Of a DNA stretch of 64,000 bases, positions 1-64,000 are shown piece by piece. Positions within the stretch are counted from its first letter, which is position 1. Each line of letters starts with the position of its first letter. The notes below the pieces were generated by a model, which was not told the DNA's origin, made no database searches, and worked only from the letters and a program-made list of their open reading frames with translations. The stretch is from Paracoccaceae bacterium (lineage in GTDB: Bacteria; Pseudomonadota; Alphaproteobacteria; Rhodobacterales; Rhodobacteraceae). The translations under genes and the position numbers were made by a program. The stretch covers positions 1 to 64,000 of the forward strand of contig JAGXGW010000023.1 in the NCBI GenBank assembly GCA_024636555.1, given 5' to 3'.

Positions 1-1
1 G

Positions 2-403
2 AATATCCCTCAGTCCCTGCGGGTTTACCTCGAAGGCTGGGACCTGAGCCCGCTACAATTTCTCATCATGGTCAACATCGTCCTGCTGCTGCTCGGCGCG
101 ATGCTGGAAGGCACCGCCATCCTGTTGATCATCGTTCCGGTGTTCATTCCCACCGCCGTGGCCTTGGGCATCGACCCCGTGCATTTCGGGGTCGTGGCCG
201 TCGTCAATATCATGATCGGCCTGATCACTCCGCCTTATGGGCTACTGATCTTCATCATGCAGAGCATCACAGGTGCGCGGCTCAAGGATATTTTCGCGGA
301 TCTCGTGCCCTTCATCGGGTCACTGATCCTCGTTCTCGCGGCACTGACGCTCTTCCCTGATCTGGTTCTCTGGCTGCCCCGGCAGTTCGGATACCAAGGC
401 TAA
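2..403 (+). CDS. TRAP transporter large permease (DctM type), 3' end only
   Basis: This is the C-terminal 133 residues of a gene that begins before the window; the ORF track only shows it from an internal Met at 68. The sequence is strongly hydrophobic, with at least three membrane segments (for example LLLLGAMLEGTAILLIIVP) and the ITPPYGLLIF motif typical of the last helices of DctM/TRAP-T permeases. These proteins form the sodium-coupled channel for organic acids delivered by a periplasmic binding protein. The stop lies 20 bp before the aroQ-like gene on the same strand, so the transporter is probably co-transcribed with the quinate/shikimate genes and may import those acids. The substrate is an inference from context. 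Confidence 0.88.
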   Translation, partial: NIPQSLRVYLEGWDLSPLQFLIMVNIVLLLLGAMLEGTAILLIIVPVFIPTAVALGIDPVHFGVVAVVNIMIGLITPPYGLLIFIMQSITGARLKDIFADLVPFIGSLILVLAALTLFPDLVLWLPRQFGYQG

Positions 404-423
404 CTGACAGAAAGGCAATACAA

Positions 424-867
424 GTGTCTGCAGCAATCCATGTTCTCAACGGCCCCAATCTCAACCGGCTTGGCACCCGCGAGCCCGAGATTTATGGCCA
501 TACCACGCTGGCCGAAGTCGAGCAGATGTGCTGCGCGGCAGCCGAGGGGCGCGAGGTGGTGTTCCTGCAGTCCAACGCCGAACACCAGATCATCGACTGG
601 ATCCACGCAGCGATTGATCACAAGGCAGCGGCGATCATTATCAACCCCGCCGGGCTGACCTTCACCTCGGTGCCGATCATGGATGCGCTCAAGATGTTTC
701 CGGGCGTCGTGATCGAGTTGCATATCACCAATATCCACCGCCGCGAGGCTGTGTATCAGCATTCGCTGATGTCCAAGGTCGCAACTGCCGTGATCGCCGG
801 TCTTGGTCCCCTCGGCTATCGCAGCGCGGTCGAGGCGGCCTGCCGCATGACGGCGGAGCGGTCCTGA
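424..867 (+). CDS. aroQ: Type II 3-dehydroquinate dehydratase-like protein, divergent active site
   Basis: The 147-aa length and fold signature fit type II 3-dehydroquinate dehydratase, which interconverts 3-dehydroquinate and 3-dehydroshikimate in the cytoplasm. GPNLNRLG near the N-terminus, Arg19 and Tyr24 in the LGTREPEIYG stretch, Asn74 and His100 (ELHITN) match the usual catalytic set. Two usual binding residues differ: the His of the common xTHTS motif is Phe80 (LTFTS), and the Arg before the HS pair of REEFRxHS is Tyr111. The GTG start at 424 has an AAAGG ribosome site seven bases upstream. The gene overlaps the dehydrogenase by a TGATG junction, implying translational coupling. Role is probably catabolic; changed specificity is possible. 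Confidence 0.82.
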   Translation: MSAAIHVLNGPNLNRLGTREPEIYGHTTLAEVEQMCCAAAEGREVVFLQSNAEHQIIDWIHAAIDHKAAAIIINPAGLTFTSVPIMDALKMFPGVVIELHITNIHRREAVYQHSLMSKVATAVIAGLGPLGYRSAVEAACRMTAERS

Positions 868-1709
868 TGTCACGCCACCTGCATCTTGGGCTGATCGGCG
901 ATAATATAGGTGCCTCGCGCGCGCCGCTCCTGCACCGGCTGGCAGGCGCGCAGCACGGGATCGACGTGACATATGACCGTCTGGTGCCACGCGAGCGCGG
1001 CAAGGCCTTTGACGCGCTCTTCGATCATGTTGCGCAGGCAGGCTATCGCGGCATCAACGTGACTTATCCATACAAGGAAAAGGCGGCTTTGCGCGTGCGG
1101 ATCACCGATCCCTTGGTGCAGGCCATGGGGGCGGTCAACACCGTCCTGTTCGGCAAGGACCAGCCCGAGGGTTTCAACACCGACTATTCCGGCTTCCTTT
1201 CGGCCTATCGCGCCGCGCGGGGCGATCTCCCGCCCGGCGTGGTGCTGCTGATCGGGGCAGGGGGCGTGGGCCGCTCGCTGGCCTTCGCACTGGCGGGCTT
1301 GGGCGCGGCAGAGTTGCGGATCGCGGATCTGGACGAAGCCCGATCCAGCGCGCTGGCCACGGCCCTGCGCGCCAGTTTCCCGGACCTTTCCATCACGCTG
1401 GGACAGACGGCGGTGGATCTGGCGCAAGGTGCAGAAGGGGTTTTGAACGCCACCCCTGTGGGTATGGTCGGGCATGATGGCACCCCGCTGCCCCGCGAAT
1501 CGATGCCCGCACAGGGCTGGGCCTTCGACGCGGTCTATACGCCGGTCAACACCACCTTCCTGTCGAACGCTGCCGCTGCCGGTCTGACAACCATATCGGG
1601 GTATGAGCTGTTCATCGGTCAAGGCGTCGATGCCTGGCGTCTGTTCGCGGGCCTGCCACTGGACGAGGCCCGCTTGCGCACCGGACTTACGGCACAGGTG
1701 GCGGCATGA
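867..1709 (+). CDS. Quinate/shikimate dehydrogenase, AroE family, probably NAD-dependent
   Basis: The 280-aa protein has the AroE architecture: an N-terminal substrate domain with SRAPLLH and the catalytic lysine in NVTYPYKEK, the AVNTV and NTDYSGF motifs, then a Rossmann domain with GAGGVG. After the second strand it reads ADLDEA; an acidic residue there favours NAD, whereas biosynthetic AroE enzymes normally carry an NRT-type NADP site. That supports a catabolic role, oxidising quinate or shikimate to the 3-dehydro acids. The C-terminal GYELFIGQGVDAW stretch keeps the conserved Gln. It starts inside the aroQ stop codon and overlaps the next gene by an ATGA junction. Confidence 0.85.
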   Translation: MSRHLHLGLIGDNIGASRAPLLHRLAGAQHGIDVTYDRLVPRERGKAFDALFDHVAQAGYRGINVTYPYKEKAALRVRITDPLVQAMGAVNTVLFGKDQPEGFNTDYSGFLSAYRAARGDLPPGVVLLIGAGGVGRSLAFALAGLGAAELRIADLDEARSSALATALRASFPDLSITLGQTAVDLAQGAEGVLNATPVGMVGHDGTPLPRESMPAQGWAFDAVYTPVNTTFLSNAAAAGLTTISGYELFIGQGVDAWRLFAGLPLDEARLRTGLTAQVAA

Positions 1710-3589
1710 GAACCGGGATTGCCACTGTCTCCATCGCAGGTGATTTCGCGACCAAGCTGGAGGCGATTGCAGCCGCAGGCTATGACGGGATCGAGATTTT
1801 CGAGCAGGATTTCCTCGCCTCCGACCTGTCACCGCAAGCAGCTGGACAGATGGTGCGCGATCACGGACTCGAGGTGCTGCTCTTCCAGCCCTTCCGCGAC
1901 TTCGAAGGCTTGCCCGACCCGCTGCGCGCCCGCGCCTTCACCCGCGCAAAGCGCAAGTTCGCCTTGATGAACGAGCTTGGCACCGATCTGATGCTGATCT
2001 GCTCTTCAGTCCATCCCCAGTCCTTGGGCGGAATCGACCGCGCCGCAGAGGATCTGGCGGCTTTGGGCGCAATCGCCGCCGAATACGGCGTGCGTGTCGG
2101 CTATGAGGCGCTGGCCTGGGGGCGGCACGTCGACGATCACCGTGATGCGTGGGAAATCGTGCGGCGCGCCGATCATCCCCAGATCGGCCTGATCCTTGAC
2201 AGCTATCACACACTGGCGCGCGGCATTGACCCTGACACCATCCGCCGCATTCCCGGTGAAAAGATTTTCTTCGTCCAACTCGCCGACGCCCCCGCGATCC
2301 GCATGGACCTACTCTACCTGTCGCGCCATTTCCGCTGCATGCCCGGCGAGGGGGATCTGGACGTGACCGCCTTCATGCGCGCCGTGCTGGCCACGGGCTA
2401 TGACGGCCCCCTGAGCCTTGAGGTCTTCAACGACCAATTCCGGGCGGGCCTTCCCAGGTTGGTTGCGCTGGACGGACACCGTTCACTGATCAACCTTATG
2501 GACGGGGTGCGCCGCGCCGCGCCGAGCGTAGGCGTTGATCTGCCCGCTATGCCTGCCCCTGCGCCCGTCGAGCGTGTAGAGTTCATCGAGTTCGTTACCG
2601 CTATAGGTGACGCGCCCCGGATTGAGGCACTACTGGAAAGCCTCGGGTTTCGCCTGACAGGAAAACATGCCTCCAAGGCGGTGCGCCGCTTCCAGCAGAA
2701 TGGGGTCAGTATTCTGGTCAACACGGAACAACAGGGCTATGCGCATTCCGCTTTCCTCAGCCACGGCACCTGCGTCAGCGAGATTGCCATTGTCGTTCCC
2801 GATGCGCGCCAGACCTTCGCACGTGGCAAAGCTCTTCTGGCCGAACCTTTCGGTGACGGCCCGAACCCCGGAGAGCTGGATATCCCCTCCCTGCGCGGCG
2901 TCGGCGGCAGTCTCCTGCGTCTGCTTGACGACCACAGCGATCTTGCGCAGCTTTGGGACGTGGATTTCATACCCATCGCCCATGCCGACGACACAGGTGC
3001 GGGACTGATTGCGGTCGATCACATCTCCCAAACCATGCCCTTCGACGAGATGCTAAGTTGGACCCAGTTCTACACAGCCCTTCTGGCGGCGAAGAAAGAA
3101 CCGATGGTTGATGTAGCCGACCCGGAAGGTCTGGTGCGCAGCCAGGCTGTCAAATCCGGCGCGCTACGCGTCACTCTGAACGGGGCCGAGGCACGGCGTA
3201 CCCTTGCTACCCGGTTTCTGGCGGACAGCTTTGGGGCCGCCACGCAGCACATCGCCTTCGCCTGCGATGACATCTTCGCCACGGCGCAGGCCCTTTCGGA
3301 AAACGGCTTCGCAGTGCTGCCCATCGGTGCCAATTACTATGACGATCTTGACGCCCGCTATGACCTGCCACCTGATCTTTTTGCCCGCCTCAAGACCAAC
3401 AACATCCTGTTCGATCAGGACGACACCGGGCAGTTCTTCCAGCTCTACAGCCGCCCATTCGGCGACGGCCTGTTCTTCGAAATCGTCCAACGCACAGACC
3501 GCTACGACGGCTATGGCGCACCCAATGCTCCGTTCCGGATCGCGGCGCAGGCGCGTTTGGGACAACCTGTCACAATCCCGAAGCGGTGA
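1706..3589 (+). CDS. 3-dehydroshikimate dehydratase fused to a VOC/HPPD-like domain (QuiC1/QsuB type)
   Basis: This 627-aa protein joins two domains. Residues 1 to about 280 form a xylose-isomerase-like TIM barrel with candidate metal ligands Glu134 (GYEALAWG), Asp165 (LDSYHT), Gln191 (FVQLADAP) and Glu239 (SLEVFND), the pattern of bacterial QuiC1/QsuB dehydratases that turn 3-dehydroshikimate into protocatechuate. Residues from about 290 on resemble 4-hydroxyphenylpyruvate dioxygenase; its three iron-ligand positions are visible as VDHI, QHIAF and the Glu of FFEIVQR. The first domain should do the aromatising dehydration; the second domain's reaction is not established. It overlaps the dehydrogenase gene by ATGA and closes the operon. 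Confidence 0.88.
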   Translation: MRTGIATVSIAGDFATKLEAIAAAGYDGIEIFEQDFLASDLSPQAAGQMVRDHGLEVLLFQPFRDFEGLPDPLRARAFTRAKRKFALMNELGTDLMLICSSVHPQSLGGIDRAAEDLAALGAIAAEYGVRVGYEALAWGRHVDDHRDAWEIVRRADHPQIGLILDSYHTLARGIDPDTIRRIPGEKIFFVQLADAPAIRMDLLYLSRHFRCMPGEGDLDVTAFMRAVLATGYDGPLSLEVFNDQFRAGLPRLVALDGHRSLINLMDGVRRAAPSVGVDLPAMPAPAPVERVEFIEFVTAIGDAPRIEALLESLGFRLTGKHASKAVRRFQQNGVSILVNTEQQGYAHSAFLSHGTCVSEIAIVVPDARQTFARGKALLAEPFGDGPNPGELDIPSLRGVGGSLLRLLDDHSDLAQLWDVDFIPIAHADDTGAGLIAVDHISQTMPFDEMLSWTQFYTALLAAKKEPMVDVADPEGLVRSQAVKSGALRVTLNGAEARRTLATRFLADSFGAATQHIAFACDDIFATAQALSENGFAVLPIGANYYDDLDARYDLPPDLFARLKTNNILFDQDDTGQFFQLYSRPFGDGLFFEIVQRTDRYDGYGAPNAPFRIAAQARLGQPVTIPKR

Positions 3590-4161
3590 CCAAAAGCAGC
3601 GAAGGTCACCGCCGCCAAATGGGAAAATAAGAAAAATCGGTCCCCAACGCGGTCGTGGGATTTCTTGCGTCACGATCGGTTCAGCGGCTGAAGGACGATC
3701 CAACGCGCATACCATAGACACTTTGCGCCAACAGCGAATATTGGAGCCAGACACCGCAATGATTTCAAGCGAAGGGAAATATCCTTTCTGCGCGGGCTGT
3801 GCGGGCTGCGCGGACGGTCACGATATGTTGTGTTGTCCCCAGTAGATGAACCAGTTTCGATGATGATGGCGGCAATACCGATCGCCTTCACTATCGACGC
3901 CAACAGCAATGCCGCACTTGCCGACGTCATCGGAATTATTCCGATCATTGGCAATCAACGTTGAAGGAGCAGCAAAGTGAGCAAGATAAATTGCCCGGAA
4001 AATGCAGTGGATGTGCAAGTGCTGGCCCGACTTCGCCTTGGAAGGCCAAACGGGGGCCGTTCCTGCAATACTCTGCAGGACGTTTCTCGTCACATGCGTA
4101 TCCGAAACGGTGATCAAGCACCTCATCGTGTGTGTCACAACCTTTATGAAGGCATGCCCAA
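3590..4161. other. Long intergenic stretch with no convincing gene
   Basis: No ORF here has a recognisable product. It holds a 28-codon Cys-rich frame (3759-3845), a short frame ending near 3963, and a 62-codon GTG frame (3977-4165) preceded by AAGGAG; none resembles a protein I know. An 8-bp inverted repeat with a one-base centre, ATCGGAAT-T-ATTCCGAT, lies at 3929-3945 and could be an operator for the downstream oxidoreductase gene. The stretch may include decayed coding sequence, like the patch that follows. Confidence 0.5.
3759..3845 (+). other. Possible Cys-rich micro-ORF (28 codons)
   Basis: Frame ATG to TAG encoding a peptide with the stretch FCAGCAGCADGHDMLCC, six cysteines in 28 residues. 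No clear ribosome site precedes it and the cysteines come partly from a repetitive GGCTGTGCGGGCTGCGCGG stretch, so chance is quite possible. It is recorded because it is too short for the ORF track. Confidence 0.12.
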
Positions 4162-4803
4162 TTGAGCGCTCCGATCCTCATCATGGGCGCGACCTCTGGA
4201 ATCGGCGCACTTGCCGTCGAGGAGGCGGTCGGTCGCGGGATGCGTGTGCGTGCCTTTGCCCGCAGCGCCGACAAACTTGATGCGACCGATCTCATCACGA
4301 CTTTTGCAGGTGACGCCCGGTCGCCTGAGGATGTCGCGGCAGCAGTCGCCGACACCCGCGCCGTGATCTTCGCTCTGGGCATCAAAGAACGCTTGGCCAT
4401 GCTCTGGGAAGAAGAGACACTCTTCTCGGACAGCACGCGCGTGCTGCTTACGGCGATGAAATCCAGTGGCATCAAGCGCCTCGTGGCTGTTACTGGCTTC
4501 GGCGCCGGACGGTCGTCCAGCGCAATGAGTTCCATCGAACGCCTCGGTCATCGCGCCATCCTCGGAAGACCCTATGCCGACAAAGATCGGCAAGAGGCAC
4601 TTATTATGGAAAGCGACCTCGACTGGACGATCGTGCGGCCGGTGATCCTCACGAAGGGGCCGAGATCGCGTGCGCCAAAGGTGTTGCGGGATCCGTCTAC
4701 CTGGCGCAATGGACTGATCTCGCGGTTGGATGTTGCGCGCTATGTTGTCGACGCCGTGGAGGATGATCTCGACATACGTGCGGACGTCGTCCTCACGCGT
4801 TGA
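4162..4803 (+). CDS. NAD(P)-binding oxidoreductase, atypical SDR / NmrA-like
   Basis: The 213-aa protein opens with ILIMGATSGIGALAVEEA, a Rossmann dinucleotide-binding loop, followed by the RAFARSADKL segment typical of NAD(P)H-binding proteins that read NADPH, and later DWTIVRPVILTKG, the usual C-terminal motif of the YwnB/YtfG/NmrA-like group. It lacks the Tyr-x-x-x-Lys pair of classical SDR enzymes, so it is an atypical SDR whose substrate cannot be told. The start used is TTG at 4162, with GAAGG nine bases upstream; no better in-frame start is seen. It stands alone between two gene-poor stretches. Confidence 0.72.
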   Translation: MSAPILIMGATSGIGALAVEEAVGRGMRVRAFARSADKLDATDLITTFAGDARSPEDVAAAVADTRAVIFALGIKERLAMLWEEETLFSDSTRVLLTAMKSSGIKRLVAVTGFGAGRSSSAMSSIERLGHRAILGRPYADKDRQEALIMESDLDWTIVRPVILTKGPRSRAPKVLRDPSTWRNGLISRLDVARYVVDAVEDDLDIRADVVLTR

Positions 4804-4901
4804 AATATCTGAAGGAATGACGATCGGAGCGATCTGTATTTGCGAGCGGGGCTGTCAGATGCAAGCGAACCAGTCCCAGCACAGACAGTGACACTGCCCC
4901 C

Positions 4902-5081
4902 TTATGCCGCGCCAAGAGACCGCCACTCAGCCAGAGCGGCGGCGCGGTTGAGCTTGAAATTGTCGCGGGCGTAAAGGTCGCGTTCCTGATTGAAATGGTT
5001 GCGAGCCGAGGCGTGTACAGCGGCGAACTTCTGCAAACCTCGCCTCTGCCTGAAGTGGATCATCGCAAACTCCCGTCGTCG
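4902..5081 (-). pseudogene. IS6-family transposase remnant, C-terminal end
   Basis: The reading frame encodes about 60 residues, including LQKFAAVHASARNHFNQER and FKLNRAAALAEWRSL, which match the C-terminus of IS6-type DDE transposases common in alphaproteobacteria. The DDE catalytic core is missing and no start codon fits, so this is a broken remnant. Homology fades upstream of about 5081, where the sequence changes to the flank of the DUF4440 gene. Beyond the stop, GGGGCTGTCAGATGCAAGCG near 4847-4870 could be the terminal inverted repeat, but no partner copy is in the window. Confidence 0.7.
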
Positions 5082-5135
5082 AAATCGCATCCACAACACA
5101 GGTCAGCCACTTTGATCGAGCGACAACTTGCTGCC

Positions 5136-5489
5136 TCAATCCGGATCGATGACAACTTGTGAATGCTGCACCACCGACCAATCTTCGTGCGCCTTGCGGC
5201 GGTAAACCGAAGTGCACGCGGCCCGAAAGCGCTTCTCGCCTTTTTCGGCCCTGATGCAATAGCCGACAACTATCAGTCCTTCCTCCGGTCTGGACACTGT
5301 CTTGTCCGAGAACGTTACCCTGTCCCATTCGGGCGTCCCGCTAACGGCATTAACTGCGTCTTTGCCGCTGAAGAGGTGGGGCGCGCGGCTTAGCGCCATG
5401 ACACATTCGGGGTCAACCTGTTCGTGATAGCGGTCTTGCGACGCGCGCCACAGGCTTTCTTCAAAGCGCCAAACCCTGTCATCATCCAT
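5136..5489 (-). CDS. DUF4440 / NTF2-like domain protein
   Basis: A 117-aa soluble protein whose pattern (MDDDRVWRFEESLW start, FSDKTVSRPEEGLIVVGY middle, VYRRKAHEDWSVVQHSQ end) fits the DUF4440 NTF2-like family: small single-domain alpha+beta proteins, often stress-induced, with no known reaction. The ATG at 5489 is close behind a GGAAC-N16-CGTT element at 5520-5544, which suggests control by the general stress sigma factor. The 3' end lies next to the transposase remnant, but the length is normal for the family and the gene looks intact. Confidence 0.7.
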   Translation of the reverse strand: MDDDRVWRFEESLWRASQDRYHEQVDPECVMALSRAPHLFSGKDAVNAVSGTPEWDRVTFSDKTVSRPEEGLIVVGYCIRAEKGEKRFRAACTSVYRRKAHEDWSVVQHSQVVIDPD

Positions 5490-5519
5490 GTTGTCTATCC
5501 TTTAATCTGCCAGTGGTAT

Positions 5520-5544
5520 AACGAGATCGTTGATTTTCAGTTCC
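5520..5544 (-). promoter_or_regulatory. EcfG-type general stress promoter for the DUF4440 gene
   Basis: Read on the minus strand the site is GGAAC, 16 bases, CGTT, an exact match to the -35/-10 consensus of the alphaproteobacterial sigma factor EcfG (GGAAC-N16/17-CGTT). Its -10 end is about 31 bases from the ATG at 5489, a normal leader length. Three similar sites lie in the next 2.2 kb. Confidence 0.7.
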
Positions 5545-5616
5545 AAGACTCTGGAAGCATCGGCTTCGCGGCAGTAAGATCGGCAAGGCAATCTTTCATA
5601 CCCATGGCCTCAAATG

Positions 5617-6129
5617 TCAGCGCTGCTCGATGCACCGCGTCGCCAGAGCCCCTAGCGCGAGGCCGACCGCCAGGGAGCCGAATGTCACAGCCACAGAGTG
5701 AGGCGGCACGGCGTGCTCCCACCCCGGCGAAAGGCGGCGCGGTAGAAGGCGGTAATCGACAACTCCAGCGACCGTCGCGGTTGTTGCCGCTGCGAGCGTG
5801 ATCTGGGACGCTGATCGGTTCCGTTTCTGGTAAAGCCACCAAGTGAAAGGCAGCGCCCAGAAGATCGAAGCCCCATAATTGATCACGGAGCCGACGACTG
5901 TATGGGAGACGTCGATGCTATCAACATCACCGGCTCTTTCACCGTAAAGGACGTGACTGCTGGCATTGATCGGGGCAACAGCACTGCGAGCCCCGCGCCG
6001 ACCAAGCACGCCGAGAGCGCTGAAAACGCACAGGCTCGCAACCGTTCCGACTGCCAGTGCGCGTAGCGCGATCTCAGAGGCGTCCGGCTGCCGCACTTCA
6101 AAGCGTGAAAAATCCTGCGGTGTGTCCAT
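5617..6129 (-). CDS. Small integral membrane protein of unknown function
   Basis: The 170-aa protein has about four hydrophobic segments: one around ALRALAVGTVASLCVFSALG, one around GASIFWALPFTWWLY, one near ITLAAATTATVAGVVDY, and one near the C-terminus (VAVTFGSLAVGLALGALA). Basic residues between them suggest a compact inner-membrane protein. I do not recognise a named family. The gene faces the same way as the DUF4440 gene, 127 bp upstream of it, but has its own GGAAC-N16-GGTT element at 6168-6192, so it is likely a separately started member of the same stress regulon. Confidence 0.65.
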   Translation of the reverse strand: MDTPQDFSRFEVRQPDASEIALRALAVGTVASLCVFSALGVLGRRGARSAVAPINASSHVLYGERAGDVDSIDVSHTVVGSVINYGASIFWALPFTWWLYQKRNRSASQITLAAATTATVAGVVDYRLLPRRLSPGWEHAVPPHSVAVTFGSLAVGLALGALATRCIEQR

Positions 6130-6167
6130 GGCTCCCTCTTTCCGACCGGTTTATCTGTGCAAGAATC

Positions 6168-6192
6168 AACCAGAGCGGCGCGGATTCGTTCC
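6168..6192 (-). promoter_or_regulatory. EcfG-type promoter for the small membrane protein gene
   Basis: On the minus strand the site reads GGAAC, 16 bases, GGTT. It differs from the EcfG consensus only at the first, less conserved base of the -10 element. It lies about 38 bases before the ATG at 6129. Confidence 0.55.
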
Positions 6193-6284
6193 GAGGGACG
6201 GTCCGTTCAAGCGAGTTCCATCAACTTCTCTGTCCTTCGTCGGATGGTTTGGAACAAGCGGCGTGATTCGCGGACGTTTCAGGG

Positions 6285-6410
6285 AAGATGGTCACCATGT
6301 ATGCGGACAAGGTGGACTGCATCTTCATCGACCCGCCCGACAGCACTGGGAAACGAGGGCTGGGCCTATAATGACAACGTCGACGCGCTGATGATCGAGG
6401 AATGGTTGGA
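6285..6410 (+). pseudogene. DNA methyltransferase remnant with frameshift
   Basis: In frame from about 6288 the sequence encodes MYADKVDCIFIDPP, then the frame breaks; one base over it continues as GNEGWAYNDNVDALMIEEWL. Joined, the two match the DPPY region of beta-class N6-adenine methyltransferases of type III restriction-modification and related families (…VDCIFIDPPYNTGNEGWxYNDNV…). The catalytic DPPY reads DPPD and a single extra A in the GGGAAACGAG stretch shifts the frame. Only about 40 codons survive, so this is a decayed relic. It overlaps the promoter used by the following gene. Confidence 0.6.
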
Positions 6411-6418
6411 ACACTGTC

Positions 6419-6444
6419 GGAACATTCCTGCGGTGACGTGCGTT
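6419..6444 (+). promoter_or_regulatory. EcfG-type general stress promoter for the 108-aa protein gene
   Basis: GGAAC, 17 bases, CGTT: an exact match to the EcfG consensus, ending 42 bases before the ATG at 6487. It sits in the tail of the methyltransferase remnant. Confidence 0.65.
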
Positions 6445-6486
6445 TTCTTTGGAGCACGACGTGACACGCATTGAGAGGAGACCGTC

Positions 6487-6813
6487 ATGACCGATCAGGA
6501 CCGGAAGCGACCGAAGGAAGATATTCATCCAGTGATGGATCCGCCGCAGCCGCCCGGTCAGGACGATGACGGGGTGGACGAACCCAAGCGGGAAACAGAA
6601 CCGGAGTCAGAGCCTCACCACCGTCCGGCGCGTCCAGATCCCATGACCGGAGAAGTTCCCGCAGGTCCCGGTGATGCCGGTCTGGAAGATCGGCCCGCGC
6701 TTAATCAGGGTAGTCCGGGCACAAGGCAGATGTCGAACCGGCGTGTCGGCATGATCGTGGGGATCGCCTTGTTGCTGGCGGCCGCAACAGTGATTTTTGC
6801 GACGATCATCTGA
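6487..6813 (+). CDS. Hypothetical protein with charged Pro-rich N-terminus and one C-terminal membrane helix
   Basis: The 108-aa protein has an unusually hydrophilic first 80 residues rich in Pro, Asp, Glu and Arg (DPPQPPGQDDDGVDEPK), probably disordered, then a single helix, VGMIVGIALLLAAATVIFATI, at the very end. This is the layout of a tail-anchored membrane protein with a cytoplasmic charged region. No domain is recognised. GAGAGGAG precedes the ATG, and an EcfG-type promoter lies just upstream, so a role in the general stress response is likely but undefined. Confidence 0.65.
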   Translation: MTDQDRKRPKEDIHPVMDPPQPPGQDDDGVDEPKRETEPESEPHHRPARPDPMTGEVPAGPGDAGLEDRPALNQGSPGTRQMSNRRVGMIVGIALLLAAATVIFATII

Positions 6814-6895
6814 CTGCCGCGCGGTTGTGACAAAGCAGCCCTCGGAACCGTGTCCGAGCCGGTGGGGGGAGCGCTCGAACGCCCCCCGTGTAGGC

Positions 6896-7570
6896 TTACA
6901 GAAGCGCCAACAGTTTGCGTGCAGCTTCCTCGGAGGATGCGGGGTTCTGGCCCGTCACAAGCTTGCCGTCCATGACCACGAACGAACCCCAGTCCGCGCC
7001 TTTTTCGTATGTCCCGCCATTTGCCTTGAGCATGTCTTCGACGAGGAAAGGCACCACGTCGGTCAGGCCAACGCCCTCTTCCTCGGTGTTCGTAAAGCCG
7101 GTCACTGTCTTGCCCGACACGAGTGGCTTGCCGTCAGCGCCCTTTGGGTGCTTGAAAACGGCCGGGGCATGGCAAACGGCACCGACGGGTCGGTCGCTAT
7201 GCGCAAAGGCTTCAATCAGCCGCGTGCTGTCGCTGTCCTCGGCCAGATCCCATAGCGGACCATGGCCGCCGGGATAAAACACGGCGTCAAATCCTTCGGC
7301 ATTGATCGTTGAAAGGACCTCTGTCCGGGCCAGTGCGTCTTGTGCGTCCGTGTCGGCCTTGAAACGCTTGGTTGCTTCGGTCTGTGTCTCATCCGTGTCA
7401 CTGCCGGGGTCCAGCGGTGGCTGTCCGCCCTTGGGCGAGGCCAGCGTGACGTCCGCGCCGGCATCCTTGAACACATAATAGGGAGCCGCGAACTCCTCGA
7501 GCCAGAAACCGGTTTTCTTGCCGGTGTTTCCCAGTTGGTCATGCGATGTCAGAACCATCAGAATTTTCAT
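6896..7570 (-). CDS. DJ-1/PfpI family protein, Hsp31-like (type 1 glutamine amidotransferase domain)
   Basis: The 224-aa length and motifs fit the Hsp31/YajL/DJ-1 superfamily: GFWLEEFAAPYYVF near the N-terminus, YPGGHGPLWDL, and the nucleophile elbow AVCHAPAVF with the reactive cysteine near residue 130, followed by TGFTNTEEE. Members act as glutathione-independent glyoxalases and holding chaperones against carbonyl and heat stress. The ATG at 7570 has an AAGGAAAAACG ribosome site. A GGAAC-N16-CGTT site about 135 bp upstream suggests stress-sigma control. It is convergent with the preceding 108-aa protein gene. Confidence 0.85.
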   Translation of the reverse strand: MKILMVLTSHDQLGNTGKKTGFWLEEFAAPYYVFKDAGADVTLASPKGGQPPLDPGSDTDETQTEATKRFKADTDAQDALARTEVLSTINAEGFDAVFYPGGHGPLWDLAEDSDSTRLIEAFAHSDRPVGAVCHAPAVFKHPKGADGKPLVSGKTVTGFTNTEEEGVGLTDVVPFLVEDMLKANGGTYEKGADWGSFVVMDGKLVTGQNPASSEEAARKLLALL

Positions 7571-8069
7571 GGTCGTTTTTCCTTTTCGTTGCTGTATCCG
7601 AGTGAATAGCGTCGTGGTCGAAGACCCCGCCCTTGGGGCGCAGGGCGAGCGGGCCGACGTGCGGGATGAGCACGCTCACGGGTGCCCACCGATCTTGTCG
7701 AACCAACGCAGGGCAACGCGCCTCGTTCCTTGGCGTTGGACTTTGTGCACAAATGACGCAGGCAACCGCCAGTTCCAATAGTTCCGCAGGTGAACGGCCT
7801 GATTGTCCGATGCAGCGTCTGGGCCGACGGCGTCGAGGGGTGAGCAAGGCGTTGCCAATAATCCGTCCCGATGGTTGCCGCCCGCGCGCTTCATTGATAC
7901 GCACGGTCTGTTCGTTGGTTGTCTTTCCATTTTTCCGGACAATGGATGGTTGAGGTCGACGCAAGCGATGACTTCGCCAAAATCATCCGCATCAGCAATC
8001 GTCACAACAGCAGTCTGCCAAGATGAAGCCCCGGACAATGAAATCAGCAAGCCGGGCAGGGGAAACCGA
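7571..8069. other. Intergenic stretch between the DJ-1 and M23 genes
   Basis: It contains the EcfG-type site for the DJ-1 gene (7705-7729). The M23 frame stays open upstream to 7803, and several minus-strand frames cross it, but none gives a known product or a good ribosome site. A 16-base word at 7753-7768 recurs at 9472-9487, probably by chance. No other structure was recognised. Confidence 0.5.
7705..7729 (-). promoter_or_regulatory. EcfG-type general stress promoter upstream of the DJ-1/Hsp31 gene
   Basis: Minus strand: GGAAC, 16 bases, CGTT, an exact consensus match. It lies about 135 bp from the ATG at 7570, so the leader would be long (about 125 nt), which lowers confidence relative to the other sites. 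Confidence 0.55.
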
Positions 8070-9395
8070 ATGAGGTTGAGATATTGGACGGCCATCGTGG
8101 TCATCGTCATCGTCGCTGCGGTTGGCGTGGCGATGCGGAAGGACGCTCCGGTGGATGCGCCGCGACTGCCGATGGACACAGCCTCGGAGGATTTGCAAAA
8201 GCACGATACGGCATGGTTGGCTGATGATGATCTTTTGCCGCCACCGCCCGAGACAGCCATGCCGGAAGGCGAGGCACCGCCAGTCCCGCCCGACAGCGAT
8301 GTGATGTGGTCGCGCGCCATCGAGCAGGGTGAGAGCCTCAATGTCCTGCTCGCCGAGGCGGGATTGGAGCCCGTCGACCGTGCAACGGTTGCCGGCGCGA
8401 TTGCATCCGCGTTCGATCTGCGACGCCTGCAGCCCGGCCACCGGCTTACAGTGGGAAAGACATCGGCCGGAACGCTTGAACATGCCGTGCTCGAAGTTGA
8501 GGACGGTGTGCGTATTCAGGCGATTTTCGGGGCCGAGCCGTCAGTGCTTTCGATCCCTCCCGAACTGGAAAGTGTGCGCCTTGCTGGCGAGGCCTCGATT
8601 GGAAGCTCGATTTACGCCGCTTTGGATGCGGCAGGCATACCGACAAGGTTCGCAACCGATCTGGAGCTTGTTCTGGCAGGCTCTGTCGATTTACGCAGGG
8701 TCCTTTCCGGCGGTGAGCATCTGCGGCTGCTCTGGCGCGAGAACCGTCTGGACAGCCGCGTGATCGGTGAGCCGACGATCGACTTTGCCGAGATTGATCT
8801 CGGCGGCGAGCGCTACGAAATCCTGTGGCCCGACGACGATGCCGTGAGAACCAAAATCTACAAAGATGGCAGCCTTCTGCTGCGTTTTGACCAACCGATC
8901 AAGGGCGCCCGTCTGAGCTCGCCGTTCGGGATGCGGAAACATCCCATCCACGGCTCTACGCGGATGCACCGCGGTCTGGATTTTGCCGCCGAGCTGGGAA
9001 CGCCTGTTCAGGCAACGCAATCGGGCCGGATCGCGTTCATGGGGCGTCGGCTGGGCTATGGCTTGATGGTCGAGATCGAACATGCGGATGACATGCGGAC
9101 GCTCTACGCGCATCTGAGCGCGGTGAACGAGGCGCTGGAGGTCGGCCAGCGGATCGGGAAAGGCGAGGAAATCGGGCGGGTCGGCTCGACCGGAACATCG
9201 ACAGCGCCGCATCTGCATTACGAGGTGCTGGTGAACGACCGTCCGGTTCCGCCCCTGACGGATGAACGCCTGTCGCGCTTGAGCGGCGGGGCCGCCGCGC
9301 AGTCCGCCGATCCGGATGTGATCGTCACCGCGCGCGACGCACTCGAGCGCCTGTTGCAGACACAAGAGGTCGGCGCGCAAGGTTCGCGCTATTGA
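8070..9395 (+). CDS. M23-family peptidoglycan metallopeptidase, membrane-anchored
   Basis: From the ATG at 8070 the product is 441 aa; the longer ORF from 7803 adds an N-terminus with no membrane or domain signature, whereas the start used gives MRLRYWTAIVVIVIVAAVGVAM, a clean anchor helix behind a GGCAGGGG ribosome site. After a Pro-rich linker and an OapA/LysM-like region, the last 150 residues form a LytM domain with the zinc pattern HRGLDFAAELGTPV near residue 301 and HLHYEV near residue 383. These enzymes cut peptide cross-links of peptidoglycan in the periplasm. All expected zinc ligands are present, so it should be active. Confidence 0.88.
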   Translation: MRLRYWTAIVVIVIVAAVGVAMRKDAPVDAPRLPMDTASEDLQKHDTAWLADDDLLPPPPETAMPEGEAPPVPPDSDVMWSRAIEQGESLNVLLAEAGLEPVDRATVAGAIASAFDLRRLQPGHRLTVGKTSAGTLEHAVLEVEDGVRIQAIFGAEPSVLSIPPELESVRLAGEASIGSSIYAALDAAGIPTRFATDLELVLAGSVDLRRVLSGGEHLRLLWRENRLDSRVIGEPTIDFAEIDLGGERYEILWPDDDAVRTKIYKDGSLLLRFDQPIKGARLSSPFGMRKHPIHGSTRMHRGLDFAAELGTPVQATQSGRIAFMGRRLGYGLMVEIEHADDMRTLYAHLSAVNEALEVGQRIGKGEEIGRVGSTGTSTAPHLHYEVLVNDRPVPPLTDERLSRLSGGAAAQSADPDVIVTARDALERLLQTQEVGAQGSRY

Positions 9396-9541
9396 TCTTG
9401 CCGCTTTGTGGAAAGGCGCGGAAGGGCTTGACCAGACTGCGGCGTAACGCACCCTTGGCCCGCGTGAATGCATGACGCAGGCAACCGGATGGCTTCGGAG
9501 ACGTTGGTTGTGCGAATGTCCACTGACACAAGGAGCCTCAC

Positions 9542-10216
9542 ATGAGCGGGAAAACACTTTTTATCACGGGCGCATCAAGCGGAATCGGGGCGGCAACGGC
9601 GCGCTTGGCCGTTTCTCAGGGTTGGACAGTCGGGCTTTTTGCGCGCTCGGAAGACAAGTTGGCAGCGCTGGTGGAAGAGTTCGGGGCGCGGGCGATGGCC
9701 TTGCCGGGTGATGTGACCGATTTTACGAGTGTGAAAGCGGCCATCGATGCTTTCGTGCAAGAGAAGGGTCCGCTGGACGCTGCATTCGCCAATGCCGGCA
9801 TGGGCCTGTCCGCCGCAGGCACCGAGAAGGGCGAGCCGGAGGAATGGGAGCGCATGGTGGGCGTGAACGTCCTCGGCGTCCTGTGGACCGTCAAGGCCGC
9901 GATGCCGCATCTGGCGCAGCGGGCGGGGCATATGGTGCTGACAGGCTCTGCCGCCGGACGACGCCATATTTCGGGCTCGGTTTACGGCGCGACGAAATGG
10001 TTCGTACACGGATACGGGGGCAACCTGTCCGAGGAGATGAAGGAATTCGGGGGCCGCTGCACGGTGATCGCGCCGGGCATGGTCGATACACCTTTTTTTG
10101 ACGAGCCGAAGCCGGAGAAACTGCAGCCCGAAGATGTGGCCCGCGCCGTGCTCTTCGCGCTTGAGGCCGATCCGCGCTGCGCATTGAACGAAATGTTCCT
10201 GATGCCGACGCAGTAA
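9542..10216 (+). CDS. Classical SDR oxidoreductase (YdfG-like)
   Basis: The 224-aa protein carries TGASSGIG (cofactor loop near residues 9-16), NAGMG, a Ser in LTGSAAGRRH, and the catalytic YGATK near residue 148. Basic residues after the second strand (FARSEDKL) favour NADPH. The closest general type is the YdfG 3-hydroxy-acid or serine dehydrogenase group, but the substrate is not given by the sequence. AAGGAG precedes the ATG. It is a single-gene unit on the plus strand, 146 bp after the M23 gene. Confidence 0.82.
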   Translation: MSGKTLFITGASSGIGAATARLAVSQGWTVGLFARSEDKLAALVEEFGARAMALPGDVTDFTSVKAAIDAFVQEKGPLDAAFANAGMGLSAAGTEKGEPEEWERMVGVNVLGVLWTVKAAMPHLAQRAGHMVLTGSAAGRRHISGSVYGATKWFVHGYGGNLSEEMKEFGGRCTVIAPGMVDTPFFDEPKPEKLQPEDVARAVLFALEADPRCALNEMFLMPTQ

Positions 10217-10393
10217 CGGCGCTTCGGGAAAGCCGCCGGGGCTGTTGGAAGATATGCGGCAATGATGCCACAACGCGGGATACACGGCTTGACCGCGTGG
10301 CGAAACGCGTCTTCCATATGGCCGCGGCGGTGTCACCGTATGAGTGTTAGTAGAGGGTCCGGTCATCATGCTTGAATATATCAGGGGCAGCGT

Positions 10394-11080
10394 ATGAAAA
10401 CGGATGATGTCGCGGCCGAGTGCCACACGGTTATGGTGCCGAATTCGCCCTACTTGAACGAGAACCGGATCGCACGGATCAATGCGGGGCGCTACGAGGG
10501 CGAGGAAATCCGCGGCGCACTGCATGTCACCGGCCCTGACGACAGGGTCCTTGAAATGGGTGCAGGACTTGGGGTTGTGGGGGCTATCTGCGCCAAGAAC
10601 CAGAAGCCGCAAAAGGTTGTTTCCTTCGAGGCAAATCCTGCGTTGTTGCCGCACATCAACGCGCTTTACGAGATGAACGCGCTGCAAGACCGGATCACGG
10701 TGAGAAACGCTGTTGTGCTGTCCGAGCCGGATTGCCCCGAGACTGTCGCGTTTCATGTGCAGAACTCCTACCTCGGCTCCTCGCTTTTGTTGAAAGCCGA
10801 CCGCAAGACCACCCAGATCGACGTGCCGACGGCGGCGTTCGAGGACATCCGGCAGGAACTCTCTCCGACGGTGCTGCTCTGTGATATAGAGGGTGGCGAA
10901 CTGGCGTTTCTGGAACATGCCGATCTGTCCGGTATCAGGGCCGTCGTGATGGAATTCCATCCCGAAGCTTACGGCATTGCGGGGATGCGGAAATGTAAAG
11001 ATATTCTCAGGTCGGCTGGTTTCGTGAAAGAGGATGACCTCTCGTCGCGCACTGTCTGGACTTGCACCAGAGCCGTGTAG
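10394..11080 (+). CDS. FkbM-family methyltransferase (first copy)
   Basis: A 228-aa SAM-dependent methyltransferase: VLEMGAGLGVVGAICAKN is the SAM-binding loop, SFEANPALLPHI the acidic ribose-binding strand, and CDIEGGELAFL the FkbM signature. FkbM enzymes O-methylate sugars or polyketides and often sit in polysaccharide gene sets. It lies three bases before a GT61 glycosyltransferase gene, so the two are almost certainly one operon, and the product may methylate the glycan built by that enzyme. A second FkbM gene lies 2 kb downstream. Confidence 0.82.
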   Translation: MKTDDVAAECHTVMVPNSPYLNENRIARINAGRYEGEEIRGALHVTGPDDRVLEMGAGLGVVGAICAKNQKPQKVVSFEANPALLPHINALYEMNALQDRITVRNAVVLSEPDCPETVAFHVQNSYLGSSLLLKADRKTTQIDVPTAAFEDIRQELSPTVLLCDIEGGELAFLEHADLSGIRAVVMEFHPEAYGIAGMRKCKDILRSAGFVKEDDLSSRTVWTCTRAV

Positions 11081-11083
11081 AAC

Positions 11084-12202
11084 ATGGATGTTCAGCTTGA
11101 CCGCGTGATCCCGGATCAACCGCCCATGCCAGACGCCGGGTGGTCGCAGGCGGTCGAGATCCTTCCCGGTGCCGTTGTGGTTCCGGCGAAGTCCAGCGCG
11201 TTCCAGCAGCCTGCCGGCGTCCTGCGGTCAGACGGCAGCTATTGCGGAACAGATGCTTTGTGGCGCAATCACCGGCCCCTGACCGTTGCACCGGAACGGC
11301 CTGACACTGTCTCTCACACGCTCGCGGGTCGTTGGATCTGGGGCGGCGTGCTCTGGGCGCATTTCGGGCATTTTCTGGTGGAAAGCACCGGACGGCTCTG
11401 GGGGATTGCTGCGGCGCAAGGCAAGATCGACGGGATCGCCTTTATACTGAAAAGACCGGGTCGCGCGGGCGAATTACACGGATTCCAGCAGGCTTTTTTT
11501 GATCTTTGCGGGATTACCGTTCCGGTGAAGATCATTGATGCGCCAACAGCGTTCGAGGAACTGGTCGTGCCCGGTCAGGGGTTCGGACTTGGGCAGATCA
11601 TCCAAGGCACGCCGCAGTTTCGTGGCTATATCACGCAGAGTTTCGGCAAGGATGTCCCGCCGGAGGGGAGCGAAAAGCTCTATATCTCAAGGTCCTTGCT
11701 CGGCCTGAACAAAGGCGGGCTGATCGGCGAGGACGAGGTTGAGATGCGTCTGGCCCAAGAGGGCTACGAGATCTTCCACCCCCAGAAGCATGACATGCGG
11801 ACGCAAATCGCCCGCTACAAAGCCGCCACCCATATCGTTGCGGCGGAAGGCTCGGCGCTGCATATGTTCGGGATGGTCGGGCAGCCCGATCAGAAAGTCG
11901 CCATGCTGATGCGGCGGCAATCGGCGGCATCCGACCAGATCGTCGCGCATCTGCAAAGTTTTTGCGGGATAGAGATCGCGCAGATCAAGCAGCTTCGCGC
12001 CATCTACAAAATGAAAGGCGGCGCCAAGAAGCGCCATGATCTGGGCGTCCTGTCCTTGCCGGATGTGCAGAAGGAACTGGCGGCGCTGGGCTTCATCCGT
12101 GACGGTGGTGCCGCGTGGGAGGAAAAGGGCTGGCCAGACGTAAAAGCCATCGTGAAGGGCAAGTACGAGAAGCGCCGGGTCGGTACAACCGATACGCCAT
12201 AA
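11084..12202 (+). CDS. Glycosyltransferase family 61 (DUF563) protein
   Basis: A 372-aa protein with the marks of GT61: HFLVESTGRLWG in the first half, then LYISRSLLG and a long C-terminal stretch ending in AAEGSALHMFGMV, the conserved GSALHN-like nucleotide-sugar site. GT61 enzymes in bacteria are found in capsule, LPS and exopolysaccharide sets and use retaining or inverting transfer of a pentose or hexose; the donor cannot be read here. Coupled to the FkbM gene by a three-base gap and convergent with the sulfotransferase gene. Confidence 0.8.
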   Translation: MDVQLDRVIPDQPPMPDAGWSQAVEILPGAVVVPAKSSAFQQPAGVLRSDGSYCGTDALWRNHRPLTVAPERPDTVSHTLAGRWIWGGVLWAHFGHFLVESTGRLWGIAAAQGKIDGIAFILKRPGRAGELHGFQQAFFDLCGITVPVKIIDAPTAFEELVVPGQGFGLGQIIQGTPQFRGYITQSFGKDVPPEGSEKLYISRSLLGLNKGGLIGEDEVEMRLAQEGYEIFHPQKHDMRTQIARYKAATHIVAAEGSALHMFGMVGQPDQKVAMLMRRQSAASDQIVAHLQSFCGIEIAQIKQLRAIYKMKGGAKKRHDLGVLSLPDVQKELAALGFIRDGGAAWEEKGWPDVKAIVKGKYEKRRVGTTDTP

Positions 12203-12226
12203 GCGCGCGGCACCCCGTGTACTCTG

Positions 12227-12859
12227 TTACTCGGGTCTTTTCGTGTTCTCATTGGCAACACCCCACCAAGGCAGATCAAAGCCCAAGAACCCACCCACTT
12301 TTTGCGGCGCTTGCGGATCGGTGATGTCGTATTCCAGAAAATCATCCGCACCGGCAAAGACCTGACGGCAAAAGGCGTAATGCCCCTCGATCCATCTGAT
12401 ACGTTCCTCGGGGGTGGTACCAAAGCCCTGCGGCATACCGGGAACCGGACTGGCGGGCAGGCGCAGCCGTCCCAGGTCCGACCAGCGTTCCATGCTGTCG
12501 GACAGCGCTTGCGGCTCGCGGTAGGTCAGGATGAAACGCGCGCCGGGATAATGCCGACGGATCGCATGCAACAGCCCCCAATCTGTTTGTGGCCAAAGGC
12601 AGAACCCCTTGCGGACGATGCTGATCTCTGTGAACGCGTCGAACTCCGGCATCAGCGCCAGCGGATCACCATGGGCAAAATAGCCGTCATACATCAGCTT
12701 GCCGACAAAAGTGCGGATGATCTCGCGGTTCTCGGTCTGTCCGCTGCGGATGCGCCAGTCAGCTACGTTGAAACCGGCCTGTTTGAGGGCTTCGCCCAGC
12801 GTTGTCGTGCCCGATTTGGGAAGTCCGAGATTGATGATCTTGCGGGTCGCTTCGGGCAT
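12227..12859 (-). CDS. Sulfotransferase-family protein
   Basis: A 210-aa protein beginning PEATRKIINLGLPKSGTTTL; LPKSGTT is the PAPS 5'-phosphosulfate loop and RFILTYREPQALSDSMERW the 3'-phosphate site with its Arg and Ser. It should sulfate a hydroxyl of a sugar or small molecule in the cytoplasm. The ATG at 12859 is preferred over 12901 because GGA precedes it and homology starts right after it. It runs against the FkbM-GT61 pair with 24 bp between the stops and lies between two FkbM genes, which suggests modification of a surface glycan. Confidence 0.78.
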   Translation of the reverse strand: MPEATRKIINLGLPKSGTTTLGEALKQAGFNVADWRIRSGQTENREIIRTFVGKLMYDGYFAHGDPLALMPEFDAFTEISIVRKGFCLWPQTDWGLLHAIRRHYPGARFILTYREPQALSDSMERWSDLGRLRLPASPVPGMPQGFGTTPEERIRWIEGHYAFCRQVFAGADDFLEYDITDPQAPQKVGGFLGFDLPWWGVANENTKRPE

Positions 12860-13086
12860 CACGGTTTCCAATCGCAAACATGCGCCCCTGAACCAAAACA
12901 TGCGGGCCGCTCGCGGAAGTTATGGGGAGAGCGCTGTCATGACAAGGTAGCAAACTATCATGGACGCCTTTAGACATCAGACATTATGCGCGCGCGCCAC
13001 ATGGCTCCGGGCGGGATTTTTGCACTGACGTCACTGGATTGCTGCGCGCCCCTTGGCTATACAAACGAAGTCTTTAAGAGGTCGGT

Positions 13087-13815
13087 ATGCTAACAGATGA
13101 TATCTCCCGGAGCGGTCACGCGACGATCGACTGCCAGACGGTCATCACATCGCGCGGGGTCAAGCTGCCTGACGATCATAGGTATCTGTCCGACAGGCAC
13201 CGCAAACTCCTGCAAAAAGACAACTATGAGAGCAAGGAAGCCGAAGCCGCGCTGAAAGCGGTGAAATCCAGCGACATTGTCATGGAACTGGGCGGTGGGC
13301 TGGGGTTCATGTCGTCGTTGATCATGATGAACCGCAAGCCGGAAGCCTATCATCTGTTCGAGGCCAATCCGGCGCTCATACCCTATATCCGCGCTGTGCA
13401 CCGGTTCAACGGGCTTGAGGGGATAGACGTGCGCAATGCGATGCTTGATACCGAGGCAGCAGAGGCTGCGAACTTTTACGTGCGCAATGATTTTCTGGCC
13501 TCTTCCATGGCGGACGATCTCGGCGATGCAAATGGCGGTGTCATCCGCGTGGAGCAGGTTCCTGTTCTGGCGATCAACGCCGTCATGCGAGAGATCAAGC
13601 CGAGCTTTCTGGTCTGCGATATTGAAGGGGCGGAAGCGCGCATTCTTCCCAAGGCTGATTTGTCATCACTTCGCGCTGTTCTGATCGAACTTCACCCCCA
13701 AACCACGGGCCAGAGCGGTATTCAGGCGGTGTTTGATGTGATGCACGCCCATGGCCTGACATATTTTCCCCGCGCCTCCGAGGGCAAAGTGGTTCTGTTC
13801 AAGAAGGACTGGTGA
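13087..13815 (+). CDS. FkbM-family methyltransferase (second copy)
   Basis: A 242-aa methyltransferase with VMELGGGLGFMSSLI as the SAM loop, LFEANPALIPYIRAVH, and CDIEGAEARIL as the FkbM signature. It is clearly a paralogue of the protein at 10394, sharing the EANPALxPxI and CDIEGxE blocks, but starts with a different N-terminus. AAGAGG precedes the ATG. It is divergent from the sulfotransferase gene with 227 bp between starts, which holds the promoters of both. It probably O-methylates a sugar of the same polymer. Confidence 0.8.
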   Translation: MLTDDISRSGHATIDCQTVITSRGVKLPDDHRYLSDRHRKLLQKDNYESKEAEAALKAVKSSDIVMELGGGLGFMSSLIMMNRKPEAYHLFEANPALIPYIRAVHRFNGLEGIDVRNAMLDTEAAEAANFYVRNDFLASSMADDLGDANGGVIRVEQVPVLAINAVMREIKPSFLVCDIEGAEARILPKADLSSLRAVLIELHPQTTGQSGIQAVFDVMHAHGLTYFPRASEGKVVLFKKDW

Positions 13816-13971
13816 CGCAGGCCGCTTTTCAGGTGGGTTCAAGCCAGTAATCTCGGGCAATATTACAGCGGTTTTCCGACCGATTCAGGCATGGCTTTTT
13901 GAGCCCGCCTCGCGCAGTCTGCGGCGACGATCAAACGGACAACCGATACCGACACAGAAAGCCCTGACCCC

Positions 13972-15042
13972 ATGCTGATCTCCGCTCATGACCTGACCGC
14001 GCTGGCCACCGCAATTATTGCCCATGCGGGTGGCGCGCCGGATGCGGCCGCCAGAATTGCGACACGGCTCGTCGGTGCGAATCTGACAGGCCATGACAGC
14101 CACGGCGTCGGCATGATCCCGGCCTATGTAGAGGGGATAAAGGCAGGCGAGTTGCATCCCGATGCCGCGGCAAAGGTGGTGCGCGACAACGGGCCGTTCC
14201 TGTTGGTGGACGGGCAGCAAGGCTTTGGACACATCATTGCCGAACAGGCGATGGAGATGGCGATTGCGCGTGCCCGCAGCAGTCAGTTTGCCGTTCTTTC
14301 ACTCCGCAACAGTTTCCATCTGGGACGGCTGGGCGACTGGGGTGCCATGGCGGCAGAGGCCGGGTTCATCTGCATCATCTACGCCAATGTGCAGACACCC
14401 AAACCGCTTGTGGCACCTTTCGGTGGCAGCGACGGGCGGTTTGTCACCAACCCCTATTGCACGGCGATCCCCGCGACCGACAAGACCCCGATGTTCCTGC
14501 TGGACATGGCGACCAGCACGATTGCCAAGGGCAAGGCCCGCGTCGCCTATCTCAGCGGCAAACAGGTGCCCGAAGGCGCGCTGATCGACGCGCAGGGCAG
14601 GGCGACGACGGACCCCGCGGTTATGTTCGACGATCCACTGGGCGCGCTGACAACCTTCGGGTTGCACAAGGGGTTCGGACTGGCCTTGCTGGGCGATATC
14701 CTTGGCGGTTCCTTCAGCGGGGGCGGGGCCTATCTGCCGGAACGTCAGGTGCCCTCGCGCATCCTGAACCACATGATGGCGATCCTGATCGACCCTGACG
14801 CCTTCGGGACCGCCGATGATTTCGCCACCGATATGGACCGGTATGCCGCATGGGTCAAAGCCTCTCCGCCTGCGCCGGGCGTGGAAGCCGTGCAGTTTCC
14901 CGGCGATCCCGAGCGCCGCAGCGCGCAGATGCGGCAGGCCGAAGGCATCCCGATTGATCCGGGCACATGGGGCCAGTTGCTGGAAACCGCCAGATCGGTC
15001 GGTGTGCCGGAGCAGGAGTTGGCGCGCTACGCCGCAGCCTGA
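13972..15042 (+). CDS. Ldh/malate-family NAD(P)-dependent dehydrogenase
   Basis: A 356-aa protein of the type 2 malate/L-lactate (YbiC, ComC, AllD) dehydrogenase family, which does not use the Rossmann fold. Typical features are the N-terminal DSHGVGMIP motif with the catalytic His, FGHIIAEQAM, SFHLGRLGDWGAMAAEAG, and DMATSTIAKGK in the middle. These enzymes oxidise 2-hydroxy acids such as malate, sulfolactate or ureidoglycolate. The full length matches the family. It stands alone between the glycan block and the phosphorylase gene; its substrate is not shown by context. Confidence 0.85.
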   Translation: MLISAHDLTALATAIIAHAGGAPDAAARIATRLVGANLTGHDSHGVGMIPAYVEGIKAGELHPDAAAKVVRDNGPFLLVDGQQGFGHIIAEQAMEMAIARARSSQFAVLSLRNSFHLGRLGDWGAMAAEAGFICIIYANVQTPKPLVAPFGGSDGRFVTNPYCTAIPATDKTPMFLLDMATSTIAKGKARVAYLSGKQVPEGALIDAQGRATTDPAVMFDDPLGALTTFGLHKGFGLALLGDILGGSFSGGGAYLPERQVPSRILNHMMAILIDPDAFGTADDFATDMDRYAAWVKASPPAPGVEAVQFPGDPERRSAQMRQAEGIPIDPGTWGQLLETARSVGVPEQELARYAAA

Positions 15043-15185
15043 CGGCGTGGTCTGAACGCCGCCACCTTGGCGTGATGTGCGGAGCGCGCATTTTCCGTGC
15101 AATCTGCGCGCGGGCGAGCGGGGCTGCATGCCTTGCGGGTACCAAGTGATTTGTCAGTGACGCTGTGTTCTGCTTGAGTAGGTGC

Positions 15186-16940
15186 ATGACCCGCCCCCGC
15201 CCCAAAAAACCCGATACATACAGTTTTGATCGCGCCCTGGCGGCGATGATCGCCCGCATCTATCCCGCCGCCGATACCAATGATCTGGCCCGGCAATGTA
15301 TACAGGCCTTCTGGCCGGACGGGCAGCACCGCCGCAAGCGGGGCCGCGCACGCGACAACAGGCTGTGGTCGCAGGGGGATGTCCTGCTGATCACCTATGG
15401 CAATTCGCTGTTGGACGGCGCGCATAAACCGCTCGACCTGCTGAATGATTTCCTGCGCCGATACTTGCGTGACATGGTGAACGGCGTACATGTCCTGCCG
15501 TTCTTTCCCTTCACATCGGATGACGGATTTGCCGTTACCGATTTCCGTGCGGTCAATTCGCAACTGGGTGACTGGTCCGATATCAACCGGATCGCGGGCG
15601 AGTTTCAGCTGATGTCCGATCTGGTGCTCAACCATGTGTCCAGTCAGGGCGCATGGTTCAATGCCTACAGTCAAGGCAAGCCGCCCTACGACAGGTTCTT
15701 TTTTGAGGCCTCGCCCGAGGACGATCTGGCGATGGTCGTGCGGCCGCGCACCACACCGCTGTTGCAGGAGGTCGAGACAAGCAACGGGCCGCGCCATGTC
15801 TGGTGCACCTTCAGCCATGACCAGATCGATCTGGATTTCCGCAACCCCGAGGTGCTGCTGGAATTCCTGCGGATCATCCGCCTGCATATGGACAACGGGG
15901 TGCGGATCATCCGGCTGGATGCGGTGGCGTTCCTGTGGAAAGAGGCGGGTTCGCCCTCCATCCACCTGCCGCAGACCCATGCGATCGTCAAGCTGATCCG
16001 CCTGCTGTGCGACTATGCGGTGGAGCCTGTCATTCTCGTGACGGAAACCAATGTCCCCAAGGCTGAAAACCTGAGCTATTTCGGCAGGGGGGACGAGGCG
16101 CATGTGATCTATAATTTCCCGCTGCCGCCGCTCATTCTGCATGCGATGATGTCCGGCTCGGCCAGCCATCTGGTGGAATGGCAGCGCCGGATGCCGCCCG
16201 CGCCGCTGGGCTGCGCCTATCTGAATTTCACCGCCAGCCATGACGGCATCGGCATGCGCCCGGCCGAAGGGTTGCTGTCGGCGCAGGATCAGGCGGCGGT
16301 CATTACCACGGTGCGCCGGATCGGCGGGCTGGTGTCAATGCGCGGCCTGCCCTGCGGCGGCGAGGCGCCCTACGAGTTGAACACCACCTTCTTCGATGCG
16401 ACCAGCCAGACCTTCGAGGGGCCTGACGACCATCATCTGGCGCGGTTCTTTTGCTCGCAGACCATCGTGATGTCACTGGAAGGTATCCCCGCGTTCTACA
16501 TCCATTCGCTGCTGGCGACGCCGAATGACCATGACGGCGTGGAAAAGCGCGGCATGAACCGCGCGATCAACCGGCATCGCTGGGACTACACGGCCCTGCG
16601 CGCACGGCTTGAGCGGCCCGAGACGGATCAGGCGCAAGTGATGGAAGGGCTGCGCGCGCGCCTGCGTATCCGTCGCAAACAGCCCGCCTTCCACCCGAAC
16701 GCGACGCAGTTCACGATCCACACTGCCGATGACCGTATCTTCGGGATCTGGCGGCAGAGCCTTGACCGTCAGCAATCCATTTTCGCGCTGCATAATGTCA
16801 GCGCCGAAACGGTGATCCTTCCGTTGATCCGTCTCAACCTGATCGACGATGAGGACTGGACCGACCTGTTGTCAGGCGAGCGGATCGGGGATGAGGATAT
16901 CATCCTTGCCCCTTATCAATGCCGCTGGATCAGCAACTAG
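15186..16940 (+). CDS. GH13_18 sugar phosphorylase, probably glucosylglycerate phosphorylase
   Basis: A 584-aa alpha-amylase-fold enzyme. It shows VLPFFPFTSDDGFAV, LVLNHVSSQGAWF, the nucleophile strand IIRLDAVAFLWKE, the acid/base strand VILVTETNV and NFTASHDGIG, the pattern of subfamily GH13_18 (sucrose, sucrose-6-phosphate, glucosylglycerate and glucosylglycerol phosphorylases). Facing it across 346 bp are a GpgS-like synthase and its phosphatase, so glucosylglycerate is the likeliest substrate, cleaved by phosphate into glucose-1-phosphate and glycerate. The ATG at 15186 is preferred over the GTG at 15165. Confidence 0.85.
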   Translation: MTRPRPKKPDTYSFDRALAAMIARIYPAADTNDLARQCIQAFWPDGQHRRKRGRARDNRLWSQGDVLLITYGNSLLDGAHKPLDLLNDFLRRYLRDMVNGVHVLPFFPFTSDDGFAVTDFRAVNSQLGDWSDINRIAGEFQLMSDLVLNHVSSQGAWFNAYSQGKPPYDRFFFEASPEDDLAMVVRPRTTPLLQEVETSNGPRHVWCTFSHDQIDLDFRNPEVLLEFLRIIRLHMDNGVRIIRLDAVAFLWKEAGSPSIHLPQTHAIVKLIRLLCDYAVEPVILVTETNVPKAENLSYFGRGDEAHVIYNFPLPPLILHAMMSGSASHLVEWQRRMPPAPLGCAYLNFTASHDGIGMRPAEGLLSAQDQAAVITTVRRIGGLVSMRGLPCGGEAPYELNTTFFDATSQTFEGPDDHHLARFFCSQTIVMSLEGIPAFYIHSLLATPNDHDGVEKRGMNRAINRHRWDYTALRARLERPETDQAQVMEGLRARLRIRRKQPAFHPNATQFTIHTADDRIFGIWRQSLDRQQSIFALHNVSAETVILPLIRLNLIDDEDWTDLLSGERIGDEDIILAPYQCRWISN

Positions 16941-17286
16941 CGGAGCTACCTGAGGAACGTTTCCCGCACCCCGGGCGATGAGCCGCGCCTGTCAGCTAGG
17001 CGGGCAATTTTCGACGTTCAAGTCTGTTTCTGCGCGGGATATGTCCGCGCGCGGAACAAGGCGCGCAGCGCCGCCGCGCATCGCCGGGCCGCCCCCCGGC
17101 ACGGCGATTTGGCAGATGCAGGTGCAGGTCTAGAGGTCGGGCGGATTTGGCAGGCATAAATTGCCATACCGGAAGGTGGCATCGCCGCACCGTGGCCCGA
17201 CGCTGCGCGGCTCGTTGACAGTCCGCTCAGGGCTCCGGGCAAACATGGGGAATCTTGTGTCAAGTGGCACACGCTAGAGGAACGCT
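16941..17286. other. Convergent intergenic region with no gene seen
   Basis: It separates the ends of the phosphorylase and synthase genes. It is very GC-rich with several short inverted repeats (for example CGCCT...AGGCG near 16988-17002) but no hairpin followed by a clear T-tract, and no ORF with a recognisable product. Confidence 0.45.
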
Positions 17287-18507
17287 TTACTGATATTCCT
17301 CCGCATCGCCTGCCACAGCAGAGTGCAGATCGCGCAGAAAGTCCGGATCGGCGGAATGGACGCGGTTCCAGGTCGGGATGAACGGGGTTTCGTGCGGGTT
17401 GTCCAGAAATGTCTGACCCGCGCGCATGATGTTCTCGGCGAACAGCTCGATCGAGGCTTCCTCGGCATGGCGGTCCAGTTGCAGCCCGTTCATCCTGGCA
17501 TCGGAGTGATAGGCCTCCAGCAGGTCCAGCGCGCTGCGGTAGTAGGTCGCTTTCAGCGTACGAAAGACATTGGTGGTAAACACTGTCCCGTCGGCGGCCA
17601 GCTTGCGGAAAATCGCCTTGCAGATATCCGTGGACATGCGGTTGAGGCCGGTCGTCGCATCCTCGGTGCTCAGGGACTGGTGCTTGTGGTCATAGGCATC
17701 GGCGATCTCCACCTGACAGACGGCAGAGGGCGCCAGATTGCGCCATGCTTCCGACAACACCCCGATCTCCAGCCCCCAGTCCGAGGGAATACGCAGATCG
17801 GGCAGGATATTGGTCCGCATCGCAAATTCACCCGACAGCGGATAGCGGAAGGCGCGCAGGTAATCGAGGTAATCACGGTCCCCCACGACACGCTTGAGCG
17901 CGATCAGCAGCGGGCTGACCAGTAACCGTGTGACCCGCCCGTTGAGCTTGTCCTGCCCGATCCGTGCATAATAGCCCTTGGCCAGTTGGAACGGAAAGGT
18001 CGGATTGGCCACCGGATAGATCAGCCGTGCCAGCATCTCGTTGGTATAGGTCAGGATATCGCAATCGTGGATCGCCATCACGGCGCTGTCCTGACAGCCG
18101 ATCAGATAGCCCATCGCGGTCCAGACATTCTTGCCTTTGCCTTGCTCGACGGGGCCAAGGCCCATGTTCTCCAGCCGCTTTTCAAGGTCGCGCATGCGGG
18201 GACTGTCGTTCCAGATCACCCCATGGTTCTGGCCAAGATCGGCGAAAAAGCTGCGTGCATGGCGGAACTGTTCCTCGGTTGCCTGATCCAGCCCGATGAT
18301 GATCCGGTGCAGATAGGTGACGCGGGACAGCTCGGCCAGAATGTTTGGCATCGCCTCGGTTTCAAGCTCGGAATAGAGGCAGGGCAGGATGAGCGCCATT
18401 TTCCGCGTCTGGCCAAAGGTCTCCAACTCGTAGGTGAGATCTTCGAGGGCGCGGGTCCGCAGATTGTGCAGCGTGGCGATGTGGCCGTTCTGATGAAAAT
18501 CAACCAT
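17287..18507 (-). CDS. gpgS: Glucosyl-3-phosphoglycerate synthase-like glycosyltransferase (GT81)
   Basis: From the ATG at 18507 the product is 406 aa; the track's longer frame to 18726 runs into the upstream HAD gene and is out of family. The GT-A fold shows KMALILPCLYSELE, QGKGKNVWTAMGYL, the metal-binding HDCD of AIHDCDILTYTNEM, and PLSGEFAMRTNIL, matching GpgS-type enzymes that join a glucose from NDP-glucose to 3-phosphoglycerate. The product's phosphate would be removed by the adjacent HAD enzyme, giving glucosylglycerate, an osmolyte. The ATG overlaps the HAD stop by eight bases, so translation is coupled. A mannosyl variant cannot be excluded. Confidence 0.8.
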   Translation of the reverse strand: MVDFHQNGHIATLHNLRTRALEDLTYELETFGQTRKMALILPCLYSELETEAMPNILAELSRVTYLHRIIIGLDQATEEQFRHARSFFADLGQNHGVIWNDSPRMRDLEKRLENMGLGPVEQGKGKNVWTAMGYLIGCQDSAVMAIHDCDILTYTNEMLARLIYPVANPTFPFQLAKGYYARIGQDKLNGRVTRLLVSPLLIALKRVVGDRDYLDYLRAFRYPLSGEFAMRTNILPDLRIPSDWGLEIGVLSEAWRNLAPSAVCQVEIADAYDHKHQSLSTEDATTGLNRMSTDICKAIFRKLAADGTVFTTNVFRTLKATYYRSALDLLEAYHSDARMNGLQLDRHAEEASIELFAENIMRAGQTFLDNPHETPFIPTWNRVHSADPDFLRDLHSAVAGDAEEYQ

Positions 18508-19303
18508 GAGGTTCCAGTCCTTTTTTCTGCTCAAGCCGGTCCAGCAGCGCCAGAACCGCGAAGTTCCAGCCCTGCGGGCCGGGGTCTTCAGTGCGGATGA
18601 TGCGGCCCCCCTCCTCCCCTTCGAGGGGAGGCAGGCGCGTGTGATGCGGATTGGCAATGACCACGCCGATATCGGCCGCCTCCAGCATCTCGATGTCGTT
18701 GGGGGCATCGCCAAGGGCAATGACATGACGTGGTTGATACTGCGCTGTCACCTCGGCCATCCGGTCAGCCTTTGTCTTGCCGAAAGAGAGCGTCAGGAAC
18801 CGCCCGCCCTGACGGGCGCTGATGCCCAGCCCGTCCAGCGCCGCGACAAAGGCAGCACGTGTGTCCTCGTCGCCCAGCCACAGCCCCGGCTCCGAGAAGG
18901 CGCGCGCCTTGGCGTGGGCCGCGTCATCAAGGGCAAGGCCGGTAGCTTCCACCAGCGCGGCCAAATCCATGTCGCCAAAGCCACGGAACAGCGCGCGCAG
19001 GTCTTTAGGAAGTCGGTCCAGTGCCGCGCGCAGTTTTGGATAATCCTCTGCCGGAGGCATGGCCGTGTCGTTGCTCAGCAAGCCCGCGCCGTTCTCGACG
19101 ATAGCAGGATAGGCCGTCAGCCCCATTCGTTCCTGAAACACCGCGATCTCCGCGCCCGTCTTGCTGCTGGACAAGACAACCGGCGCACCGATGGCCGCCA
19201 GCCGGTCAAGCGCGGGGCGTGCGGGCGTCCAGTCATAACTGACATGATCCAGCAAAGTCCCGTCCAGATCGGTAAAGACAACAAGCGGCGTTGATGGTGT
19301 CAT
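18500..19303 (-). CDS. HAD-family glucosyl/mannosyl-3-phosphoglycerate phosphatase
   Basis: A 267-aa HAD-IIB phosphatase: VVFTDLDGTLLDH carries both catalytic aspartates, SSSKTGAEI is motif II, and IALGDAPNDIEMLEAADIG is motif IV with its metal-binding Asp residues. The mannosyl-3-phosphoglycerate phosphatase group fits best in length and motifs. It removes the phosphate from the synthase's product. ATG 19303 (TPSTPLVVFTDL) is chosen over 19339 because family homology begins there. It overlaps the synthase gene and lies 78 bp downstream of the aldo/keto reductase gene on the same strand. Confidence 0.85.
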   Translation of the reverse strand: MTPSTPLVVFTDLDGTLLDHVSYDWTPARPALDRLAAIGAPVVLSSSKTGAEIAVFQERMGLTAYPAIVENGAGLLSNDTAMPPAEDYPKLRAALDRLPKDLRALFRGFGDMDLAALVEATGLALDDAAHAKARAFSEPGLWLGDEDTRAAFVAALDGLGISARQGGRFLTLSFGKTKADRMAEVTAQYQPRHVIALGDAPNDIEMLEAADIGVVIANPHHTRLPPLEGEEGGRIIRTEDPGPQGWNFAVLALLDRLEQKKGLEPHG

Positions 19304-19381
19304 GGCCCCAAGTGTCACGGGACCATGCCAAAGCTGCAAGGGGGAAAAGGCGCGCGGCCATGTGTTTTTCCCCGCCCGAGG

Positions 19382-20395
19382 CTAACAATACCCTTCGACG
19401 CCGATCCGTTGATCAGACGAGTATCTTTCACCATGCGCCCAGCCGACGGGCAGGACGTGATCAATCGCCCGCAGGATGTCGTCTGTCATGGCGAAGGCGC
19501 TGCCGGCCACGCAATCGGCCAGATGGTCGGCCTTGCGTGTGCCCGGAATCGGGACGAGTTGTGCGCCCTGCGCCAGACACCATGCAATCGCCAATGCGGC
19601 GGGTGTGGTGCCCAGTTCCTGCGCCAACTGCCGGAAGGCGGAAACCTTGATCAGGTTGTGGCCGAGGTTGGGCTCCTGAAACCGCGGGTTGGGAATGCGG
19701 AAATCGCCCTTGCCGAACCGTGCGGGGTCCGGCGCGGTGGAGGTGAACATCCCGCGGCCCACGGGCGAAAACGGCACGAAGGTCACGCCCAGTTCCGCGC
19801 AGGTCTGGATCAGGCCCAGTTCCGGCTGGCGGGTCCAGAGCGAGTATTCGCTTTGCACCGCATCCACCGGCCCGATGGCCGCAGCCCGCCGCAGGCTGGC
19901 AGGCGCGATTTCCGAAAACCCGATGCCCCCGATCTTGCCCTCTGCCTTGAAGGCCAGCAGCGTCTCCATCACCTCTTCGATCTCGATACGCGGATCGCGG
20001 CGGTGGATGTAGTAGAGCTCGACGTGGTCCAGCCCCAGACGGGTCAGCGACGCATCGAGCGATGAGCGCAGATAGTCCTTGGTGTTGTTGAAGCCGCGCT
20101 TGCCGGTCTCGGGGTCACGGTCGATCCCGCCCTTGGTGGCAATGGTGAAATGGCCGGGCCTGTCTTTGAGATATGTGCCGATGATCGTCTCGGATACGCC
20201 CATCCCGTAGACATCGGCGGTATCGAGAAAATCGACACCCATGTCCCGTGCGGCGGTCAGTGTCTCATGGGCCTCGGCCTCGGATGTGGGGCCGTAGGCT
20301 CCGCCAAAGCTCCAACATCCCAGCCCGACCTCGGCAACTGTTTTTCCATCCTGACGAATACGGCGCGTTTTCAACCTGAACCCCTTCCGGTGCAT
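19382..20395 (-). CDS. Aldo/keto reductase
   Basis: A 337-aa (alpha/beta)8 aldo/keto reductase. The catalytic tetrad is visible: Asp of FLDTADVYG, Tyr of the same stretch, Lys of TIATKGGIDRD, and His of LYYIHRRDPR; the cofactor site near IPGTRKADHL favours NADPH. This type (YakC/PcpD/AKR13-like) reduces diverse aldehydes and ketones. It precedes the HAD and GpgS genes in the same direction, so it may be the first gene of that operon, but a chemical link to glucosylglycerate is not shown. Confidence 0.82.
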   Translation of the reverse strand: MHRKGFRLKTRRIRQDGKTVAEVGLGCWSFGGAYGPTSEAEAHETLTAARDMGVDFLDTADVYGMGVSETIIGTYLKDRPGHFTIATKGGIDRDPETGKRGFNNTKDYLRSSLDASLTRLGLDHVELYYIHRRDPRIEIEEVMETLLAFKAEGKIGGIGFSEIAPASLRRAAAIGPVDAVQSEYSLWTRQPELGLIQTCAELGVTFVPFSPVGRGMFTSTAPDPARFGKGDFRIPNPRFQEPNLGHNLIKVSAFRQLAQELGTTPAALAIAWCLAQGAQLVPIPGTRKADHLADCVAGSAFAMTDDILRAIDHVLPVGWAHGERYSSDQRIGVEGYC

Positions 20396-20560
20396 ATTTC
20401 TTTGTCATCGGGACAGTCTATCAAAGAAAGTCGGGGGGGAAACAGAGGTTGATCGGTTTCGCCGCTTTGGGTGTAAAGGTGTGGACAGCAAGAGCGCCTT
20501 TGGGTGAGCGACGTCATTCGATGCAACCATATGAATTTTTGAACAGGGAGATTGAAGGAA

Positions 20561-20866
20561 ATGCGGAGCGAGGAAGACAAGATCTCAGGCCGATTGAGCG
20601 GTGAACAGATCGAGCCGGACCAACCGGACAATATGTTGTTGCGGCTGATCTATATGGTGCTGATCGCCGTCATGATCTCGGTCGAGCAGACGGTGCTGGG
20701 GGTGGCCACGGTTGTCCAGTTTGTCGTGATGCTGGTGAACAACAATCAACCGAACCCGCGTCTGGCCGATTTCGGAACCGACCTCGGCATCTGGATCGCC
20801 AAGGCAGCGCGCTACCAGACGGCGGCAAGCAATGTCAAACCCTGGCCTTGGACCGAGCTGGACTGA
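20561..20866 (+). CDS. DUF4389 domain membrane protein
   Basis: A 101-aa protein with one or two hydrophobic segments (LLRLIYMVLIAVMISV, TVVQFVVMLVNN) and the end PWPWTELD, the hallmark of DUF4389 (a family of small inner-membrane proteins, often in lipase-rich operons). ATG 20561, behind AAGGA, is used rather than the TTG of the track. Function is unknown. It lies alone on the plus strand, divergent from the aldo/keto reductase gene. Confidence 0.75.
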   Translation: MRSEEDKISGRLSGEQIEPDQPDNMLLRLIYMVLIAVMISVEQTVLGVATVVQFVVMLVNNNQPNPRLADFGTDLGIWIAKAARYQTAASNVKPWPWTELD

Positions 20867-20979
20867 GGTGGCCCCGCCAATCCGCCCTTGTTTTCGTTCA
20901 TCTGCGAACAACCTTGCCGCCAACTGGTGCATCGCGTTAGTCTTGCGCGCAGATGACGGGATAAGGGAAAGTGTGACAG

Positions 20980-21777
20980 ATGAAGGATTTAGAGGGCCGC
21001 AAGGCGCTGGTGACCGGCTCTGCCACCGGCTTGGGACGGTCGATTGCCGTGAAGCTGGCCGCGCGCGGGGCGGATGTCATCATCAACTACGCACGCTCAA
21101 GCGCCGAGGCCGAGGAGGCCGCAGAACTGTGCCGCGCCGAAGGGGTGCAGGTGCAGGTGGTCAAGGCCAATGTCGCCGATCCGGACGGTTGCAAGGCGCT
21201 GGCCGTGGCGGCGCAGGCTTGGGGCCAGCTTGATATTCTGGTCAACAACGCGGGCATCACCCGCCATGCACGCGACCATTCGGACCTCGATGCCCTTTCC
21301 AAGGGTGACTTCATGGACATCTACGAGGTCAATGTCGTCGGTCCCTACCTGATGCTCCAAGCGACGAAACCCCTGCTTCAGGCCGCGCATGCGAAAAGCG
21401 GCCGGTCGAGCACGGTGCTCAACACATCCTCCATCGCCGGGGTCCGGGGGGTCGGCTCCTCTGTCGCCTATGCCGCCTCCAAGGGGGCGCTCAACACGAT
21501 GACGCTGTCGCTGGCCCGCGCGCTGGCCCCTGCGATCCGCGTGAACGCGATCTGCCCCGGCTTCATCGGGACGCGCTGGTTCAAGGATACGATGGACGAG
21601 GCGAAGTACGCCGATACCATCCGCCGGATCGAGACGCTGACGCCGCTGGCCGCCGCCTCCGGCCCCGACGATATTGCGGATGCGGCGCTGTTTTTCCTCT
21701 CGGATGCGTCGCGCCATGTGACGGGCGAGATGCTGCTCGTGGACGCTGGTATGCATCTGGGCAAACTCAGGGACTGA
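20980..21777 (+). CDS. SDR oxidoreductase, FabG-like
   Basis: A 265-aa classical SDR: VTGSATGLGRSI loop, NNAGIT, Ser of LNTSSIAGVRG, and YAASK with the catalytic Tyr and Lys; ICPGFIGTRW and ADAALFFLSDASRHVTGEMLLVDAG match 3-oxoacyl-ACP reductase-like enzymes. It probably reduces a keto group with NAD(P)H, but a generic annotation is all the sequence gives. The next gene is an M20 deacylase 109 bp downstream on the same strand. Confidence 0.82.
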   Translation: MKDLEGRKALVTGSATGLGRSIAVKLAARGADVIINYARSSAEAEEAAELCRAEGVQVQVVKANVADPDGCKALAVAAQAWGQLDILVNNAGITRHARDHSDLDALSKGDFMDIYEVNVVGPYLMLQATKPLLQAAHAKSGRSSTVLNTSSIAGVRGVGSSVAYAASKGALNTMTLSLARALAPAIRVNAICPGFIGTRWFKDTMDEAKYADTIRRIETLTPLAAASGPDDIADAALFFLSDASRHVTGEMLLVDAGMHLGKLRD

Positions 21778-21886
21778 GCCTATGCCAGCCATAGTCTTTG
21801 CCAAAGCCTGCCGCGTGGGGCAGCGTTGACAGTTCTGTCCGGTTAGGGCCACGCTTGCGCCAAACATACCGGAACTGGAGAAGACC

Positions 21887-23176
21887 ATGCCTGTCAGCGA
21901 CGAACTGCGTGCCGCGATCGAAGCCTCGGTGGATGAAGGGTTTGACGCGCAGATCGCCTATACGCGCAAACTCGTCAATTTTCCGTCGCAGCGCGGGGAA
22001 GAGTTTGCCGTGCAGGACTTCCTGTTTCAGGACTGGAAAGAACGCGGCTTCACGATGGACCGTTTCCATATGAACGAAGCCGAGATCACCGCCCACGAGG
22101 GCGGCGCGCCGTTCTCGGAGGATCATTCGCAGGCGCCCATCGTTGTGGGCATCCATCATCCCAAGGCGGAAACCGGGCGCTCGTTGATCCTGCAACACCA
22201 TGTCGATGTTGTGCCCGTTGGCCCTACGGATATGTGGGAAAAAGCGCCCTATGGCGGGGAGATCGTCGGCGACTGGATGTATGGTCGCGGCTCCGGCGAT
22301 ATGAAGGCGGGCGCGGCGGCCAATGTCTTTGCGCTGGAGGCGCTCAAACGGATCGGGCTGCAACCTGCCGCCACGGTCTATCTGCAATCTGTCGTAGAGG
22401 AGGAATCCACCGGAAACGGTGCGATGCAGACTTTCCTGCGCGGTTATACGGCGGACGCCGCCCTGATCCCCGAACCGGAGGGCGACAAGCTGGTGCGCGC
22501 CTGCGCTGGTGTTTTGTGGTTCTCGGTCGAGGTGCGCGGCGTGCCGGTGCATGTCCGCGAGATGGGTGAGGGGGCCAATGCGATCGATGCCGCTTACCGC
22601 GTGATCGGCGCGCTGCGCGAGATCGAGGCCAAGTGGAACGGCGAGAAAGACCAGCATCCCGAGTTCCTGAGCGAGCAACACCCGATCAACCTGAACATCG
22701 GCAAGATCGCGGGTGGCGACTGGGGCTCGTCCGTGCCCGCATGGTGCCGCTTTCAGGCGCGTATCGCGATCTATGCGGGGCAGAACGCCGCCGCAAAGCT
22801 CCGCGAGATCGAGGACCACGTCGCCGCTTTCGCACGGCAGGACCGCTTTTTGTCGCAAAACCCGCCGCAGATCGTGCAGAACGGGTTTAACGCTGAAGGC
22901 TATGTGCTGGAACCCGGATCCGACGCGGAAAACGTGCTTGCGACAGCACACGAGGCAGCCTTTGGCGCACCGTTGGAGACGATGACGACACCCGCCTATC
23001 TGGATGCGCGGGTCTATGCGCTTTACAACAACATTCCCACGCTCTGCTACGGCCCGGTCTCGCGCAATATCCACGGCTTTGACGAATGCGTCAGCCTGTC
23101 ATCCCTGCGCAAGGTGACCAAGGCGATGGCGCTTTTCGTGGCCGACTGGTGCGGGACAGAGCCTGTCGCTGACTAA
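21887..23176 (+). CDS. M20 family ArgE/DapE-type deacylase
   Basis: A 429-aa dinuclear zinc hydrolase. The first zinc motif is ILQHHVDVVPVG, the bridging Asp is in YGRGSGDMKAGAAAN, and the catalytic Glu pair is VVEEESTGNG; the last ligand His is in NIHGFDECV. A lid/dimerisation domain separates these blocks. The family removes acyl groups from N-acyl amino acids (ArgE, DapE, and acetyl- or formyl-amino-acid deacylases). The specific substrate is not clear. A ribosome site with GGAG precedes the ATG. Confidence 0.85.
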   Translation: MPVSDELRAAIEASVDEGFDAQIAYTRKLVNFPSQRGEEFAVQDFLFQDWKERGFTMDRFHMNEAEITAHEGGAPFSEDHSQAPIVVGIHHPKAETGRSLILQHHVDVVPVGPTDMWEKAPYGGEIVGDWMYGRGSGDMKAGAAANVFALEALKRIGLQPAATVYLQSVVEEESTGNGAMQTFLRGYTADAALIPEPEGDKLVRACAGVLWFSVEVRGVPVHVREMGEGANAIDAAYRVIGALREIEAKWNGEKDQHPEFLSEQHPINLNIGKIAGGDWGSSVPAWCRFQARIAIYAGQNAAAKLREIEDHVAAFARQDRFLSQNPPQIVQNGFNAEGYVLEPGSDAENVLATAHEAAFGAPLETMTTPAYLDARVYALYNNIPTLCYGPVSRNIHGFDECVSLSSLRKVTKAMALFVADWCGTEPVAD

Positions 23177-23237
23177 AGGTTTCACGCGCTGACATTGCGG
23201 TGAGGCTGATTGCGCAGCAAGGGCGAGGCGCCCCCGA

Positions 23238-23861
23238 TCACACCTTGGGCGGGCGGCTTTTGTAGACCGGAAGCCGCCAGCCAAAGGCCAGCGATCCGGC
23301 GCGCAGAATCCATGTCACCAGCGCGCAGGTGACCAGCACGATCAGCGCATGTGCGCCCAGTTCACGCGCGACCAAAGCCGCCGCCGCGCCCGCAAAGGCG
23401 GCGGTTGCATAAAGCTCGCCCTTTTTCAGAACCAGCGGCACCTCGTTGCAGACCACGTCACGCATCAGCCCGCCCAGACAGCCGGTGATGATGCCCATGA
23501 TCACGACGATGGCGGCGGGTTGCTCCATCCCCATCGCCACACCGACGCCCGCCGGCACGGCAACCGCCAGCGCCAGACTGTCCAGCCAGATCAGCGCGCG
23601 GTAGCGGCTTTCCAGCAGATGCGCGGTAAAGAACACCACAAGGGCAGCGGTGCAGGCGATGGCGATATAGGTCGGCTCGGCCACCCAGAACACCAGATCC
23701 CGGTTGAGCAGCACATCGCGCAACGTGCCGCCGCCCACGGCTGTCAGGCAGGCGATGAAGAAAAAGCCCACGATATCAAGCTGCGCGCGCGAGGCGACCA
23801 GCGCGCCTGTCAGCGCAAAGACCAGCACCGCCGCATAGTCGAGCAGCATCAGCAGGGTCAC
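23238..23861 (-). CDS. Trimeric intracellular cation (TRIC) channel family protein
   Basis: A 207-aa, seven-helix inner-membrane protein of two similar halves, each with the conserved glycine motif of UPF0126/[17 protein letters not shown] and [15 protein letters not shown]. Bacterial TRIC homologues form trimers with a pore for potassium or sodium. The gene is first downstream of rnhA on the minus strand: the stop of rnhA overlaps its start by ATGA (23858-23861), so it belongs to the rnhA-ispH run of genes. Confidence 0.85.
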
Positions 23862-24328
23862 TGGCCAGCCTTTGCGGCAACCTTGAACGGGGCCATGCCC
23901 GCGCGGGCGAGTTCATCGGCGCGCTCGTTCTCGGGGTGGCCTGCATGGCCCTTGACCCATTCCCACGTCACCTTGTGACGCGCCTGTGCGGTGTCCAGCC
24001 GTTGCCAGAGTTCGACATTCTTGACGGGCTTTTTATCCGCCGTGCGCCAGCCGTTCCGTTTCCAGCCGTGAATCCATGTGGTCACGCCGTTCTTTACATA
24101 GGCGCTGTCGGTGACGATGGTGATCTCGCTGTCACGCTCCAGCGCCTCCAGCGCGTGGATCGCGGCCAGCAGTTCCATACGGTTGTTGGTGGTCAGCGCC
24201 TCGCCGCCGTTCAGTTCGCGTTCCTTGATGATCTGCCCGTCCCGCACCGCGCGCATCAGCGTGCCCCAGCCACCGGGGCCGGGATTGCCGGAGCAGGCCC
24301 CGTCTGTATAGGCGTAAAGGCGGGTCAT
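23858..24328 (-). CDS. rnhA: Ribonuclease HI
   Basis: A 156-aa enzyme, the normal size of RNase HI, that cuts the RNA strand of RNA-DNA hybrids at Okazaki primers and R-loops. The four acidic residues are visible: Asp of [16 protein letters not shown], Glu of [13 protein letters not shown], Asp of [11 protein letters not shown] and Asp of ERADELAR. The start at 24328 ([10 protein letters not shown]) is used; the longer frame to 24379 enters the GST gene. It overlaps the GST stop by ATGA and the TRIC start similarly. Confidence 0.95.
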
Positions 24329-24945
24329 GGTTGGTGCTCCAACGTGATATAGCCGGGCAGGGCGGTGATACGCGCGCACCAGCCGTTGATGCGGGGAAAG
24401 CGGTCCATGTCATAGCCTCCGCGCGTGCCTGCTGTGCAGGTATAGCCGTAAAGCGCGATATCGGCGATGGTCGGTGTTGTGCCGCAAAACCAGTCGCGGT
24501 CTTGCAGAGCATCCTCCATCAACGCCAGCAGGGCGTGTCCTTCGTCCAGCAGGGCCGCCATCCGTTCCGGCGTGGCCAGATGCGCGCGTTCAGGATAGCA
24601 AAGCAGCGCGGCGCGCACGGCAATCACCGGCTCGTGGCGGTTCTGCTCGAAGAACATCCATGCCAGCATCTGCGCTTGCGCGAAAGGATCGGCAGGCACC
24701 CAGTTGGTGCCCGCGCCCAGATACCACAGGATCGCATCGGATTCGTTCAGCACCCGCCCGTCGGCCAGATGCAGCACAGGCAACTTGCCCAGCGGGGCTT
24801 TGCCCTCGGCTTTCGCCGCGCTCAGCGCATCCGATCCCGCCTCGCAGGGGATATGGGTATAGGACCGCCCCAGAAGCGCCAGCAACAGCCGCACCTTGTA
24901 GCTGTTACCGGAGGAAGGCATCGAATAAAGGTTCATCTGGGTCAT
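24325..24945 (-). CDS. Glutathione S-transferase family protein
   Basis: A 206-aa protein with the thioredoxin-like N-terminus of soluble GSTs ([22 protein letters not shown], Ser near residue 9 as the likely glutathione-activating residue), the cis-Pro stretch [21 protein letters not shown], and an all-helical C-domain. It probably conjugates or reduces with glutathione; the class is not certain. The start at 24945 is chosen over upstream ATGs because the fold begins there. Its stop overlaps the rnhA start. Confidence 0.85.
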
Positions 24946-24978
24946 GGGTGCTCCGTCGGCATGGTTCATCCCCATATG

Positions 24979-25434
24979 TCAGTCGAAGGCCACGACCGCC
25001 AGACAGATGAGAACGATTGCGCTCAAAAGCACGCGCAGGTGCATCCACCATGCGGGGGCCAGCCCTTGCCTCCAGAACATCCAGTCCAGCAACAACAGTC
25101 CGGCAAATCCTGCCATCAGGTTGACCGCCGCGCCGGTTGGCCCGCCACCTGTCATGAAAAAGGCCCAGAGCGCCGGTATCACCGACAGCACATAGCCTGA
25201 CATTGCAACCGCGCCGCTTGCCTTGGTCGCAAAACCCCACAGCACGCCAGACATGAAGGACAGGATGATCGCGCCGTAGAACAGGCCGACATAGGGGCCG
25301 GTAAACCGGCCGCCCAAGGTCTGCGCGCTCCACAAGCCCAGCGGCTCGGAGATCACGGTCAGCGCGCCCCAGACAAACGGGATCAGACCGGCAAGGCCCA
25401 GCAGCAGGGCGGAACGGGGAACGGGGTGCATCAT
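24979..25434 (-). CDS. DUF3429 membrane protein
   Basis: A 151-aa protein with about five membrane helices (ALLLGLAGLIPFVWGAL, LFYGAIILSFMSGVLWGF, GYVLSVIPALWAFFM and two more), fitting DUF3429, a small inner-membrane family of unknown function. It lies between ispH (six-base gap) and the GST gene, all on the minus strand, in a conserved-looking ispH-DUF3429-GST-rnhA run. Confidence 0.82.
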   Translation of the reverse strand: MMHPVPRSALLLGLAGLIPFVWGALTVISEPLGLWSAQTLGGRFTGPYVGLFYGAIILSFMSGVLWGFATKASGAVAMSGYVLSVIPALWAFFMTGGGPTGAAVNLMAGFAGLLLLDWMFWRQGLAPAWWMHLRVLLSAIVLICLAVVAFD

Positions 25435-25439
25435 CCGCT

Positions 25440-26390
25440 TCAGGCCGGTTGCCGCAAGACGCGGGGCACTTTGAACTCGACATTTTCTTCGGCGGTGACG
25501 ACCTGTTCCACGGTGAGGTCGAAGCGGTCGCGGAACGCATCCACGACCTCGGTGATCAGCACGTCGGGCGCGGAAGCACCTGCGGTGATGCCGATGCTCG
25601 AGATCCCCTCCAGCGCGCGCCAGTCGATATCGGTGGCGCGCTGGACAAGCTGGGCATAACCGCAGCCTGCCCGCGCGCCCACTTCGACCAGCCGGCGCGA
25701 GTTGGACGAATTGGGCGCCCCGACAACCAGCATCGCGTCACATCTCGGGGCCATGGCCTTGACCGCTTCCTGCCGGTTGGTGGTGGCGTAGCAGATGTCT
25801 TCCTTGTGCGGGCCGACAATGGCGGGAAAGCGGGCTTTCAGCGCCGCGACCACATCGGCGGTGTCATCGACAGACAGCGTCGTCTGCGTGACAAAGGCCA
25901 GCTTTGCCGGATCGCGCACGGTCAGGCCCGGCACATCCTGCGGTGTTTCCACCAGCAGCACCTCGCCCGCAGGCAACTGGCCCATCGTACCGACAGTTTC
26001 GGGATGCCCCGCATGGCCGATCATCACGATCTGCAGCCCGTTCTGGTGATGCCGCTCCGCCTCGATATGGACCTTGCTGACCAGCGGGCAGGTGGCATCG
26101 ACATAGATCATCTCGCGCGCGGCGGCAGCGGCGGGCACGGATTTCGGCACGCCGTGGGCCGAGAATATCACCGGCCGGTCGCCCGGCACGTCGTCCAGTT
26201 CCTCCACAAACACGGCCCCCTTGGCGCGCAGCCCGTCGACCACGAACTTATTATGCACGATCTCGTGGCGCACGAATACCGGCGGGCCCCATTTCTCGAG
26301 CGCCAGTTCGACGATCTTGATGGCGCGGTCCACGCCTGCGCAGAAGCCGCGGGGCGCTGCGAGATAAAGGGTAAGGGGCGGTTTGGTCAT
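25440..26390 (-). CDS. ispH: 4-hydroxy-3-methylbut-2-enyl diphosphate reductase
   Basis: A 316-aa [4Fe-4S] enzyme, last step of the MEP pathway, making IPP and DMAPP. The three cluster cysteines are in [23 protein letters not shown] and [10 protein letters not shown]; His of VRHEIVHNK and of [11 protein letters not shown], and [12 protein letters not shown] bind the diphosphate. ATG 26390 ([14 protein letters not shown]) is preferred over 26450, which adds residues outside the family. It starts the minus-strand run that continues through DUF3429, GST, rnhA and TRIC. Confidence 0.96.
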
Positions 26391-26540
26391 AGCGGTCTCC
26401 TGTTGGAACAGAGGTAAGGCTTGATGCGCTGCGGGTCCAGCCCCCAGCAATGACCGCGCCAGTACGTCACGCTGCCGTGATTTGCCGAGGCGGTCGGTTC
26501 CGCCGATAGTGCCGCTTCATGTTTTCGGGGTATCAGGCGG

Positions 26541-26987
26541 ATGCGACAGATCCTTTCAACCGCGATCATTCTGGCAACAGGCGCGGGGCCGGTTTTTGCC
26601 GAAGGGCCGGGCATTCTGCCGTGGCGCGATCCTGCCGTGGTGGCGCAGGGCCAGGACATTTACGCAGGCTATTGCGCTGTCTGCCACGGCGACAGGTTGC
26701 AGGGTGAGCCGAACTGGCAAAGCCGCGACCCAGATGGCTACCTGCCCGCACCGCCACATGATGACAGCGGGCATACATGGCACCATCCCGACCAGCAGCT
26801 TTTCGAGATCACGAAATACGGGATCGAAGCCATCATCGGCGGCACGTACAAAAGCCGGATGGGCGGCTATGACGATATTCTGAGTGATGCCGAGATTATC
26901 GCCGTGCTGGCCTATATCAAAAGCACATGGCCCGCCCGTGTCATCGAGATCCACGACCAGATCAATGCGGATGCCGCGCTGGACTGA
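26541..26987 (+). CDS. Secreted class I c-type cytochrome
   Basis: A 148-aa periplasmic cytochrome: a signal peptide (MRQILSTAIILATGAGPVFA), one heme motif CAVCHGDRLQG near residue 51, and a candidate Met ligand in SRMGGYDDIL near residue 110. The layout fits a small mono-heme electron carrier. The partner is not shown; it is transcribed away from ispH and closed by a strong hairpin at about 27014-27046. Confidence 0.82.
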   Translation: MRQILSTAIILATGAGPVFAEGPGILPWRDPAVVAQGQDIYAGYCAVCHGDRLQGEPNWQSRDPDGYLPAPPHDDSGHTWHHPDQQLFEITKYGIEAIIGGTYKSRMGGYDDILSDAEIIAVLAYIKSTWPARVIEIHDQINADAALD

Positions 26988-27013
26988 CCTGGGGCACTGA
27001 TCCAGCGTACAGT

Positions 27014-27046
27014 AAAAAAAGCGGCCGGGTGACCCGGCCGCTTTTA
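27014..27046. terminator. Bidirectional intrinsic terminator between the cytochrome and NYN genes
   Basis: AAAAAAA-GCGGCCGGGT-G-ACCCGGCCGC-TTTTA: a 10-bp GC-only stem flanked by A and T tracts, able to stop transcription from both converging genes. Confidence 0.85.
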
Positions 27047-27102
27047 TAGTGTGCCGCGCAACCGGACAGGGCGCAGTAATGTCGCCCTGCCACGTTGGCG
27101 GA

Positions 27103-27675
27103 TCATTGCTCCGTGGACAGTTCCGCATCACGCGGCGTGGGCATGTCACGTGGCGGGCGGCCGATCACATCCTTCAACTCGTCAAGCTCGATGAAATTAT
27201 CGGCCTGACGGCGCAACTCGTCCGCAATCATCGGGGGCTGGCTCCGGATCGTCGAGACGACAGAGACCCGCACACCCTGCCGCTGCAGGCTTTCCACGAG
27301 GGGCCGGAAGTCGCCGTCACCGGAGAACAGCACGATATGGTCGATGCGCGGTGCCAGTTCCATGGCATCCACGGTCAGTTCGATATCCATATTGCCTTTG
27401 ACCTTACGGCGGCCCTGGCTGTCGGTATATTCCTTGGCCGGTTTCGTCACCATCGTGTACCCGTTGTAATGCAACCAGTCCACGAGGGGGCGTATCGGCG
27501 AATACTCGTCATTTTCAAGCAGTGCAGTGTAGTAAAAGGCGCGCACGAGTTTGCCGCGACGCATGAATTCCTGACGCAGCAACTTGTAGTCGATATCGAA
27601 TCCAAGCGACCGGGCGGCAGCGTAAAGATTGGAGCCATCGATGAACAGCGCCAGCCGTTCGTCTTTGTAAAACAT
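27103..27675 (-). CDS. NYN-domain (LabA/DUF88) PIN-like protein
   Basis: A 190-aa protein: RLALFIDGSNLYAAARSLGFDIDYKLL and LFSGDGDFRPLVESL are the two acidic blocks of the NYN (PIN-like) nuclease fold, and the GSNLY/SGDGDF pattern is that of LabA/YacP-type proteins. Probably a metal-dependent RNase or nucleic-acid-binding protein; its target is unknown. It has a clean ATG behind AAGGA and is divergent from folK. Confidence 0.85.
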   Translation of the reverse strand: MFYKDERLALFIDGSNLYAAARSLGFDIDYKLLRQEFMRRGKLVRAFYYTALLENDEYSPIRPLVDWLHYNGYTMVTKPAKEYTDSQGRRKVKGNMDIELTVDAMELAPRIDHIVLFSGDGDFRPLVESLQRQGVRVSVVSTIRSQPPMIADELRRQADNFIELDELKDVIGRPPRDMPTPRDAELSTEQ

Positions 27676-27870
27676 TAATTGTCCTTCCGAGTGTCCGCCT
27701 TGTCGCTGGGTCCGTGAGTGGGAAAAGCGCGGGTTGGGATATGGGGTGTGAGTGGTTCGGGGTGTAAAATATGCGACAAGCTAAAAGTGAAATAGTTTGT
27801 TGCCGAGAGGGCCGCAAGCCCCTAGGTCTTGCACGTCTTCCCTCGCCCCACCGTAAATAATGCCGGAATC

Positions 27871-28437
27871 ATGCCTGTTCAAGAATTCCTCGTCGCACTT
27901 GGCGGCAATCTGCCGTCGGACCAGGGCATGCCGGAGCATACGCTCACGGCAGCGCTATCGGACTGCGCGGAGGAAGGCCTGCACGTTGTCCGCGTCAGCA
28001 AGTTCTACGATACGCCCTGTTTTCCTGCGGGGGCAGGGCCGGATTACGTGAATGCCGCCGCCGTTTTGCAAAGCGATTTGCCGCCGGTTGCCGTGCTCAA
28101 GGCACTGCACCGGATCGAGGCGCGTCATGGACGCTCCCGCAACAAGCGCTGGGGCATGCGGACACTCGATATGGACTTGTTGGCGGCGGGAGATCTGGTG
28201 CTTCCCGACGCTGCGTCACAAGCGCGTTGGCGCGACCTTCCGCCCGAACAGCAGATCCGCTGCAGCCCGTCCAAGCTGATCCTGCCGCATCCGCGTTTGC
28301 AGGATCGTGCCTTCGTGCTCGTGCCGTTATGTGATGTGGCACCGGATTGGGTACATCCTGTGACGGGCAAATCCGTGGCGCAGATGTGTGCGGCCTTGCC
28401 CGCATCCGACACAGAGGCCGTCAAGCCCCGCGAATAG
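27871..28437 (+). CDS. folK: Hydroxymethyldihydropterin pyrophosphokinase
   Basis: A 188-aa enzyme that transfers diphosphate from ATP to 6-hydroxymethyl-7,8-dihydropterin in folate synthesis. LVALGGNLPSD, then RSRNKRWGMRTLDMDLLAAG (the loop with the catalytic aspartates) and ILPHPRLQDRAFVLVPL match FolK well. ATG 27871 is chosen over 27829 because it begins the family domain (MPVQEFLVALGG). It is the first gene of a plus-strand block leading into rpoZ and the RSH gene. Confidence 0.93.
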   Translation: MPVQEFLVALGGNLPSDQGMPEHTLTAALSDCAEEGLHVVRVSKFYDTPCFPAGAGPDYVNAAAVLQSDLPPVAVLKALHRIEARHGRSRNKRWGMRTLDMDLLAAGDLVLPDAASQARWRDLPPEQQIRCSPSKLILPHPRLQDRAFVLVPLCDVAPDWVHPVTGKSVAQMCAALPASDTEAVKPRE

Positions 28438-28509
28438 CGGCTTGTATCCGGCCACGATCCGTCTTAAATAGCGGGTTTCCGAAAGACTGCCGCTGATTGG
28501 AGTGCTCTC

Positions 28510-28872
28510 ATGGCCCGCGTAACCGTAGAAGATTGTGTCGACAAGGTTCCGAACCGGTTCGAGCTGGTCATGCTGGCCGCGCACCGCGCACGCGAAATCA
28601 CCGCAGGCGGCCCTCTGACAGTGGATCGCGAGAACGACAAGAACCCGGTCGTTGCCTTGCGCGAGATCGCGGAAGAGACACAATCGGCCGCTGAGCTGCG
28701 TGAGCGACTGATCGAATCGAACCAGAATCAGATCGAGGTCGATGAGCCGGAAGATGATTCGATGGCGCTTTTGATGGGTGGCGGCGGCGAACAGGCCGAC
28801 AAACCCGTCGAAGATGACATGTCCGAGGAGAAACTGCTGCGGGCCCTTATGGAAGCACAAGGGCAGGGCTAA
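28510..28872 (+). CDS. rpoZ: RNA polymerase omega subunit
   Basis: A 120-aa omega subunit: [30 protein letters not shown] and [15 protein letters not shown] are the conserved N-terminal half that clamps the beta-prime subunit, and the acidic C-terminal tail is common in alphaproteobacteria. It lies 30 bp upstream of the RSH gene, the classic rpoZ-spoT pairing. Omega also contributes to ppGpp binding on polymerase in related bacteria. Confidence 0.96.
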
Positions 28873-28902
28873 GGCTCTCTCGCTGGAAGGGTATGGACCG
28901 AA

Positions 28903-31035
28903 ATGATCGCGGTTGAAGACCTGATCGCACTGGTCCGAAACTACAACCCGAAGACGAACGAGGCTTTGATCCGGTCAGCATATGACTATGGATTGATGTC
29001 GCATGAGGGGCAGTTCCGCCAGTCGGGCGAGCCCTATTTTACGCATCCCGTCGCTGTGGCCGCCATCCTGACGGAGCAGCGGCTGGACGATGCCACGATC
29101 ATCACGGCCCTGTTGCATGACACGATCGAGGACACCAAAGCCTCGTACGCAGAAGTGGTCACGCGGTTCGGGCCGGAAATTGCCGATCTGGTCGATGGTG
29201 TGACGAAACTGACCAATCTTCAGCTTTCCAGCAGCGAGACCCAGCAGGCCGAGAATTTCCGCAAGCTGTTCATGGCCATGTCCAAGGATCTGCGCGTCAT
29301 TCTGGTCAAGCTCGCTGACCGTTTGCACAACATGCGCACGATCAAGGCGATGCGCGCCGAAAAGCAGGCCAAGAAAGCCCGCGAAACCATGGATATCTTC
29401 GCGCCGCTGGCCGGGCGCATGGGGATGCAGTGGATGCGCGAGGAGCTGGAGGATCTGGCCTTCAAGGTGCTCAACCCTGAAGGTCGCGCCTCCATCATGC
29501 GGCGTTTCATCACGCTGCAAAAGGAAACCGGCGATGTGATCCACCGGATCACCGGCGATATGCGACTTGAACTGGACAAGGCCGGCATCGAGGCGCAGGT
29601 TTTTGGCCGCGCCAAGAAGCCCTATTCGATCTGGCGCAAGATGCAGGAGAAGGAGATGGGGTTTTCCCGCCTCTCCGACATTTACGGCTTTCGCGTGATC
29701 ACCAATTCCGAAGAGGATTGTTACCGCGCGATGGGCGTGATCCACCAGCGCTGGCGCGCCGTGCCGGGGCGGTTCAAGGACTACATCAGCCAGCCGAAAT
29801 CCAACGGCTACCGTTCGATCCACACCACTGTGTCGGGCCGGGACGGCAAGCGGGTCGAGGTGCAGATCCGCACACGGCAGATGCATGACGTGGCCGAAAC
29901 GGGCGTTGCGGCGCATTGGTCCTACCGCGACGGGGTGCGGACGCGAAACCCGTTTGCGGTCGATCCGGCCAAGTGGATCGCGGGCCTGTCCGAGCAGTTC
30001 CACGCCGAAGAGGATCACGACGAGTTTCTCGAAGCGGTCAAGCTCGAGATGTATTCGGATCAGGTGTTTTGCTTCACGCCCAAAGGCGATGTGGTCAAGC
30101 TGCCGCGCGGGGCCACGCCCATCGATTTTGCCTATGCGATCCACACGCGGATCGGCAATGCCTGCGTCGGTGCCAAGATCGACGGCATGCGCGTACCGCT
30201 GTGGACGCGCGTCAAGAACGGCCAGTCGGTCGAGATCATCACGGCGCAAGGCCAGATCCCGCAGGCAACCTGGCTTGAGATTGCGACCACGGGCAAGGCC
30301 AAGACAGCGATCCGCCGCGCCCTGCGCGAGGTGGACCGGGGCCGTTTTATCAAGTTGGGCCACGAACTGGCGCGGTCCGCTTTCGACCATGTGGGCAAGA
30401 AAGCCACCGACAAGGTTCTGGAAACGGCAGCGCGCAATCTGCGGCTGGACGGGCGCGACGAGGTTCTGGCCCGTCTGGGAAGCGCGGAACTGAGCGCGCG
30501 TGATGTTGTCCGCTCCGTCTATCCTGACCTCACCCCCGACCAGACCGACGAGATCGACACCAAACGCGCCGTGATCGGCCTGTCGCCCGTGCAGAATTTC
30601 GACCGCGCCCGCTGTTGCCAGCCCTTGCCCGGCGAACGAATCGTGGGGATCACCTTTCGCGGCAAAGGCGTGGTTGTGCATGCCATTGATTGCGAGGCCT
30701 TGACCGGCTACGAGGATCAGCCGGACCGCTGGTTGGACCTGCACTGGCACTCCGGCAAGCATCCGCCCATTCACACGGCGACACTCAATCTCACAATCGG
30801 AAACGATGCAGGTGTACTGGGACGGATCTGCACCTTGATCGGGGAGCAGAAGGCCAATATCTCTGACTTGCAATTCGTGGACCGCAAACCAGATTTTTAC
30901 CGACTTCTGGTCGACGTTGAACTGCGCGATGCAGAGCATCTGCATTCGATCATGTCGGCACTTGAGGCCGAAGGCGACGTGGCGGCGGTGGAGCGGTTCA
31001 GGGATCCATCCCGCGCCGTTGCAACGAACGCATAA
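28903..31035 (+). CDS. Bifunctional (p)ppGpp synthetase/hydrolase (RSH)
   Basis: A 710-aa Rel/SpoT-type enzyme with every domain in order: HD hydrolase (ALLHDTIEDT intact), synthetase (SRLSDIYGFRVI, RFKDYISQPKSNGYRSIHT), TGS (FTPKGDVVKLPRGATPIDFAYAIH) and a C-terminal ACT domain (NDAGVLGRICTLIGEQKANIS). The RxKD motif in the synthetase and intact HDxxED mean it can make and break the alarmone. It is the only long-RSH gene seen here and alphaproteobacteria usually carry a single one. The 908-aa antisense frame is a shadow. Confidence 0.95.
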   Translation: MIAVEDLIALVRNYNPKTNEALIRSAYDYGLMSHEGQFRQSGEPYFTHPVAVAAILTEQRLDDATIITALLHDTIEDTKASYAEVVTRFGPEIADLVDGVTKLTNLQLSSSETQQAENFRKLFMAMSKDLRVILVKLADRLHNMRTIKAMRAEKQAKKARETMDIFAPLAGRMGMQWMREELEDLAFKVLNPEGRASIMRRFITLQKETGDVIHRITGDMRLELDKAGIEAQVFGRAKKPYSIWRKMQEKEMGFSRLSDIYGFRVITNSEEDCYRAMGVIHQRWRAVPGRFKDYISQPKSNGYRSIHTTVSGRDGKRVEVQIRTRQMHDVAETGVAAHWSYRDGVRTRNPFAVDPAKWIAGLSEQFHAEEDHDEFLEAVKLEMYSDQVFCFTPKGDVVKLPRGATPIDFAYAIHTRIGNACVGAKIDGMRVPLWTRVKNGQSVEIITAQGQIPQATWLEIATTGKAKTAIRRALREVDRGRFIKLGHELARSAFDHVGKKATDKVLETAARNLRLDGRDEVLARLGSAELSARDVVRSVYPDLTPDQTDEIDTKRAVIGLSPVQNFDRARCCQPLPGERIVGITFRGKGVVVHAIDCEALTGYEDQPDRWLDLHWHSGKHPPIHTATLNLTIGNDAGVLGRICTLIGEQKANISDLQFVDRKPDFYRLLVDVELRDAEHLHSIMSALEAEGDVAAVERFRDPSRAVATNA

Positions 31036-31050
31036 CGGAAGGGCACGGTC

Positions 31051-31713
31051 TTGGTATTCAAGCGCAGGGATAAGCGCCCGCTCTGGAAGATCTTGATCGA
31101 GTTCTTCTGGCCGCGGGGGGGATGGAGCAGGGCCGCGCAATATGTGCGCCACCGCCTTCACCGCTTGCCCGATTCTCCCGAGAAAATCGCGCGCGGCATT
31201 TTCGCAGGCGTCTTCACGACCTTCACGCCGTTTTACGGGCTGCATTTCGTCTTCGCGCTGATCCTTGCCTCGATCCTCAGGGGAAACGTGATTGCCGCTT
31301 TGCTGGCGACTTTCTTTGGCAACCCGCTGACCTATGTGCCGATTGGCGTCGTCTCGATGAAGATGGGCTATTTCCTGCTGGGGGAGGGGGGACAACCCGA
31401 TGATACCATTGCCCGCTCGCTTGGTGGCAAGTTCATGGATGCGGGAGACGCGCTGAAAAACAACTTCATGACCCTGTTCAATGGCCAGACGCCGGATTGG
31501 CACAGCCTGACGATCTTTTTCAACGAGGTGTTTTTTCCCTACCTTGTAGGCGGTATCATTCCGGGACTTATCGCTGGCGGCACCTGTTATCTTCTCAGCG
31601 CGCCGCTGATCCGCGCCTACCAGCAGCGCCGCAGCGGCGCGATCAAGGCCAAGCTGGCCGCATTGAAAGCCAAGGCAAAGCGTCAGGCCGACGCGCAGCA
31701 AAAATCCGACTGA
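31051..31713 (+). CDS. DUF2062 membrane protein
   Basis: A 220-aa protein with two clear hydrophobic zones (FAGVFTTFTPFYGLHFVFALILASIL, GNVIAALLATFFGNPL, and a later pair near GGIIPGLIAGGTCYLL) and a basic C-terminal coiled tail. The FTPFYG...GNP pattern is DUF2062, of unknown function. The TTG start at 31051 has a GGAAGGG site nine bases upstream; the gene lies 15 bp from the RSH gene and is followed by a three-copy 14-bp repeat. It belongs to the pdxJ-recO operon. Confidence 0.82.
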   Translation: MVFKRRDKRPLWKILIEFFWPRGGWSRAAQYVRHRLHRLPDSPEKIARGIFAGVFTTFTPFYGLHFVFALILASILRGNVIAALLATFFGNPLTYVPIGVVSMKMGYFLLGEGGQPDDTIARSLGGKFMDAGDALKNNFMTLFNGQTPDWHSLTIFFNEVFFPYLVGGIIPGLIAGGTCYLLSAPLIRAYQQRRSGAIKAKLAALKAKAKRQADAQQKSD

Positions 31714-31746
31714 CCCGACAAGACTGACCCGATCCGACTGACCCGA
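31708..31746. repeat. Three-copy 14-bp tandem repeat between DUF2062 and pdxJ
   Basis: GACTGACCCGA occurs at 31708, 31722 and 31736, spaced by three variable bases, giving a 14-bp period. The array spans the DUF2062 stop codon and ends beside the AAGG ribosome site of pdxJ. It could be slippage-derived or a translation-coupling element; neither is proven. Confidence 0.8.
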
Positions 31747-31750
31747 AAGG

Positions 31751-32521
31751 ATGAACCCGATGAAGCCCCTTGGAATATTGCGTCTGGGTGTGAATATCGA
31801 CCATGTCGCAACCGTGCGTAACGCGCGCGGCGGTGCTTATCCCGATCCTCTGCGCGCCGCCAAACTGGCCGAGGAGGCAGGTGCGGACGGTATTACCGCG
31901 CACCTGCGCGAGGATCGCCGCCACATCTCGGACGCGGATATCGAAGGGCTGATGGATGTTCTCAGCGTGCCGTTGAACTTCGAGATGGCCGCAACCGAAG
32001 AGATGCAGCGCATCGCCCTGCGCCACAAACCGCATGCCGTCTGCATCGTCCCCGAAAAGCGCGAGGAGCGCACGACCGAAGGCGGTCTTGAGGTGGCACG
32101 CGAGGAGAACCGGCTGGCAGGATATATCGCGCCGCTGCGCGAGGCAGGTTGCCGCGTGTCGATCTTCATCGCCGCCGATGCCCGCCAGATCGAGGCCGCG
32201 CACCGGATCGGGGCCGAGGTGATCGAGCTGCATACAGGTGCCTATTGCGATGCCCATTCCGAAGGGCGCCTTGACGCGCGCGATGCGGAATGCAAACGGC
32301 TGGGCGAAATGGCAGCCTATGCCCATTCGCTCGGGCTTGAAGTGCATGCAGGCCACGGCCTGACCTATGACACGGTGCAGCCCATCGCGGCCTTCCCCGA
32401 GGTGATGGAGCTGAATATCGGCCATTTCATTATCGGCGAGGCGATCTTTCGCGGCTTGTCTCCGGCAATCCACGAGATGCGCCGCCTGATGGATGCCGCC
32501 CGCACACCCGCAATGGTCTGA
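31751..32521 (+). CDS. pdxJ: Pyridoxine 5'-phosphate synthase
   Basis: A 256-aa TIM-barrel enzyme that joins 1-deoxyxylulose-5-phosphate and 3-amino-2-oxopropyl phosphate to make vitamin B6 phosphate. [19 protein letters not shown] at the start, [12 protein letters not shown], and [19 protein letters not shown] match PdxJ throughout. AAGG precedes the ATG. It is in the conserved gene run that continues to acpS, although a hydrolase-membrane gene separates the two. Confidence 0.96.
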
Positions 32522-32524
32522 GTG

Positions 32525-34018
32525 ATGACCCGCGCTGGCATGCGCCTGATGCGACGCGCCGTATTGCTGGTGGCGTTGGGGCTGGCGGCGCTGTCGGTAT
32601 GGCAGTTGGAAAAGGCCCGCAGCGGGCTGGATATCGCGCAGGTCGATGCCGCCGGAAGCCCCGCGACACGCGCGGCCCTGCCGGATGCTGACGGCCCTGT
32701 CGTGATCGTCGCGCATGGTTTTGCCGGATCGCGCCAGATGATGCAGGGCTATGCGCTGCCGCTGGCGCAGGCGGGCTACCGTGTGTGGTCGTTCGATTTT
32801 CACGGCCATGGACGCAATCCGCGCCCCATGGGTGGCGATGTCGACGTCATCGAGGGCACCACGATGCGGCTGGTGGAGCAGACGCTCGCCGTGGCCGAGG
32901 CTGCGCGCGAGGCCGAAGGCTGGACCGGGCCAATCGCCCTGCTGGGCCATTCCATGGCCACCGATATCATCATCCGCGCCGCTGCTGCCGATCAGGGGAT
33001 CGGGCCGATCGTTGCCATCTCGGCTTTCTCGCAGGCGGTCACGCCGGACTTTCCCGACGACATGCTGCTGATCTCGGGGCAGGGCGAGCCGCGATTGCGC
33101 CATTTCGCACAGGAAACGCTGTGGATGCTGGACCCAACCGCGGAGGAGGGGCAGACGGTTACGGCCGGATCGATCCGCCGTGCCGCCATCGTGGCTCCGG
33201 GGGTGGAGCATGTCGGCGTGCTGTTCAGCCGGACAGGGCAGAGTGCGGCGCTGGCGTGGCTCGATCAAAGCTATGACCGTACCAGCAGCGTCACGCCGCC
33301 CGCCACGGGCGGCTGGCTGGCCGTGTTGCTGGCCGCGATTGTCGCGCTTGTCTGGCCTCTCTCGCGCCGTCTGCCAAAACGCGCCGTGCCTCTGGCCGAC
33401 TTGTCTTGGGGGCAATTCGCGCTGGCCGTGGCGCTGCCTGCGGTTCTGGCCCCCGTGATTGCGGTGATGCTGGGCATCAAGACGCTGCCGGTGCTGGTGG
33501 CCGACCATCTGGCGGTGCATCTGCTGATCTACGGCGCGCTGCAACTGGCGATCCTGTGGCGCGCGGGGCTGCGGCCCGGCCCGCTGTCGCCTGTCGCTGC
33601 GGGGTTCCTGATCCTGTGGGGGCTGGCGGTCTTCGGCCTTGCACTGGACCGGTATGGCGCGAATTTCCTGCCCTCGGCCGAGCGGCTCTGGATCATCGCG
33701 GCACTGGCGCTGGGCGCTGTGCCCTTCATGCTGGCCGATGCGCTGGCCAGTGGTGCGGGGCGGGGCACATGGGTGCGGCGCATTCTGGCGCGGCTGGGGT
33801 TTCTGGTCTCGCTCGGCATCGCGGTCGCGCTGGATATGGAGGGGCTGTTCTTTCTGGCGCTGATTGCCCCCGTCATCGTGCTGTTCTACATCATCTACGG
33901 GTTGATGGGCCGCTGGGTCGCGCAGCGCAGCGGGGCTGCCGCCGCGGGTCTGGGTCTTGGTCTGGCCTTGGCATGGGCGCTTGGCGTGAGCTTCCCGCTG
34001 TTCAGCGCGGCAGGCTAG
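32525..34018 (+). CDS. Alpha/beta hydrolase fused to a polytopic membrane domain
   Basis: A 497-aa protein with an N-terminal anchor (RRAVLLVALGLAALSVW), an alpha/beta-hydrolase domain (residues about 40-250) with VVIVAHGFAGSRQM and the nucleophile elbow GHSMATDI, and then about eight hydrophobic helices to the end. Anchor topology puts the hydrolase in the periplasm. The catalytic Ser is clear; the Asp and His are less certain. It lies four bases after pdxJ and 12 before acpS, a place where closely related gene orders usually run straight from pdxJ to acpS. A GTG at 32522 is another start option. Substrate unknown. Confidence 0.72.
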   Translation: MTRAGMRLMRRAVLLVALGLAALSVWQLEKARSGLDIAQVDAAGSPATRAALPDADGPVVIVAHGFAGSRQMMQGYALPLAQAGYRVWSFDFHGHGRNPRPMGGDVDVIEGTTMRLVEQTLAVAEAAREAEGWTGPIALLGHSMATDIIIRAAAADQGIGPIVAISAFSQAVTPDFPDDMLLISGQGEPRLRHFAQETLWMLDPTAEEGQTVTAGSIRRAAIVAPGVEHVGVLFSRTGQSAALAWLDQSYDRTSSVTPPATGGWLAVLLAAIVALVWPLSRRLPKRAVPLADLSWGQFALAVALPAVLAPVIAVMLGIKTLPVLVADHLAVHLLIYGALQLAILWRAGLRPGPLSPVAAGFLILWGLAVFGLALDRYGANFLPSAERLWIIAALALGAVPFMLADALASGAGRGTWVRRILARLGFLVSLGIAVALDMEGLFFLALIAPVIVLFYIIYGLMGRWVAQRSGAAAAGLGLGLALAWALGVSFPLFSAAG

Positions 34019-34030
34019 AAGGACAAACAG

Positions 34031-34444
34031 ATGATCCTCGGCATCGGCACGGACCTTGCGAATATCGAGCGGATCGCCGCGACGCTGGAGCGGTTCGGCG
34101 ACCGCTTCCGCAACCGCGTGTTCACCCCCATCGAGCAGGCCAAGGCCGAACGCCGTATGGATGTGGCAGGCACCTACGCCAAGCGTTGGGCTGCGAAAGA
34201 AGCCTGCTCCAAGGCGCTGGGCACCGGCTTGCGCATGGGCATCAGCTGGCGCGACATGGCGGTGACGAACCTGCGCAGCGGCCAGCCCCAGATGCAGGTG
34301 ACAGGCTGGGCGGCAGAACGTCTGGCCGCGATGACCCCGCCGGGCCACGAGGCGCTGATCCACGTGACATTGACCGATGATCACCCCTGGGCGCAGGCCT
34401 TTGTGGTAATCGAGGCGCGGCCCATCGTGGAAAGAGGCCCGTAA
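34031..34444 (+). CDS. acpS: Holo-[acyl-carrier-protein] synthase
   Basis: A 137-aa phosphopantetheinyl transferase: [15 protein letters not shown] with the first metal-binding Asp, and [19 protein letters not shown] with the second Glu, match AcpS, which attaches the 4'-phosphopantetheine arm to acyl carrier protein. The usual trimeric single-domain size is kept. It precedes lepB by 104 bp and belongs to the growth-linked operon. Confidence 0.95.
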
Positions 34445-34548
34445 CCCGCCAAACCGGTGCTGGCAGGGGGCTTTGGGTCTGGCTTGGCTTGACACATCTG
34501 CCCCTGCCCATCATGTAGCGCTGACCGCCCGAGCAGGAGCACGACCCA

Positions 34549-35385
34549 ATGGCCACGGAAGCCAAAAAAGGCAATTCGATCATCGAGACGATCAAGACCA
34601 TCGTTTATGCGTTGCTGATCGCGGGCATATTCCGGACTTTGTTCTTCCAGCCGTTCTGGATTCCCTCCGGCTCGATGAAGCAGACATTGCTGATCGGCGA
34701 TTTCCTGTTCGTGAACAAGATGACCTATGGCTATTCCTTCGCCTCCTGCCCGACGATCCGCATCCCCGTGGTGGGGCTGAATATCGACGCCAAGGATATC
34801 TGCGGCTTTCTGGGTGACGACAACGACCGTATTTTCGGTGGCGAGCCCGCGCGCGGCGATGTGGTGGTGTTCCGCCATCCGGTGAGCGGTCAGGACTACA
34901 TCAAGCGGCTGGTCGGCCTGCCGGGCGAGACCGTGCAGATGATCGGTGGGGTGCTGCATATCAATGGTGCACCCGTGGCTCTGGAAGATGACGGCGTGTT
35001 CGAGGAAACGGCAGGGCCGCAAGGCCCGCAGCGGTTGCGCCCGCGTTGCGAGAACGGACCTGTCGGCGATGGCGGCCTGTGCCTGAAATCGCGCCAGATC
35101 GAGACCTTTCCAGAAGGCACCAGCCATCCGGTTCTGAACATCGGGCGTCAAAGCTCGGATAACACACCAGTTTACAACGTGCCTGCGGGGCATTTCTTCT
35201 TCATGGGCGACAACCGTGACAATTCCACCGACAGCCGCGTGCCACAAATGGCAGGTGGCGTGGGTTTCGTGCCCTACCAGAACCTGATCGGCCGCGCCGA
35301 CAGGATCATGTTCTCGTCGTCCGGCACGTCGATGCTGGCGTTCTGGACATGGCGCAGCGACCGTTACTTCAAGAGGATCGAGTGA
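34549..35385 (+). CDS. lepB: Signal peptidase I
   Basis: A 278-aa membrane protease that removes signal peptides from exported proteins. The N-terminal helix [17 protein letters not shown] is followed by the catalytic Ser in [12 protein letters not shown], and the catalytic Lys sits in [25 protein letters not shown] is box D. Both catalytic residues are present. Its GTGA overlap with rnc (stop within the start) shows coupled translation. Confidence 0.95.
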
Positions 35386-36065
35386 GGTTATCCGCAGATC
35401 TCAAGGCTCTTGAAAGCCGGGTCGGGCATGCCTTCCAGCGCCCTGAATTGTTGGTCCGTGCGGTCACACATTCTTCCATGTCCTCGGCAACGCGCGACGA
35501 CAACCAGCGGCTGGAGTTTCTTGGAGACCGCGTGCTGGGCCTTGTGATGGCCGAGGCGCTTCTGGCCAATGACCGTAGTGCCACCGAAGGCCAGCTTGCC
35601 CCGCGCTACAACGCGCTTGTGCGCAAGGAAGCCTGCGCCGATGTCGCGCGCCAGATCGATCTGGGCGATGTGCTGAAGCTGGGCCGCTCCGAGATGATCT
35701 CGGGCGGGCGGCGCAAACTGGCGCTGCTGGGCGACGCGATGGAGGCCCTGATTGCGGCGGTCTATCTGGATGCGGGCTTTGATGCGGCCCGCGCCATGAT
35801 CCTGCGGCTCTGGGGTGACCGGATCGGCGCCGTCGAGGAAGACGCCCGCGATGCTAAGACCGCCTTGCAGGAATGGGCGCAGGCGCGTGGCTTTCCGCCG
35901 CCGAAATATGTCGAGTTGCAACGGTCCGGGCCGGATCATGCCCCGGTATTTACAATGTCGGCCCAGCTAGAGAACGGCGAGGCGGAAACCGCCACCGCCG
36001 GATCGAAGCGGCAGGCGGAACAGGCAGCGGCCAAAGCCCTGCTGGACAGATTGGAGAGCGCATGA
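35382..36065 (+). CDS. rnc: Ribonuclease III
   Basis: A 227-aa endonuclease for double-stranded RNA. The signature [20 protein letters not shown] and the second catalytic segment [16 protein letters not shown] are followed by a C-terminal double-stranded RNA binding domain. The GTG at 35382 within the lepB stop (GTGA) is used; the track's upstream start at 35349 lies inside lepB and is not needed. It overlaps era by ATGA. Confidence 0.95.
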
Positions 36066-36967
36066 CACGCGCAGGTTTTGTGGCCCTCATCGGTGAGCCG
36101 AATGCGGGAAAATCGACACTTCTCAACCGGATGGTGGGGGCCAAGGTCTCGATCGTGACCCACAAGGTGCAAACCACGCGGGCGCGCATTCGCGGTGTGG
36201 CGATGGAAGGCGAGGCACAGATCGTCTTTGTCGACACGCCGGGCCTGTTCGCGCCCAAGCGCAGGCTGGACCGCGCGATGGTGGCGGCCGCCTGGGGCGG
36301 GGCGGCGGACGCCGATATCGTGGTGCTGCTGGTCGAGGCGCATCGCGGTGTGACCGACGGTGTGCAGAAAATTCTCGAAGGGCTGGAAGGGATCGGCAAG
36401 GGCCGCCCCGTCGCGCTGGCGATCAACAAGATCGACCGCGTCAAATCCGAGGTGCTGCTGGGGCTGACCCGCGACCTGAACGAGCGTTTCCCCTTTGTCG
36501 AGACCTTCATGATCTCGGCCGAAAAGGGCCACGGCGTGCAGGCGCTGCGTGAATGGCTGGCGGGCAAGCTGCCCGAAGGCCCGTGGCTGTATCCCGAAGA
36601 CCAGATCGCCGATCTGCCGATGCGGATGATCGCCGCCGAGATGACCCGCGAAAAGCTCACCCTGCGCCTGCATCAGGAACTGCCCTACCAGTTGACCGTC
36701 GAGACGGAAAACTGGGAGGAACGCAAGGACGGCTCGGCCAAGATCGACCAGATCATCTATGTGATCCGCGACGGCCATAAAGGTATCGTGCTGGGCAACA
36801 AGGGTGAGACGATCAAACAGGTAGGTCAGGCCGCGCGCGAGGAGATCGAGGAATTTCTGGGCCGCAAGGTGCATCTGTTTTTGCAGGTCAAGGTACGTTC
36901 CGGCTGGCTGGACGAGGCAGAGCGTTATTCCGAGATGGGGCTGGATTTCAAGGACGGCAATGTCTGA
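36062..36967 (+). CDS. era: GTPase Era
   Basis: A 301-aa Ras-like GTPase with a KH domain that binds 16S rRNA and assists 30S maturation. [12 protein letters not shown] (P-loop), [16 protein letters not shown] and the SAEKGHGV loop mark the G domain; [28 protein letters not shown] is the KH end. The ATG at 36062 overlaps the rnc stop, so the longer frame from 35873 is a shadow. The neighbourhood lepB-rnc-era-recO is the classic one. Confidence 0.96.
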
Positions 36968-37036
36968 GGCCGCAGCTTATGCGGTTGTCGTTGCGCTTTG
37001 AGTATTTGAAGAACGCTGAAGCAGGGGGCGCGGGCC

Positions 37037-37372
37037 ATGTCTGAAAGGTTGACCGCGAGTTTCTGGGTCTCTGCCTATTTGGCGCGGCTGCGGCTGTCGG
37101 ATATTCCGGCTTTCGTTGTGGCACATGGCGATGATTCTGCGGGCACGGTTCTGGTCAAGCTCAACACGTTGGACGGGCAAGCCGTGGCCTATCAGCGGTC
37201 CTTCGATCTGATGAGCGGCACCCGCGCATGGGTGATCCTTGCCGAGGGGCCAGAGGCGGAGGTCGATGCGGCGCTGCGCCGCCAGCGCGCGCGCGATCCC
37301 GATCTTTGGGTGATCGAGGTCGAAGACCGGCAGGCGCGGCATCTGCTCGACCAGCCGGGATTGTCGGACTGA
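37037..37372 (+). CDS. DUF1491 protein
   Basis: A 111-aa soluble protein ([59 protein letters not shown]) that fits DUF1491, a family of unknown function usually encoded between era and recO in alphaproteobacteria. That placement is exactly kept here: era ends 69 bp before it and recO starts 22 bp after. A link to ribosome maturation or repair is only an inference. Confidence 0.85.
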
Positions 37373-37394
37373 CGACAGGGCGTATAGTCAGGTC

Positions 37395-38165
37395 ATGGAT
37401 TGGCGCGATCAGGGCATTTTGCTGAGTAGCCGACGGCACGGGGAATCCGCTGCCATCATCGAGGTATTCACCCGCGAGCATGGCCGCCATGCCGGTGTCG
37501 TGCGCGGCGGGGCGAGCCGCAAGATCGCCCCTATCCTGCAACCGGGCGCGCAACTGGATGTCAGCTGGCGCGCGCGGCTGGAGGATCATATCGGCAGTTA
37601 CACGGTCGAGCCGCTGCGCAGTCGCGCCGGAGCCTTGGCCGACCGGCAGGCGCTGGCGGGGCTGAATGCGGTGACGGCGCTGTTGCTTTTCACGCTGCCG
37701 GACCGCGAGGCCCATCCCATGCTCTATGCCCGCAGCGAGGGGTTGCTGGACCTGCTGGGCGATCAGGATCTGTGGCCGCTGGCCTATCTGCAATGGGAAC
37801 TCGCCCTGCTGGAGGAGACGGGTTACGGCCTCGATCTGAGCACTTGTGCCGTGTTGGGGCATGGCGCAAATGATCTGACCTATGTCTCGCCGCGCAGCGG
37901 GCGGGCGGTATCGCGGGCCGGGGCGGGAGACTGGGCGGACCGCCTGCTGCCCCTGCCGCCTTGCCTGATGGGGCAGGGACCGGCGCCGGATCACGAAATC
38001 GCCGAAGGGTTTCGCACCACGGGGCATTTCCTGCGCGAGCATCTGGCTCCGGCTTTGGGAAACAAACCACTGCCCGAGGCGCGGGAACGCTTTGTCGAGG
38101 TCTTCGCGCGTCGTCTGGCGCCCGGTCCGGCCTCAGCGCAGGGCGAGAACCAGATCGACCAGTGA
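37395..38165 (+). CDS. recO: DNA repair protein RecO
   Basis: A 256-aa protein with the RecO N-terminal OB fold ([39 protein letters not shown]) and the helical C-domain ([10 protein letters not shown]-like [28 protein letters not shown]). RecO loads RecA on gaps with RecR. The zinc-cysteine set of some RecO proteins is not complete, which is common in this group. The gene's end overlaps the end of the opposite tetR gene by 33 bp. Confidence 0.92.
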
Positions 38166-38687
38166 TCCCATCGGGCTGGTATTGTCGCCATCGTCGCGGG
38201 TGCTGAGATCCTGCATGCCGACATGAGCGGCATAGATGATCCGCGCCATTTCAGGATTGGTGATCTCGACCTCGTTCAGCAAGGTCTGGATATGGGCAAT
38301 CCGTGCCGCATCCACCTCGGCGAGCATGGCCGCAACCGCCGCATCCTCGCGCGCCCAGGCGCGGATGGCGGGTTCGACCTGCAAGGTGCCCAGCGTCGGG
38401 TGGCCTGCGCCGGCGACGATCTGCCCCAGAAGGCGCAGTCGTGCCACGGGGGTCGGTTGATCGGCAAGCGCTTCGGGGATGTGATCCACTGCACCTTCTG
38501 CCCATAGAGACAGCATCTGGCGGTGATAATCGGGCACATCGGCGAAGTGCCAGTAGAACGAGCCTTTGGTTGTGCCAAGCCGTCGCGCCATCGGTTCTGC
38601 CTTGAGCGCGACCGGTCCGGCCTCGGCCAGAGCGTTGAAACCGGCAAGCAACCAGTCGGATCGTGTCAGGCGGGCGCGTGTCGTCAT
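38133..38687 (-). CDS. TetR/AcrR-family transcriptional regulator
   Basis: A 184-aa repressor with an N-terminal HTH ([47 protein letters not shown]) and a helical ligand domain. [10 protein letters not shown] is the DNA-recognition helix of the family. The target is unknown; it is divergent from the FAH hydrolase gene across 357 bp and may control it. Its stop lies inside the recO coding region on the other strand. Confidence 0.9.
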
Positions 38688-39044
38688 GCAAGCGACCTAC
38701 GCCGGACACATGATTCCCGCAAGAAAGGAGATTGCTGCGTCGGCGATAAGTCGCGCTGCGTTGCAGCATTGCTTGCTTTTCGACTGCTTCGGGCCGCGAT
38801 AGGACAAGGTTGCTGCTATATTTCTGCACTTTCGAAAGGTTCGCCATACTTCGGCACGGCCTAAGCTCCATGATGCGCCCCGTCCTGCCCGCCCGACTTG
38901 CAAGCGCCAGAAGCGGCGATCATACTGCTGCCAGCCATGCTGCATCCTGCATGACAACCACCGAACAGGACCGCTTGAAGCCGGGGGATCCTGTTTATCA
39001 CCCGCCGGAAATCTGGATTCACTGCAAGACAAGGATCATCCCCG
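38688..39044. other. Divergent intergenic region between tetR and the FAH gene
   Basis: Both start codons are at its ends, so it should hold two promoters and possible TetR operators. No clear palindromic operator, sigma-factor match or short gene was recognised; frames here are shadow-like. Confidence 0.4.
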
Positions 39045-39740
39045 ATGAGCTATCTGTTCGATCTTTCCCCCGTTCCCGCCATTCCTGTGGCAGGGGAGGC
39101 CGCGTCCTATCCGATCGGGCGGATTTTCTGCGTGGGGCGCAATTATGCGGCGCATGCTGCGGAAATGGGAATCGAGGTTGATCGCGAAAAGCCGTTCTAT
39201 TTTACCAAATCGCCTGCCTCGGCCATCCTCAGCGGTGCGACAGCGCCCTATCCTTCAGGCACGGACAACTATCACTACGAGATGGAACTGGCGGTGGCCA
39301 TCGGCGCGCCTGCTTTCAAGGTGCCAGTCAGCGAGGCGTTGGCGAAAGTTTACGGCTATGGTTGCGCGCTCGATATGACACGGCGCGATCTGCAACTGTC
39401 AGAGCGTGCCCACCAACGCCCGTGGGATCTGGGCAAGGATGTCGAGAACTCCGCCGTTTTCGCGCCATTGACCAAGGCTGCGGACTTTGGCGAGGTTGCA
39501 GCACAGCGGATCCATCTGTCGCTGAACGGCGAGATCCGGCAGGATGCCACCCTGACCGAGCTGATCTGGTCCGTGCCGGAAATCATCAGCCATTTGTCAG
39601 GCTTTTATCATCTGAAACCGGGCGACCTGATTCTGACCGGGACGCCTGCCGGAGTCGGTGCCGTTGTGCCGGGCGATGTGATCATCGGCGGGATCGACGG
39701 TCTGGAGCCGATTCGCCTGACCATCGGGCCTGCCGAGTGA
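39045..39740 (+). CDS. Fumarylacetoacetate hydrolase family protein
   Basis: A 231-aa FAH-domain protein: the metal ligands fall in YHYEMELAVAIG (E-x-E) and CALDMTRRDLQ (Asp), with FTKSPASAIL and LTGTPAGVGAV around them. The size matches the short fumarylpyruvate hydrolase or acylpyruvase group, which splits beta-diketones with Mg2+. AAGGA precedes the ATG. It is divergent from a TetR gene and ends before a strong terminator. The true substrate is not shown by context. Confidence 0.87.
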   Translation: MSYLFDLSPVPAIPVAGEAASYPIGRIFCVGRNYAAHAAEMGIEVDREKPFYFTKSPASAILSGATAPYPSGTDNYHYEMELAVAIGAPAFKVPVSEALAKVYGYGCALDMTRRDLQLSERAHQRPWDLGKDVENSAVFAPLTKAADFGEVAAQRIHLSLNGEIRQDATLTELIWSVPEIISHLSGFYHLKPGDLILTGTPAGVGAVVPGDVIIGGIDGLEPIRLTIGPAE

Positions 39741-39807
39741 TGCCCTTTGCTGCGTGATCGCCTTAAGGGGGGGGGCGATTCTGGCGGGAGCGCCCAAATT
39801 AACCTGA

Positions 39808-39844
39808 CTAAAAAACTCGGATTGACGTGTCCGAGTTTTTTTGT
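39808..39844. terminator. Intrinsic terminator after the FAH gene
   Basis: AAAAAACTCGGA, an eight-base loop, TCCGAGTTTTTTT: a perfect stem with a seven-T tract. It isolates the FAH gene from the iron-related operon starting at 39919; on the minus strand it is symmetrical. Confidence 0.88.
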
Positions 39845-39918
39845 CAGAAATAAGTGGTGTTCCAGCCACCCCCGTCCAAGAGGGGAAGCCCGAATCGAAA
39901 GATGAAAGGACTTCCGCA

Positions 39919-40113
39919 ATGTCGCCCCAGAACAGACCCCTTCCCCGAAACGGCTTGATTGCCCATTCGGACTATTCCCCTCGTCCCGCGTTGTGCCCGG
40001 ATCGTGCATCCGCGCTGGATCTCCTGCAGGATTTCGCCGTGCCGGATGTCTGCAATGTCGAAGCCTGGCTTGATCGTATTGATGCCCGTAACGGACGCGA
40101 GGTGCGGCCATGA
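39919..40113 (+). CDS. Small ORF upstream of hemP (64 aa)
   Basis: A 64-aa frame starting at ATG 39919 with AAAGGA seven bases upstream; the track's longer start at 39841 lies inside the terminator. The sequence (NGLIAHSDYSPRPALCPDRA, LDLLQDFAVPDVCNVEAWLDRI) has no domain I recognise and two cysteines. It overlaps hemP by the ATGA junction, so it is probably translated as part of the iron operon. It could be a regulatory leader peptide or a small protein that works with HemP. Confidence 0.5.
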   Translation: MSPQNRPLPRNGLIAHSDYSPRPALCPDRASALDLLQDFAVPDVCNVEAWLDRIDARNGREVRP

Positions 40114-40280
40114 TCGTCCTGCGTCATCAAGGCGGTGCCACGACACCGCGTCCGCAATCCCTGCCAAGCCATACCGCGCGCGAACTGACCGAAGGCGGAA
40201 CACAGGCGCAGATCGAGTTGGACGGCCAGATTTACACCCTGCGGATCACCCGCGCTGGCAAACTGATCCTGACCAAATGA
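40110..40280 (+). CDS. hemP: Hemin uptake protein HemP family
   Basis: A 56-aa protein ending in AQIELDGQIYTLRITRAGKLILTK, the conserved C-terminal signature of HemP (DUF2149-like short hemin uptake proteins that often control or assist heme transport). It is below the track's size limit. Its ATG lies in the stop of the 64-aa ORF and its TGA in the start of the Cys-rich gene (ATGA at both ends), making a three-gene coupled set. HemP genes are usually iron-repressed; an Irr or Fur box was not clearly seen. Confidence 0.85.
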   Translation: MIVLRHQGGATTPRPQSLPSHTARELTEGGTQAQIELDGQIYTLRITRAGKLILTK

Positions 40281-40780
40281 GTGATATGTCTCCTATCCAC
40301 CCGCCGCGCGGTGCCGCTGCCGTGGGCCGGTTGGCCGATCTGGACCCGGTCGAGGCCGGGGCGGTGCTCTACATGCGGCTCTGCTGGGACAATCCCGATG
40401 CGCTGGCCGCGCTCACGCGCGACTTTGTCCCGCTGCTCGGTCCAGTCTCCGGCGAGGTTGCGGCGCGCGGATTTTATCAACTGTGCAGCCTGTGCCAGAG
40501 CCATGCCCGCCGTCCGCTTTGCCCGCACGGGCTGACCTGCGGTTGTCTTGGCGGGGATGAGGCCTGCTTTGCGCGACTGGTCTCCAGCGCAGCGGAGGGT
40601 GCCCGGGAAGAGGCGCTGATGATGGCGCTTTTGCTCGTGCGCGCGGATTTCGCCCCGATGGTGACCGGACTTGCACAGGATGCGGGGCTTGCCCTGCGCC
40701 GCATGGCGCTGCGCGCCGGAAATGTCGCGGGAATACCCGCATCACACACCGCCCGTAAGGCGGGCACGACACTGCACTGA
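40277..40780 (+). CDS. Cys-rich protein encoded between hemP and bfd
   Basis: A 167-aa protein from the ATG at 40277. Seven Cys residues, six of them in a short stretch with the spacing C-x2-C-x8-C-x5-C-x-C-x6-C (CSLCQSHARRPLC...CGC...C), suggest a metal or Fe-S binding site; the rest is helical. Its position between HemP and Bfd, coupled to HemP by ATGA, argues for a role in iron or heme handling. I do not recognise a named family; the 39959 start in the track extends into hemP and is rejected. Confidence 0.7.
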   Translation: MSDMSPIHPPRGAAAVGRLADLDPVEAGAVLYMRLCWDNPDALAALTRDFVPLLGPVSGEVAARGFYQLCSLCQSHARRPLCPHGLTCGCLGGDEACFARLVSSAAEGAREEALMMALLLVRADFAPMVTGLAQDAGLALRRMALRAGNVAGIPASHTARKAGTTLH

Positions 40781-40789
40781 AAGCACGCC

Positions 40790-41035
40790 ATGATCGTTTG
40801 CCACTGCCAATCCATCACCGACCACGACATCAACGCAGCCATCGACTGGATGCGGACAGCGGATTCGGAGACGTTGATTACCCCCGGCAAGATCTATCAC
40901 GCCTTGGGCAAGGCGGCGGAATGTGGCGGGTGCATGCCGCTTTTCCTTTCCACGATGCGTCAAAATGATAACCTGGAAGTACCCATGCACCTCCGCGGGT
41001 TGCGAAAGAAAGGCTCGCGGTCCAACACAGGATAA
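40790..41035 (+). CDS. bfd: Bacterioferritin-associated ferredoxin
   Basis: An 81-aa (2Fe-2S) protein: [18 protein letters not shown] and [10 protein letters not shown] supply the CxC and CxxC cluster ligands with Bfd spacing. Bfd docks on bacterioferritin and reduces its ferric core so that iron can be released. It lies five bases before bfr and ten after the Cys-rich gene, forming an iron storage/release operon. The C-terminal 25 residues ([18 protein letters not shown]) are longer and more basic than in E. coli Bfd. Confidence 0.9.
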
Positions 41036-41040
41036 ACTTC

Positions 41041-41526
41041 ATGAAGGGTGACGCAAAAGTCATTGATTACCTCAACCGTGCAATTCGATCGGAATTGACG
41101 GCGGTCAGCCAGTATTGGCTGCATTATCGCCTGCAAGAGGATTGGGGTCTTGGTCATATGGCCAAGAAAAGCCGTGAGGAAAGCATCGAAGAGATGCACC
41201 ATGCCGACAAGCTGATCGCGCGGGTGATATTTCTCGAAGGCCATCCGAACCTGCAGAAGCTTGATCCGCTGCGAATCGGCCAGACGCCACTTGAAACGCT
41301 GCAATGCGATATGGCCGCCGAACAAGAGGCTCGCGCGCTGTACCGCGAGGCGCGGGAATACTGCAACGAAGTGGGCGATTACGTCACGATGAAGCTGTTC
41401 GAGGAACTGCTGGCGGATGAGGAGGGTCACATCGACTTTCTGGAGACCCAGCTTGATCTGTTCGAGAAGCTTGGCGCTGAAAAATACATGCTGCTCAACG
41501 CGTCCAAAATGGACGAAGCCGAGTAA
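41041..41526 (+). CDS. bfr: Bacterioferritin
   Basis: A 161-aa four-helix bundle with the ferroxidase residues Glu18, Glu51, His54 and further Glu/His in [21 protein letters not shown], and Met52 in EEMHH as the heme ligand. It stores iron as a 24-mer with heme at dimer interfaces. It is the last gene of the coupled hemP-Cys-rich-bfd-bfr set. All key residues are in place, so it should be active. Confidence 0.96.
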
Positions 41527-41579
41527 AGCCGCCTGCGGAAACATCAACGTCCCGGTTGTTCGCCGAGACGTTCAGAGCG

Positions 41580-42296
41580 TCAGCGGGATGACTGGAAGAC
41601 TGTCCAACCGTCCTGTCTGGCGCCGCACGGCTGATATCCTGCCAAAGCAAGAACACGGGCCGAGGCGTGGTTGTCCGGATGGACAAAGGCCACGATCCTT
41701 TCCAGATAAGGGTGCTTCGCAAACGCCTTTCGCGTTGCCGCGCGCACAAGCCGTTTCCCCAAACCTCTGCCCCAGTAACGACGACCCAGCCAATAGCTGA
41801 TCTCGGCCTCCTGCGGGTTTGCACCCAACGCGGCAAAAGCCAGTCTGGCCTGTCCGACAGGGGTGCCCGCCAGCAACACGGCATTGACCGCATGATGTGG
41901 AGCGGCGGTCGAGATCGTAATCAGATCGCGCGCCATACTGTCCGAGATAACGCCCGGCCATTCCTCTGTCATATATTGCCAAAGCTGCCGATCGTTGAGC
42001 AGTTCGCGGTAGGCCGCCACATCGGACGGCTGCCATGACCGGAAGGTCAGCGCCGTTTCGGCATCACCCGTTTGCCACGATAGCGGCACGGGCGGCGCGC
42101 CCAGATGTGCGGGATGGTCCGCGCTGATGCGATGTGCGGCGACCCAGCCGATCTGCACAGGGTCGAAGGCCACCGGAACCTGCTTGTCCTTGACCTGCGC
42201 GATCTGCTCGGCGGTCAGGACTCCTTGCCAGCGCGGCGCTTCAACCGGCGTGTGCTTCTCGATTGAGGCACAAGATCTGAAGGTGCCTTTACCCAT
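41580..42296 (-). CDS. GNAT-family N-acetyltransferase
   Basis: A 238-aa protein. The C-terminal 150 residues are a GNAT domain: LTFRSWQPSDVAAYRELL, EAEISYWLGRRYWGRGLGKRLVRAA (the acetyl-CoA loop QxxGxG/A-like) and FVHPDNHASARVLALAGY. The first 85 residues (RWQGVLTAEQIAQVKDKQVPVAF...) are unusual for GNATs and may be a separate small region. The substrate is not shown. The gene is convergent with bfr and divergent from nothing close; the TRAP operon lies upstream of it on the same strand. Confidence 0.78.
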   Translation of the reverse strand: MGKGTFRSCASIEKHTPVEAPRWQGVLTAEQIAQVKDKQVPVAFDPVQIGWVAAHRISADHPAHLGAPPVPLSWQTGDAETALTFRSWQPSDVAAYRELLNDRQLWQYMTEEWPGVISDSMARDLITISTAAPHHAVNAVLLAGTPVGQARLAFAALGANPQEAEISYWLGRRYWGRGLGKRLVRAATRKAFAKHPYLERIVAFVHPDNHASARVLALAGYQPCGARQDGWTVFQSSR

Positions 42297-42451
42297 GTCC
42301 CCCCCCCGAACGCTGACGGCGATGCATCCTCACGACAAATCGCGACAGATCCTACGTCAGTTCGGGGCGGGACGAATTTCACGACTACTGACATTTTCGT
42401 GGGTAGCACGGGGGCAGACCTGCACCGGCTTAACAGGGAGAAATAACAAAG

Positions 42452-42487
42452 AAAAAGGGCGCCCGATCCGGATTGGAAGGGCGCCCG
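42452..42487 (-). terminator. Terminator of the DctPQM TRAP operon
   Basis: GGGCGCCC, a 14-base loop, GGGCGCCC, then CTTTTTCTTTG on the minus strand, just downstream of the DctM stop codon at 42494. Confidence 0.8.
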
Positions 42488-42493
42488 AAGGTG

Positions 42494-43855
42494 TCACTGT
42501 AGCATGCGCGAGGGTAGCCAGAGCACCAGATCGGGGATCACGAAAACCATGAAAACCGCAAGCATCTGCAACAGCACAAAGGGAACCACGCCCTTGTAGA
42601 TGTCGATAATGGTCACCTCCGGCGGCGCGACGCCTTTGAGGTAGAAGAGCGAGAAGCCGACAGGCGGGGTCAGGAACGACGTTTGCAGCGTGACCGCGAA
42701 CAGCACGATGAACCAGATTTCATCAAACCCGAGGGCCGTGACCACGGGGGCCACCAAAGGCAGCATGATCAGCGAGATTTCCAGCCAGTCGAGGAAGAAA
42801 CCCGCCAGAAATGCGATGAAGAGGATGGTCAGCACGATCCCGCTCGGTCCGAAAGGCAGACCTCTCAGCGCGCTGGAGATGAACTCGTCCCCGCCCAACT
42901 GGCGCATCACCACGGCAAAGAGCGTGGCACCCAGAAAGATGCCGAAGATGAATGCCGTGGTCAGGGTTGTTTTCCTGCCGACATCCTTGAGCACCGCCCA
43001 TGTCAGCTTGCCATTGACCAGCGCCAGCAGGATCGCCCCAAACGCGCCCAGACCGGAGGCCTCGGTCGGTGTGGCGAAACCGAAGAAGATAGAGCCCAGA
43101 ACGGTGAAGATCAGCAGCAGCGGGGGCAGGGTGGCCACGAGCGTGTCAAAGATCAGCCGTCCGGTGACAGGCGGCAGATCCGTCGGTGCCGGCGCGAGGT
43201 TCTTATTCAGCGCGGCGGCGACCAGAATGTAGATGATGTAGAACGCCCCCAGCATAAGCCCCGGAATCAGCGCCCCCATGAAAAGGTTGCCGACCGAGAC
43301 AGACATCTGATCGGCCATGATGATCAGCATGATCGAGGGCGGGATCAGGATGCCAAGCGTTCCGGCCGATGCGACGACCCCGCTGGCAAAGCCCTTGTTG
43401 TAGCCTTCCTTCAACATGATCGGCATGGACAGCATGGCCAGCAGCACGACCGAGGCTCCCACGATACCCGTGGATGCGGCCAGAAGGATGCCGATCAGAA
43501 CGACGCCAAGGGCAAGACCGCCCCGGAACCTGCCGAACAACTGGATGAAGTTGGTCATCAGCTTCTCGGTCACACCGGATCGCTCCAGCATGAGCCCCAT
43601 GAAGATGAACATCGGTAACGCCACCAGAATCCAGTTGGACATCTGCCCGTAGACCCGCTGTACGAAGATGCCGAAAATGCGCATATCCGAAAGGAAATAC
43701 GTGTCCCAGCCGAACCATTCAGCACCGAGGATCGCGATGAAGCTGAATATGATCGACACGCCCGCCAAAGCCCATGCGACGGGGAAGCCGGTAAAGATCA
43801 ACCCGATGAAGGAGATCAGCATCGCGATGACGAGGATTTCGTTAGTCTCAAGCAT
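42494..43855 (-). CDS. TRAP transporter large permease (DctM)
   Basis: A 453-aa polytopic protein with 11-12 helices (MLETNEILVIAMLISFIGLIFTGFPVAWAL at the start) and conserved glycines (GTLGILIPPSIMLII, SFLTPPVGFSLFY) of the TRAP-T large subunit. It is the ion-coupled channel for acids delivered by the DctP protein of the same operon. Order on the minus strand is dctP, dctQ, dctM. It is followed by a strong terminator. Confidence 0.94.
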   Translation of the reverse strand: MLETNEILVIAMLISFIGLIFTGFPVAWALAGVSIIFSFIAILGAEWFGWDTYFLSDMRIFGIFVQRVYGQMSNWILVALPMFIFMGLMLERSGVTEKLMTNFIQLFGRFRGGLALGVVLIGILLAASTGIVGASVVLLAMLSMPIMLKEGYNKGFASGVVASAGTLGILIPPSIMLIIMADQMSVSVGNLFMGALIPGLMLGAFYIIYILVAAALNKNLAPAPTDLPPVTGRLIFDTLVATLPPLLLIFTVLGSIFFGFATPTEASGLGAFGAILLALVNGKLTWAVLKDVGRKTTLTTAFIFGIFLGATLFAVVMRQLGGDEFISSALRGLPFGPSGIVLTILFIAFLAGFFLDWLEISLIMLPLVAPVVTALGFDEIWFIVLFAVTLQTSFLTPPVGFSLFYLKGVAPPEVTIIDIYKGVVPFVLLQMLAVFMVFVIPDLVLWLPSRMLQ

Positions 43856-43944
43856 GTAAAGGTCTTTCCGTTTGACGCGGCGCCGCGCAGCGACGTGATG
43901 GGGCTTCAGACGCGGTGCAGCGCGTCAAACTCCTGTGACAGGGT

Positions 43945-44544
43945 TCAGCCCCTGGATTCCTTGCTTTGCGATCCGAACAGATAAGCGCCGACGCGCAGCA
44001 GACGCGCGAATGTCGCAAGCCCCATATAGACGAAGGCAATGATGATCACGGATTTGATCGCCCACCGGTTGGTCAGTCCGCCCGGGGCAGAGGATGTCTC
44101 GTCGCGGTTCCAAGAGGCTTCGACAAAGGGGATCGCATAGGTGATCATGAGATAGATCAGAGGCGCGATCAGAAAGATCATGCCGAAAAATTCGATAAAG
44201 CCGCGTGTGCGGGGGTGTAACGTGGAGGCTATGACATCGACCCGCACATGCGCGTCATGCAGAATGGCGTAACCGATACCGATCATGAAACCGACCGCGT
44301 AGATATGCCATTGCACCTCTTCGAGCCAGATATAGTTGACCCCGATCAGGTAGCGCATGCTGACATTAACGACGATGATCAGCACCAGGATCACCCAGAG
44401 CCAACTGATCGCGCCACCAACGGCGCCAAGGAAAGCCTCGATCCCGGAGGAGATCCGCGTTTGCGGAAAATCAAGCCCGTTCGATTTGCTGGATGCGCTT
44501 TCGACCTCATCAAGATCAATCCGGAATTCGGGTTGTGCCGCCAT
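43945..44544 (-). CDS. TRAP transporter small permease (DctQ)
   Basis: A 199-aa protein of four helices (FLGAVGGAISWLWVILVLIIVVNVSMRYLIG, HIYAVGFMIGIGYAIL and two later) with the NVSMRYLIGVNYIWLEEVQW motif common in DctQ. It partners the large permease. The N-terminal 40 residues are acidic and longer than average. The gene sits 89 bp before dctM and 137 bp after dctP on the same strand. Confidence 0.9.
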   Translation of the reverse strand: MAAQPEFRIDLDEVESASSKSNGLDFPQTRISSGIEAFLGAVGGAISWLWVILVLIIVVNVSMRYLIGVNYIWLEEVQWHIYAVGFMIGIGYAILHDAHVRVDVIASTLHPRTRGFIEFFGMIFLIAPLIYLMITYAIPFVEASWNRDETSSAPGGLTNRWAIKSVIIIAFVYMGLATFARLLRVGAYLFGSQSKESRG

Positions 44545-44610
44545 TCTTGCCAGGCCTCCGCTTGTGTTGGTCTCAGTACAATGCCGTCTCTACGACCCTT
44601 GTACCCTAAG

Positions 44611-44642
44611 AAAAAGGGTCCGCGCGAAATACCGCGCGGACC
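44611..44642 (-). terminator. Hairpin between dctP and dctQ, probable partial terminator
   Basis: GGTCCGCGCG, a six-base loop, CGCGCGGACC, then CCTTTTTCTT on the minus strand. It lies about 40 bases after the dctP stop at 44682 and before dctQ, so it would reduce transcription of the permease genes relative to the binding protein. Confidence 0.8.
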
Positions 44643-44681
44643 TTCAATTTATAATTGGTCAGAACAATGGACCAGTTTGCC

Positions 44682-45767
44682 TTATTCCTCGACGCGGCTC
44701 TGCCAGTCGCGGGGCAGGTAACCCATCTCTTTCCACGGACGCAGGTCGGACTGGTATTCCATCATCGAGCTGTAGACCTTGCCGAACATCTCGTCGGAAC
44801 CGGAGCGACGCTCCATCACGGTCTTCGTCGCCTCGTAGAAGCCCTTGATCATCTCGTCGCTGTAGGTTTCGACATTCGTGCCGCGTTCCTGGAAGCTTTT
44901 GATGACCGCACCCTGAAGCGCTTCGGCGCGCGCGATCGCATAGGAGTTGCCCGCCATGCATGTTGTCTCGATTACGGCTTTGGTCTGGTCCGCCAGCCCG
45001 TTCCACACGTCGAGGTTGATGTAGAGATACTGGTTTGTGGAGGGCTGGTGCCAGCCGGGAAGGTAAAGATAGTTGGCCACCTGATAGAAGCCCAACTGTT
45101 CATCCACGGTGGGCAGCGAGAATTCTGTGCCGTCCAGAACGCCGGTTTCCAGCGCCTGATACAGCTCTCCGCCGGGCAGCAGCGTTACGGACATGCCGAA
45201 CTCGGCCATGATCTCGCCGCCGACACCGGCCGCGCGGAAGCGCATGCCCTCGAAGTCTTCGGGTCCGGTGATCTCGTTACGGAACCAGCCGGCGGTTTCG
45301 GGGCTGATCGTGCCGCACAGGATCGGGTGAACGTTATAGGGGTGGAACACCTCGGCCAGCAGATCTTTTCCGCCGTGGAAGTTCATCCATGCCATGAATT
45401 CAATCGATTCGAGGCCGAAGGGCGTCGCGCCGAACAGGGCGGCGGCGGGTACTGTGCCCCATTCGTAGCCCATCCATGAATAGCCGGCGTCGATGCTGCC
45501 GTCGGCCACGCTTTCGAAGATTGCAAGGGCAGGCACAACGGCACCCGGCTCCGCGATCCGCAAGTCGATGGCACCGTCAGAGATGGCGCGCAGCTGATCG
45601 GCTACCCAAGGCATGGTGTCGCCGAGTGCGGTCAGGGTCGAGGCAAAGCTCATCGGGATCTGCCAGCGAATATTGTCCATCGCCTGCGCGGTACCCGGTG
45701 CGATCATCAGCGCAAGCGCGCCGGTGGCCGCAGTCGTACCCAGAAACTTTCTCATTTTGGTCTTCAT
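44682..45767 (-). CDS. TRAP transporter substrate-binding protein (DctP)
   Basis: A 361-aa periplasmic binding protein of TRAP type. The N-terminus MKTKMRKFLGTTAATGALALMIAPGTAQA is a signal peptide; IRWQIPMSFASTLTALGDTMPWVADQLRAISDGAIDLRI, and FRAAGVGGEIMAEFGMSVTLLPGGELYQALETGVLDGTE, are family blocks with the carboxylate-binding Arg. The ATG at 45767 follows GGGAGGAATGTC, better than the frame start at 45809. The ligand is probably an organic acid but is not shown; the family includes many mannonate, taurine and keto-acid binders. Confidence 0.92.
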   Translation of the reverse strand: MKTKMRKFLGTTAATGALALMIAPGTAQAMDNIRWQIPMSFASTLTALGDTMPWVADQLRAISDGAIDLRIAEPGAVVPALAIFESVADGSIDAGYSWMGYEWGTVPAAALFGATPFGLESIEFMAWMNFHGGKDLLAEVFHPYNVHPILCGTISPETAGWFRNEITGPEDFEGMRFRAAGVGGEIMAEFGMSVTLLPGGELYQALETGVLDGTEFSLPTVDEQLGFYQVANYLYLPGWHQPSTNQYLYINLDVWNGLADQTKAVIETTCMAGNSYAIARAEALQGAVIKSFQERGTNVETYSDEMIKGFYEATKTVMERRSGSDEMFGKVYSSMMEYQSDLRPWKEMGYLPRDWQSRVEE

Positions 45768-46050
45768 GACATTCCTCCCAGAATTATCTATCGGCAACCA
45801 TTGTATCACATCGCCGTATCTTTTGGTGGCGCGGTATCGTCACCACACCTCGCGTGAAAAGAGTTTTCACGGTATCCACGAAATTATGCAAGCTTTTTGT
45901 AAAGAAACCTTACCAATTTGTGCGGTTTCAGCGCCGGAATAGATATCATGAACCCCAGGGGGCGCGCCATTTTGTGCCTCGGCTTTACCAATCTGTCAGG
46001 CGCGGCAAGGGCCCGGCCACGGTCGCATCCGGCCGATATCGCCAAGGCGC

Positions 46051-48186
46051 TCAGAACGCCATGCGGAATCCCAGCAGCGCGGCTGTATCGTGTTGGCCTG
46101 AAATGTTTCCGTGGTTGGCGGCATGGATCGCGCCGACAAAGATGGCGGCGTTACGACCGACAGGCGTGTCATAGGTCAGCGACACGTTGATCTCGCGGTC
46201 CTGCGGCGCGTAGTCGATCCCGACGGATCTGTGCTCCACAAGGCCGTCGCTGCGGCTGACGGGCAGGGCGATCTCGGCCCCGCCCGAGGTAACAGCCACG
46301 GGAAGGGACAGACCGAGGCTGATCCTGTCGCCGCGACGCAGGACGCTGTTCTGCCCCGCTTCGACCTTGAACGCATTGAACTGCACAGCTGACCTGTCCG
46401 ACAAGGCGGGGCCTCGTTCGGAAGGGGACATGCCGAACGTGCCACCCACCTCGAAGAAACCATCGCGTCCGACATCGCGCCGGTAGGCCAGTTCAAGTGC
46501 CGCCAAAGTGCTGGTGGACCCTCCGATGCCCGGCAGGATGGTTCCATCGTCACGGGTGACGTTCAGCCCCACAAAGACCTCGCCGCCCGCCGCTTGCAGA
46601 TTTTGCCCGATGAAAGCCGCCATCGCCGGATCGGTGCCCCGGATGCCCGCGGCGCCGCCCGCTTCAGGGGCCAGCAGGGCCAGTTCCAATCCGTCATGAT
46701 GCATCGTCAGATTCGCCCCGCCGTAGGCTTGCAGCAAGCCCGACCGCGGCGCATCGCCGAACATCGAGTACCAGAGTTGTTCGGAAATCGGAGGAGGGGC
46801 CGCCGTTGCGGACAGTGCCGCGCCGGGCATGGTGAAATCGCCACCCAGCAAATCCGTCACAAGGATCGGCGTTGAGGCAAGGCTGCGCGCGACTGCGTCA
46901 CCCGTCGCACCGCCACCGGTGATCAGAGGTTCATCTGCACTTTGTGTCGTGCCATCCGCCAGAACCGCAACAGGCGTGCCGATTGGCAGCAAAGCGGCGC
47001 GGACATCCAGAAAGCCGTGTCCCCATTCGGTGCTGTAATCGTGGAAAAAGCCCGAACCCGGCACAACTTCCAGCGTCCCTGAAGCCGTGAAACCCTCGAA
47101 TCCGTTATCTGCGGAGGCGATCAGGCGGGCGCGCAGGTCATGCGGGGTAAGATTGGGAAAAGCCTCCGCCAGCAAAGCAATCGCACCCGAGACCATGGGG
47201 GCCGCGAATGATGTGCCGACACGCAGGTCATATGAGGTATCGCTGGTGGAAGTTGCCGCGCGCCATGTCCCGTCCGCAGCGATACACCAGCGCGCCGCCT
47301 CAAGGCACGGTGCCGAGCGGCGTTGTGCGCTCAGGATCCGTTCACTGTCGAACTGGGGCACACCGCTGATCACGGCCAGCCATCCCGCTTCCAGTTCAGG
47401 CACGAAAGCGGGCAGCGCCTCCATCAATCCGGCAACCGAATTGGTGCGGATGTTGTCAGCGGCAAAGACAACCACGCCGTTCTGCGTGTAGCGCTGCAAC
47501 GCGGTCAGGTAGATGCTGTTGTCGCTTTGGACGAAGAGGCGTTCAAAATCCGTGGTATTGGCTTTGAAATCCGAAAAACCCCACGAGTTGTTCTGCACAA
47601 CCGCGCCGGTGGTCCGGGCCAGATCTGTCGCATCCGCGCGGGAGCGGGCAGTATTGAACAAGCCGGGCTGTATGGTCGCACCGGGGGCCACGCCGATCAT
47701 GTAAGTCGAATTACCTGCCGCAACCGAAGCGACGGAGGTGCCGTGCGAGGCTGCGCTGCCAGCGTTGCCGCCTTCGATGCGGTTCGCATAGCTTTGGTGC
47801 GTCGTCAGAAACCCGTCATCCACGATGGAGATGATTTGGCCCGCTCCGGTCAAACCGATGGCATGGGCATATTCTATCCGTGCCGAGGCAAGAGAATAGC
47901 TTTCATAGGAGGTGCCGTTACGTTCGCTCCACCGGATTTTCTGGCGCTGATATATGTCAGATTCGCGCAGAATTTGCGCAGCATCCTCATAGGCGGCGAA
48001 ACTCTCGACGCGAAACGCGGTGAGCGCATCTGCACTGAAATTTCCGCCCGTGATCGTCTCTGCCAGAAAGGTGATCGCAGATGTGGTGATGGTGCTTGCG
48101 CTGCCGCCACTTCCGCCGCCGCAGCCGGACAGGAACAAACATATTGCGGTGGAAACCGAAGCTTTACGTACAAATGGACTGCCCAA
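46051..48186 (-). CDS. S8 serine protease lipoprotein with barrel-like C-terminus (autotransporter-like)
   Basis: A 711-aa subtilase-like protein. LFLSGC at residues 18-22 is a lipobox with Cys22, followed by a Gly/Ser linker. The catalytic triad is visible: Asp123 (IISIVDDGF), His148 (ASHGTSVASVAAGN) and Ser in GTSFAAPMVSG near residue 330. The last 280 residues alternate polar and apolar and end LGFRMAF with a terminal Phe, the pattern of a beta-barrel that inserts in the outer membrane. It is probably an outer-membrane-anchored or self-exported protease. Substrate unknown. It lies between two TRAP operons, all on the minus strand. Confidence 0.78.
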   Translation of the reverse strand: MGSPFVRKASVSTAICLFLSGCGGGSGGSASTITTSAITFLAETITGGNFSADALTAFRVESFAAYEDAAQILRESDIYQRQKIRWSERNGTSYESYSLASARIEYAHAIGLTGAGQIISIVDDGFLTTHQSYANRIEGGNAGSAASHGTSVASVAAGNSTYMIGVAPGATIQPGLFNTARSRADATDLARTTGAVVQNNSWGFSDFKANTTDFERLFVQSDNSIYLTALQRYTQNGVVVFAADNIRTNSVAGLMEALPAFVPELEAGWLAVISGVPQFDSERILSAQRRSAPCLEAARWCIAADGTWRAATSTSDTSYDLRVGTSFAAPMVSGAIALLAEAFPNLTPHDLRARLIASADNGFEGFTASGTLEVVPGSGFFHDYSTEWGHGFLDVRAALLPIGTPVAVLADGTTQSADEPLITGGGATGDAVARSLASTPILVTDLLGGDFTMPGAALSATAAPPPISEQLWYSMFGDAPRSGLLQAYGGANLTMHHDGLELALLAPEAGGAAGIRGTDPAMAAFIGQNLQAAGGEVFVGLNVTRDDGTILPGIGGSTSTLAALELAYRRDVGRDGFFEVGGTFGMSPSERGPALSDRSAVQFNAFKVEAGQNSVLRRGDRISLGLSLPVAVTSGGAEIALPVSRSDGLVEHRSVGIDYAPQDREINVSLTYDTPVGRNAAIFVGAIHAANHGNISGQHDTAALLGFRMAF

Positions 48187-48392
48187 ACCCGGTGCTCCCG
48201 TATGAGAAACACGTCAACCGGCGCGCACTGGTTATGGGGTGGGTTACCTGAAAAAATACGGTCGTGTGTCGTTTGCGCCCGCACGTTTTGCTCCGGGCAA
48301 TTGCTCGATTTTTAGTTTTACCATTGTGCCAAAGATTAAGGCGCGGTTAAGGCCGATTTGCGGACCTTTGTGTTTCGGAAGAAAAAGCGCGA

Positions 48393-48428
48393 CAAAAAAG
48401 CACCGGTCAGTTCAACTGACCAGTGCTT
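48393..48428 (-). terminator. Terminator overlapping the end of the TAXI-TRAP permease gene
   Basis: On the minus strand AAGCACTGGTCAGTT-G-AACTGACCGGTGCTT is a long stem (one mismatch) followed by a TTTTTTG run. The stem includes the last codons and the stop at 48412. It separates the permease from the S8 protease gene. Confidence 0.82.
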
Positions 48429-50454
48429 TGACCTGCCTGCTCTTGAACCAGTTCAGCGCCAGCAGGGCCAGTACCAGCATCGCGCCCCCTGCTTCGATCA
48501 CTTCGTTGGGGTTGAAGATCATGACAACACCCGGAACGACGAGAACGCGCGACAGCTTGTCCATCCATGTGAACAGGTAGCCCTCGATCGCAGAGGCAAA
48601 GCCCACCAGCCCGATCACGATGATCACGCCGGTCCAGATGACATACCACGTCTCGCCGCCCATGATGATTTCGGGGTTGTAGACCATGAAGGCGGGGATC
48701 AGATAGAGACCCTTTGCGTATTTCCAGGCCTGGATGCTCGTCTCCATCGGTTTCGACCCGGCAATCGCCGCCCCGGCAAAGCCTGCAAGGGCAATGGGCG
48801 GGGTTACGTTACTGTCCTGACTGTACCAGAACACCACCAGGTGCGCGATCAGCAGCGGAATGCCGAATTCCTGATTGAGCGCCGGCCCCACCAGCACGAT
48901 CAGCACGATATAGGCGGCTGTCACCGGAAGCCCCATGCCAAGGATCAGGCTGGCCAGCAGCACGAAGACCAGCGCCAGCGCCAGATTGCCCCCCGACAGG
49001 GAGATCATCATGGACGAGAATTTCAGCCCCAGCCCCGTCAGCCCGACGACACCGACGATGATACCGGCCACAGCGCAGGCCACGCTGACCGCGACCGCAT
49101 TGCGCGCGCCCAATTCCAGCGCTTTCGCGACAAGGCGTATGCCGCTGACAACCGCATCGTTCAGGCGGGCGCGGGTCAGCGGTTTGCCATGGCGCGGGTC
49201 GAGAAAGACCAGCGTGAATCCCGCTCTCAGCGCCGTGACGGCAATGACAGAGATGATCGCCCAGAAGCCCACCCTTGTCGGTGAAATGTTGTTGACCAGC
49301 AGGTAGATCAGGACCACCAGCGGTACGATGAACTGCCAGCCTGCGGCCAGCACATGCCGTACGACGGGCAGCTCTGCGGCTTTCATGCCGGTCATTCCGG
49401 CTTTCATCGCCACCAGATGCACGAAAAGATAGACGGTGCCCAGATAGAGGATGGCGGGGAAGATCGAGACCATCACGATCTCGATATAAGGCACGTTTGT
49501 ATATTCAGAGATCAGAAACGCTCCGGCCCCCATGAGCGGCGGGGTGATCTGTCCGCCGGTCGAGGCGGCGGCCTCGATCCCTCCAGCTTCCTTGGGTTTG
49601 TAGCCAAGCTTTTTCATCAAAGGGATCGTGAAAGCCCCCGTCGTCACCACATTGGCGATGGCCGAACCGGAGATGGAGCCCATTCCCGCCGAGGCGATAA
49701 CAGCCGCCTTGGCAGGTCCGCCCGGCTTGCGCCCTGTGGCTGCGAAGGCCAGATCAATGAAGAACTTGCCAGCGCCTGTCACTTCCAGAAACGCGCCGAA
49801 CAACACGAACATGAACACGTAGGTCGCGGCCACGCCCAGCGGCAGACCGAAAATCCCCTCCTGGCCCAGATAAAGCTGCCCGACCAGACGGTCTACGCTG
49901 GCCCCGCGATGCGACAGGATGCCGGGCATCCAGTCACCAAGCCAAGGCAACGCGCCGCGCGGACCGGCCAGCGCATAGGCGATGGCGATCAACCCGATTA
50001 TGGTCATGCCAAGGCCCACGACCCGACGGCTGGCCTCAAGCACGGCGATGGTCGCGATCGTCCCCATGATGATATCGGTTTGTGACCACCATCCCGCACG
50101 GTCGATGATGTCGTCGAGAAAGTAGAAAATATAAAAACCGCTCAGGAAGGCCGCCGTCAGAAAAGCGGCATCGGCGATCCAGCCGATCAGGCCACGCGGC
50201 TTGGTCGGCCCCGTGATCGGAAAAATCAGGAAGGCCAGAAACAGGATGAAACCCAGATGCGCCGACCGCTGGTAGAACAGACCCAGCGTTTCAATGCCCG
50301 CCGTATACATCTGGAACAGCGACATGGTGATTGCGACCGCCGAGATGATCCACAGGATCGGCCGTGGCTGCACGCGGTCTGCCGATTGTGCCGTCAGCGG
50401 CAGATCCGGATCGCCCGGCTCGGGGGCTGTCAGGTCTTGTTTAGGGTCTGTCAT
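48412..50454 (-). CDS. TRAP transporter fused permease (TAXI type)
   Basis: A 680-aa protein joining the small and large TRAP permease parts: about 16-18 helices, with the large-permease motifs SGSAIANVVTTGAFTIPLMK and ITPPLMGAGAFLISEYT in the second half. Start ATG at 50454 (MTDPKQDLTAPEPG) is preferred over 50535. It works with the TAXI-type binding protein two genes upstream, the DUF1850 protein lying between them. TAXI systems in this group are often assigned to glutamate or other amino-acid-like acids, but the ligand here is unknown. Confidence 0.9.
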   Translation of the reverse strand: MTDPKQDLTAPEPGDPDLPLTAQSADRVQPRPILWIISAVAITMSLFQMYTAGIETLGLFYQRSAHLGFILFLAFLIFPITGPTKPRGLIGWIADAAFLTAAFLSGFYIFYFLDDIIDRAGWWSQTDIIMGTIATIAVLEASRRVVGLGMTIIGLIAIAYALAGPRGALPWLGDWMPGILSHRGASVDRLVGQLYLGQEGIFGLPLGVAATYVFMFVLFGAFLEVTGAGKFFIDLAFAATGRKPGGPAKAAVIASAGMGSISGSAIANVVTTGAFTIPLMKKLGYKPKEAGGIEAAASTGGQITPPLMGAGAFLISEYTNVPYIEIVMVSIFPAILYLGTVYLFVHLVAMKAGMTGMKAAELPVVRHVLAAGWQFIVPLVVLIYLLVNNISPTRVGFWAIISVIAVTALRAGFTLVFLDPRHGKPLTRARLNDAVVSGIRLVAKALELGARNAVAVSVACAVAGIIVGVVGLTGLGLKFSSMMISLSGGNLALALVFVLLASLILGMGLPVTAAYIVLIVLVGPALNQEFGIPLLIAHLVVFWYSQDSNVTPPIALAGFAGAAIAGSKPMETSIQAWKYAKGLYLIPAFMVYNPEIIMGGETWYVIWTGVIIVIGLVGFASAIEGYLFTWMDKLSRVLVVPGVVMIFNPNEVIEAGGAMLVLALLALNWFKSRQVKALVS

Positions 50455-50500
50455 GGCGTTGTCCTGTCGGTGAAATTTGACCTGAAGGCTCTGGCAGGCC

Positions 50501-51001
50501 TCAGTCGGCGGCGGCCTGTGGTCGATCGGCTGCAAGGCGTAGTGTCACGCGCGCCCCGGCGGCCACAGCGCTGAGGTCGAGGGATTGATCGGCTGTCTGA
50601 AGCACATGGCCCACCCGTGGTGCGCCGACCCGCAAAAGCAGCCCGTTTCCTGGTATCGCTTCGTCGATTCCGGTGATCCAGTATCCGCCCCCGTCTGCGG
50701 CGGCAATCGTGCCGCGTCCTGCGATGTCGCCAAGACCGGCCGCGAAATCATGCAGATAGGACCGCGTCAGAACCATCGTGCCACGCCTGTTCTCAAAACA
50801 ATCCTGAACGGCCCCGCCGGTGACGGAATGGGCCCATGACAGACAGATCTCTTGCCCTTCATCGAAACCCAGCTTGCCCAGAACCGCACCTTGCGATGTT
50901 TCCACAACCAGCGCGGGCCCGGCCTGAGCAGATGCTGCGGCGATTGTCAGACAGAGAAAAAGGGCGGCCCCGACGGGCCGCCCGTAGTCGTTGATTATCA
51001 C
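50501..51001 (-). CDS. DUF1850 domain protein of the TAXI operon
   Basis: A 166-aa protein with a signal peptide (VGAALFLCLTIAAASAQA) and the pattern of DUF1850 (ICLSWAHSVTGGAVQDCFENRRGTMVLTRSYLHDFAAGLG), a periplasmic family that always accompanies TAXI-type TRAP transporters. The start is GTG at 51001, overlapping the TAXI stop (GTGA). The first codons form a GC-rich hairpin with a T-tract on the coding strand, so transcription can stop inside the gene. Confidence 0.82.
   Translation of the reverse strand: MIINDYGRPVGAALFLCLTIAAASAQAGPALVVETSQGAVLGKLGFDEGQEICLSWAHSVTGGAVQDCFENRRGTMVLTRSYLHDFAAGLGDIAGRGTIAAADGGGYWITGIDEAIPGNGLLLRVGAPRVGHVLQTADQSLDLSAVAAGARVTLRLAADRPQAAAD
50956..50983 (-). 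terminator. Intragenic hairpin terminator in the start of DUF1850
   Basis: On the minus strand GGGCGGCCC-GTCG-GGGCCGCCC is followed directly by TTTTTCTCTG. It lies 15 bases after the TAXI binding-protein stop and inside codons 7-17 of the DUF1850 gene, encoding part of the signal peptide. Its likely role is to let only a fraction of transcripts reach the permease genes. Confidence 0.78.
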
Positions 51002-51960
51002 GGACGCTGGTGGTCCTGAATGTCGGCACCGACCTCTTCCAGATAGCGCAGTGCGCCGGGATGGAACGGGATCGGGGTCGAGGCGACCGAGAATTCGATC
51101 GTCGTATCATTGGCCGCCGGATGGATGGCGATCAACTCGGCGACATGCTCGTACATGGCCTTGGTGATGTTATAGGCCAGTTCCTCGTCCATATCCGCAT
51201 GGACGACCAGAACGTTGGGGGTCGAGATGGTGGTCACTTCCTCCGTCATGCCGTCATACAGGCCTTCGCGCAAAGTGAAGGGGGCGAAGGTCGGCTCTGC
51301 CTCGCGGGCGTTCTCGATTTCCTCTTCGCTCAAGCCGACAACCGAGATGTCACGCGTTGCCGCAAGGTTCATGATCGAGGACGTCGGCGGCCCGACACTC
51401 CAGAAACCTGCCACGATATCACCATCACGGATCGCATCGGCTGTCTCGTTGAAATTCAGGCGCTGGGCGTCGAAATCGTCATAGGTGATTCCGTTGGCGC
51501 TCAGGATGATTTGCGCGCTCAGCTCGGTGCCCGATCCCGGTGCGCCGACAGACACACGCTTGCCGCGCAGATCCTCGAGGCTGTTGATGCCGCTGTCAGC
51601 CAGTGTGACAAGCTGCACCGCGTTCGGATAGATCGAGGCAAGTGCGCGGGCTTCGGAAATCTCCCGGCCCTCGAAAGCACCCGTGCCGGTGAATGCCTGA
51701 TATACGGTGTCGGCCAGTGCAAGGGCGAGATCGCTGTCGCCGCGCTGGATCAGCGCCATGTTCTCGACCGAGGCACCTGTGACCTCCACGCTGGCCGAGT
51801 AGCCATCGACGTATTTGCCGATCACTTCGGCCAGACCACCGCCGTAGGGATAATAAACACCACCGGTGCCACCTGTCGCGATGGACAGCTCCTGTGCCTG
51901 TGCGTTCGCCGCAGGCACGACAAGGGCAGCCATGGCGGCTGCAAATAGCATCTTCTTCAT
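50998..51960 (-). CDS. TAXI-family TRAP substrate-binding protein
   Basis: A 320-aa binding protein: signal peptide MKKMLFAAAMAALVVPAANAQA, then ELSIATGGTGGVYYPYGGGLAEVIGK, the TAXI hallmark (TRAP-associated extracytoplasmic, IMMUNOGENIC-type). VGAPGSGTELSAQIILSANG is another family block. It delivers an acidic solute to the fused permease. The ATG at 51960 follows CGGGAGAGAGAAAC; the longer frame to 52185 is rejected since it lacks a signal peptide at its end. The operon order is TAXI, DUF1850, fused permease. Confidence 0.92.
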   Translation of the reverse strand: MKKMLFAAAMAALVVPAANAQAQELSIATGGTGGVYYPYGGGLAEVIGKYVDGYSASVEVTGASVENMALIQRGDSDLALALADTVYQAFTGTGAFEGREISEARALASIYPNAVQLVTLADSGINSLEDLRGKRVSVGAPGSGTELSAQIILSANGITYDDFDAQRLNFNETADAIRDGDIVAGFWSVGPPTSSIMNLAATRDISVVGLSEEEIENAREAEPTFAPFTLREGLYDGMTEEVTTISTPNVLVVHADMDEELAYNITKAMYEHVAELIAIHPAANDTTIEFSVASTPIPFHPGALRYLEEVGADIQDHQRP

Positions 51961-52468
51961 GTTTCTCTCTCCCGAATGTTCAGCGCGCATGTCGCGCGTG
52001 CATTCGCGAAAAGAACACTTTGCGGTGCTGCCCGTCAACCTGCTTCGGTCCCGAGAGCGTGCCGCCGGATCGTCGAGCGCACGGCACCGCCACGAGGGGC
52101 GCCTTGTTTCCGCCCAGGCAAAACAGAATTCCCTGTTTGCGCACCTTGCAGCCTGGGATACGGCGAGCACAGGCATGCAATTCAATCAGCCCTGGGGTGA
52201 GAGGCTGCGCTCTCAACTTAAAGACGTCTAATTGGCAGGTATTGTGGATGGTTTCGAGTTTTGTGCCAAATAATGAGCGATATCTGGTCAAAATCTAAAA
52301 ATTGTTTCCATAATCAGCACTATAAATGTGTCAATATCGTGTTTTTCCGTTGGCAAGTAGCCACGCGATCCTGTATTAATTGGTGAGACAAGTTGAGTAT
52401 CGAGTCAGTGTTAAAAATATTGTGGCTAATCGCCATTAGGTAGAATTTTTCAAAAAAGAGGAAATACC
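51961..52468. other. Divergent AT-rich intergenic region
   Basis: Holds the promoters of the TAXI operon (minus) and the VPEID-CTERM gene (plus). The right part, about 52250-52460, is clearly AT-rich compared with the rest of the window (for example GTGTTAAAAATATTGTGG). A sigma-70-like site is noted at 52350-52379. No ORF with a recognisable product. Confidence 0.5.
52350..52379 (+). promoter_or_regulatory. Possible sigma-70 promoter for the VPEID-CTERM gene
   Basis: TTGGCA (one mismatch to TTGACA), 18 bases, TATTAA (two mismatches to TATAAT), about 90 bases before the GTG at 52469. The match is modest and the long AT-rich leader leaves room for others. Confidence 0.35.
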
Positions 52469-52783
52469 GTGACAGGACTGAATATCGTCACCACCGCAAT
52501 GGCATCCGCCTCGGCTCTCGTAATGTCCTCCGTCATGGCCGCGGCCATGGGCGGTCGCTCCAGCCGTTCCGAGAGCTCCTACAACCTGCCGACAGGCAGC
52601 TCGTCCGGCGTTGGCTCCGGTGTGGGTTCTGGCAGTGCAATGCCCGTCGGCGCAACGCCTGTCGGCAACACCAACGTCGCAAGCGTTCCGGAGATCGACG
52701 CATCCACAGGCCTGCTCGCCATCGCAGCCGTGCTGGCCGTGATCGCTTTCGTGTGGGAGCGTAACCGTCGTCAGCGCGCCTGA
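52469..52783 (+). CDS. VPEID-CTERM sorting-domain protein
   Basis: A 104-aa exported protein. It has an N-terminal signal-like segment (TTAMASASALVMSSVMAAAM), a Ser/Gly-rich middle (SSSGVGSGVGSGSAMPVG), then VPEIDASTG, a helix (LLAIAAVLAVIAFVW) and the basic end ERNRRQRA. That tripartite end is the VPEID-CTERM signal, cut and processed by an exosortase E-type sortase. GTG 52469 follows AAGAGGAAATACC. The gene is expected to make a small surface or matrix protein; no exosortase gene is in the window. Confidence 0.82.
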   Translation: MTGLNIVTTAMASASALVMSSVMAAAMGGRSSRSESSYNLPTGSSSGVGSGVGSGSAMPVGATPVGNTNVASVPEIDASTGLLAIAAVLAVIAFVWERNRRQRA

Positions 52784-52810
52784 GCGATCTGCTGCGGTAC
52801 ATCCAGAGAA

Positions 52811-52842
52811 AAGGCGCGGCGTCATAAACGCCGCGCCTTTTC
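52811..52842 (+). terminator. Terminator of the VPEID-CTERM gene
   Basis: GGCGCGGCG, a seven-base loop, CGCCGCGCC, then TTTTC, about 30 bases after the stop. Confidence 0.85.
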
Positions 52843-52885
52843 ATTGACCGAACGTCCGGATCCGCTGCGTCTTATCAAGCTGCAC

Positions 52886-52915
52886 CGAAAAAGGGGTAAG
52901 CCATGCTTACCCCTT
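52886..52915 (-). terminator. Terminator of the fasciclin gene
   Basis: On the minus strand AAGGGGTAAGC-ATG-GCTTACCCCTT is a perfect 11-bp stem followed by TTTCGG, 24 bases after the fasciclin stop at 52939. Confidence 0.82.
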
Positions 52916-52938
52916 AGTCATATCGACTGACGACCCGC

Positions 52939-53466
52939 TTAGTTGGGGAGCAGTACGGTATCGATCCGGTGAATAACACCGTTGGAGCCGATGATGTCGG
53001 CCTGCGTGACGCTTGCATTGTTCACGCGCACCCCAGCCATCGCGTCGATACGGACGGTTTGACCCTGAACGGTCTCCACGTCGATCCGCTGGCCAGCAAG
53101 CTGGTCCGAGGTGACCATGCCGGGCACGACATGGTAGGTCAGAACAGAGATCAGCATCTCTTTGTTTTCTGGAAGCAGCAGCGTTTCCACGGTTCCCGCG
53201 GGCAGGGCGGCAAAGGCGGTGTTGGTGGGCGCAAAGATCGTGAACGGGCCATCGCCCTCAAGGGTTTCTGCCAGTTCGGCTGCGCCGACAGCCGCGACCA
53301 GCGTGCTGAATTGATCGTTGCTTGCCAGAATTTCGACGACATTCGGTTCGGTCTGCATTGGGGCGCAGGCCGACAGTGTGCCAGCGACAACAGCTGCGGC
53401 GCCAAATGTGAACATACTGCGGCGAGTCATTCCTTTGGCAATAAAGGTCGTAAATCCAGTCATCAT
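52939..53466 (-). CDS. Fasciclin-domain lipoprotein
   Basis: A 175-aa secreted protein. MTRRSMFTFGAAAVVAGTLSAC is a lipoprotein signal with Cys in the LSAC lipobox. The remainder is one fasciclin (FAS1) domain: FSTLVAAVGAAELAETLEGDGPFTIFAPTNTAFAALP and TYHVVPGMVTSDQL are its H1 and H2 motifs, and IIGSNGVIHRIDTVLLP closes it. FAS1 proteins mediate adhesion or protein contact at the surface. The ATG at 53466 is preceded by GGGAG, better than upstream frames. A sigma-E-type promoter is seen about 50 bp upstream; fasciclin genes belong to the singlet-oxygen regulon in Rhodobacter, as I recall it. Confidence 0.87.
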   Translation of the reverse strand: MMTGFTTFIAKGMTRRSMFTFGAAAVVAGTLSACAPMQTEPNVVEILASNDQFSTLVAAVGAAELAETLEGDGPFTIFAPTNTAFAALPAGTVETLLLPENKEMLISVLTYHVVPGMVTSDQLAGQRIDVETVQGQTVRIDAMAGVRVNNASVTQADIIGSNGVIHRIDTVLLPN

Positions 53467-53513
53467 ATTCTCCCGGTTGTGTTTCAGTTGTGTCAAAATT
53501 ACGCAACTATGAC

Positions 53514-53543
53514 GCATTACGCTCTTCCTCGGAGAGTGGATCA
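53514..53543 (-). promoter_or_regulatory. Sigma-E (RpoE/ChrR-type) promoter candidate for the fasciclin gene
   Basis: On the minus strand TGATCC, 18 bases, TAATGC. The R. sphaeroides RpoE consensus, from memory, is TGATCC-N18-TAAGA; the -35 and spacer match exactly and the -10 matches in its first three bases. It ends 47 bases before the start codon. Confidence 0.5.
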
Positions 53544-53738
53544 CAACGAGGTGATCATTAATAAAACCAATAAGGAGATTTTTGGTTCCAAGTGGGCGTA
53601 ATCTACTTCTGTCGGCGGCGCGTCTGAGAAGATATCGCCAAGCTGCAGCGATCCTGAAGTTGCTCTTTCGCACACAACAAAGACCTTTTAGGTTCGAACC
53701 AGTGACGTGGGCGTTTCAATGGAAAGAGTAGGATCAGA

Positions 53739-54026
53739 ATGAGCACCGCAACCGCAAAAGTCGAGATCGACAACGCGTTCTGCATCGTGACACGGTGGAC
53801 GTTTCCGCCCGGCACGTCGACGGGATGGCACCGCCACGAGAAGGATTATGTCGTTGTGCCCACCATCGCAGGAGTGTTGACCCTTTTGCATCCTGATGGA
53901 ACGGTCAGTCTGAACGAGATACGCGAAGGCATTCCCTATGCGCGACAGATCGGGGTGGAGCATGACGTCCAGAACCGCTCGGACGCGGTGGTGGAGTTTC
54001 TGGAGATCGAGATCAAACGCCACTAG
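53739..54026 (+). CDS. Small cupin-domain protein
   Basis: A 95-aa single cupin: TRWTFPPGTSTGWHRHEKDYVVVP carries the first cupin motif with two His and one Glu-like position for a metal, and HPDGTVSLNEIREGIPYARQIGVEHDVQNRSDAVVEFLEIEIK the second. The role (small metal enzyme or binding protein) is unknown. It starts between two minus-strand genes, with an ATG behind GTAGGAT. Confidence 0.82.
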   Translation: MSTATAKVEIDNAFCIVTRWTFPPGTSTGWHRHEKDYVVVPTIAGVLTLLHPDGTVSLNEIREGIPYARQIGVEHDVQNRSDAVVEFLEIEIKRH

Positions 54027-54067
54027 CGCTTGTCCCTTCGCGTTGCGCGGCCGGAAAGAGGCGATCA

Positions 54068-55051
54068 TCACACCGTGATGATCGTATCCTTGGCCGCCAG
54101 CAGCACCTCGTCCACAACCTCGAGAAAGGCCAACTCGACCGCTGAATGCTGCGCCTTGGGATTGCTGACCAGATAGAGGTCGGCGCTCAAGTGCATCTCA
54201 TCCAGCGGAAAGCGCCAAAGCTGGTCATCCCTGATCCGCGTTCGCACCGTATGGACGGGCAGGATGCTGATCCCGAGCCCCGCCACCAGCATCCGCACCA
54301 CCTCGGCAAAATTGGGGCTGGTGCCACGCAGGTTATGCCCCAGCCCGTAGCTGTTGCGCAGCGTGATCACAGGCTCCGGCGCATCCCCTTCTGAGCTGCA
54401 GGCAAACCCGATATAGCCCTCGTCACGCAGGTCCGACAGGCTGATATCCTCGCGTCCGTAAAGCGGGTGCTCCTGACCGCAATAGATTCCGTATTCCGAG
54501 CGCAGGATCAGCTTGCAGGTCAGCCCCGGCGCGGGGCGCATCATCAGGCAGACGCCGAAGGGCACGATCTGTTCAGCCACATTTCGCACGATCCGGTGCG
54601 AGGAGGCGACGTCGATATCGAAAGCAATCGTCGGATGGCGCTGGTGCATCAGGCGCAACGCCTCGTCAAACAGATCGCTGCCGTTGCCGGTGACGGTCTG
54701 CACCCGCAACTGCCCGGTCAGGCTGCTGCCCTCGACCCGCAACCTCTCTTCTGCGCGCTGTACGGCGCGGAACATGCGCCGCGTTTCGGCAAACAGGATC
54801 TGGCCATGCGCGGTGAGGGCAAAGCGGCGCTTGCCCCGTTCGATCAACTGGTGGCCCAGAACATCCTCCAGCCGTTGCAGCGCGGCACTGACCGAAGGCT
54901 GGCTGATCGCCAGCACCCGCGCCGCCCCCGTCAGGCTGCCCTGATCGGCAATGTGGTGGAAGGTCCGCAGCATGCCCCAATTGGACAGCCTGCCGCGGAC
55001 CTGCGATGCAGGCTCGGCCGGAAGACGGTGCAGATCAAGCTCTGAAGACAT
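54068..55051 (-). CDS. LysR-family transcriptional regulator
   Basis: A 327-aa regulator: MLRTFHHIADQGSLTGAARVLAISQPSVSAALQRLEDVLGHQLIER is the winged HTH and the rest is a periplasmic-binding-protein-like ligand domain. ATG 55051 is preferred over 55093, since homology starts with the HTH. It is the last gene of the eight-gene minus-strand set and may regulate it, sensing an intermediate of the pathway. Confidence 0.9.
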   Translation of the reverse strand: MSSELDLHRLPAEPASQVRGRLSNWGMLRTFHHIADQGSLTGAARVLAISQPSVSAALQRLEDVLGHQLIERGKRRFALTAHGQILFAETRRMFRAVQRAEERLRVEGSSLTGQLRVQTVTGNGSDLFDEALRLMHQRHPTIAFDIDVASSHRIVRNVAEQIVPFGVCLMMRPAPGLTCKLILRSEYGIYCGQEHPLYGREDISLSDLRDEGYIGFACSSEGDAPEPVITLRNSYGLGHNLRGTSPNFAEVVRMLVAGLGISILPVHTVRTRIRDDQLWRFPLDEMHLSADLYLVSNPKAQHSAVELAFLEVVDEVLLAAKDTIITV

Positions 55052-55122
55052 ACCCCAACATCCCGCTCGCAGGGTGACGGGGTCAAGGGGCAATCGTGTT
55101 CTGGTCGGCGGGGTTGTGCCGG

Positions 55123-56148
55123 TCAGATCGCCTCGCGGCAGGCCGTGAGGAAAGAACGGGCATTCAGCGCCAGCGACGGGCCGAGATAGCCACCCTCCTG
55201 CACCAGAACCGTGGGCAGGCCCAGTGCCGTGATCCGGCGGGCCATTTCCGCAAAGCCTTCGGGATAGACCTTTACGGCCGCCAGCGGATCATCCGCTGCC
55301 ATGTCGAAACCCAGCGAGACCACCAGAGCCTCGGCCCCGAAAGCGCGGATCGCCGCCAGCCCTTCCTCAAGCCGCGCCAGAATCCGCTCCTCGCCATCGC
55401 CCTGTTCGAGCAGCAGGTTCAAACAGGTGCCTTCACCCTCGCCTGAACCAGTCTCGTCCGCATGTCCCAGAAAGAAGGTGGGATAGGTGGCCGGATCAGG
55501 GTGGAGCGAGCAGAAAAAGATGTCGCCGCGCTCGTAGAGGATATCCAGACTGCCGTTGCCGGTATGCACATCGATATCCAGCAGTGCCACCTTCTTCCAA
55601 CGCTTGGTCAGATGATGCGCCGCCACGCAGGCGTTATTGAAAAAGCAAAACCCGTTGGAGGCTGCCTGCATCGCGTGATGCCCCGGCGGGCGCGAGAGGG
55701 CATAGACCATCCGCTGCCCGTCGATCACCCGCTCTGCCGCCTCGATGGCGGTCTGCGCGGACCAGTAGATCGCATCCCATGTCTGCGGCGTCAGCGGGGT
55801 GGAGGTGTCTGTCATCCACCAGCCCATCGCGCCGTGAATATCCTTGGGGCATTTGCCGCGCCGCACACCGGGATGCATCGTCGGGATCGCCAGTGCATCG
55901 GGATCGGCATTGGCGCGGAAACGCGCGTAAGCATCGCGGAAGAAAGTGACGTAATCGGGGTCATGCACCGCCGTGATCGGCTCCAGCCCGAAATCGCGGG
56001 GCGGATCGACGGTAAAGCCGTTTTCCAGCAGCATGTCGCGGATCAGGATGGCGCGCAAAGGTTGTTCCTGATGCGGCATGGCCTTGCCGCGCCGGAAGTA
56101 GATCTCTGGCGCATGGCCGAGCTGTCGCTCGTCGAAAATCGTATCCAT
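55123..56148 (-). CDS. Histone deacetylase-family protein, acetylpolyamine amidohydrolase-like
   Basis: A 341-aa zinc amidohydrolase. Catalytic and metal residues are all visible: His pair in RPPGHHAMQAASNGFCFFNNA, zinc Asp and His in LLDIDVHTGNGSLDILY, zinc Asp in VSLGFDMAADD, and Tyr in VQEGGYLGPSL. The length and the two-His pattern fit acetylpolyamine amidohydrolases, which free polyamines from acetyl groups in the cytoplasm. It follows the hydroxyacid dehydrogenase gene by 15 bases. An N-acetylated compound imported by the ABC system is the likely substrate, as an inference. Confidence 0.87.
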   Translation of the reverse strand: MDTIFDERQLGHAPEIYFRRGKAMPHQEQPLRAILIRDMLLENGFTVDPPRDFGLEPITAVHDPDYVTFFRDAYARFRANADPDALAIPTMHPGVRRGKCPKDIHGAMGWWMTDTSTPLTPQTWDAIYWSAQTAIEAAERVIDGQRMVYALSRPPGHHAMQAASNGFCFFNNACVAAHHLTKRWKKVALLDIDVHTGNGSLDILYERGDIFFCSLHPDPATYPTFFLGHADETGSGEGEGTCLNLLLEQGDGEERILARLEEGLAAIRAFGAEALVVSLGFDMAADDPLAAVKVYPEGFAEMARRITALGLPTVLVQEGGYLGPSLALNARSFLTACREAI

Positions 56149-56163
56149 TGGTTTTCTCTTTCT

Positions 56164-57138
56164 TCAGTAACCTTTGCGGCGGTCGACACCCGTGCTCAGC
56201 GGCAGGCCCGCCTGTGTCTCATGCAGCGATTGCTGCAATGATGCGACGACGGCGGCGGCAGGCAGAACGCTAGCCTCATGCGGGGTGACCAGCACCTTGG
56301 GGTGACGCCAGAACGGATGGTCCTGCGGCAGCGGCTCTGTGCTGAACACGTCCAGAGAGGCCCCGCCGATGTGGCCCTGTTCCAATGCGGCCAGCAGATC
56401 ATCCTCGATCACATGCTCGCCGCGCCCCAGATGGATCAGCACGGCCCCTGCTTTCATCCGGTCCAGGAAATCCGCATTGATCAGGCCGCGCGTGGCATCG
56501 GTGAGCGGCAAGACGTTGATCAGGAAATCCGCCTTTGCCGCCACGATCTGGCAGGCATCGGCACCCGAGACGACCTGCACCGCGCCTGTCCCGCTGCGGT
56601 CTGTATTGCTGGCGGCGATCACGTTGAATCCCAGCTTTGCTACGGCCTCGGCAATGGTGCGACCCATCAGCCCGTAGCCGAGAACACCCACGGTCAGATC
56701 GGATGGCGGCACAAGCGCGCCGAAACTTGTGCGTTTCCATTCCCCGTTGGCGGCATTGCGCACATAATTGCCCATGCCGCGATGGTGCCAGACCACATGC
56801 CACACGGCAAAGCCCGCCATGACATGCGCCTGACCCGGATCACGGACGCGGGCCACCTGCGCCTGATCGGGCAGGCTGGCGCTGGACAGGATCCCGTCCA
56901 CACCGGAGGCGATGGACTGCACCAGCGACAATCCGGTGAACGGATCAAATGCGCGGGGGCTGGGCCGCCATGCGAGCGCGAAGCGGATGCGTGCTGGATC
57001 GGGCACGTCAGCGGGTGCGTAGACGCGCAAGCCGGGCACATGGTCCAGCGTCGGCGCGAACAGGCGCGGCAGATCAAGATGATCGCAGAGGTAAACGCCT
57101 TCGATCGGCTCGGCGGTTGGTTGTGCCGTCATATCCAT
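56164..57138 (-). CDS. D-2-hydroxyacid dehydrogenase (GhrA-like)
   Basis: A 324-aa NAD(P)-dependent dehydrogenase: LTVGVLGYGLMGRTIAEAVAKLGFNVIAAS is the Rossmann loop, then LINVLPLTDATRGLIN, GRGEHVIEDDLL with the conserved Arg, and HPKVLVTPHEASVL with the catalytic His. The group includes glyoxylate/hydroxypyruvate reductase A. ATG 57138 is used; the long frame to 57288 runs into the ABC ATPase gene. It likely reduces an alpha-keto acid or oxidises the hydroxy acid made by the pathway. Confidence 0.85.
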   Translation of the reverse strand: MDMTAQPTAEPIEGVYLCDHLDLPRLFAPTLDHVPGLRVYAPADVPDPARIRFALAWRPSPRAFDPFTGLSLVQSIASGVDGILSSASLPDQAQVARVRDPGQAHVMAGFAVWHVVWHHRGMGNYVRNAANGEWKRTSFGALVPPSDLTVGVLGYGLMGRTIAEAVAKLGFNVIAASNTDRSGTGAVQVVSGADACQIVAAKADFLINVLPLTDATRGLINADFLDRMKAGAVLIHLGRGEHVIEDDLLAALEQGHIGGASLDVFSTEPLPQDHPFWRHPKVLVTPHEASVLPAAAVVASLQQSLHETQAGLPLSTGVDRRKGY

Positions 57139-57160
57139 GCGCCCTTCGGGATGCTGTCGT

Positions 57161-58804
57161 TCACTCTGACGCAACGGCCAGCCGCATTGCCTGTTCGTGG
57201 TGGCGTCCGGGGATCGCGGCCAGCAGGCTGCGGGTATATTCGTGGTTCGGCTGGCCCAACACCTGCGCGGTTGGCCCCATCTCGACAACCTCGCCGCGCC
57301 GCATCACCATGATCCGGTCGCAGATTTGCGCCGCCACGCGCAGGTCATGGGTGACAAACAGCATCGACAGGTTCAACCGCGCCTTGAGATCGGCCAGAAG
57401 GTCCAGCACCTGCGCCTGAATGGACACATCGAGCGCCGAGACAGCCTCGTCCGCGATGATCACATCGGGGTCCAGCGCCAGCGCGCGGGCAATCCCGATG
57501 CGCTGTCGTTGCCCGCCCGAGAACTCGTGCGGGAACCGGTCTACGGCAGAGGGATCAAGCCCCACCAGTGACAGCAGTTCGCGCGCGCGCTCCATCGCCT
57601 GTACGCGTGGCACGCCATGCGCGATGGGGCCTTCGGTCAGGATGCGGCCAATGCGGGCGCGCGGGTTGAGCGAGGAGAACGGGTCCTGAAAGATCATCTG
57701 CGCCTTGCTGCGCGCCATCCGCAGAGATTGCCCGCTTAGCTTGGTCAGTTCCACATCCGACAGGCGCACCGTGCCGCAGTCCGGATCGATCAGCCGGATG
57801 ATGCAGCGGCCTGCCGTCGATTTGCCGGAGCCGCTTTCGCCCACGATCCCGATGGTCTCGCCCAGATGCAGATCGAAGGTCAGATCGTTGACCGCGTGCA
57901 CGACGCGGGCCTGTTTGAACAGGCCGCCACCTGTGCTGAAGGTCTTGTTCAGCCCGTTGACCGACAGGATGACGGGGCTTTCCTGCGATCCCGCCTTGCC
58001 CTCTGCTTCGGGTGGTCTCTCTTTCATCCCCGGAATCGCTGCGATCAGCGAGCGGGTATAGGGGTGCGTCGGGCGCAGCAGCACGTCTTCGGCGGGGCCT
58101 TGCTCCACGATCTCGCCGGTCTGCATGACGATCACACGATCCGCGATATCGGCGACAACACCGAAATCATGGGTGATGAAGATCACCGCCATCTCGTGTT
58201 TGCGGCGCAGATCCTCGATCAGGCTGAGGATTTGCGCTTGCGTGGTCACATCCAAAGCGGTTGTCGGCTCGTCCGCGATCAGGATTTCCGGCTCCAGCGC
58301 CAGCGCCATCGCGATCATCACGCGCTGGCGTTGCCCGCCTGACAACTGGAACGGATAGGCGCGGACCGCCTTTTCCGGCTCCGGAAGGCCGACTTCGGTC
58401 AAAAGCTCCACCGCGCGGCGCATCCGCTCTTGCGGGGTCAGCAGGTTATGGGCCTCGAACACCTCGCAGATCTGGGCACCGACCCGCATCAGCGGGTTCA
58501 GCGCGCTCAGCGGTTCCTGAAAGATCATGCTGATGGACTTGCCGCGAATGTCGCGCCGGTTCTCTTCGGACAGGTGAAGGATATCGCGGCCATGGAACAT
58601 GATGCGCCCTTCGGCGGGGGTCACCCCCTCGGGCAGCAAGCCCATGACGGCATTTGCCGACATCGACTTGCCCGATCCGCTTTCACCCACGATGCACAGG
58701 ATTTCACCCTTGTGCAGGCTGAAGGTGACATTCTCGACCGCAAAGGGACGGTCCGCGCCTGCTGGCAGGGCGATGGCGAGGTTTTCAATTTCCAGCAGGC
58801 TCAT
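57161..58804 (-). CDS. Dipeptide-type ABC transporter, fused double ATPase
   Basis: A 547-aa protein holding two ABC ATPase domains in tandem, the GsiA/DppDF fusion seen in peptide importers. First: [37 protein letters not shown]. Second: [37 protein letters not shown]; the second Walker B reads DEA rather than DEP. Its start overlaps the following permease stop by ATGA, so the transporter genes are coupled. Confidence 0.94.
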
Positions 58805-59640
58805 CGGCTTTTCCTCGACAGGCGCGGGTTGAGCGCGTCATTCAGTCCTTCGCCGATCAGGTTCATCGCCAGCACCGTCAGCAGGATCGCCACACCGGGG
58901 ATAAACGAGAGCCACCAAGCTGTGCGGATCACCGTGCGGGCTGTGCCGATCATGTAACCCCATGACATCACGTTCGGATCACCCAGCCCCAGAAAGGACA
59001 GGCTGCTTTCCAGCAGGATCGCCGTAGCCACCATCAACGAGGCCAGAACGATGATCGGGGGCAGGGCGTTAGGCAGGATCTGCCGCGTGATGATCTGGAA
59101 TGTGCTCTGGCCGGACAGGGTTGCCGCCTCGACATATTCGCGCGACCGCAGGCTCAGCACCTCGCCGCGTACAAGCCGTGCCACGGGGGGCCAACTGACC
59201 ACGGCAATGGCGAGGATCACGTAGAACAAGCTCGGCTGGAAGATCGCGAGCAGCACGATGGCCAGTGCGAAGCTGGGGATCGTCTGGAAGAACTCGGTAA
59301 AACGCATCAGCGCATCATCGACCAGCCCGCCGAAATACCCCGCTGCCGCACCGATGGGCACGCCGATCACCAGCGCCACAACGGTCGAGACCAGCCCGAC
59401 CAGCAGCGAGACACGCGCGCCGTGGACCAGCCCCGCCATGACGTCGCGCCCCAGCGCATCTGTACCAAGCGGCAAGCCGTCCACGGTGAAGGGCGGCAGG
59501 AACGGACGCTGCACCATGCGCCACGGGCTGTCTGAATAGATCAACGGGCCAAGCACGGCGGTCAGGATGACGATCAGCAGGATGAAAAGACCGATGGCCG
59601 CACCCTTGTTGCTGGTAAAACGTTTGAAACCTTCCAGCAT
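58801..59640 (-). CDS. ABC transporter permease, DppC type
   Basis: A 279-aa inner-membrane permease of the dipeptide/oligopeptide family with an N-terminal helix (LFILLIVILTAVLGPLIYS) and five more, plus the EAA loop ARLVRGEVLSLRSREYVEAATLSGQS. It pairs with the DppB-type protein. The start overlaps the DppB stop by one base. Confidence 0.92.
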   Translation of the reverse strand: MLEGFKRFTSNKGAAIGLFILLIVILTAVLGPLIYSDSPWRMVQRPFLPPFTVDGLPLGTDALGRDVMAGLVHGARVSLLVGLVSTVVALVIGVPIGAAAGYFGGLVDDALMRFTEFFQTIPSFALAIVLLAIFQPSLFYVILAIAVVSWPPVARLVRGEVLSLRSREYVEAATLSGQSTFQIITRQILPNALPPIIVLASLMVATAILLESSLSFLGLGDPNVMSWGYMIGTARTVIRTAWWLSFIPGVAILLTVLAMNLIGEGLNDALNPRLSRKSR

Positions 59641-60608
59641 CAGCCCAGCCTTATCCGAGGATCGACCAGCACATAAAGAATGTCGGTGATCAGGTTGAAC
59701 AAAAGGACCATCGCGGCAGAGACGAAGAAGACGCCGAGCAACACGCTATAATCGCGCTGGTTGATCGCCTCGAACAGCAGTCGCCCGATGCCCGGCCATG
59801 CAAAGACCGTCTCGGTCAGCACCGCGCCGCCTACGATCTGCCCGGCCTGAAGCCCGGCCAGCGTGATCACCGGCAGCAGCGCGTTGCGCAGCACATGGCG
59901 GCGCTGGATCACACCATTGCTCAGCCCCTTGGCGCGCGCGGTCTTGACGAAATCCAGACGCGACATCTCCAGCATGGAGGCGCGGGTCATCCGCATGTAG
60001 ACGGCCATGAAGAACAGCCCCAGCGTGGTGGCGGGCAGGATCAGGTGCTTGCCGATATCCAGAACCCGGTCAATCCCGGTATAGTTGGCCCCGATGGTCT
60101 GGTATCCGTAGCCGGGCAACCAGCCGAGCACGACCGAGAACAGCAGCGATGCCATCAGCGCGACCCAGAACAACGGCGTGGCATAAAACAGCAGCGCCAG
60201 CGTCGAGATCACCGTGTCCCACCATGTGCCCTGTTTGGACGCGGCCAGAACACCTGCGATGACGCCGAGCACAAGGGCGATCACAAAGGCGGTCATGGTC
60301 AGCAGGATCGTGGCGGGAAGACGCTGCCAGATCAGGTCGATCACCGGCATGCTCTGACGGTAGGAATACCCAAGATCCAGTTGGACCGTCGCCTTGACGT
60401 AAGTCCACAACTGAACGGCAAAGGGCTGGTCCAGCCCGAAGCGCGCGCGCAGATCTGCAATGAATTTCTCGTCGGTCGCACCGGCCTCGCCAGCCATGAC
60501 GGCGGCAGGATCACCGGGCGCGGCGTGGATAAGCAGGAAGTTGAAGATCATGATGGCCAGCAGGATGACTGCGGCCTTGACCAGCCGTGCCAGTATGAAA
60601 CGGATCAA
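59640..60608 (-). CDS. ABC transporter permease, DppB type
   Basis: A 322-aa inner-membrane permease: MIRFILARLVKAAVILLAIMIFNFLLIHAAPGDPA at the N-terminus, long periplasmic stretch, then YMRMTRASMLEMSRLDFVKTARAKGLSNGVIQRRHVLRNALLP, the EAA-type loop. It forms the pore with DppC. A hairpin at 60667-60703 separates it from the binding protein gene upstream. Confidence 0.92.
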   Translation of the reverse strand: MIRFILARLVKAAVILLAIMIFNFLLIHAAPGDPAAVMAGEAGATDEKFIADLRARFGLDQPFAVQLWTYVKATVQLDLGYSYRQSMPVIDLIWQRLPATILLTMTAFVIALVLGVIAGVLAASKQGTWWDTVISTLALLFYATPLFWVALMASLLFSVVLGWLPGYGYQTIGANYTGIDRVLDIGKHLILPATTLGLFFMAVYMRMTRASMLEMSRLDFVKTARAKGLSNGVIQRRHVLRNALLPVITLAGLQAGQIVGGAVLTETVFAWPGIGRLLFEAINQRDYSVLLGVFFVSAAMVLLFNLITDILYVLVDPRIRLG

Positions 60609-60666
60609 GAAACAGGTCTCCAGTTGTCAGCGCGCCCGCATGCGGTGCGGAGCAGCGGGCGAGCGG

Positions 60667-60703
60667 AAAAGGCGGGGCGCACCGCGCATAACCGGCGCGC
60701 CCC
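60667..60703 (-). terminator. Hairpin between the binding-protein and permease genes of the Dpp-type operon
   Basis: On the minus strand GGGGCGCGCCG, an eight-base loop, CGGTGCGCCCC (one G-U pair), then GCCTTTTCC. It lies just after the binding-protein stop at 60712 and 66 bases before the DppB start, like the hairpins of the two TRAP operons. Confidence 0.65.
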
Positions 60704-60711
60704 CGTCGTCA

Positions 60712-62271
60712 TTATTGTTCGATCCAGGCGTCGCGCAGACCGTCATTGATGCCGATGCCCGTGGTCACGAGATCCTTGACGTTGCAGCGGTAGATCGTGG
60801 GAAAGCCCAGTTCGAGCAGCCATGCCACGGGAACGTCGTCGACGATGATGTCCTGGATCTGCGAATACAGTTCCTGACGCTCCGCGTCGCTGGCGCTGAC
60901 AGCGGCCTGCTGCCAAAGCGCATCGACCTCGGGGTTCACATAGCCGGCCACGTTGTTCCACGGCGAGCCTTTGGCGATGTTGGATTCCACATAGGTCCGC
61001 GAGACGCCAAGGGCCGGATCGCCATACTGGTACAGATAGGTAAAGGCGAGATCGAAGTCCCATTCGCCCACCCGCTGGTTCCAGCCCGCCACGTCGGTGG
61101 CCACCAGTTCTACGTCAAAGCCGGTCTCGATCAGGTTCTGGCGTGTGGCCTCGGCCCAGCGCTGCCATGTCTCGCCGTAAGGCAGCGGCAGCAGGCGGAT
61201 GGTTTCGCCGTCATAATCCGAGTCTGCCAGATACTGTTTCGCCAGTTCGGGATCATAGCCGATCGAGGGCGTGTCGCCATCGTAGAAACGCGTGGAGGAG
61301 GATACCGGCCCGGTGGCCAGCTTGCCCAGATTGTTCCACAGCGCCTCAAGCGCGAATTCGCGGTCCAGCGAATGCATCACGGCCTTGCGTGTGTTCACAT
61401 CCGTCATCGGGCCTTCGTGGTTGTTCATCCACATCCAGCTATGGGGCCCGAAGAACTCCCAGCCCTGGTCTGTCACGCAGGTATTGTCCATCGCGGTGAT
61501 GCGCGGCACATCGAAATTCTCGATAGAACCACCCGGTAGAACGTCGACCTGTCCGGTCTCGTAGGCCACCGCACGCGAGGCACCATCGGGGACGACCTGA
61601 TAATAGACCTCGTCCAGATAGGGCTTGCCCTCGATGTAATAGTCTTCGTTCTTGACCAGATGGATGTAACTGCCCCGCACCCATTCCTCGAACTTGAACG
61701 GGCCGGTGCCGATGGGCGTATTATTCATCTCGTTGTTGGCGAAATCCGTGCCTTCATAGATGTGCTTGGGGATCATCGGCATGGTGCCAGCCTCGAAAAT
61801 CCCCAAGAAAGGACCGAAAGGCTGCTTGAGGGTGAAGACGACCGTATTCTCGTCCGGCGCTTCGATGCTTTCCACATGCACCAGCGAGGCGCGCAGGCGT
61901 GGGTGCGTTTCGCGCAGGAAGACATCGACCGAGAAGACAACATCTTCGGATGTGAAATCCTCGCCGTCATGCCATTTTACATCGTCGTGAAGCGTGAACG
62001 TATAGGTCAGCCCGTCCTCGGACACGTCCCATTCCTTCGCAAGCGAGGGCTGCGGATCAAGGTTCACGTCATAGCGCAGCAGGCTTTCGTAGATATCGCC
62101 CGCGACCATTTGTGTCGGGCCGTTCTGCACGAGACCCAGCATCAGGCTGGGCGGTTCGGGCTGGATGATCAGGTTCAGCGTGCCGCCCGATTGCGGTGTA
62201 TCCGCGAAGGCGGGCAGGCTCATGGCCAGTGCAATGGCTGTTGCTGTGAAGAAGGTTCTTTTTTGTGTCAT
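60712..62271 (-). CDS. ABC transporter substrate-binding protein, family 5 (DppA/OppA type)
   Basis: A 519-aa periplasmic binding protein of SBP_bac_5 type. Signal peptide MTQKRTFFTATAIALAMSLPAFA, then GGTLNLIIQPEPPSLMLGLVQNGPTQ; YTFTLHDDVKWHDGEDFTSEDVVFSVD is the family signature. The ligand is not certain: family members bind peptides but also opines, and modified amino acids. It lies 57 bp after the aldolase gene. Confidence 0.92.
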   Translation of the reverse strand: MTQKRTFFTATAIALAMSLPAFADTPQSGGTLNLIIQPEPPSLMLGLVQNGPTQMVAGDIYESLLRYDVNLDPQPSLAKEWDVSEDGLTYTFTLHDDVKWHDGEDFTSEDVVFSVDVFLRETHPRLRASLVHVESIEAPDENTVVFTLKQPFGPFLGIFEAGTMPMIPKHIYEGTDFANNEMNNTPIGTGPFKFEEWVRGSYIHLVKNEDYYIEGKPYLDEVYYQVVPDGASRAVAYETGQVDVLPGGSIENFDVPRITAMDNTCVTDQGWEFFGPHSWMWMNNHEGPMTDVNTRKAVMHSLDREFALEALWNNLGKLATGPVSSSTRFYDGDTPSIGYDPELAKQYLADSDYDGETIRLLPLPYGETWQRWAEATRQNLIETGFDVELVATDVAGWNQRVGEWDFDLAFTYLYQYGDPALGVSRTYVESNIAKGSPWNNVAGYVNPEVDALWQQAAVSASDAERQELYSQIQDIIVDDVPVAWLLELGFPTIYRCNVKDLVTTGIGINDGLRDAWIEQ

Positions 62272-62328
62272 TCGAGGACTCCCATGTTGGTCGATCTATG
62301 CGCCCTGTGGCGCTGTCTCCGCTCGGGC

Positions 62329-63105
62329 TTATGCTGCCAGATCCGGATAGTATTTGAGCGCGAGGCGGACATAGGCCTCCCACTCAGGGTCATGCTTGTC
62401 GGGGTTGCCGCGATCGCGTGTCAGCATCTCGTATTGCGCTGCTGTGTGCTCGGCCACATCAGGCGACAAGGTATAGGGTGTGCCGCCGCTCGACATGATC
62501 GCCAGTTGCGCGCGGCAGGTCCGCTCCATGTTGTACATCAGCGCGAAGGCTTCGCCGACGGTGCCGCCGCAGACCAGCAGGCCATGGTTGCGCAGGATCA
62601 TGACCTTGGCGGTGCCAAGGTCGGCGACCAGACGCTCCCGCTCGGCCAGATCAAGCGCGATGCCTTCGTAATCGTGAAAGGCCACGCGGTTATGGAATTG
62701 CAGCGCCCATTGGTTCAGCGGCAGGATGCCTTCCTTCATCGAGGAAATCGCTACCCCCGCCACGGTATGGGTGTGGATCACGCAACCCACTTCGGGGCGC
62801 GCGGCATGGACCGCACTGTGAATGGTGAAACCTGCATCATTGATGCCTGCGCCGAACGTGTCGCGCAGGATGTTGCCATCCAGATCGACCGTCACCAGAT
62901 TGCTGGCCGAGACTTCGTCAAAGCGCAGGCCGAAGGGATTGATCAGAAAGGCGTGTTCACCTTCATCTTGCGGGGCGCGCGCCGAGATATGGGTGAAAAT
63001 GCTGTCATCAAGCTGGAAATGCGCGATCAGCCTGTAGGCCACCGCCAGATCGCGGCGCTCGCGGACGGGGTCCGAAGGGGTGATGGTCGACGAAGGATGT
63101 TGCAA
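62329..63105 (-). CDS. Class II aldolase/adducin-family protein
   Basis: A 258-aa zinc aldolase-type protein. The zinc ligands show as HTHTVAGVAISS and, later, RNHGLLVCGGTVGEAF; RRDLAVAYRLIAHFQLDDSIFTHISARAP is the N-terminal block with Ser-His. TTG 63105 is chosen as start: AAAAAAGGAG lies five bases upstream and the size then fits the family; the frame start at 63234 adds 43 residues outside it. It could cleave a sugar or hydroxy-acid phosphate or decarboxylate a related acid. First gene of the operon. Confidence 0.82.
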   Translation of the reverse strand: MQHPSSTITPSDPVRERRDLAVAYRLIAHFQLDDSIFTHISARAPQDEGEHAFLINPFGLRFDEVSASNLVTVDLDGNILRDTFGAGINDAGFTIHSAVHAARPEVGCVIHTHTVAGVAISSMKEGILPLNQWALQFHNRVAFHDYEGIALDLAERERLVADLGTAKVMILRNHGLLVCGGTVGEAFALMYNMERTCRAQLAIMSSGGTPYTLSPDVAEHTAAQYEMLTRDRGNPDKHDPEWEAYVRLALKYYPDLAA

Positions 63106-63557
63106 GGCGACTCCTTTTTTTCCGGGGCTCGAAAACACGGCAAGGCCAATGTCGGCATCACGTCGCGTGGCGGCTTGCGGCTTCGAAAACTGTGCAGCGG
63201 CCCCCGCAATCCTGCGCTGTGAAGTTTCGTTCACGCGACAGGTCCCGTGACCAGCCTACACCAAGTCTAGTGGCCACGCAAATTTGTGACAAACCGCCAT
63301 ACTTTATCGCTCACTTAGTCTGAGGCTATGGCTGGCGGCGGAAATCGGGGACCAGCCGCCCGGATGCGAGCTTCCGGCACGATTTCAAGCTATGGAACGT
63401 GAAGGCAAGCAGCCGTCTATCGGCCGCAACCTTTCTCACCGCTGGTTACAGCCGGTGCAGTGGGCATGACCAACGATATCTCTTCGGGTCAGGCTTTTAT
63501 CAAGCGGTTCCGCTCGCAGCTTCGATGCCCGAACGGGCAAGGCGCAGGTGTGGCCAT
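63106..63557. other. Intergenic region upstream of the aldolase operon
   Basis: It should carry the promoter of the minus-strand operon. No ORF with a known product and no clear operator or terminator was seen. Confidence 0.45.
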
Positions 63558-64000
63558 TCAATCCGTCACGCGGCTGACCTGAACCTGCTGGTTGACCAGA
63601 TAGGCCGGTGACTGCGTTTCCATGAACGCAATGTCATGCGCATCGCGCCCCACGGCGATCAGGACCAGTTCGCCTGACCGGCTCATGCCCGTGGCGTCGA
63701 CCATGTGCCACGCCCCCTCCAGCCAGACTTGCGCCACGGCGTGGAAATCCGGCGGGTTCACGCCCGGACCGTAGACAGAGGCATAGCGCGCCGGAATTTG
63801 CGCGGCGCGCGCCAGCGCACAAACCATATGGGCAAAGTCGCGGCACACGCCTTCTCGGGCGATGAACGTATCCACCACCGTTGTTTCCGCATGCGAGGTG
63901 CCCGGCACGTATCGCAGTTCCTGCGCCACCCAATCCCTGATCGCGGCCACTTTCTGCCCGCCCTCAAGTGATTGGAATTTTTGCTGCGCGAAGGCCAAAA
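63558..64000 (-). CDS. Transglutaminase-like cysteine protease-fold protein, 5' end outside window
   Basis: The last 146 codons of a gene that starts beyond the window. The transglutaminase core is present: the nucleophile in REGVCRDFAHMVCALARAAQIPARYASVYGPG, His in PDFHAVAQVWLEGAWHMVDATG, and Asp in the same segment. The family hydrolyses or crosslinks amide bonds and is common in bacterial genomes. The stop at 63558 leaves a 452-bp gap to the aldolase gene's start. Confidence 0.82.
   Translation of the reverse strand, partial: LAFAQQKFQSLEGGQKVAAIRDWVAQELRYVPGTSHAETTVVDTFIAREGVCRDFAHMVCALARAAQIPARYASVYGPGVNPPDFHAVAQVWLEGAWHMVDATGMSRSGELVLIAVGRDAHDIAFMETQSPAYLVNQQVQVSRVTD

Follow-up and report, generated by a model that had tools for sequence, protein, structure and literature searches.

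EcfG-type promoters before four small genes of a Rhodobacteraceae genome, very probably part of a general stress regulon

Four promoter-like sites lie within 2.2 kb of the window, the 64-kb stretch of DNA that was analysed. On the evidence of sequence pattern, position and comparison with relatives, each is very probably a sigma-EcfG (ECF15-type) promoter, which would place the four genes behind them in a general stress regulon that extends over the genome. Three are exact matches: GGAAC-N16-CGTT before an NTF2/DUF4440-like gene (5520..5544, minus strand), GGAAC-N17-CGTT before a gene for a 108-aa protein (6419..6444, plus strand), and GGAAC-N16-CGTT before a DJ-1/PfpI gene (7705..7729, minus strand). 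The fourth, GGAAC-N16-GGTT before the gene for a 170-aa membrane protein (6168..6192, minus strand), is a near-match (GGAACGAATCCGCGCCGCTCTGGTT). The -10 element ends 31 bp before the start codon of the 117-aa NTF2-like gene, 39 bp before that of the 170-aa gene, 43 bp before that of the 108-aa gene and 135 bp before that of the DJ-1 gene, the last exceeding what is typical. As in sigma-EcfG promoters, the sites combine a GGAAC -35 element, a spacer of 16 or 17 and a CGTT-like -10 element; they are intergenic, on the strand of the gene they precede, near gene starts, and kept at homologues. The earlier note, made from the letters of the window, had reported these four sites, and their positions and orientations are borne out, with three exact and one GGTT near-match. 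A further GGAAC-N16-GGTT is present at 53565-53589 (minus strand), 207 bp before a 139-aa gene, a distance too great to call.

The three exact matches are the only ones in the window, against 0.77 expected, and all fall inside 2.2 kb. At least three matches were obtained in 6 of 100 shuffles of the window, and the window count by itself is therefore weak. Three exact sites in 2.2 kb would arise by chance with a probability of about 3e-6, before correction for the choice of region; the chance-match figure given in the earlier note is about right. Across the genome there are 64 exact matches to GGAAC-N16/17-CGTT and 97 to the reversed pattern. Since the raw count is below its control it is uninformative, and position was used as the test instead. 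Both the shuffles and the genome-wide count would suit the view that the sites are chance matches, or else signals of another ECF sigma factor or regulator. That view is nonetheless very improbable, given the strong specificity in position, spacing and bases described next, the conservation of the sites at homologues, and their disappearance from congeners without the genes.

For the test of position, genes were called with a simple codon-based gene caller, and the promoter zone was defined as intergenic sequence within 160 bp before a gene on the same strand. Of the 64 matches, 41 are intergenic and 31 are in the promoter zone (27 of them within 100 bp), where 4.7% would be expected from the gene map of the window. 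Among the first 30 matches to the reversed pattern, which served as the control, just one is in the promoter zone. The enrichment is significant by both the binomial (3e-24) and Fisher (5e-6) tests.

The scan of bases and spacers covered 400 kb of the genome, drawn from three long contigs. In the promoter zones the -10 element is CGTT in 11 cases (0.55 expected), GGTT in 5 (0.33), TGTT in 5 (0.40) and AGTT in 1 (0.15), giving 22 matches to GGAAC-N16/17-NGTT against 1.4 expected. Changes at the other -10 positions are near expectation in these zones, as are the -35 variants of GGAAC in the 11 of 16 variants counted, and spacers of 16 and 17 are the only ones clearly enriched. The EcfG -10 element is described in the literature as flexible, with CGTT the commonest form (PMC7083833), which agrees with the NGTT pattern. 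GGTT is among the enriched -10 elements both in the genome and in the genus, so the near-match at 6168-6192 is an ordinary member of the promoter set.

Congeners provide a natural experiment. The phyR-nepR-ecfG genes are present in three of six. In G151 (99% complete) and G156 (97% complete) the genes that flank this block of about 7 kb are directly adjacent, a clean absence with the flanks intact (L325:12189-14994 and L332:8771-11921). In G155, which has phyR-nepR-ecfG, there are 36 promoter-zone matches to GGAAC-N16/17-NGTT in 400 kb against 2.8 expected, whereas G151 and G156 together have 1 in 687 kb against 1.1 expected; these counts are from parts of the genomes, with a dense island among the G155 samples, which leaves the contrast clear in direction but approximate in size. 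The source genome of the window (22 against 1.4) sides with the EcfG-bearing congeners. The lack of enrichment in congeners without the block supports the proposal that the window holds a patch of EcfG-dependent stress genes, as do the positional enrichment and the finding of sites before homologues of each of the four genes. In G155 a canonical EcfG and an EcfG2 occur together. Around the gene for its EcfG2-type sigma factor there is a very dense region, with about 28 EcfG-type promoters in about 44 kb (G155:C8:112400-156400; L361-L363).

The 117-aa protein (5136..5489, minus strand) has no match in Pfam. Its plasmid homologues range from 73% to 29% identity. The annotation of some of them, as DUF4440 or as nuclear transport factor 2 family, agrees with the DUF4440 label applied earlier, which Pfam does not give. 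Before the NTF2-like homologues an exact site is found at -30 in Falsirhodobacter and at -37 in Ketogulonicigenium. In Paracoccus marcusii the site, at -28, is of the TGTT form. There is no site before five other homologues, each less than 50% identical. In Falsirhodobacter the annotation makes the NTF2-like gene the final part of an FAD oxidoreductase ORF (L266:9946-10369); the exact EcfG site is internal to this ORF and precedes the start of the NTF2-like gene by 30 bp.

The 170-aa small membrane protein (5617..6129, minus strand) has homologues in the Rhodobacteraceae and on rhizobial plasmids, and no family match in Pfam or NCBIfam. The GGTT variant is retained 26-29 bp upstream of the homologues in Paracoccus aminovorans and Sinorhizobium medicae, and is also found before the homologue in the genome G285. 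Homologues of this gene adjoin phyR at one locus (L146) and an EcfG-type sigma gene at two others (L148 and L264, the latter on a P. aminovorans plasmid).

No family match in Pfam or NCBIfam was found for the 108-aa protein (6487..6813, plus strand), which is charged and has a C-terminal membrane segment. An exact N17 site also stands 37 bp before the best homologue (45%), in G228 (L131). This homologue and a NepR-like ORF are transcribed divergently, with an exact EcfG site before each of the two (L131:1837-2197); the NepR-like score of this ORF is partly circular, as the ORF is itself part of the profile. Just upstream of the 108-aa gene is a frame-broken stretch (6292-6440) with some likeness to a remnant of a DNA methyltransferase, for which database searches gave no support.

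The DJ-1/PfpI (Hsp31-like) protein of 224 aa (6896..7570, minus strand) matches PF01965 with E=5e-16, and is below the cut-off of the NCBIfam PfpI and HchA models. Of 55 alphaproteobacterial DJ-1 homologues, 15 have an exact site no more than 220 bp upstream, as against 0 of 25 others; homologues were classed as alphaproteobacterial by record title and a few doubtful MAG titles were kept in that group. For example, a homologue in a Roseinatronobacter MAG has the exact site at -133.

Elsewhere in the source genome, sites precede genes for PRC-barrel, CsbD, DUF892, Pmp3, BON, Hva1-TUDOR, transglycosylase-associated, BrkB-like, aldehyde dehydrogenase and RpoH-like proteins. PRC-barrel, CsbD, DUF892, Pmp3 and RpoH genes behind this promoter are typical of a general stress response (GSR) regulon. 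More clusters of sites occur on C6, C15, C33, C40 and C63. The general-stress gene island described in the earlier note is supported as a patch of EcfG-dependent stress genes, but as one cluster among several and not as a unique island. An operon on C15 encodes a GAF-HWE kinase and a PhyR-receiver-like single-domain response regulator behind a GGAAC-N16-TGTT site (L098:7896-9466), and this pair is a candidate stress sensor of the genome. An rpoH-like sigma gene has an exact EcfG site 151 bp before it (L024:1501-2573, contig C20 of the source genome, G000), which suggests that general stress is linked to the heat-shock response.

The reading of the sites as EcfG promoters had been said to fail if the genome encoded no EcfG-type sigma factor, and a search for ecfG, nepR and phyR had been proposed. 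An EcfG-clade sigma gene was found at C33:22343-22909 (L097); phyR and nepR were not found by Pfam, protein or custom-profile searches of the assembly, which is 79.6% complete. The product of the C33 gene, an ECF protein of 188 aa that shares 46% identity with the EcfG of a congener, matches PF22029 with 56 bits and is below the cut-off of NCBIfam PRK12546. The gene has its own GGAAC-N17-CGTT 38 bp upstream, consistent with an autoregulatory site. The tree groups it with EcfG2-like proteins of the family and of Paracoccus plasmids, next to the clade of phyR-linked canonical EcfG and apart from other ECF sigma factors; the joint EcfG clade is supported at 95/84 and 100/100, while several inner branches are weak. 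The locus is not that of a canonical ecfG, as neither nepR nor phyR is a neighbour in L097. The C33 sigma factor belongs to the non-canonical EcfG2 kind, which is often plasmid-borne. On large Paracoccus plasmids (L264, L265), EcfG2-like sigma genes have ferritin-like, PRC-barrel, Ku and trehalose/glycogen genes as neighbours, which may amount to a transferable stress regulon.

Other candidates were set aside. A PhyR sigma-like Pfam match on C8 is another ECF sigma factor, on a separate branch of the tree. An ECF clade at 37-41% identity, present in the congeners (L061-L063, L065, L066, L076) and considered as the reader of the sites, was rejected, since it falls outside EcfG and is also carried by genomes that have no such promoters. 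A NepR candidate on C52 reached only E=0.98 with a sensitive NepR profile and was not accepted.

It is about an even call whether a canonical phyR-nepR-ecfG locus lies in the unassembled 20% of the genome, its EcfG, and not mainly the C33 paralogue, reading the window promoters. Consistent with this, the syntenic flanks of the cassette are likewise missing from the assembly, half of the congeners have the cassette, and G155 combines the canonical EcfG with an EcfG2. Against it stand the failure of the three kinds of search to find nepR or phyR and the true absence of the cassette from two near-complete congeners, by which absence is possible in the genus. A rather less probable alternative is a GSR that dispenses with PhyR-NepR and depends on the EcfG2-type sigma factor only, controlled perhaps through the transcription of that sigma factor or through the C15 kinase and regulator. 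The C33 sigma factor is the only EcfG-clade protein found and is behind an exact site, the C15 kinase operon has its TGTT-variant site, and non-canonical EcfGs of other species showed no binding to NepR or looked constitutively active (PMC3892343, PMC4814048). Yet absence from a draft genome is no proof, these published cases retain the canonical locus too (PMC3892343, PMC4814048), and the congeners without the cassette are without the regulon as well. It can be proposed only tentatively that a full regulon, including the window genes, is under EcfG2 without PhyR-NepR, in a genus that gains or loses the cassette as a block, the promoters vanishing too.

For sigma-EcfG control of the four genes in general, the following course is envisaged. 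Under stress, an EcfG-type sigma factor, presumably released by the stress, would bind RNA polymerase; the complex would read GGAAC-N16/17-NGTT and transcribe the four genes, with starts a few bases past the -10 element. The C33 sigma factor is the candidate reader, alone or with a canonical EcfG missing from the assembly. The gene products may protect the cell, the DJ-1 protein in carbonyl or chaperone defence.

For a lineage of the Rhodobacteraceae in which this stress system has received little study, the analysis resolves the EcfG promoter to single bases and lists its targets, and it ties two protein families without known function (170 aa and 108 aa) to the general stress response. The congeners in which the 7-kb core block is absent, the flanks intact and the promoters also gone amount to a natural knock-out, making it testable what becomes of a large regulon after loss of its sigma factor and whether EcfG2 suffices alone.

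The general stress system is itself already known, and the source genome adds a new member. The promoter, its spacing and the flexibility of its -10 element are those of the PhyR-NepR-sigma-EcfG response of the Alphaproteobacteria (ECF15; Methylobacterium, Caulobacter, Sinorhizobium), and the typical targets and a sigma gene preceded by a site for itself are also alike; unlike that response, the draft genome yields only an EcfG2-type sigma factor, with PhyR and NepR not found. The non-canonical, plasmid-borne EcfG2 of Rhizobium etli (PMC3892343) is similarly an EcfG-clade sigma factor away from phyR-nepR, and homologues of the C33 sigma factor are on large Paracoccus plasmids beside stress genes that include that of the 170-aa protein. 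R. etli differs in that the canonical EcfG1 is also present (PMC3892343), and the two EcfG2s are likened by kind, not as orthologues. In Rhodobacter sphaeroides, PhyR is reported to act mainly in membrane stress and not as a general stress regulator (PMC5830050). Its PhyR-NepR-EcfG locus, RSP_1271-1274 (PMC5830050), is as in the congeners, and the system thus exists in the Rhodobacterales.

Follow-up and report, generated by a model that had tools for sequence, protein, structure and literature searches.

Gene clusters that combine gpgS, ggaP and gpgP have been described in Synechococcus sp. PCC 7002 (A2021-A2023; PMC7178133, PMC10873239), and it was from such clusters that glucosylglycerate phosphorylase was discovered (Franceus et al. 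2017, as cited in these two sources). The pathway, the gene clustering and the logic of its discovery are already published (PMC7178133, PMC10873239, PMC11009771). The in vivo role of the phosphorylase was called unproven in a 2020 review (PMC7178133), and almost no literature on glucosylglycerate in roseobacters was found. Rhodoalgimonas zhirmunskyi (Roseobacteraceae), which belongs to the same bacterial family and shares the motifs, was noted in 2023; in the available portion of that paper (PMC10608839), its GH13_18 protein with PYELN and TETN, together with a GT81 enzyme, is presented as CAZyme content. YcjM of E. coli, annotated as glucosylglycerate phosphorylase, has the loop motifs PYEIN and TETN and is situated in a sugar-catabolic operon.

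The locus described here lies in the window, the whole stretch of 64,000 nucleotides that was analysed, which comes from a marine bacterium of roseobacter type. It has the same three enzyme families and predicted reactions as the Synechococcus sp. PCC 7002 cluster, to go by the excerpted descriptions of the latter; unlike that set as so described, its phosphorylase gene is convergent with a gpgP-gpgS operon and a dispersed repeat lies between them (Table 1). To the CAZyme set reported for R. zhirmunskyi in the text available, the window adds the layout and a phosphatase, and unlike ycjM, which has neither GpgS nor GpgP in its operon, the window phosphorylase gene accompanies both (39% identity to YcjM over 530 aa). 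We regard the three genes as a standard glucosylglycerate turnover module, with a probability of about 0.9 judged from sequence. The first-pass annotation had placed the genes at 15186-19303, with an overlap of eight bases between phosphatase and synthase on the minus strand and the phosphorylase on the plus strand converging on them; the frames sit exactly there, the overlap is exactly eight bases and the two halves are opposed. Its three enzyme identities and the assignment to glucosylglycerate are likewise backed by sequence fingerprints, synteny and co-occurrence, which support these predictions well. The find is an ordinary pathway annotation, to which a repeat insertion and a kinase-phosphatase fusion are modest additions.

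Table 1. Features of the predicted glucosylglycerate locus in the window and of a fused relative in Pseudoalteromonas
Feature	Position	Strand	Basis or remark
GH13_18 phosphorylase, predicted 2-O-glucosylglycerate phosphorylase (GGaP)	15186..16940	+	584 aa; PF00128, YcjM identity, loop motifs
GT81-type glucosyl-3-phosphoglycerate synthase (GpgS), predicted	17287..18507	-	406 aa; NF040724, PRK13915, PDB GpgS matches, motifs
HAD-IIB phosphatase, mannosyl/glucosyl-3-phosphoglycerate phosphatase family (GpgP)	18500..19303	-	267 aa; TIGR01486, PDB MPGP structures
GpgP stop / GpgS start overlap, 8 bases (ATGGTTGA)	18500..18507	-	Sequence
Dispersed MITE-like repeat between both convergent stop codons	~16937..17281 (approximate ends)	.	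36 matches in own genome
D-glycerate-3-kinase-like domain fused to GpgP	L120:4266-6008, Pseudoalteromonas donghaensis plasmid NZ_CP032091.1		Ahead of GpgS and GGaP

None of the three reading frames is disrupted, and full-length homologues exist for every one of the proteins. At least 584 relatives were returned with the synthase as query, and the best 80 loci were kept; they come from genomes and MAGs of roseobacter type (two with the label Granulosicoccaceae). The phosphatase lies upstream of the synthase in all 80 of them and 67 also have a convergent phosphorylase, so that, with the full-length homologues, chance is ruled out and the three-gene arrangement is real. Besides the three genes and reading frames that overlap them, no neighbour recurred in at least six of the 80 loci, and the module is also found on plasmids; it therefore behaves as a self-contained unit. 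The pairwise distances of the three proteins correlate across the 67 loci (r = 0.55 to 0.81, shared species history included). In a sample of 150 family genomes, where an orthologous phosphorylase was counted at 62% identity or more, 40 genomes have a near-full synthase and 38 of these also carry the phosphorylase, while none of the 150 has the orthologous phosphorylase without the synthase. As read from coordinates, the two genes are convergent neighbours on one contig in 29 of the 38; they are on one strand in two genomes (G024, G115), divergent but nearby in one (G131), about 20 kb apart in two and on different contigs in four. One further genome retains broken remnants of synthase and phosphorylase side by side as its decayed sole copy (G074:C1:87092-87663). 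A decayed second copy, with both genes broken together, was observed elsewhere (G013:C1:3905627-3908076). The window genes are flanked by an Ldh_2 gene (13972-15042) and an aldo/keto reductase gene (19382-20395), which were considered as parts of the module and rejected, their recurrence in the same place being confined to one close relative. Further away, at 10394-13815, the window encodes two FkbM-type methyltransferases, a GT61 glycosyltransferase and a sulfotransferase, probably for surface-glycan modification.

The junction of the convergent genes distinguishes the window from its relatives. Here the stop codons of GGaP and GpgS are 346 bp apart, a gap missed in the first-pass annotation. 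Among the 67 convergent pairs, 32 share bases at the 3' ends (4 or 7 in most of them), and in a further 21 the stops lie within 27 nt; in three genus mates the two genes overlap and the repeat is absent from the junction. The 346-bp spacer is itself a dispersed repeat with inverted and related ends, CTAGCG..CTACCTGA and CTAGCG..GCCACTTGA (CTAG...CCACCTGAC), and weaker copies were detected in some other family genomes. The phosphorylase ends in ISN-stop in the window and in ISN-LRY-stop or ISN-AVY-stop in relatives. On the simplest reading, a MITE-like element inserted at the gene overlap and shortened the phosphorylase by three residues, leaving both genes otherwise intact. The repeat was also considered as a structured regulatory RNA and set aside, as its folding z of about -2.4 to -2.7 is in keeping with the inverted ends and does not point to a function.

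Phosphatase and synthase may be coupled tightly in the window, as suggested at first pass; a Shine-Dalgarno-like AAGGA precedes the GpgS ATG by 10 nt, within GpgP. The overlap measures exactly 8 bp in 26 of the 80 relatives, four others have one of 4 bp, and the remainder have gaps, nearly always of 1-30 bp; the eight-base form also occurs in Leisingera and Pseudoalteromonas. The overlap fits ordinary operon coupling, and the spread of spacings is ordinary operon variation. Separate control of synthesis and phosphorolysis, also suggested at first pass, is possible since the phosphorylase gene has a 5' region of its own. Neither the convergent layout nor separate control is required, given that some lineages (Pseudoalteromonas and two genomes of the family) carry all the genes on a single strand. 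The sequences ahead of GGaP and of GpgP in the relatives showed no promoter or operator motif common to the family, no Rfam family was matched in 14800-20600, and a sigma-70 scan gave no promoter match and terminator-like matches no better than those of shuffles. A candidate promoter with a very short leader is a TTTGTCAG...TGCTTG block directly ahead of the GGaP ATG (window 15150-15185), which only two close relatives (L009, L010) share.

The layout may be thought of as a regulatory device, in which opposing transcripts overlap at their 3' ends so that synthesis and breakdown repress each other in an excludon-like manner, the repeat having relieved this repression in the present genome. The 53 of 67 convergent pairs with overlapping or closely placed stops (27 nt or less) leave scant room for two terminators, the convergent genes have opposing functions, and the adjacency of phosphorylase and synthase is kept though other neighbours vary; this conserved adjacency is informative. 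On the other side, close tail-to-tail spacing is common in these genomes, and tight spacing alone is thus not evidence of antisense control: a hand count over 100 kb of a plasmid from Qingshengfaniella gave 12 other convergent pairs, 9 of them closer than 20 nt. The one-strand lineages speak against the device as well. It is an unlikely addition to the turnover module, and slightly less likely still is the wider proposal that in roseobacters the phosphorylase gene and the operon for synthesis cross-control each other through overlapping 3' transcripts and that the mobile repeat uncoupled them in this species. If this were true, a single genus would hold a natural pair of junction states, one overlapped and one separated.

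The predicted product of the synthesis operon depends on the choice between glucose and mannose. GpgS aligned with NF040724 (GpgS_Meth) over the full model length with 347.6 bits, half of the equivalog cut-off of 700, and is a diverged relative of the members of that model; it also matched PRK13915 and the PDB structures of M. tuberculosis GpgS. The motifs DCD (DxD), GRVT, PLSGE, GLEIG and DHKHQ were all found. In the M. tuberculosis enzyme, Val-Thr binds the carboxylate of 3-phosphoglycerate, Glu232 belongs to an ion-pair network, His258 is at the metal site, and the PLSGE loop is linked to the selection of glucose over mannose and proposed to disfavour mannose (PMC2581804). GRVT, GLEIG and DHKHQ are the window counterparts of the Val-Thr, the ion-pair Glu and the metal-site His, respectively, and PLSGE is kept in all 80 of the best relatives. 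GpgP has the nucleophile motif FTDLDGT (DxD), matched the MPGP structures 1xvi and 3ztw, and scored 183.6 bits against TIGR01486 (MPGP family, cut-off 164.75), reaching no phosphatase equivalog cut-off. With this and the synthase score at half its cut-off, the assignment of the sugar rests on PLSGE and the linkage to the GH13_18 gene. No assayed enzyme from the clade of the window proteins was found in the literature. That the pair makes mannosylglycerate, or the longer glucosylglucosylglycerate, is very unlikely: the best family models of the HAD protein do bear the name mannosyl-3-phosphoglycerate phosphatase, and GT81 also holds the mannosyl-3-phosphoglycerate synthase of Rubrobacter (3f1y), but the PLSGE loop, the conserved module without a second glycosyltransferase and the strictness of subsite -1 of GH13_18 enzymes for glucosyl (PMC7178133) all point away from it. 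The predictions of a glucosyl-3-phosphoglycerate synthase and of GpgP are well supported.

Within GH13_18, GGaP is distinguished by (T/S)ETN at the acid/base loop and by a loop A Glu that takes the place of the Gln of SP, SPP and GGoP (PMC7178133). The window phosphorylase shows both fingerprints, TETN and PYELN, and the Glu of PYELN aligned opposite the Gln of the SP and GGoP structures. TETN and the loop A pattern Y-E-[L/I]-N were present in all 68 relatives examined, and the N(L/V)D(I/L/V)YQ loop A of sucrose phosphorylase is absent from the window protein. The motifs contradict a preference for sucrose and make the prediction of glucosylglycerate phosphorylase (EC 2.4.1.352) well supported. 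A sucrose, sucrose-6-phosphate or glucosylglycerol phosphorylase adjoining GpgS and GpgP by accident is highly improbable: the best NCBIfam and PDB matches of the window protein do carry the name sucrose phosphorylase, but it scores 187.7 bits against the cut-off of 334.4 of the sucrose phosphorylase model TIGR03852, has the GGaP motifs in place of those of SP, SPP and GGoP, and co-occurs almost perfectly with GpgS in family genomes. A second GH13_18 phosphorylase type, 45% identical, was observed in two family members without GpgS (G029:C9:76863-78446, G127:C12:21107-22639) and is possibly a purely catabolic form.

In the proposed turnover, GpgS would glucosylate 3-phosphoglycerate with a nucleotide-activated glucose, probably UDP-glucose, and dephosphorylation by GpgP would then yield glucosylglycerate, a compatible solute. 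Once the solute is no longer needed, GGaP would use inorganic phosphate to split it into D-glycerate and glucose-1-phosphate, and these could re-enter central metabolism through GalU-type and glycerate-kinase reactions. GpgP and GpgS would form a two-gene operon; GGaP is tail to tail with it and has a separate 5' region. We infer the enzyme identities here from sequence and the operon from the shared eight bases and the adjacency of its genes across relatives; for the physiology we follow published work. The first-pass annotation took the cycle as complete in these genes, which holds only when a glycerate kinase is counted; the own genome encodes one GpgS, one GGaP and one such kinase, of the MOFRL/DUF4147 type, on another contig (C6). 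In Qingshengfaniella, galU is located directly upstream of gpgP. The plasmid clusters of Pseudoalteromonas (e.g. NZ_CP032091.1) share the eight-base GpgP-GpgS overlap and the GGaP gene with the window; unlike the window, they have GpgP, GpgS and GGaP in that order on one strand, and their GpgP is 580 aa long, with matches to D-glycerate 3-kinase structures (6ckg, E = 1.6e-18) in its N-terminal half. This fusion is full-length in all six Pseudoalteromonas plasmid records with a synthase, and its presence in a synthase/phosphorylase cluster supports glycerate as a product to be recycled. Given the fusion, the near-perfect co-occurrence of GGaP with the synthase and the conserved layout, roseobacters are a tractable group in which to test what GGaP does in vivo. 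The own genome also encodes an ectoine synthase, and glucosylglycerate therefore need not be the main osmolyte.
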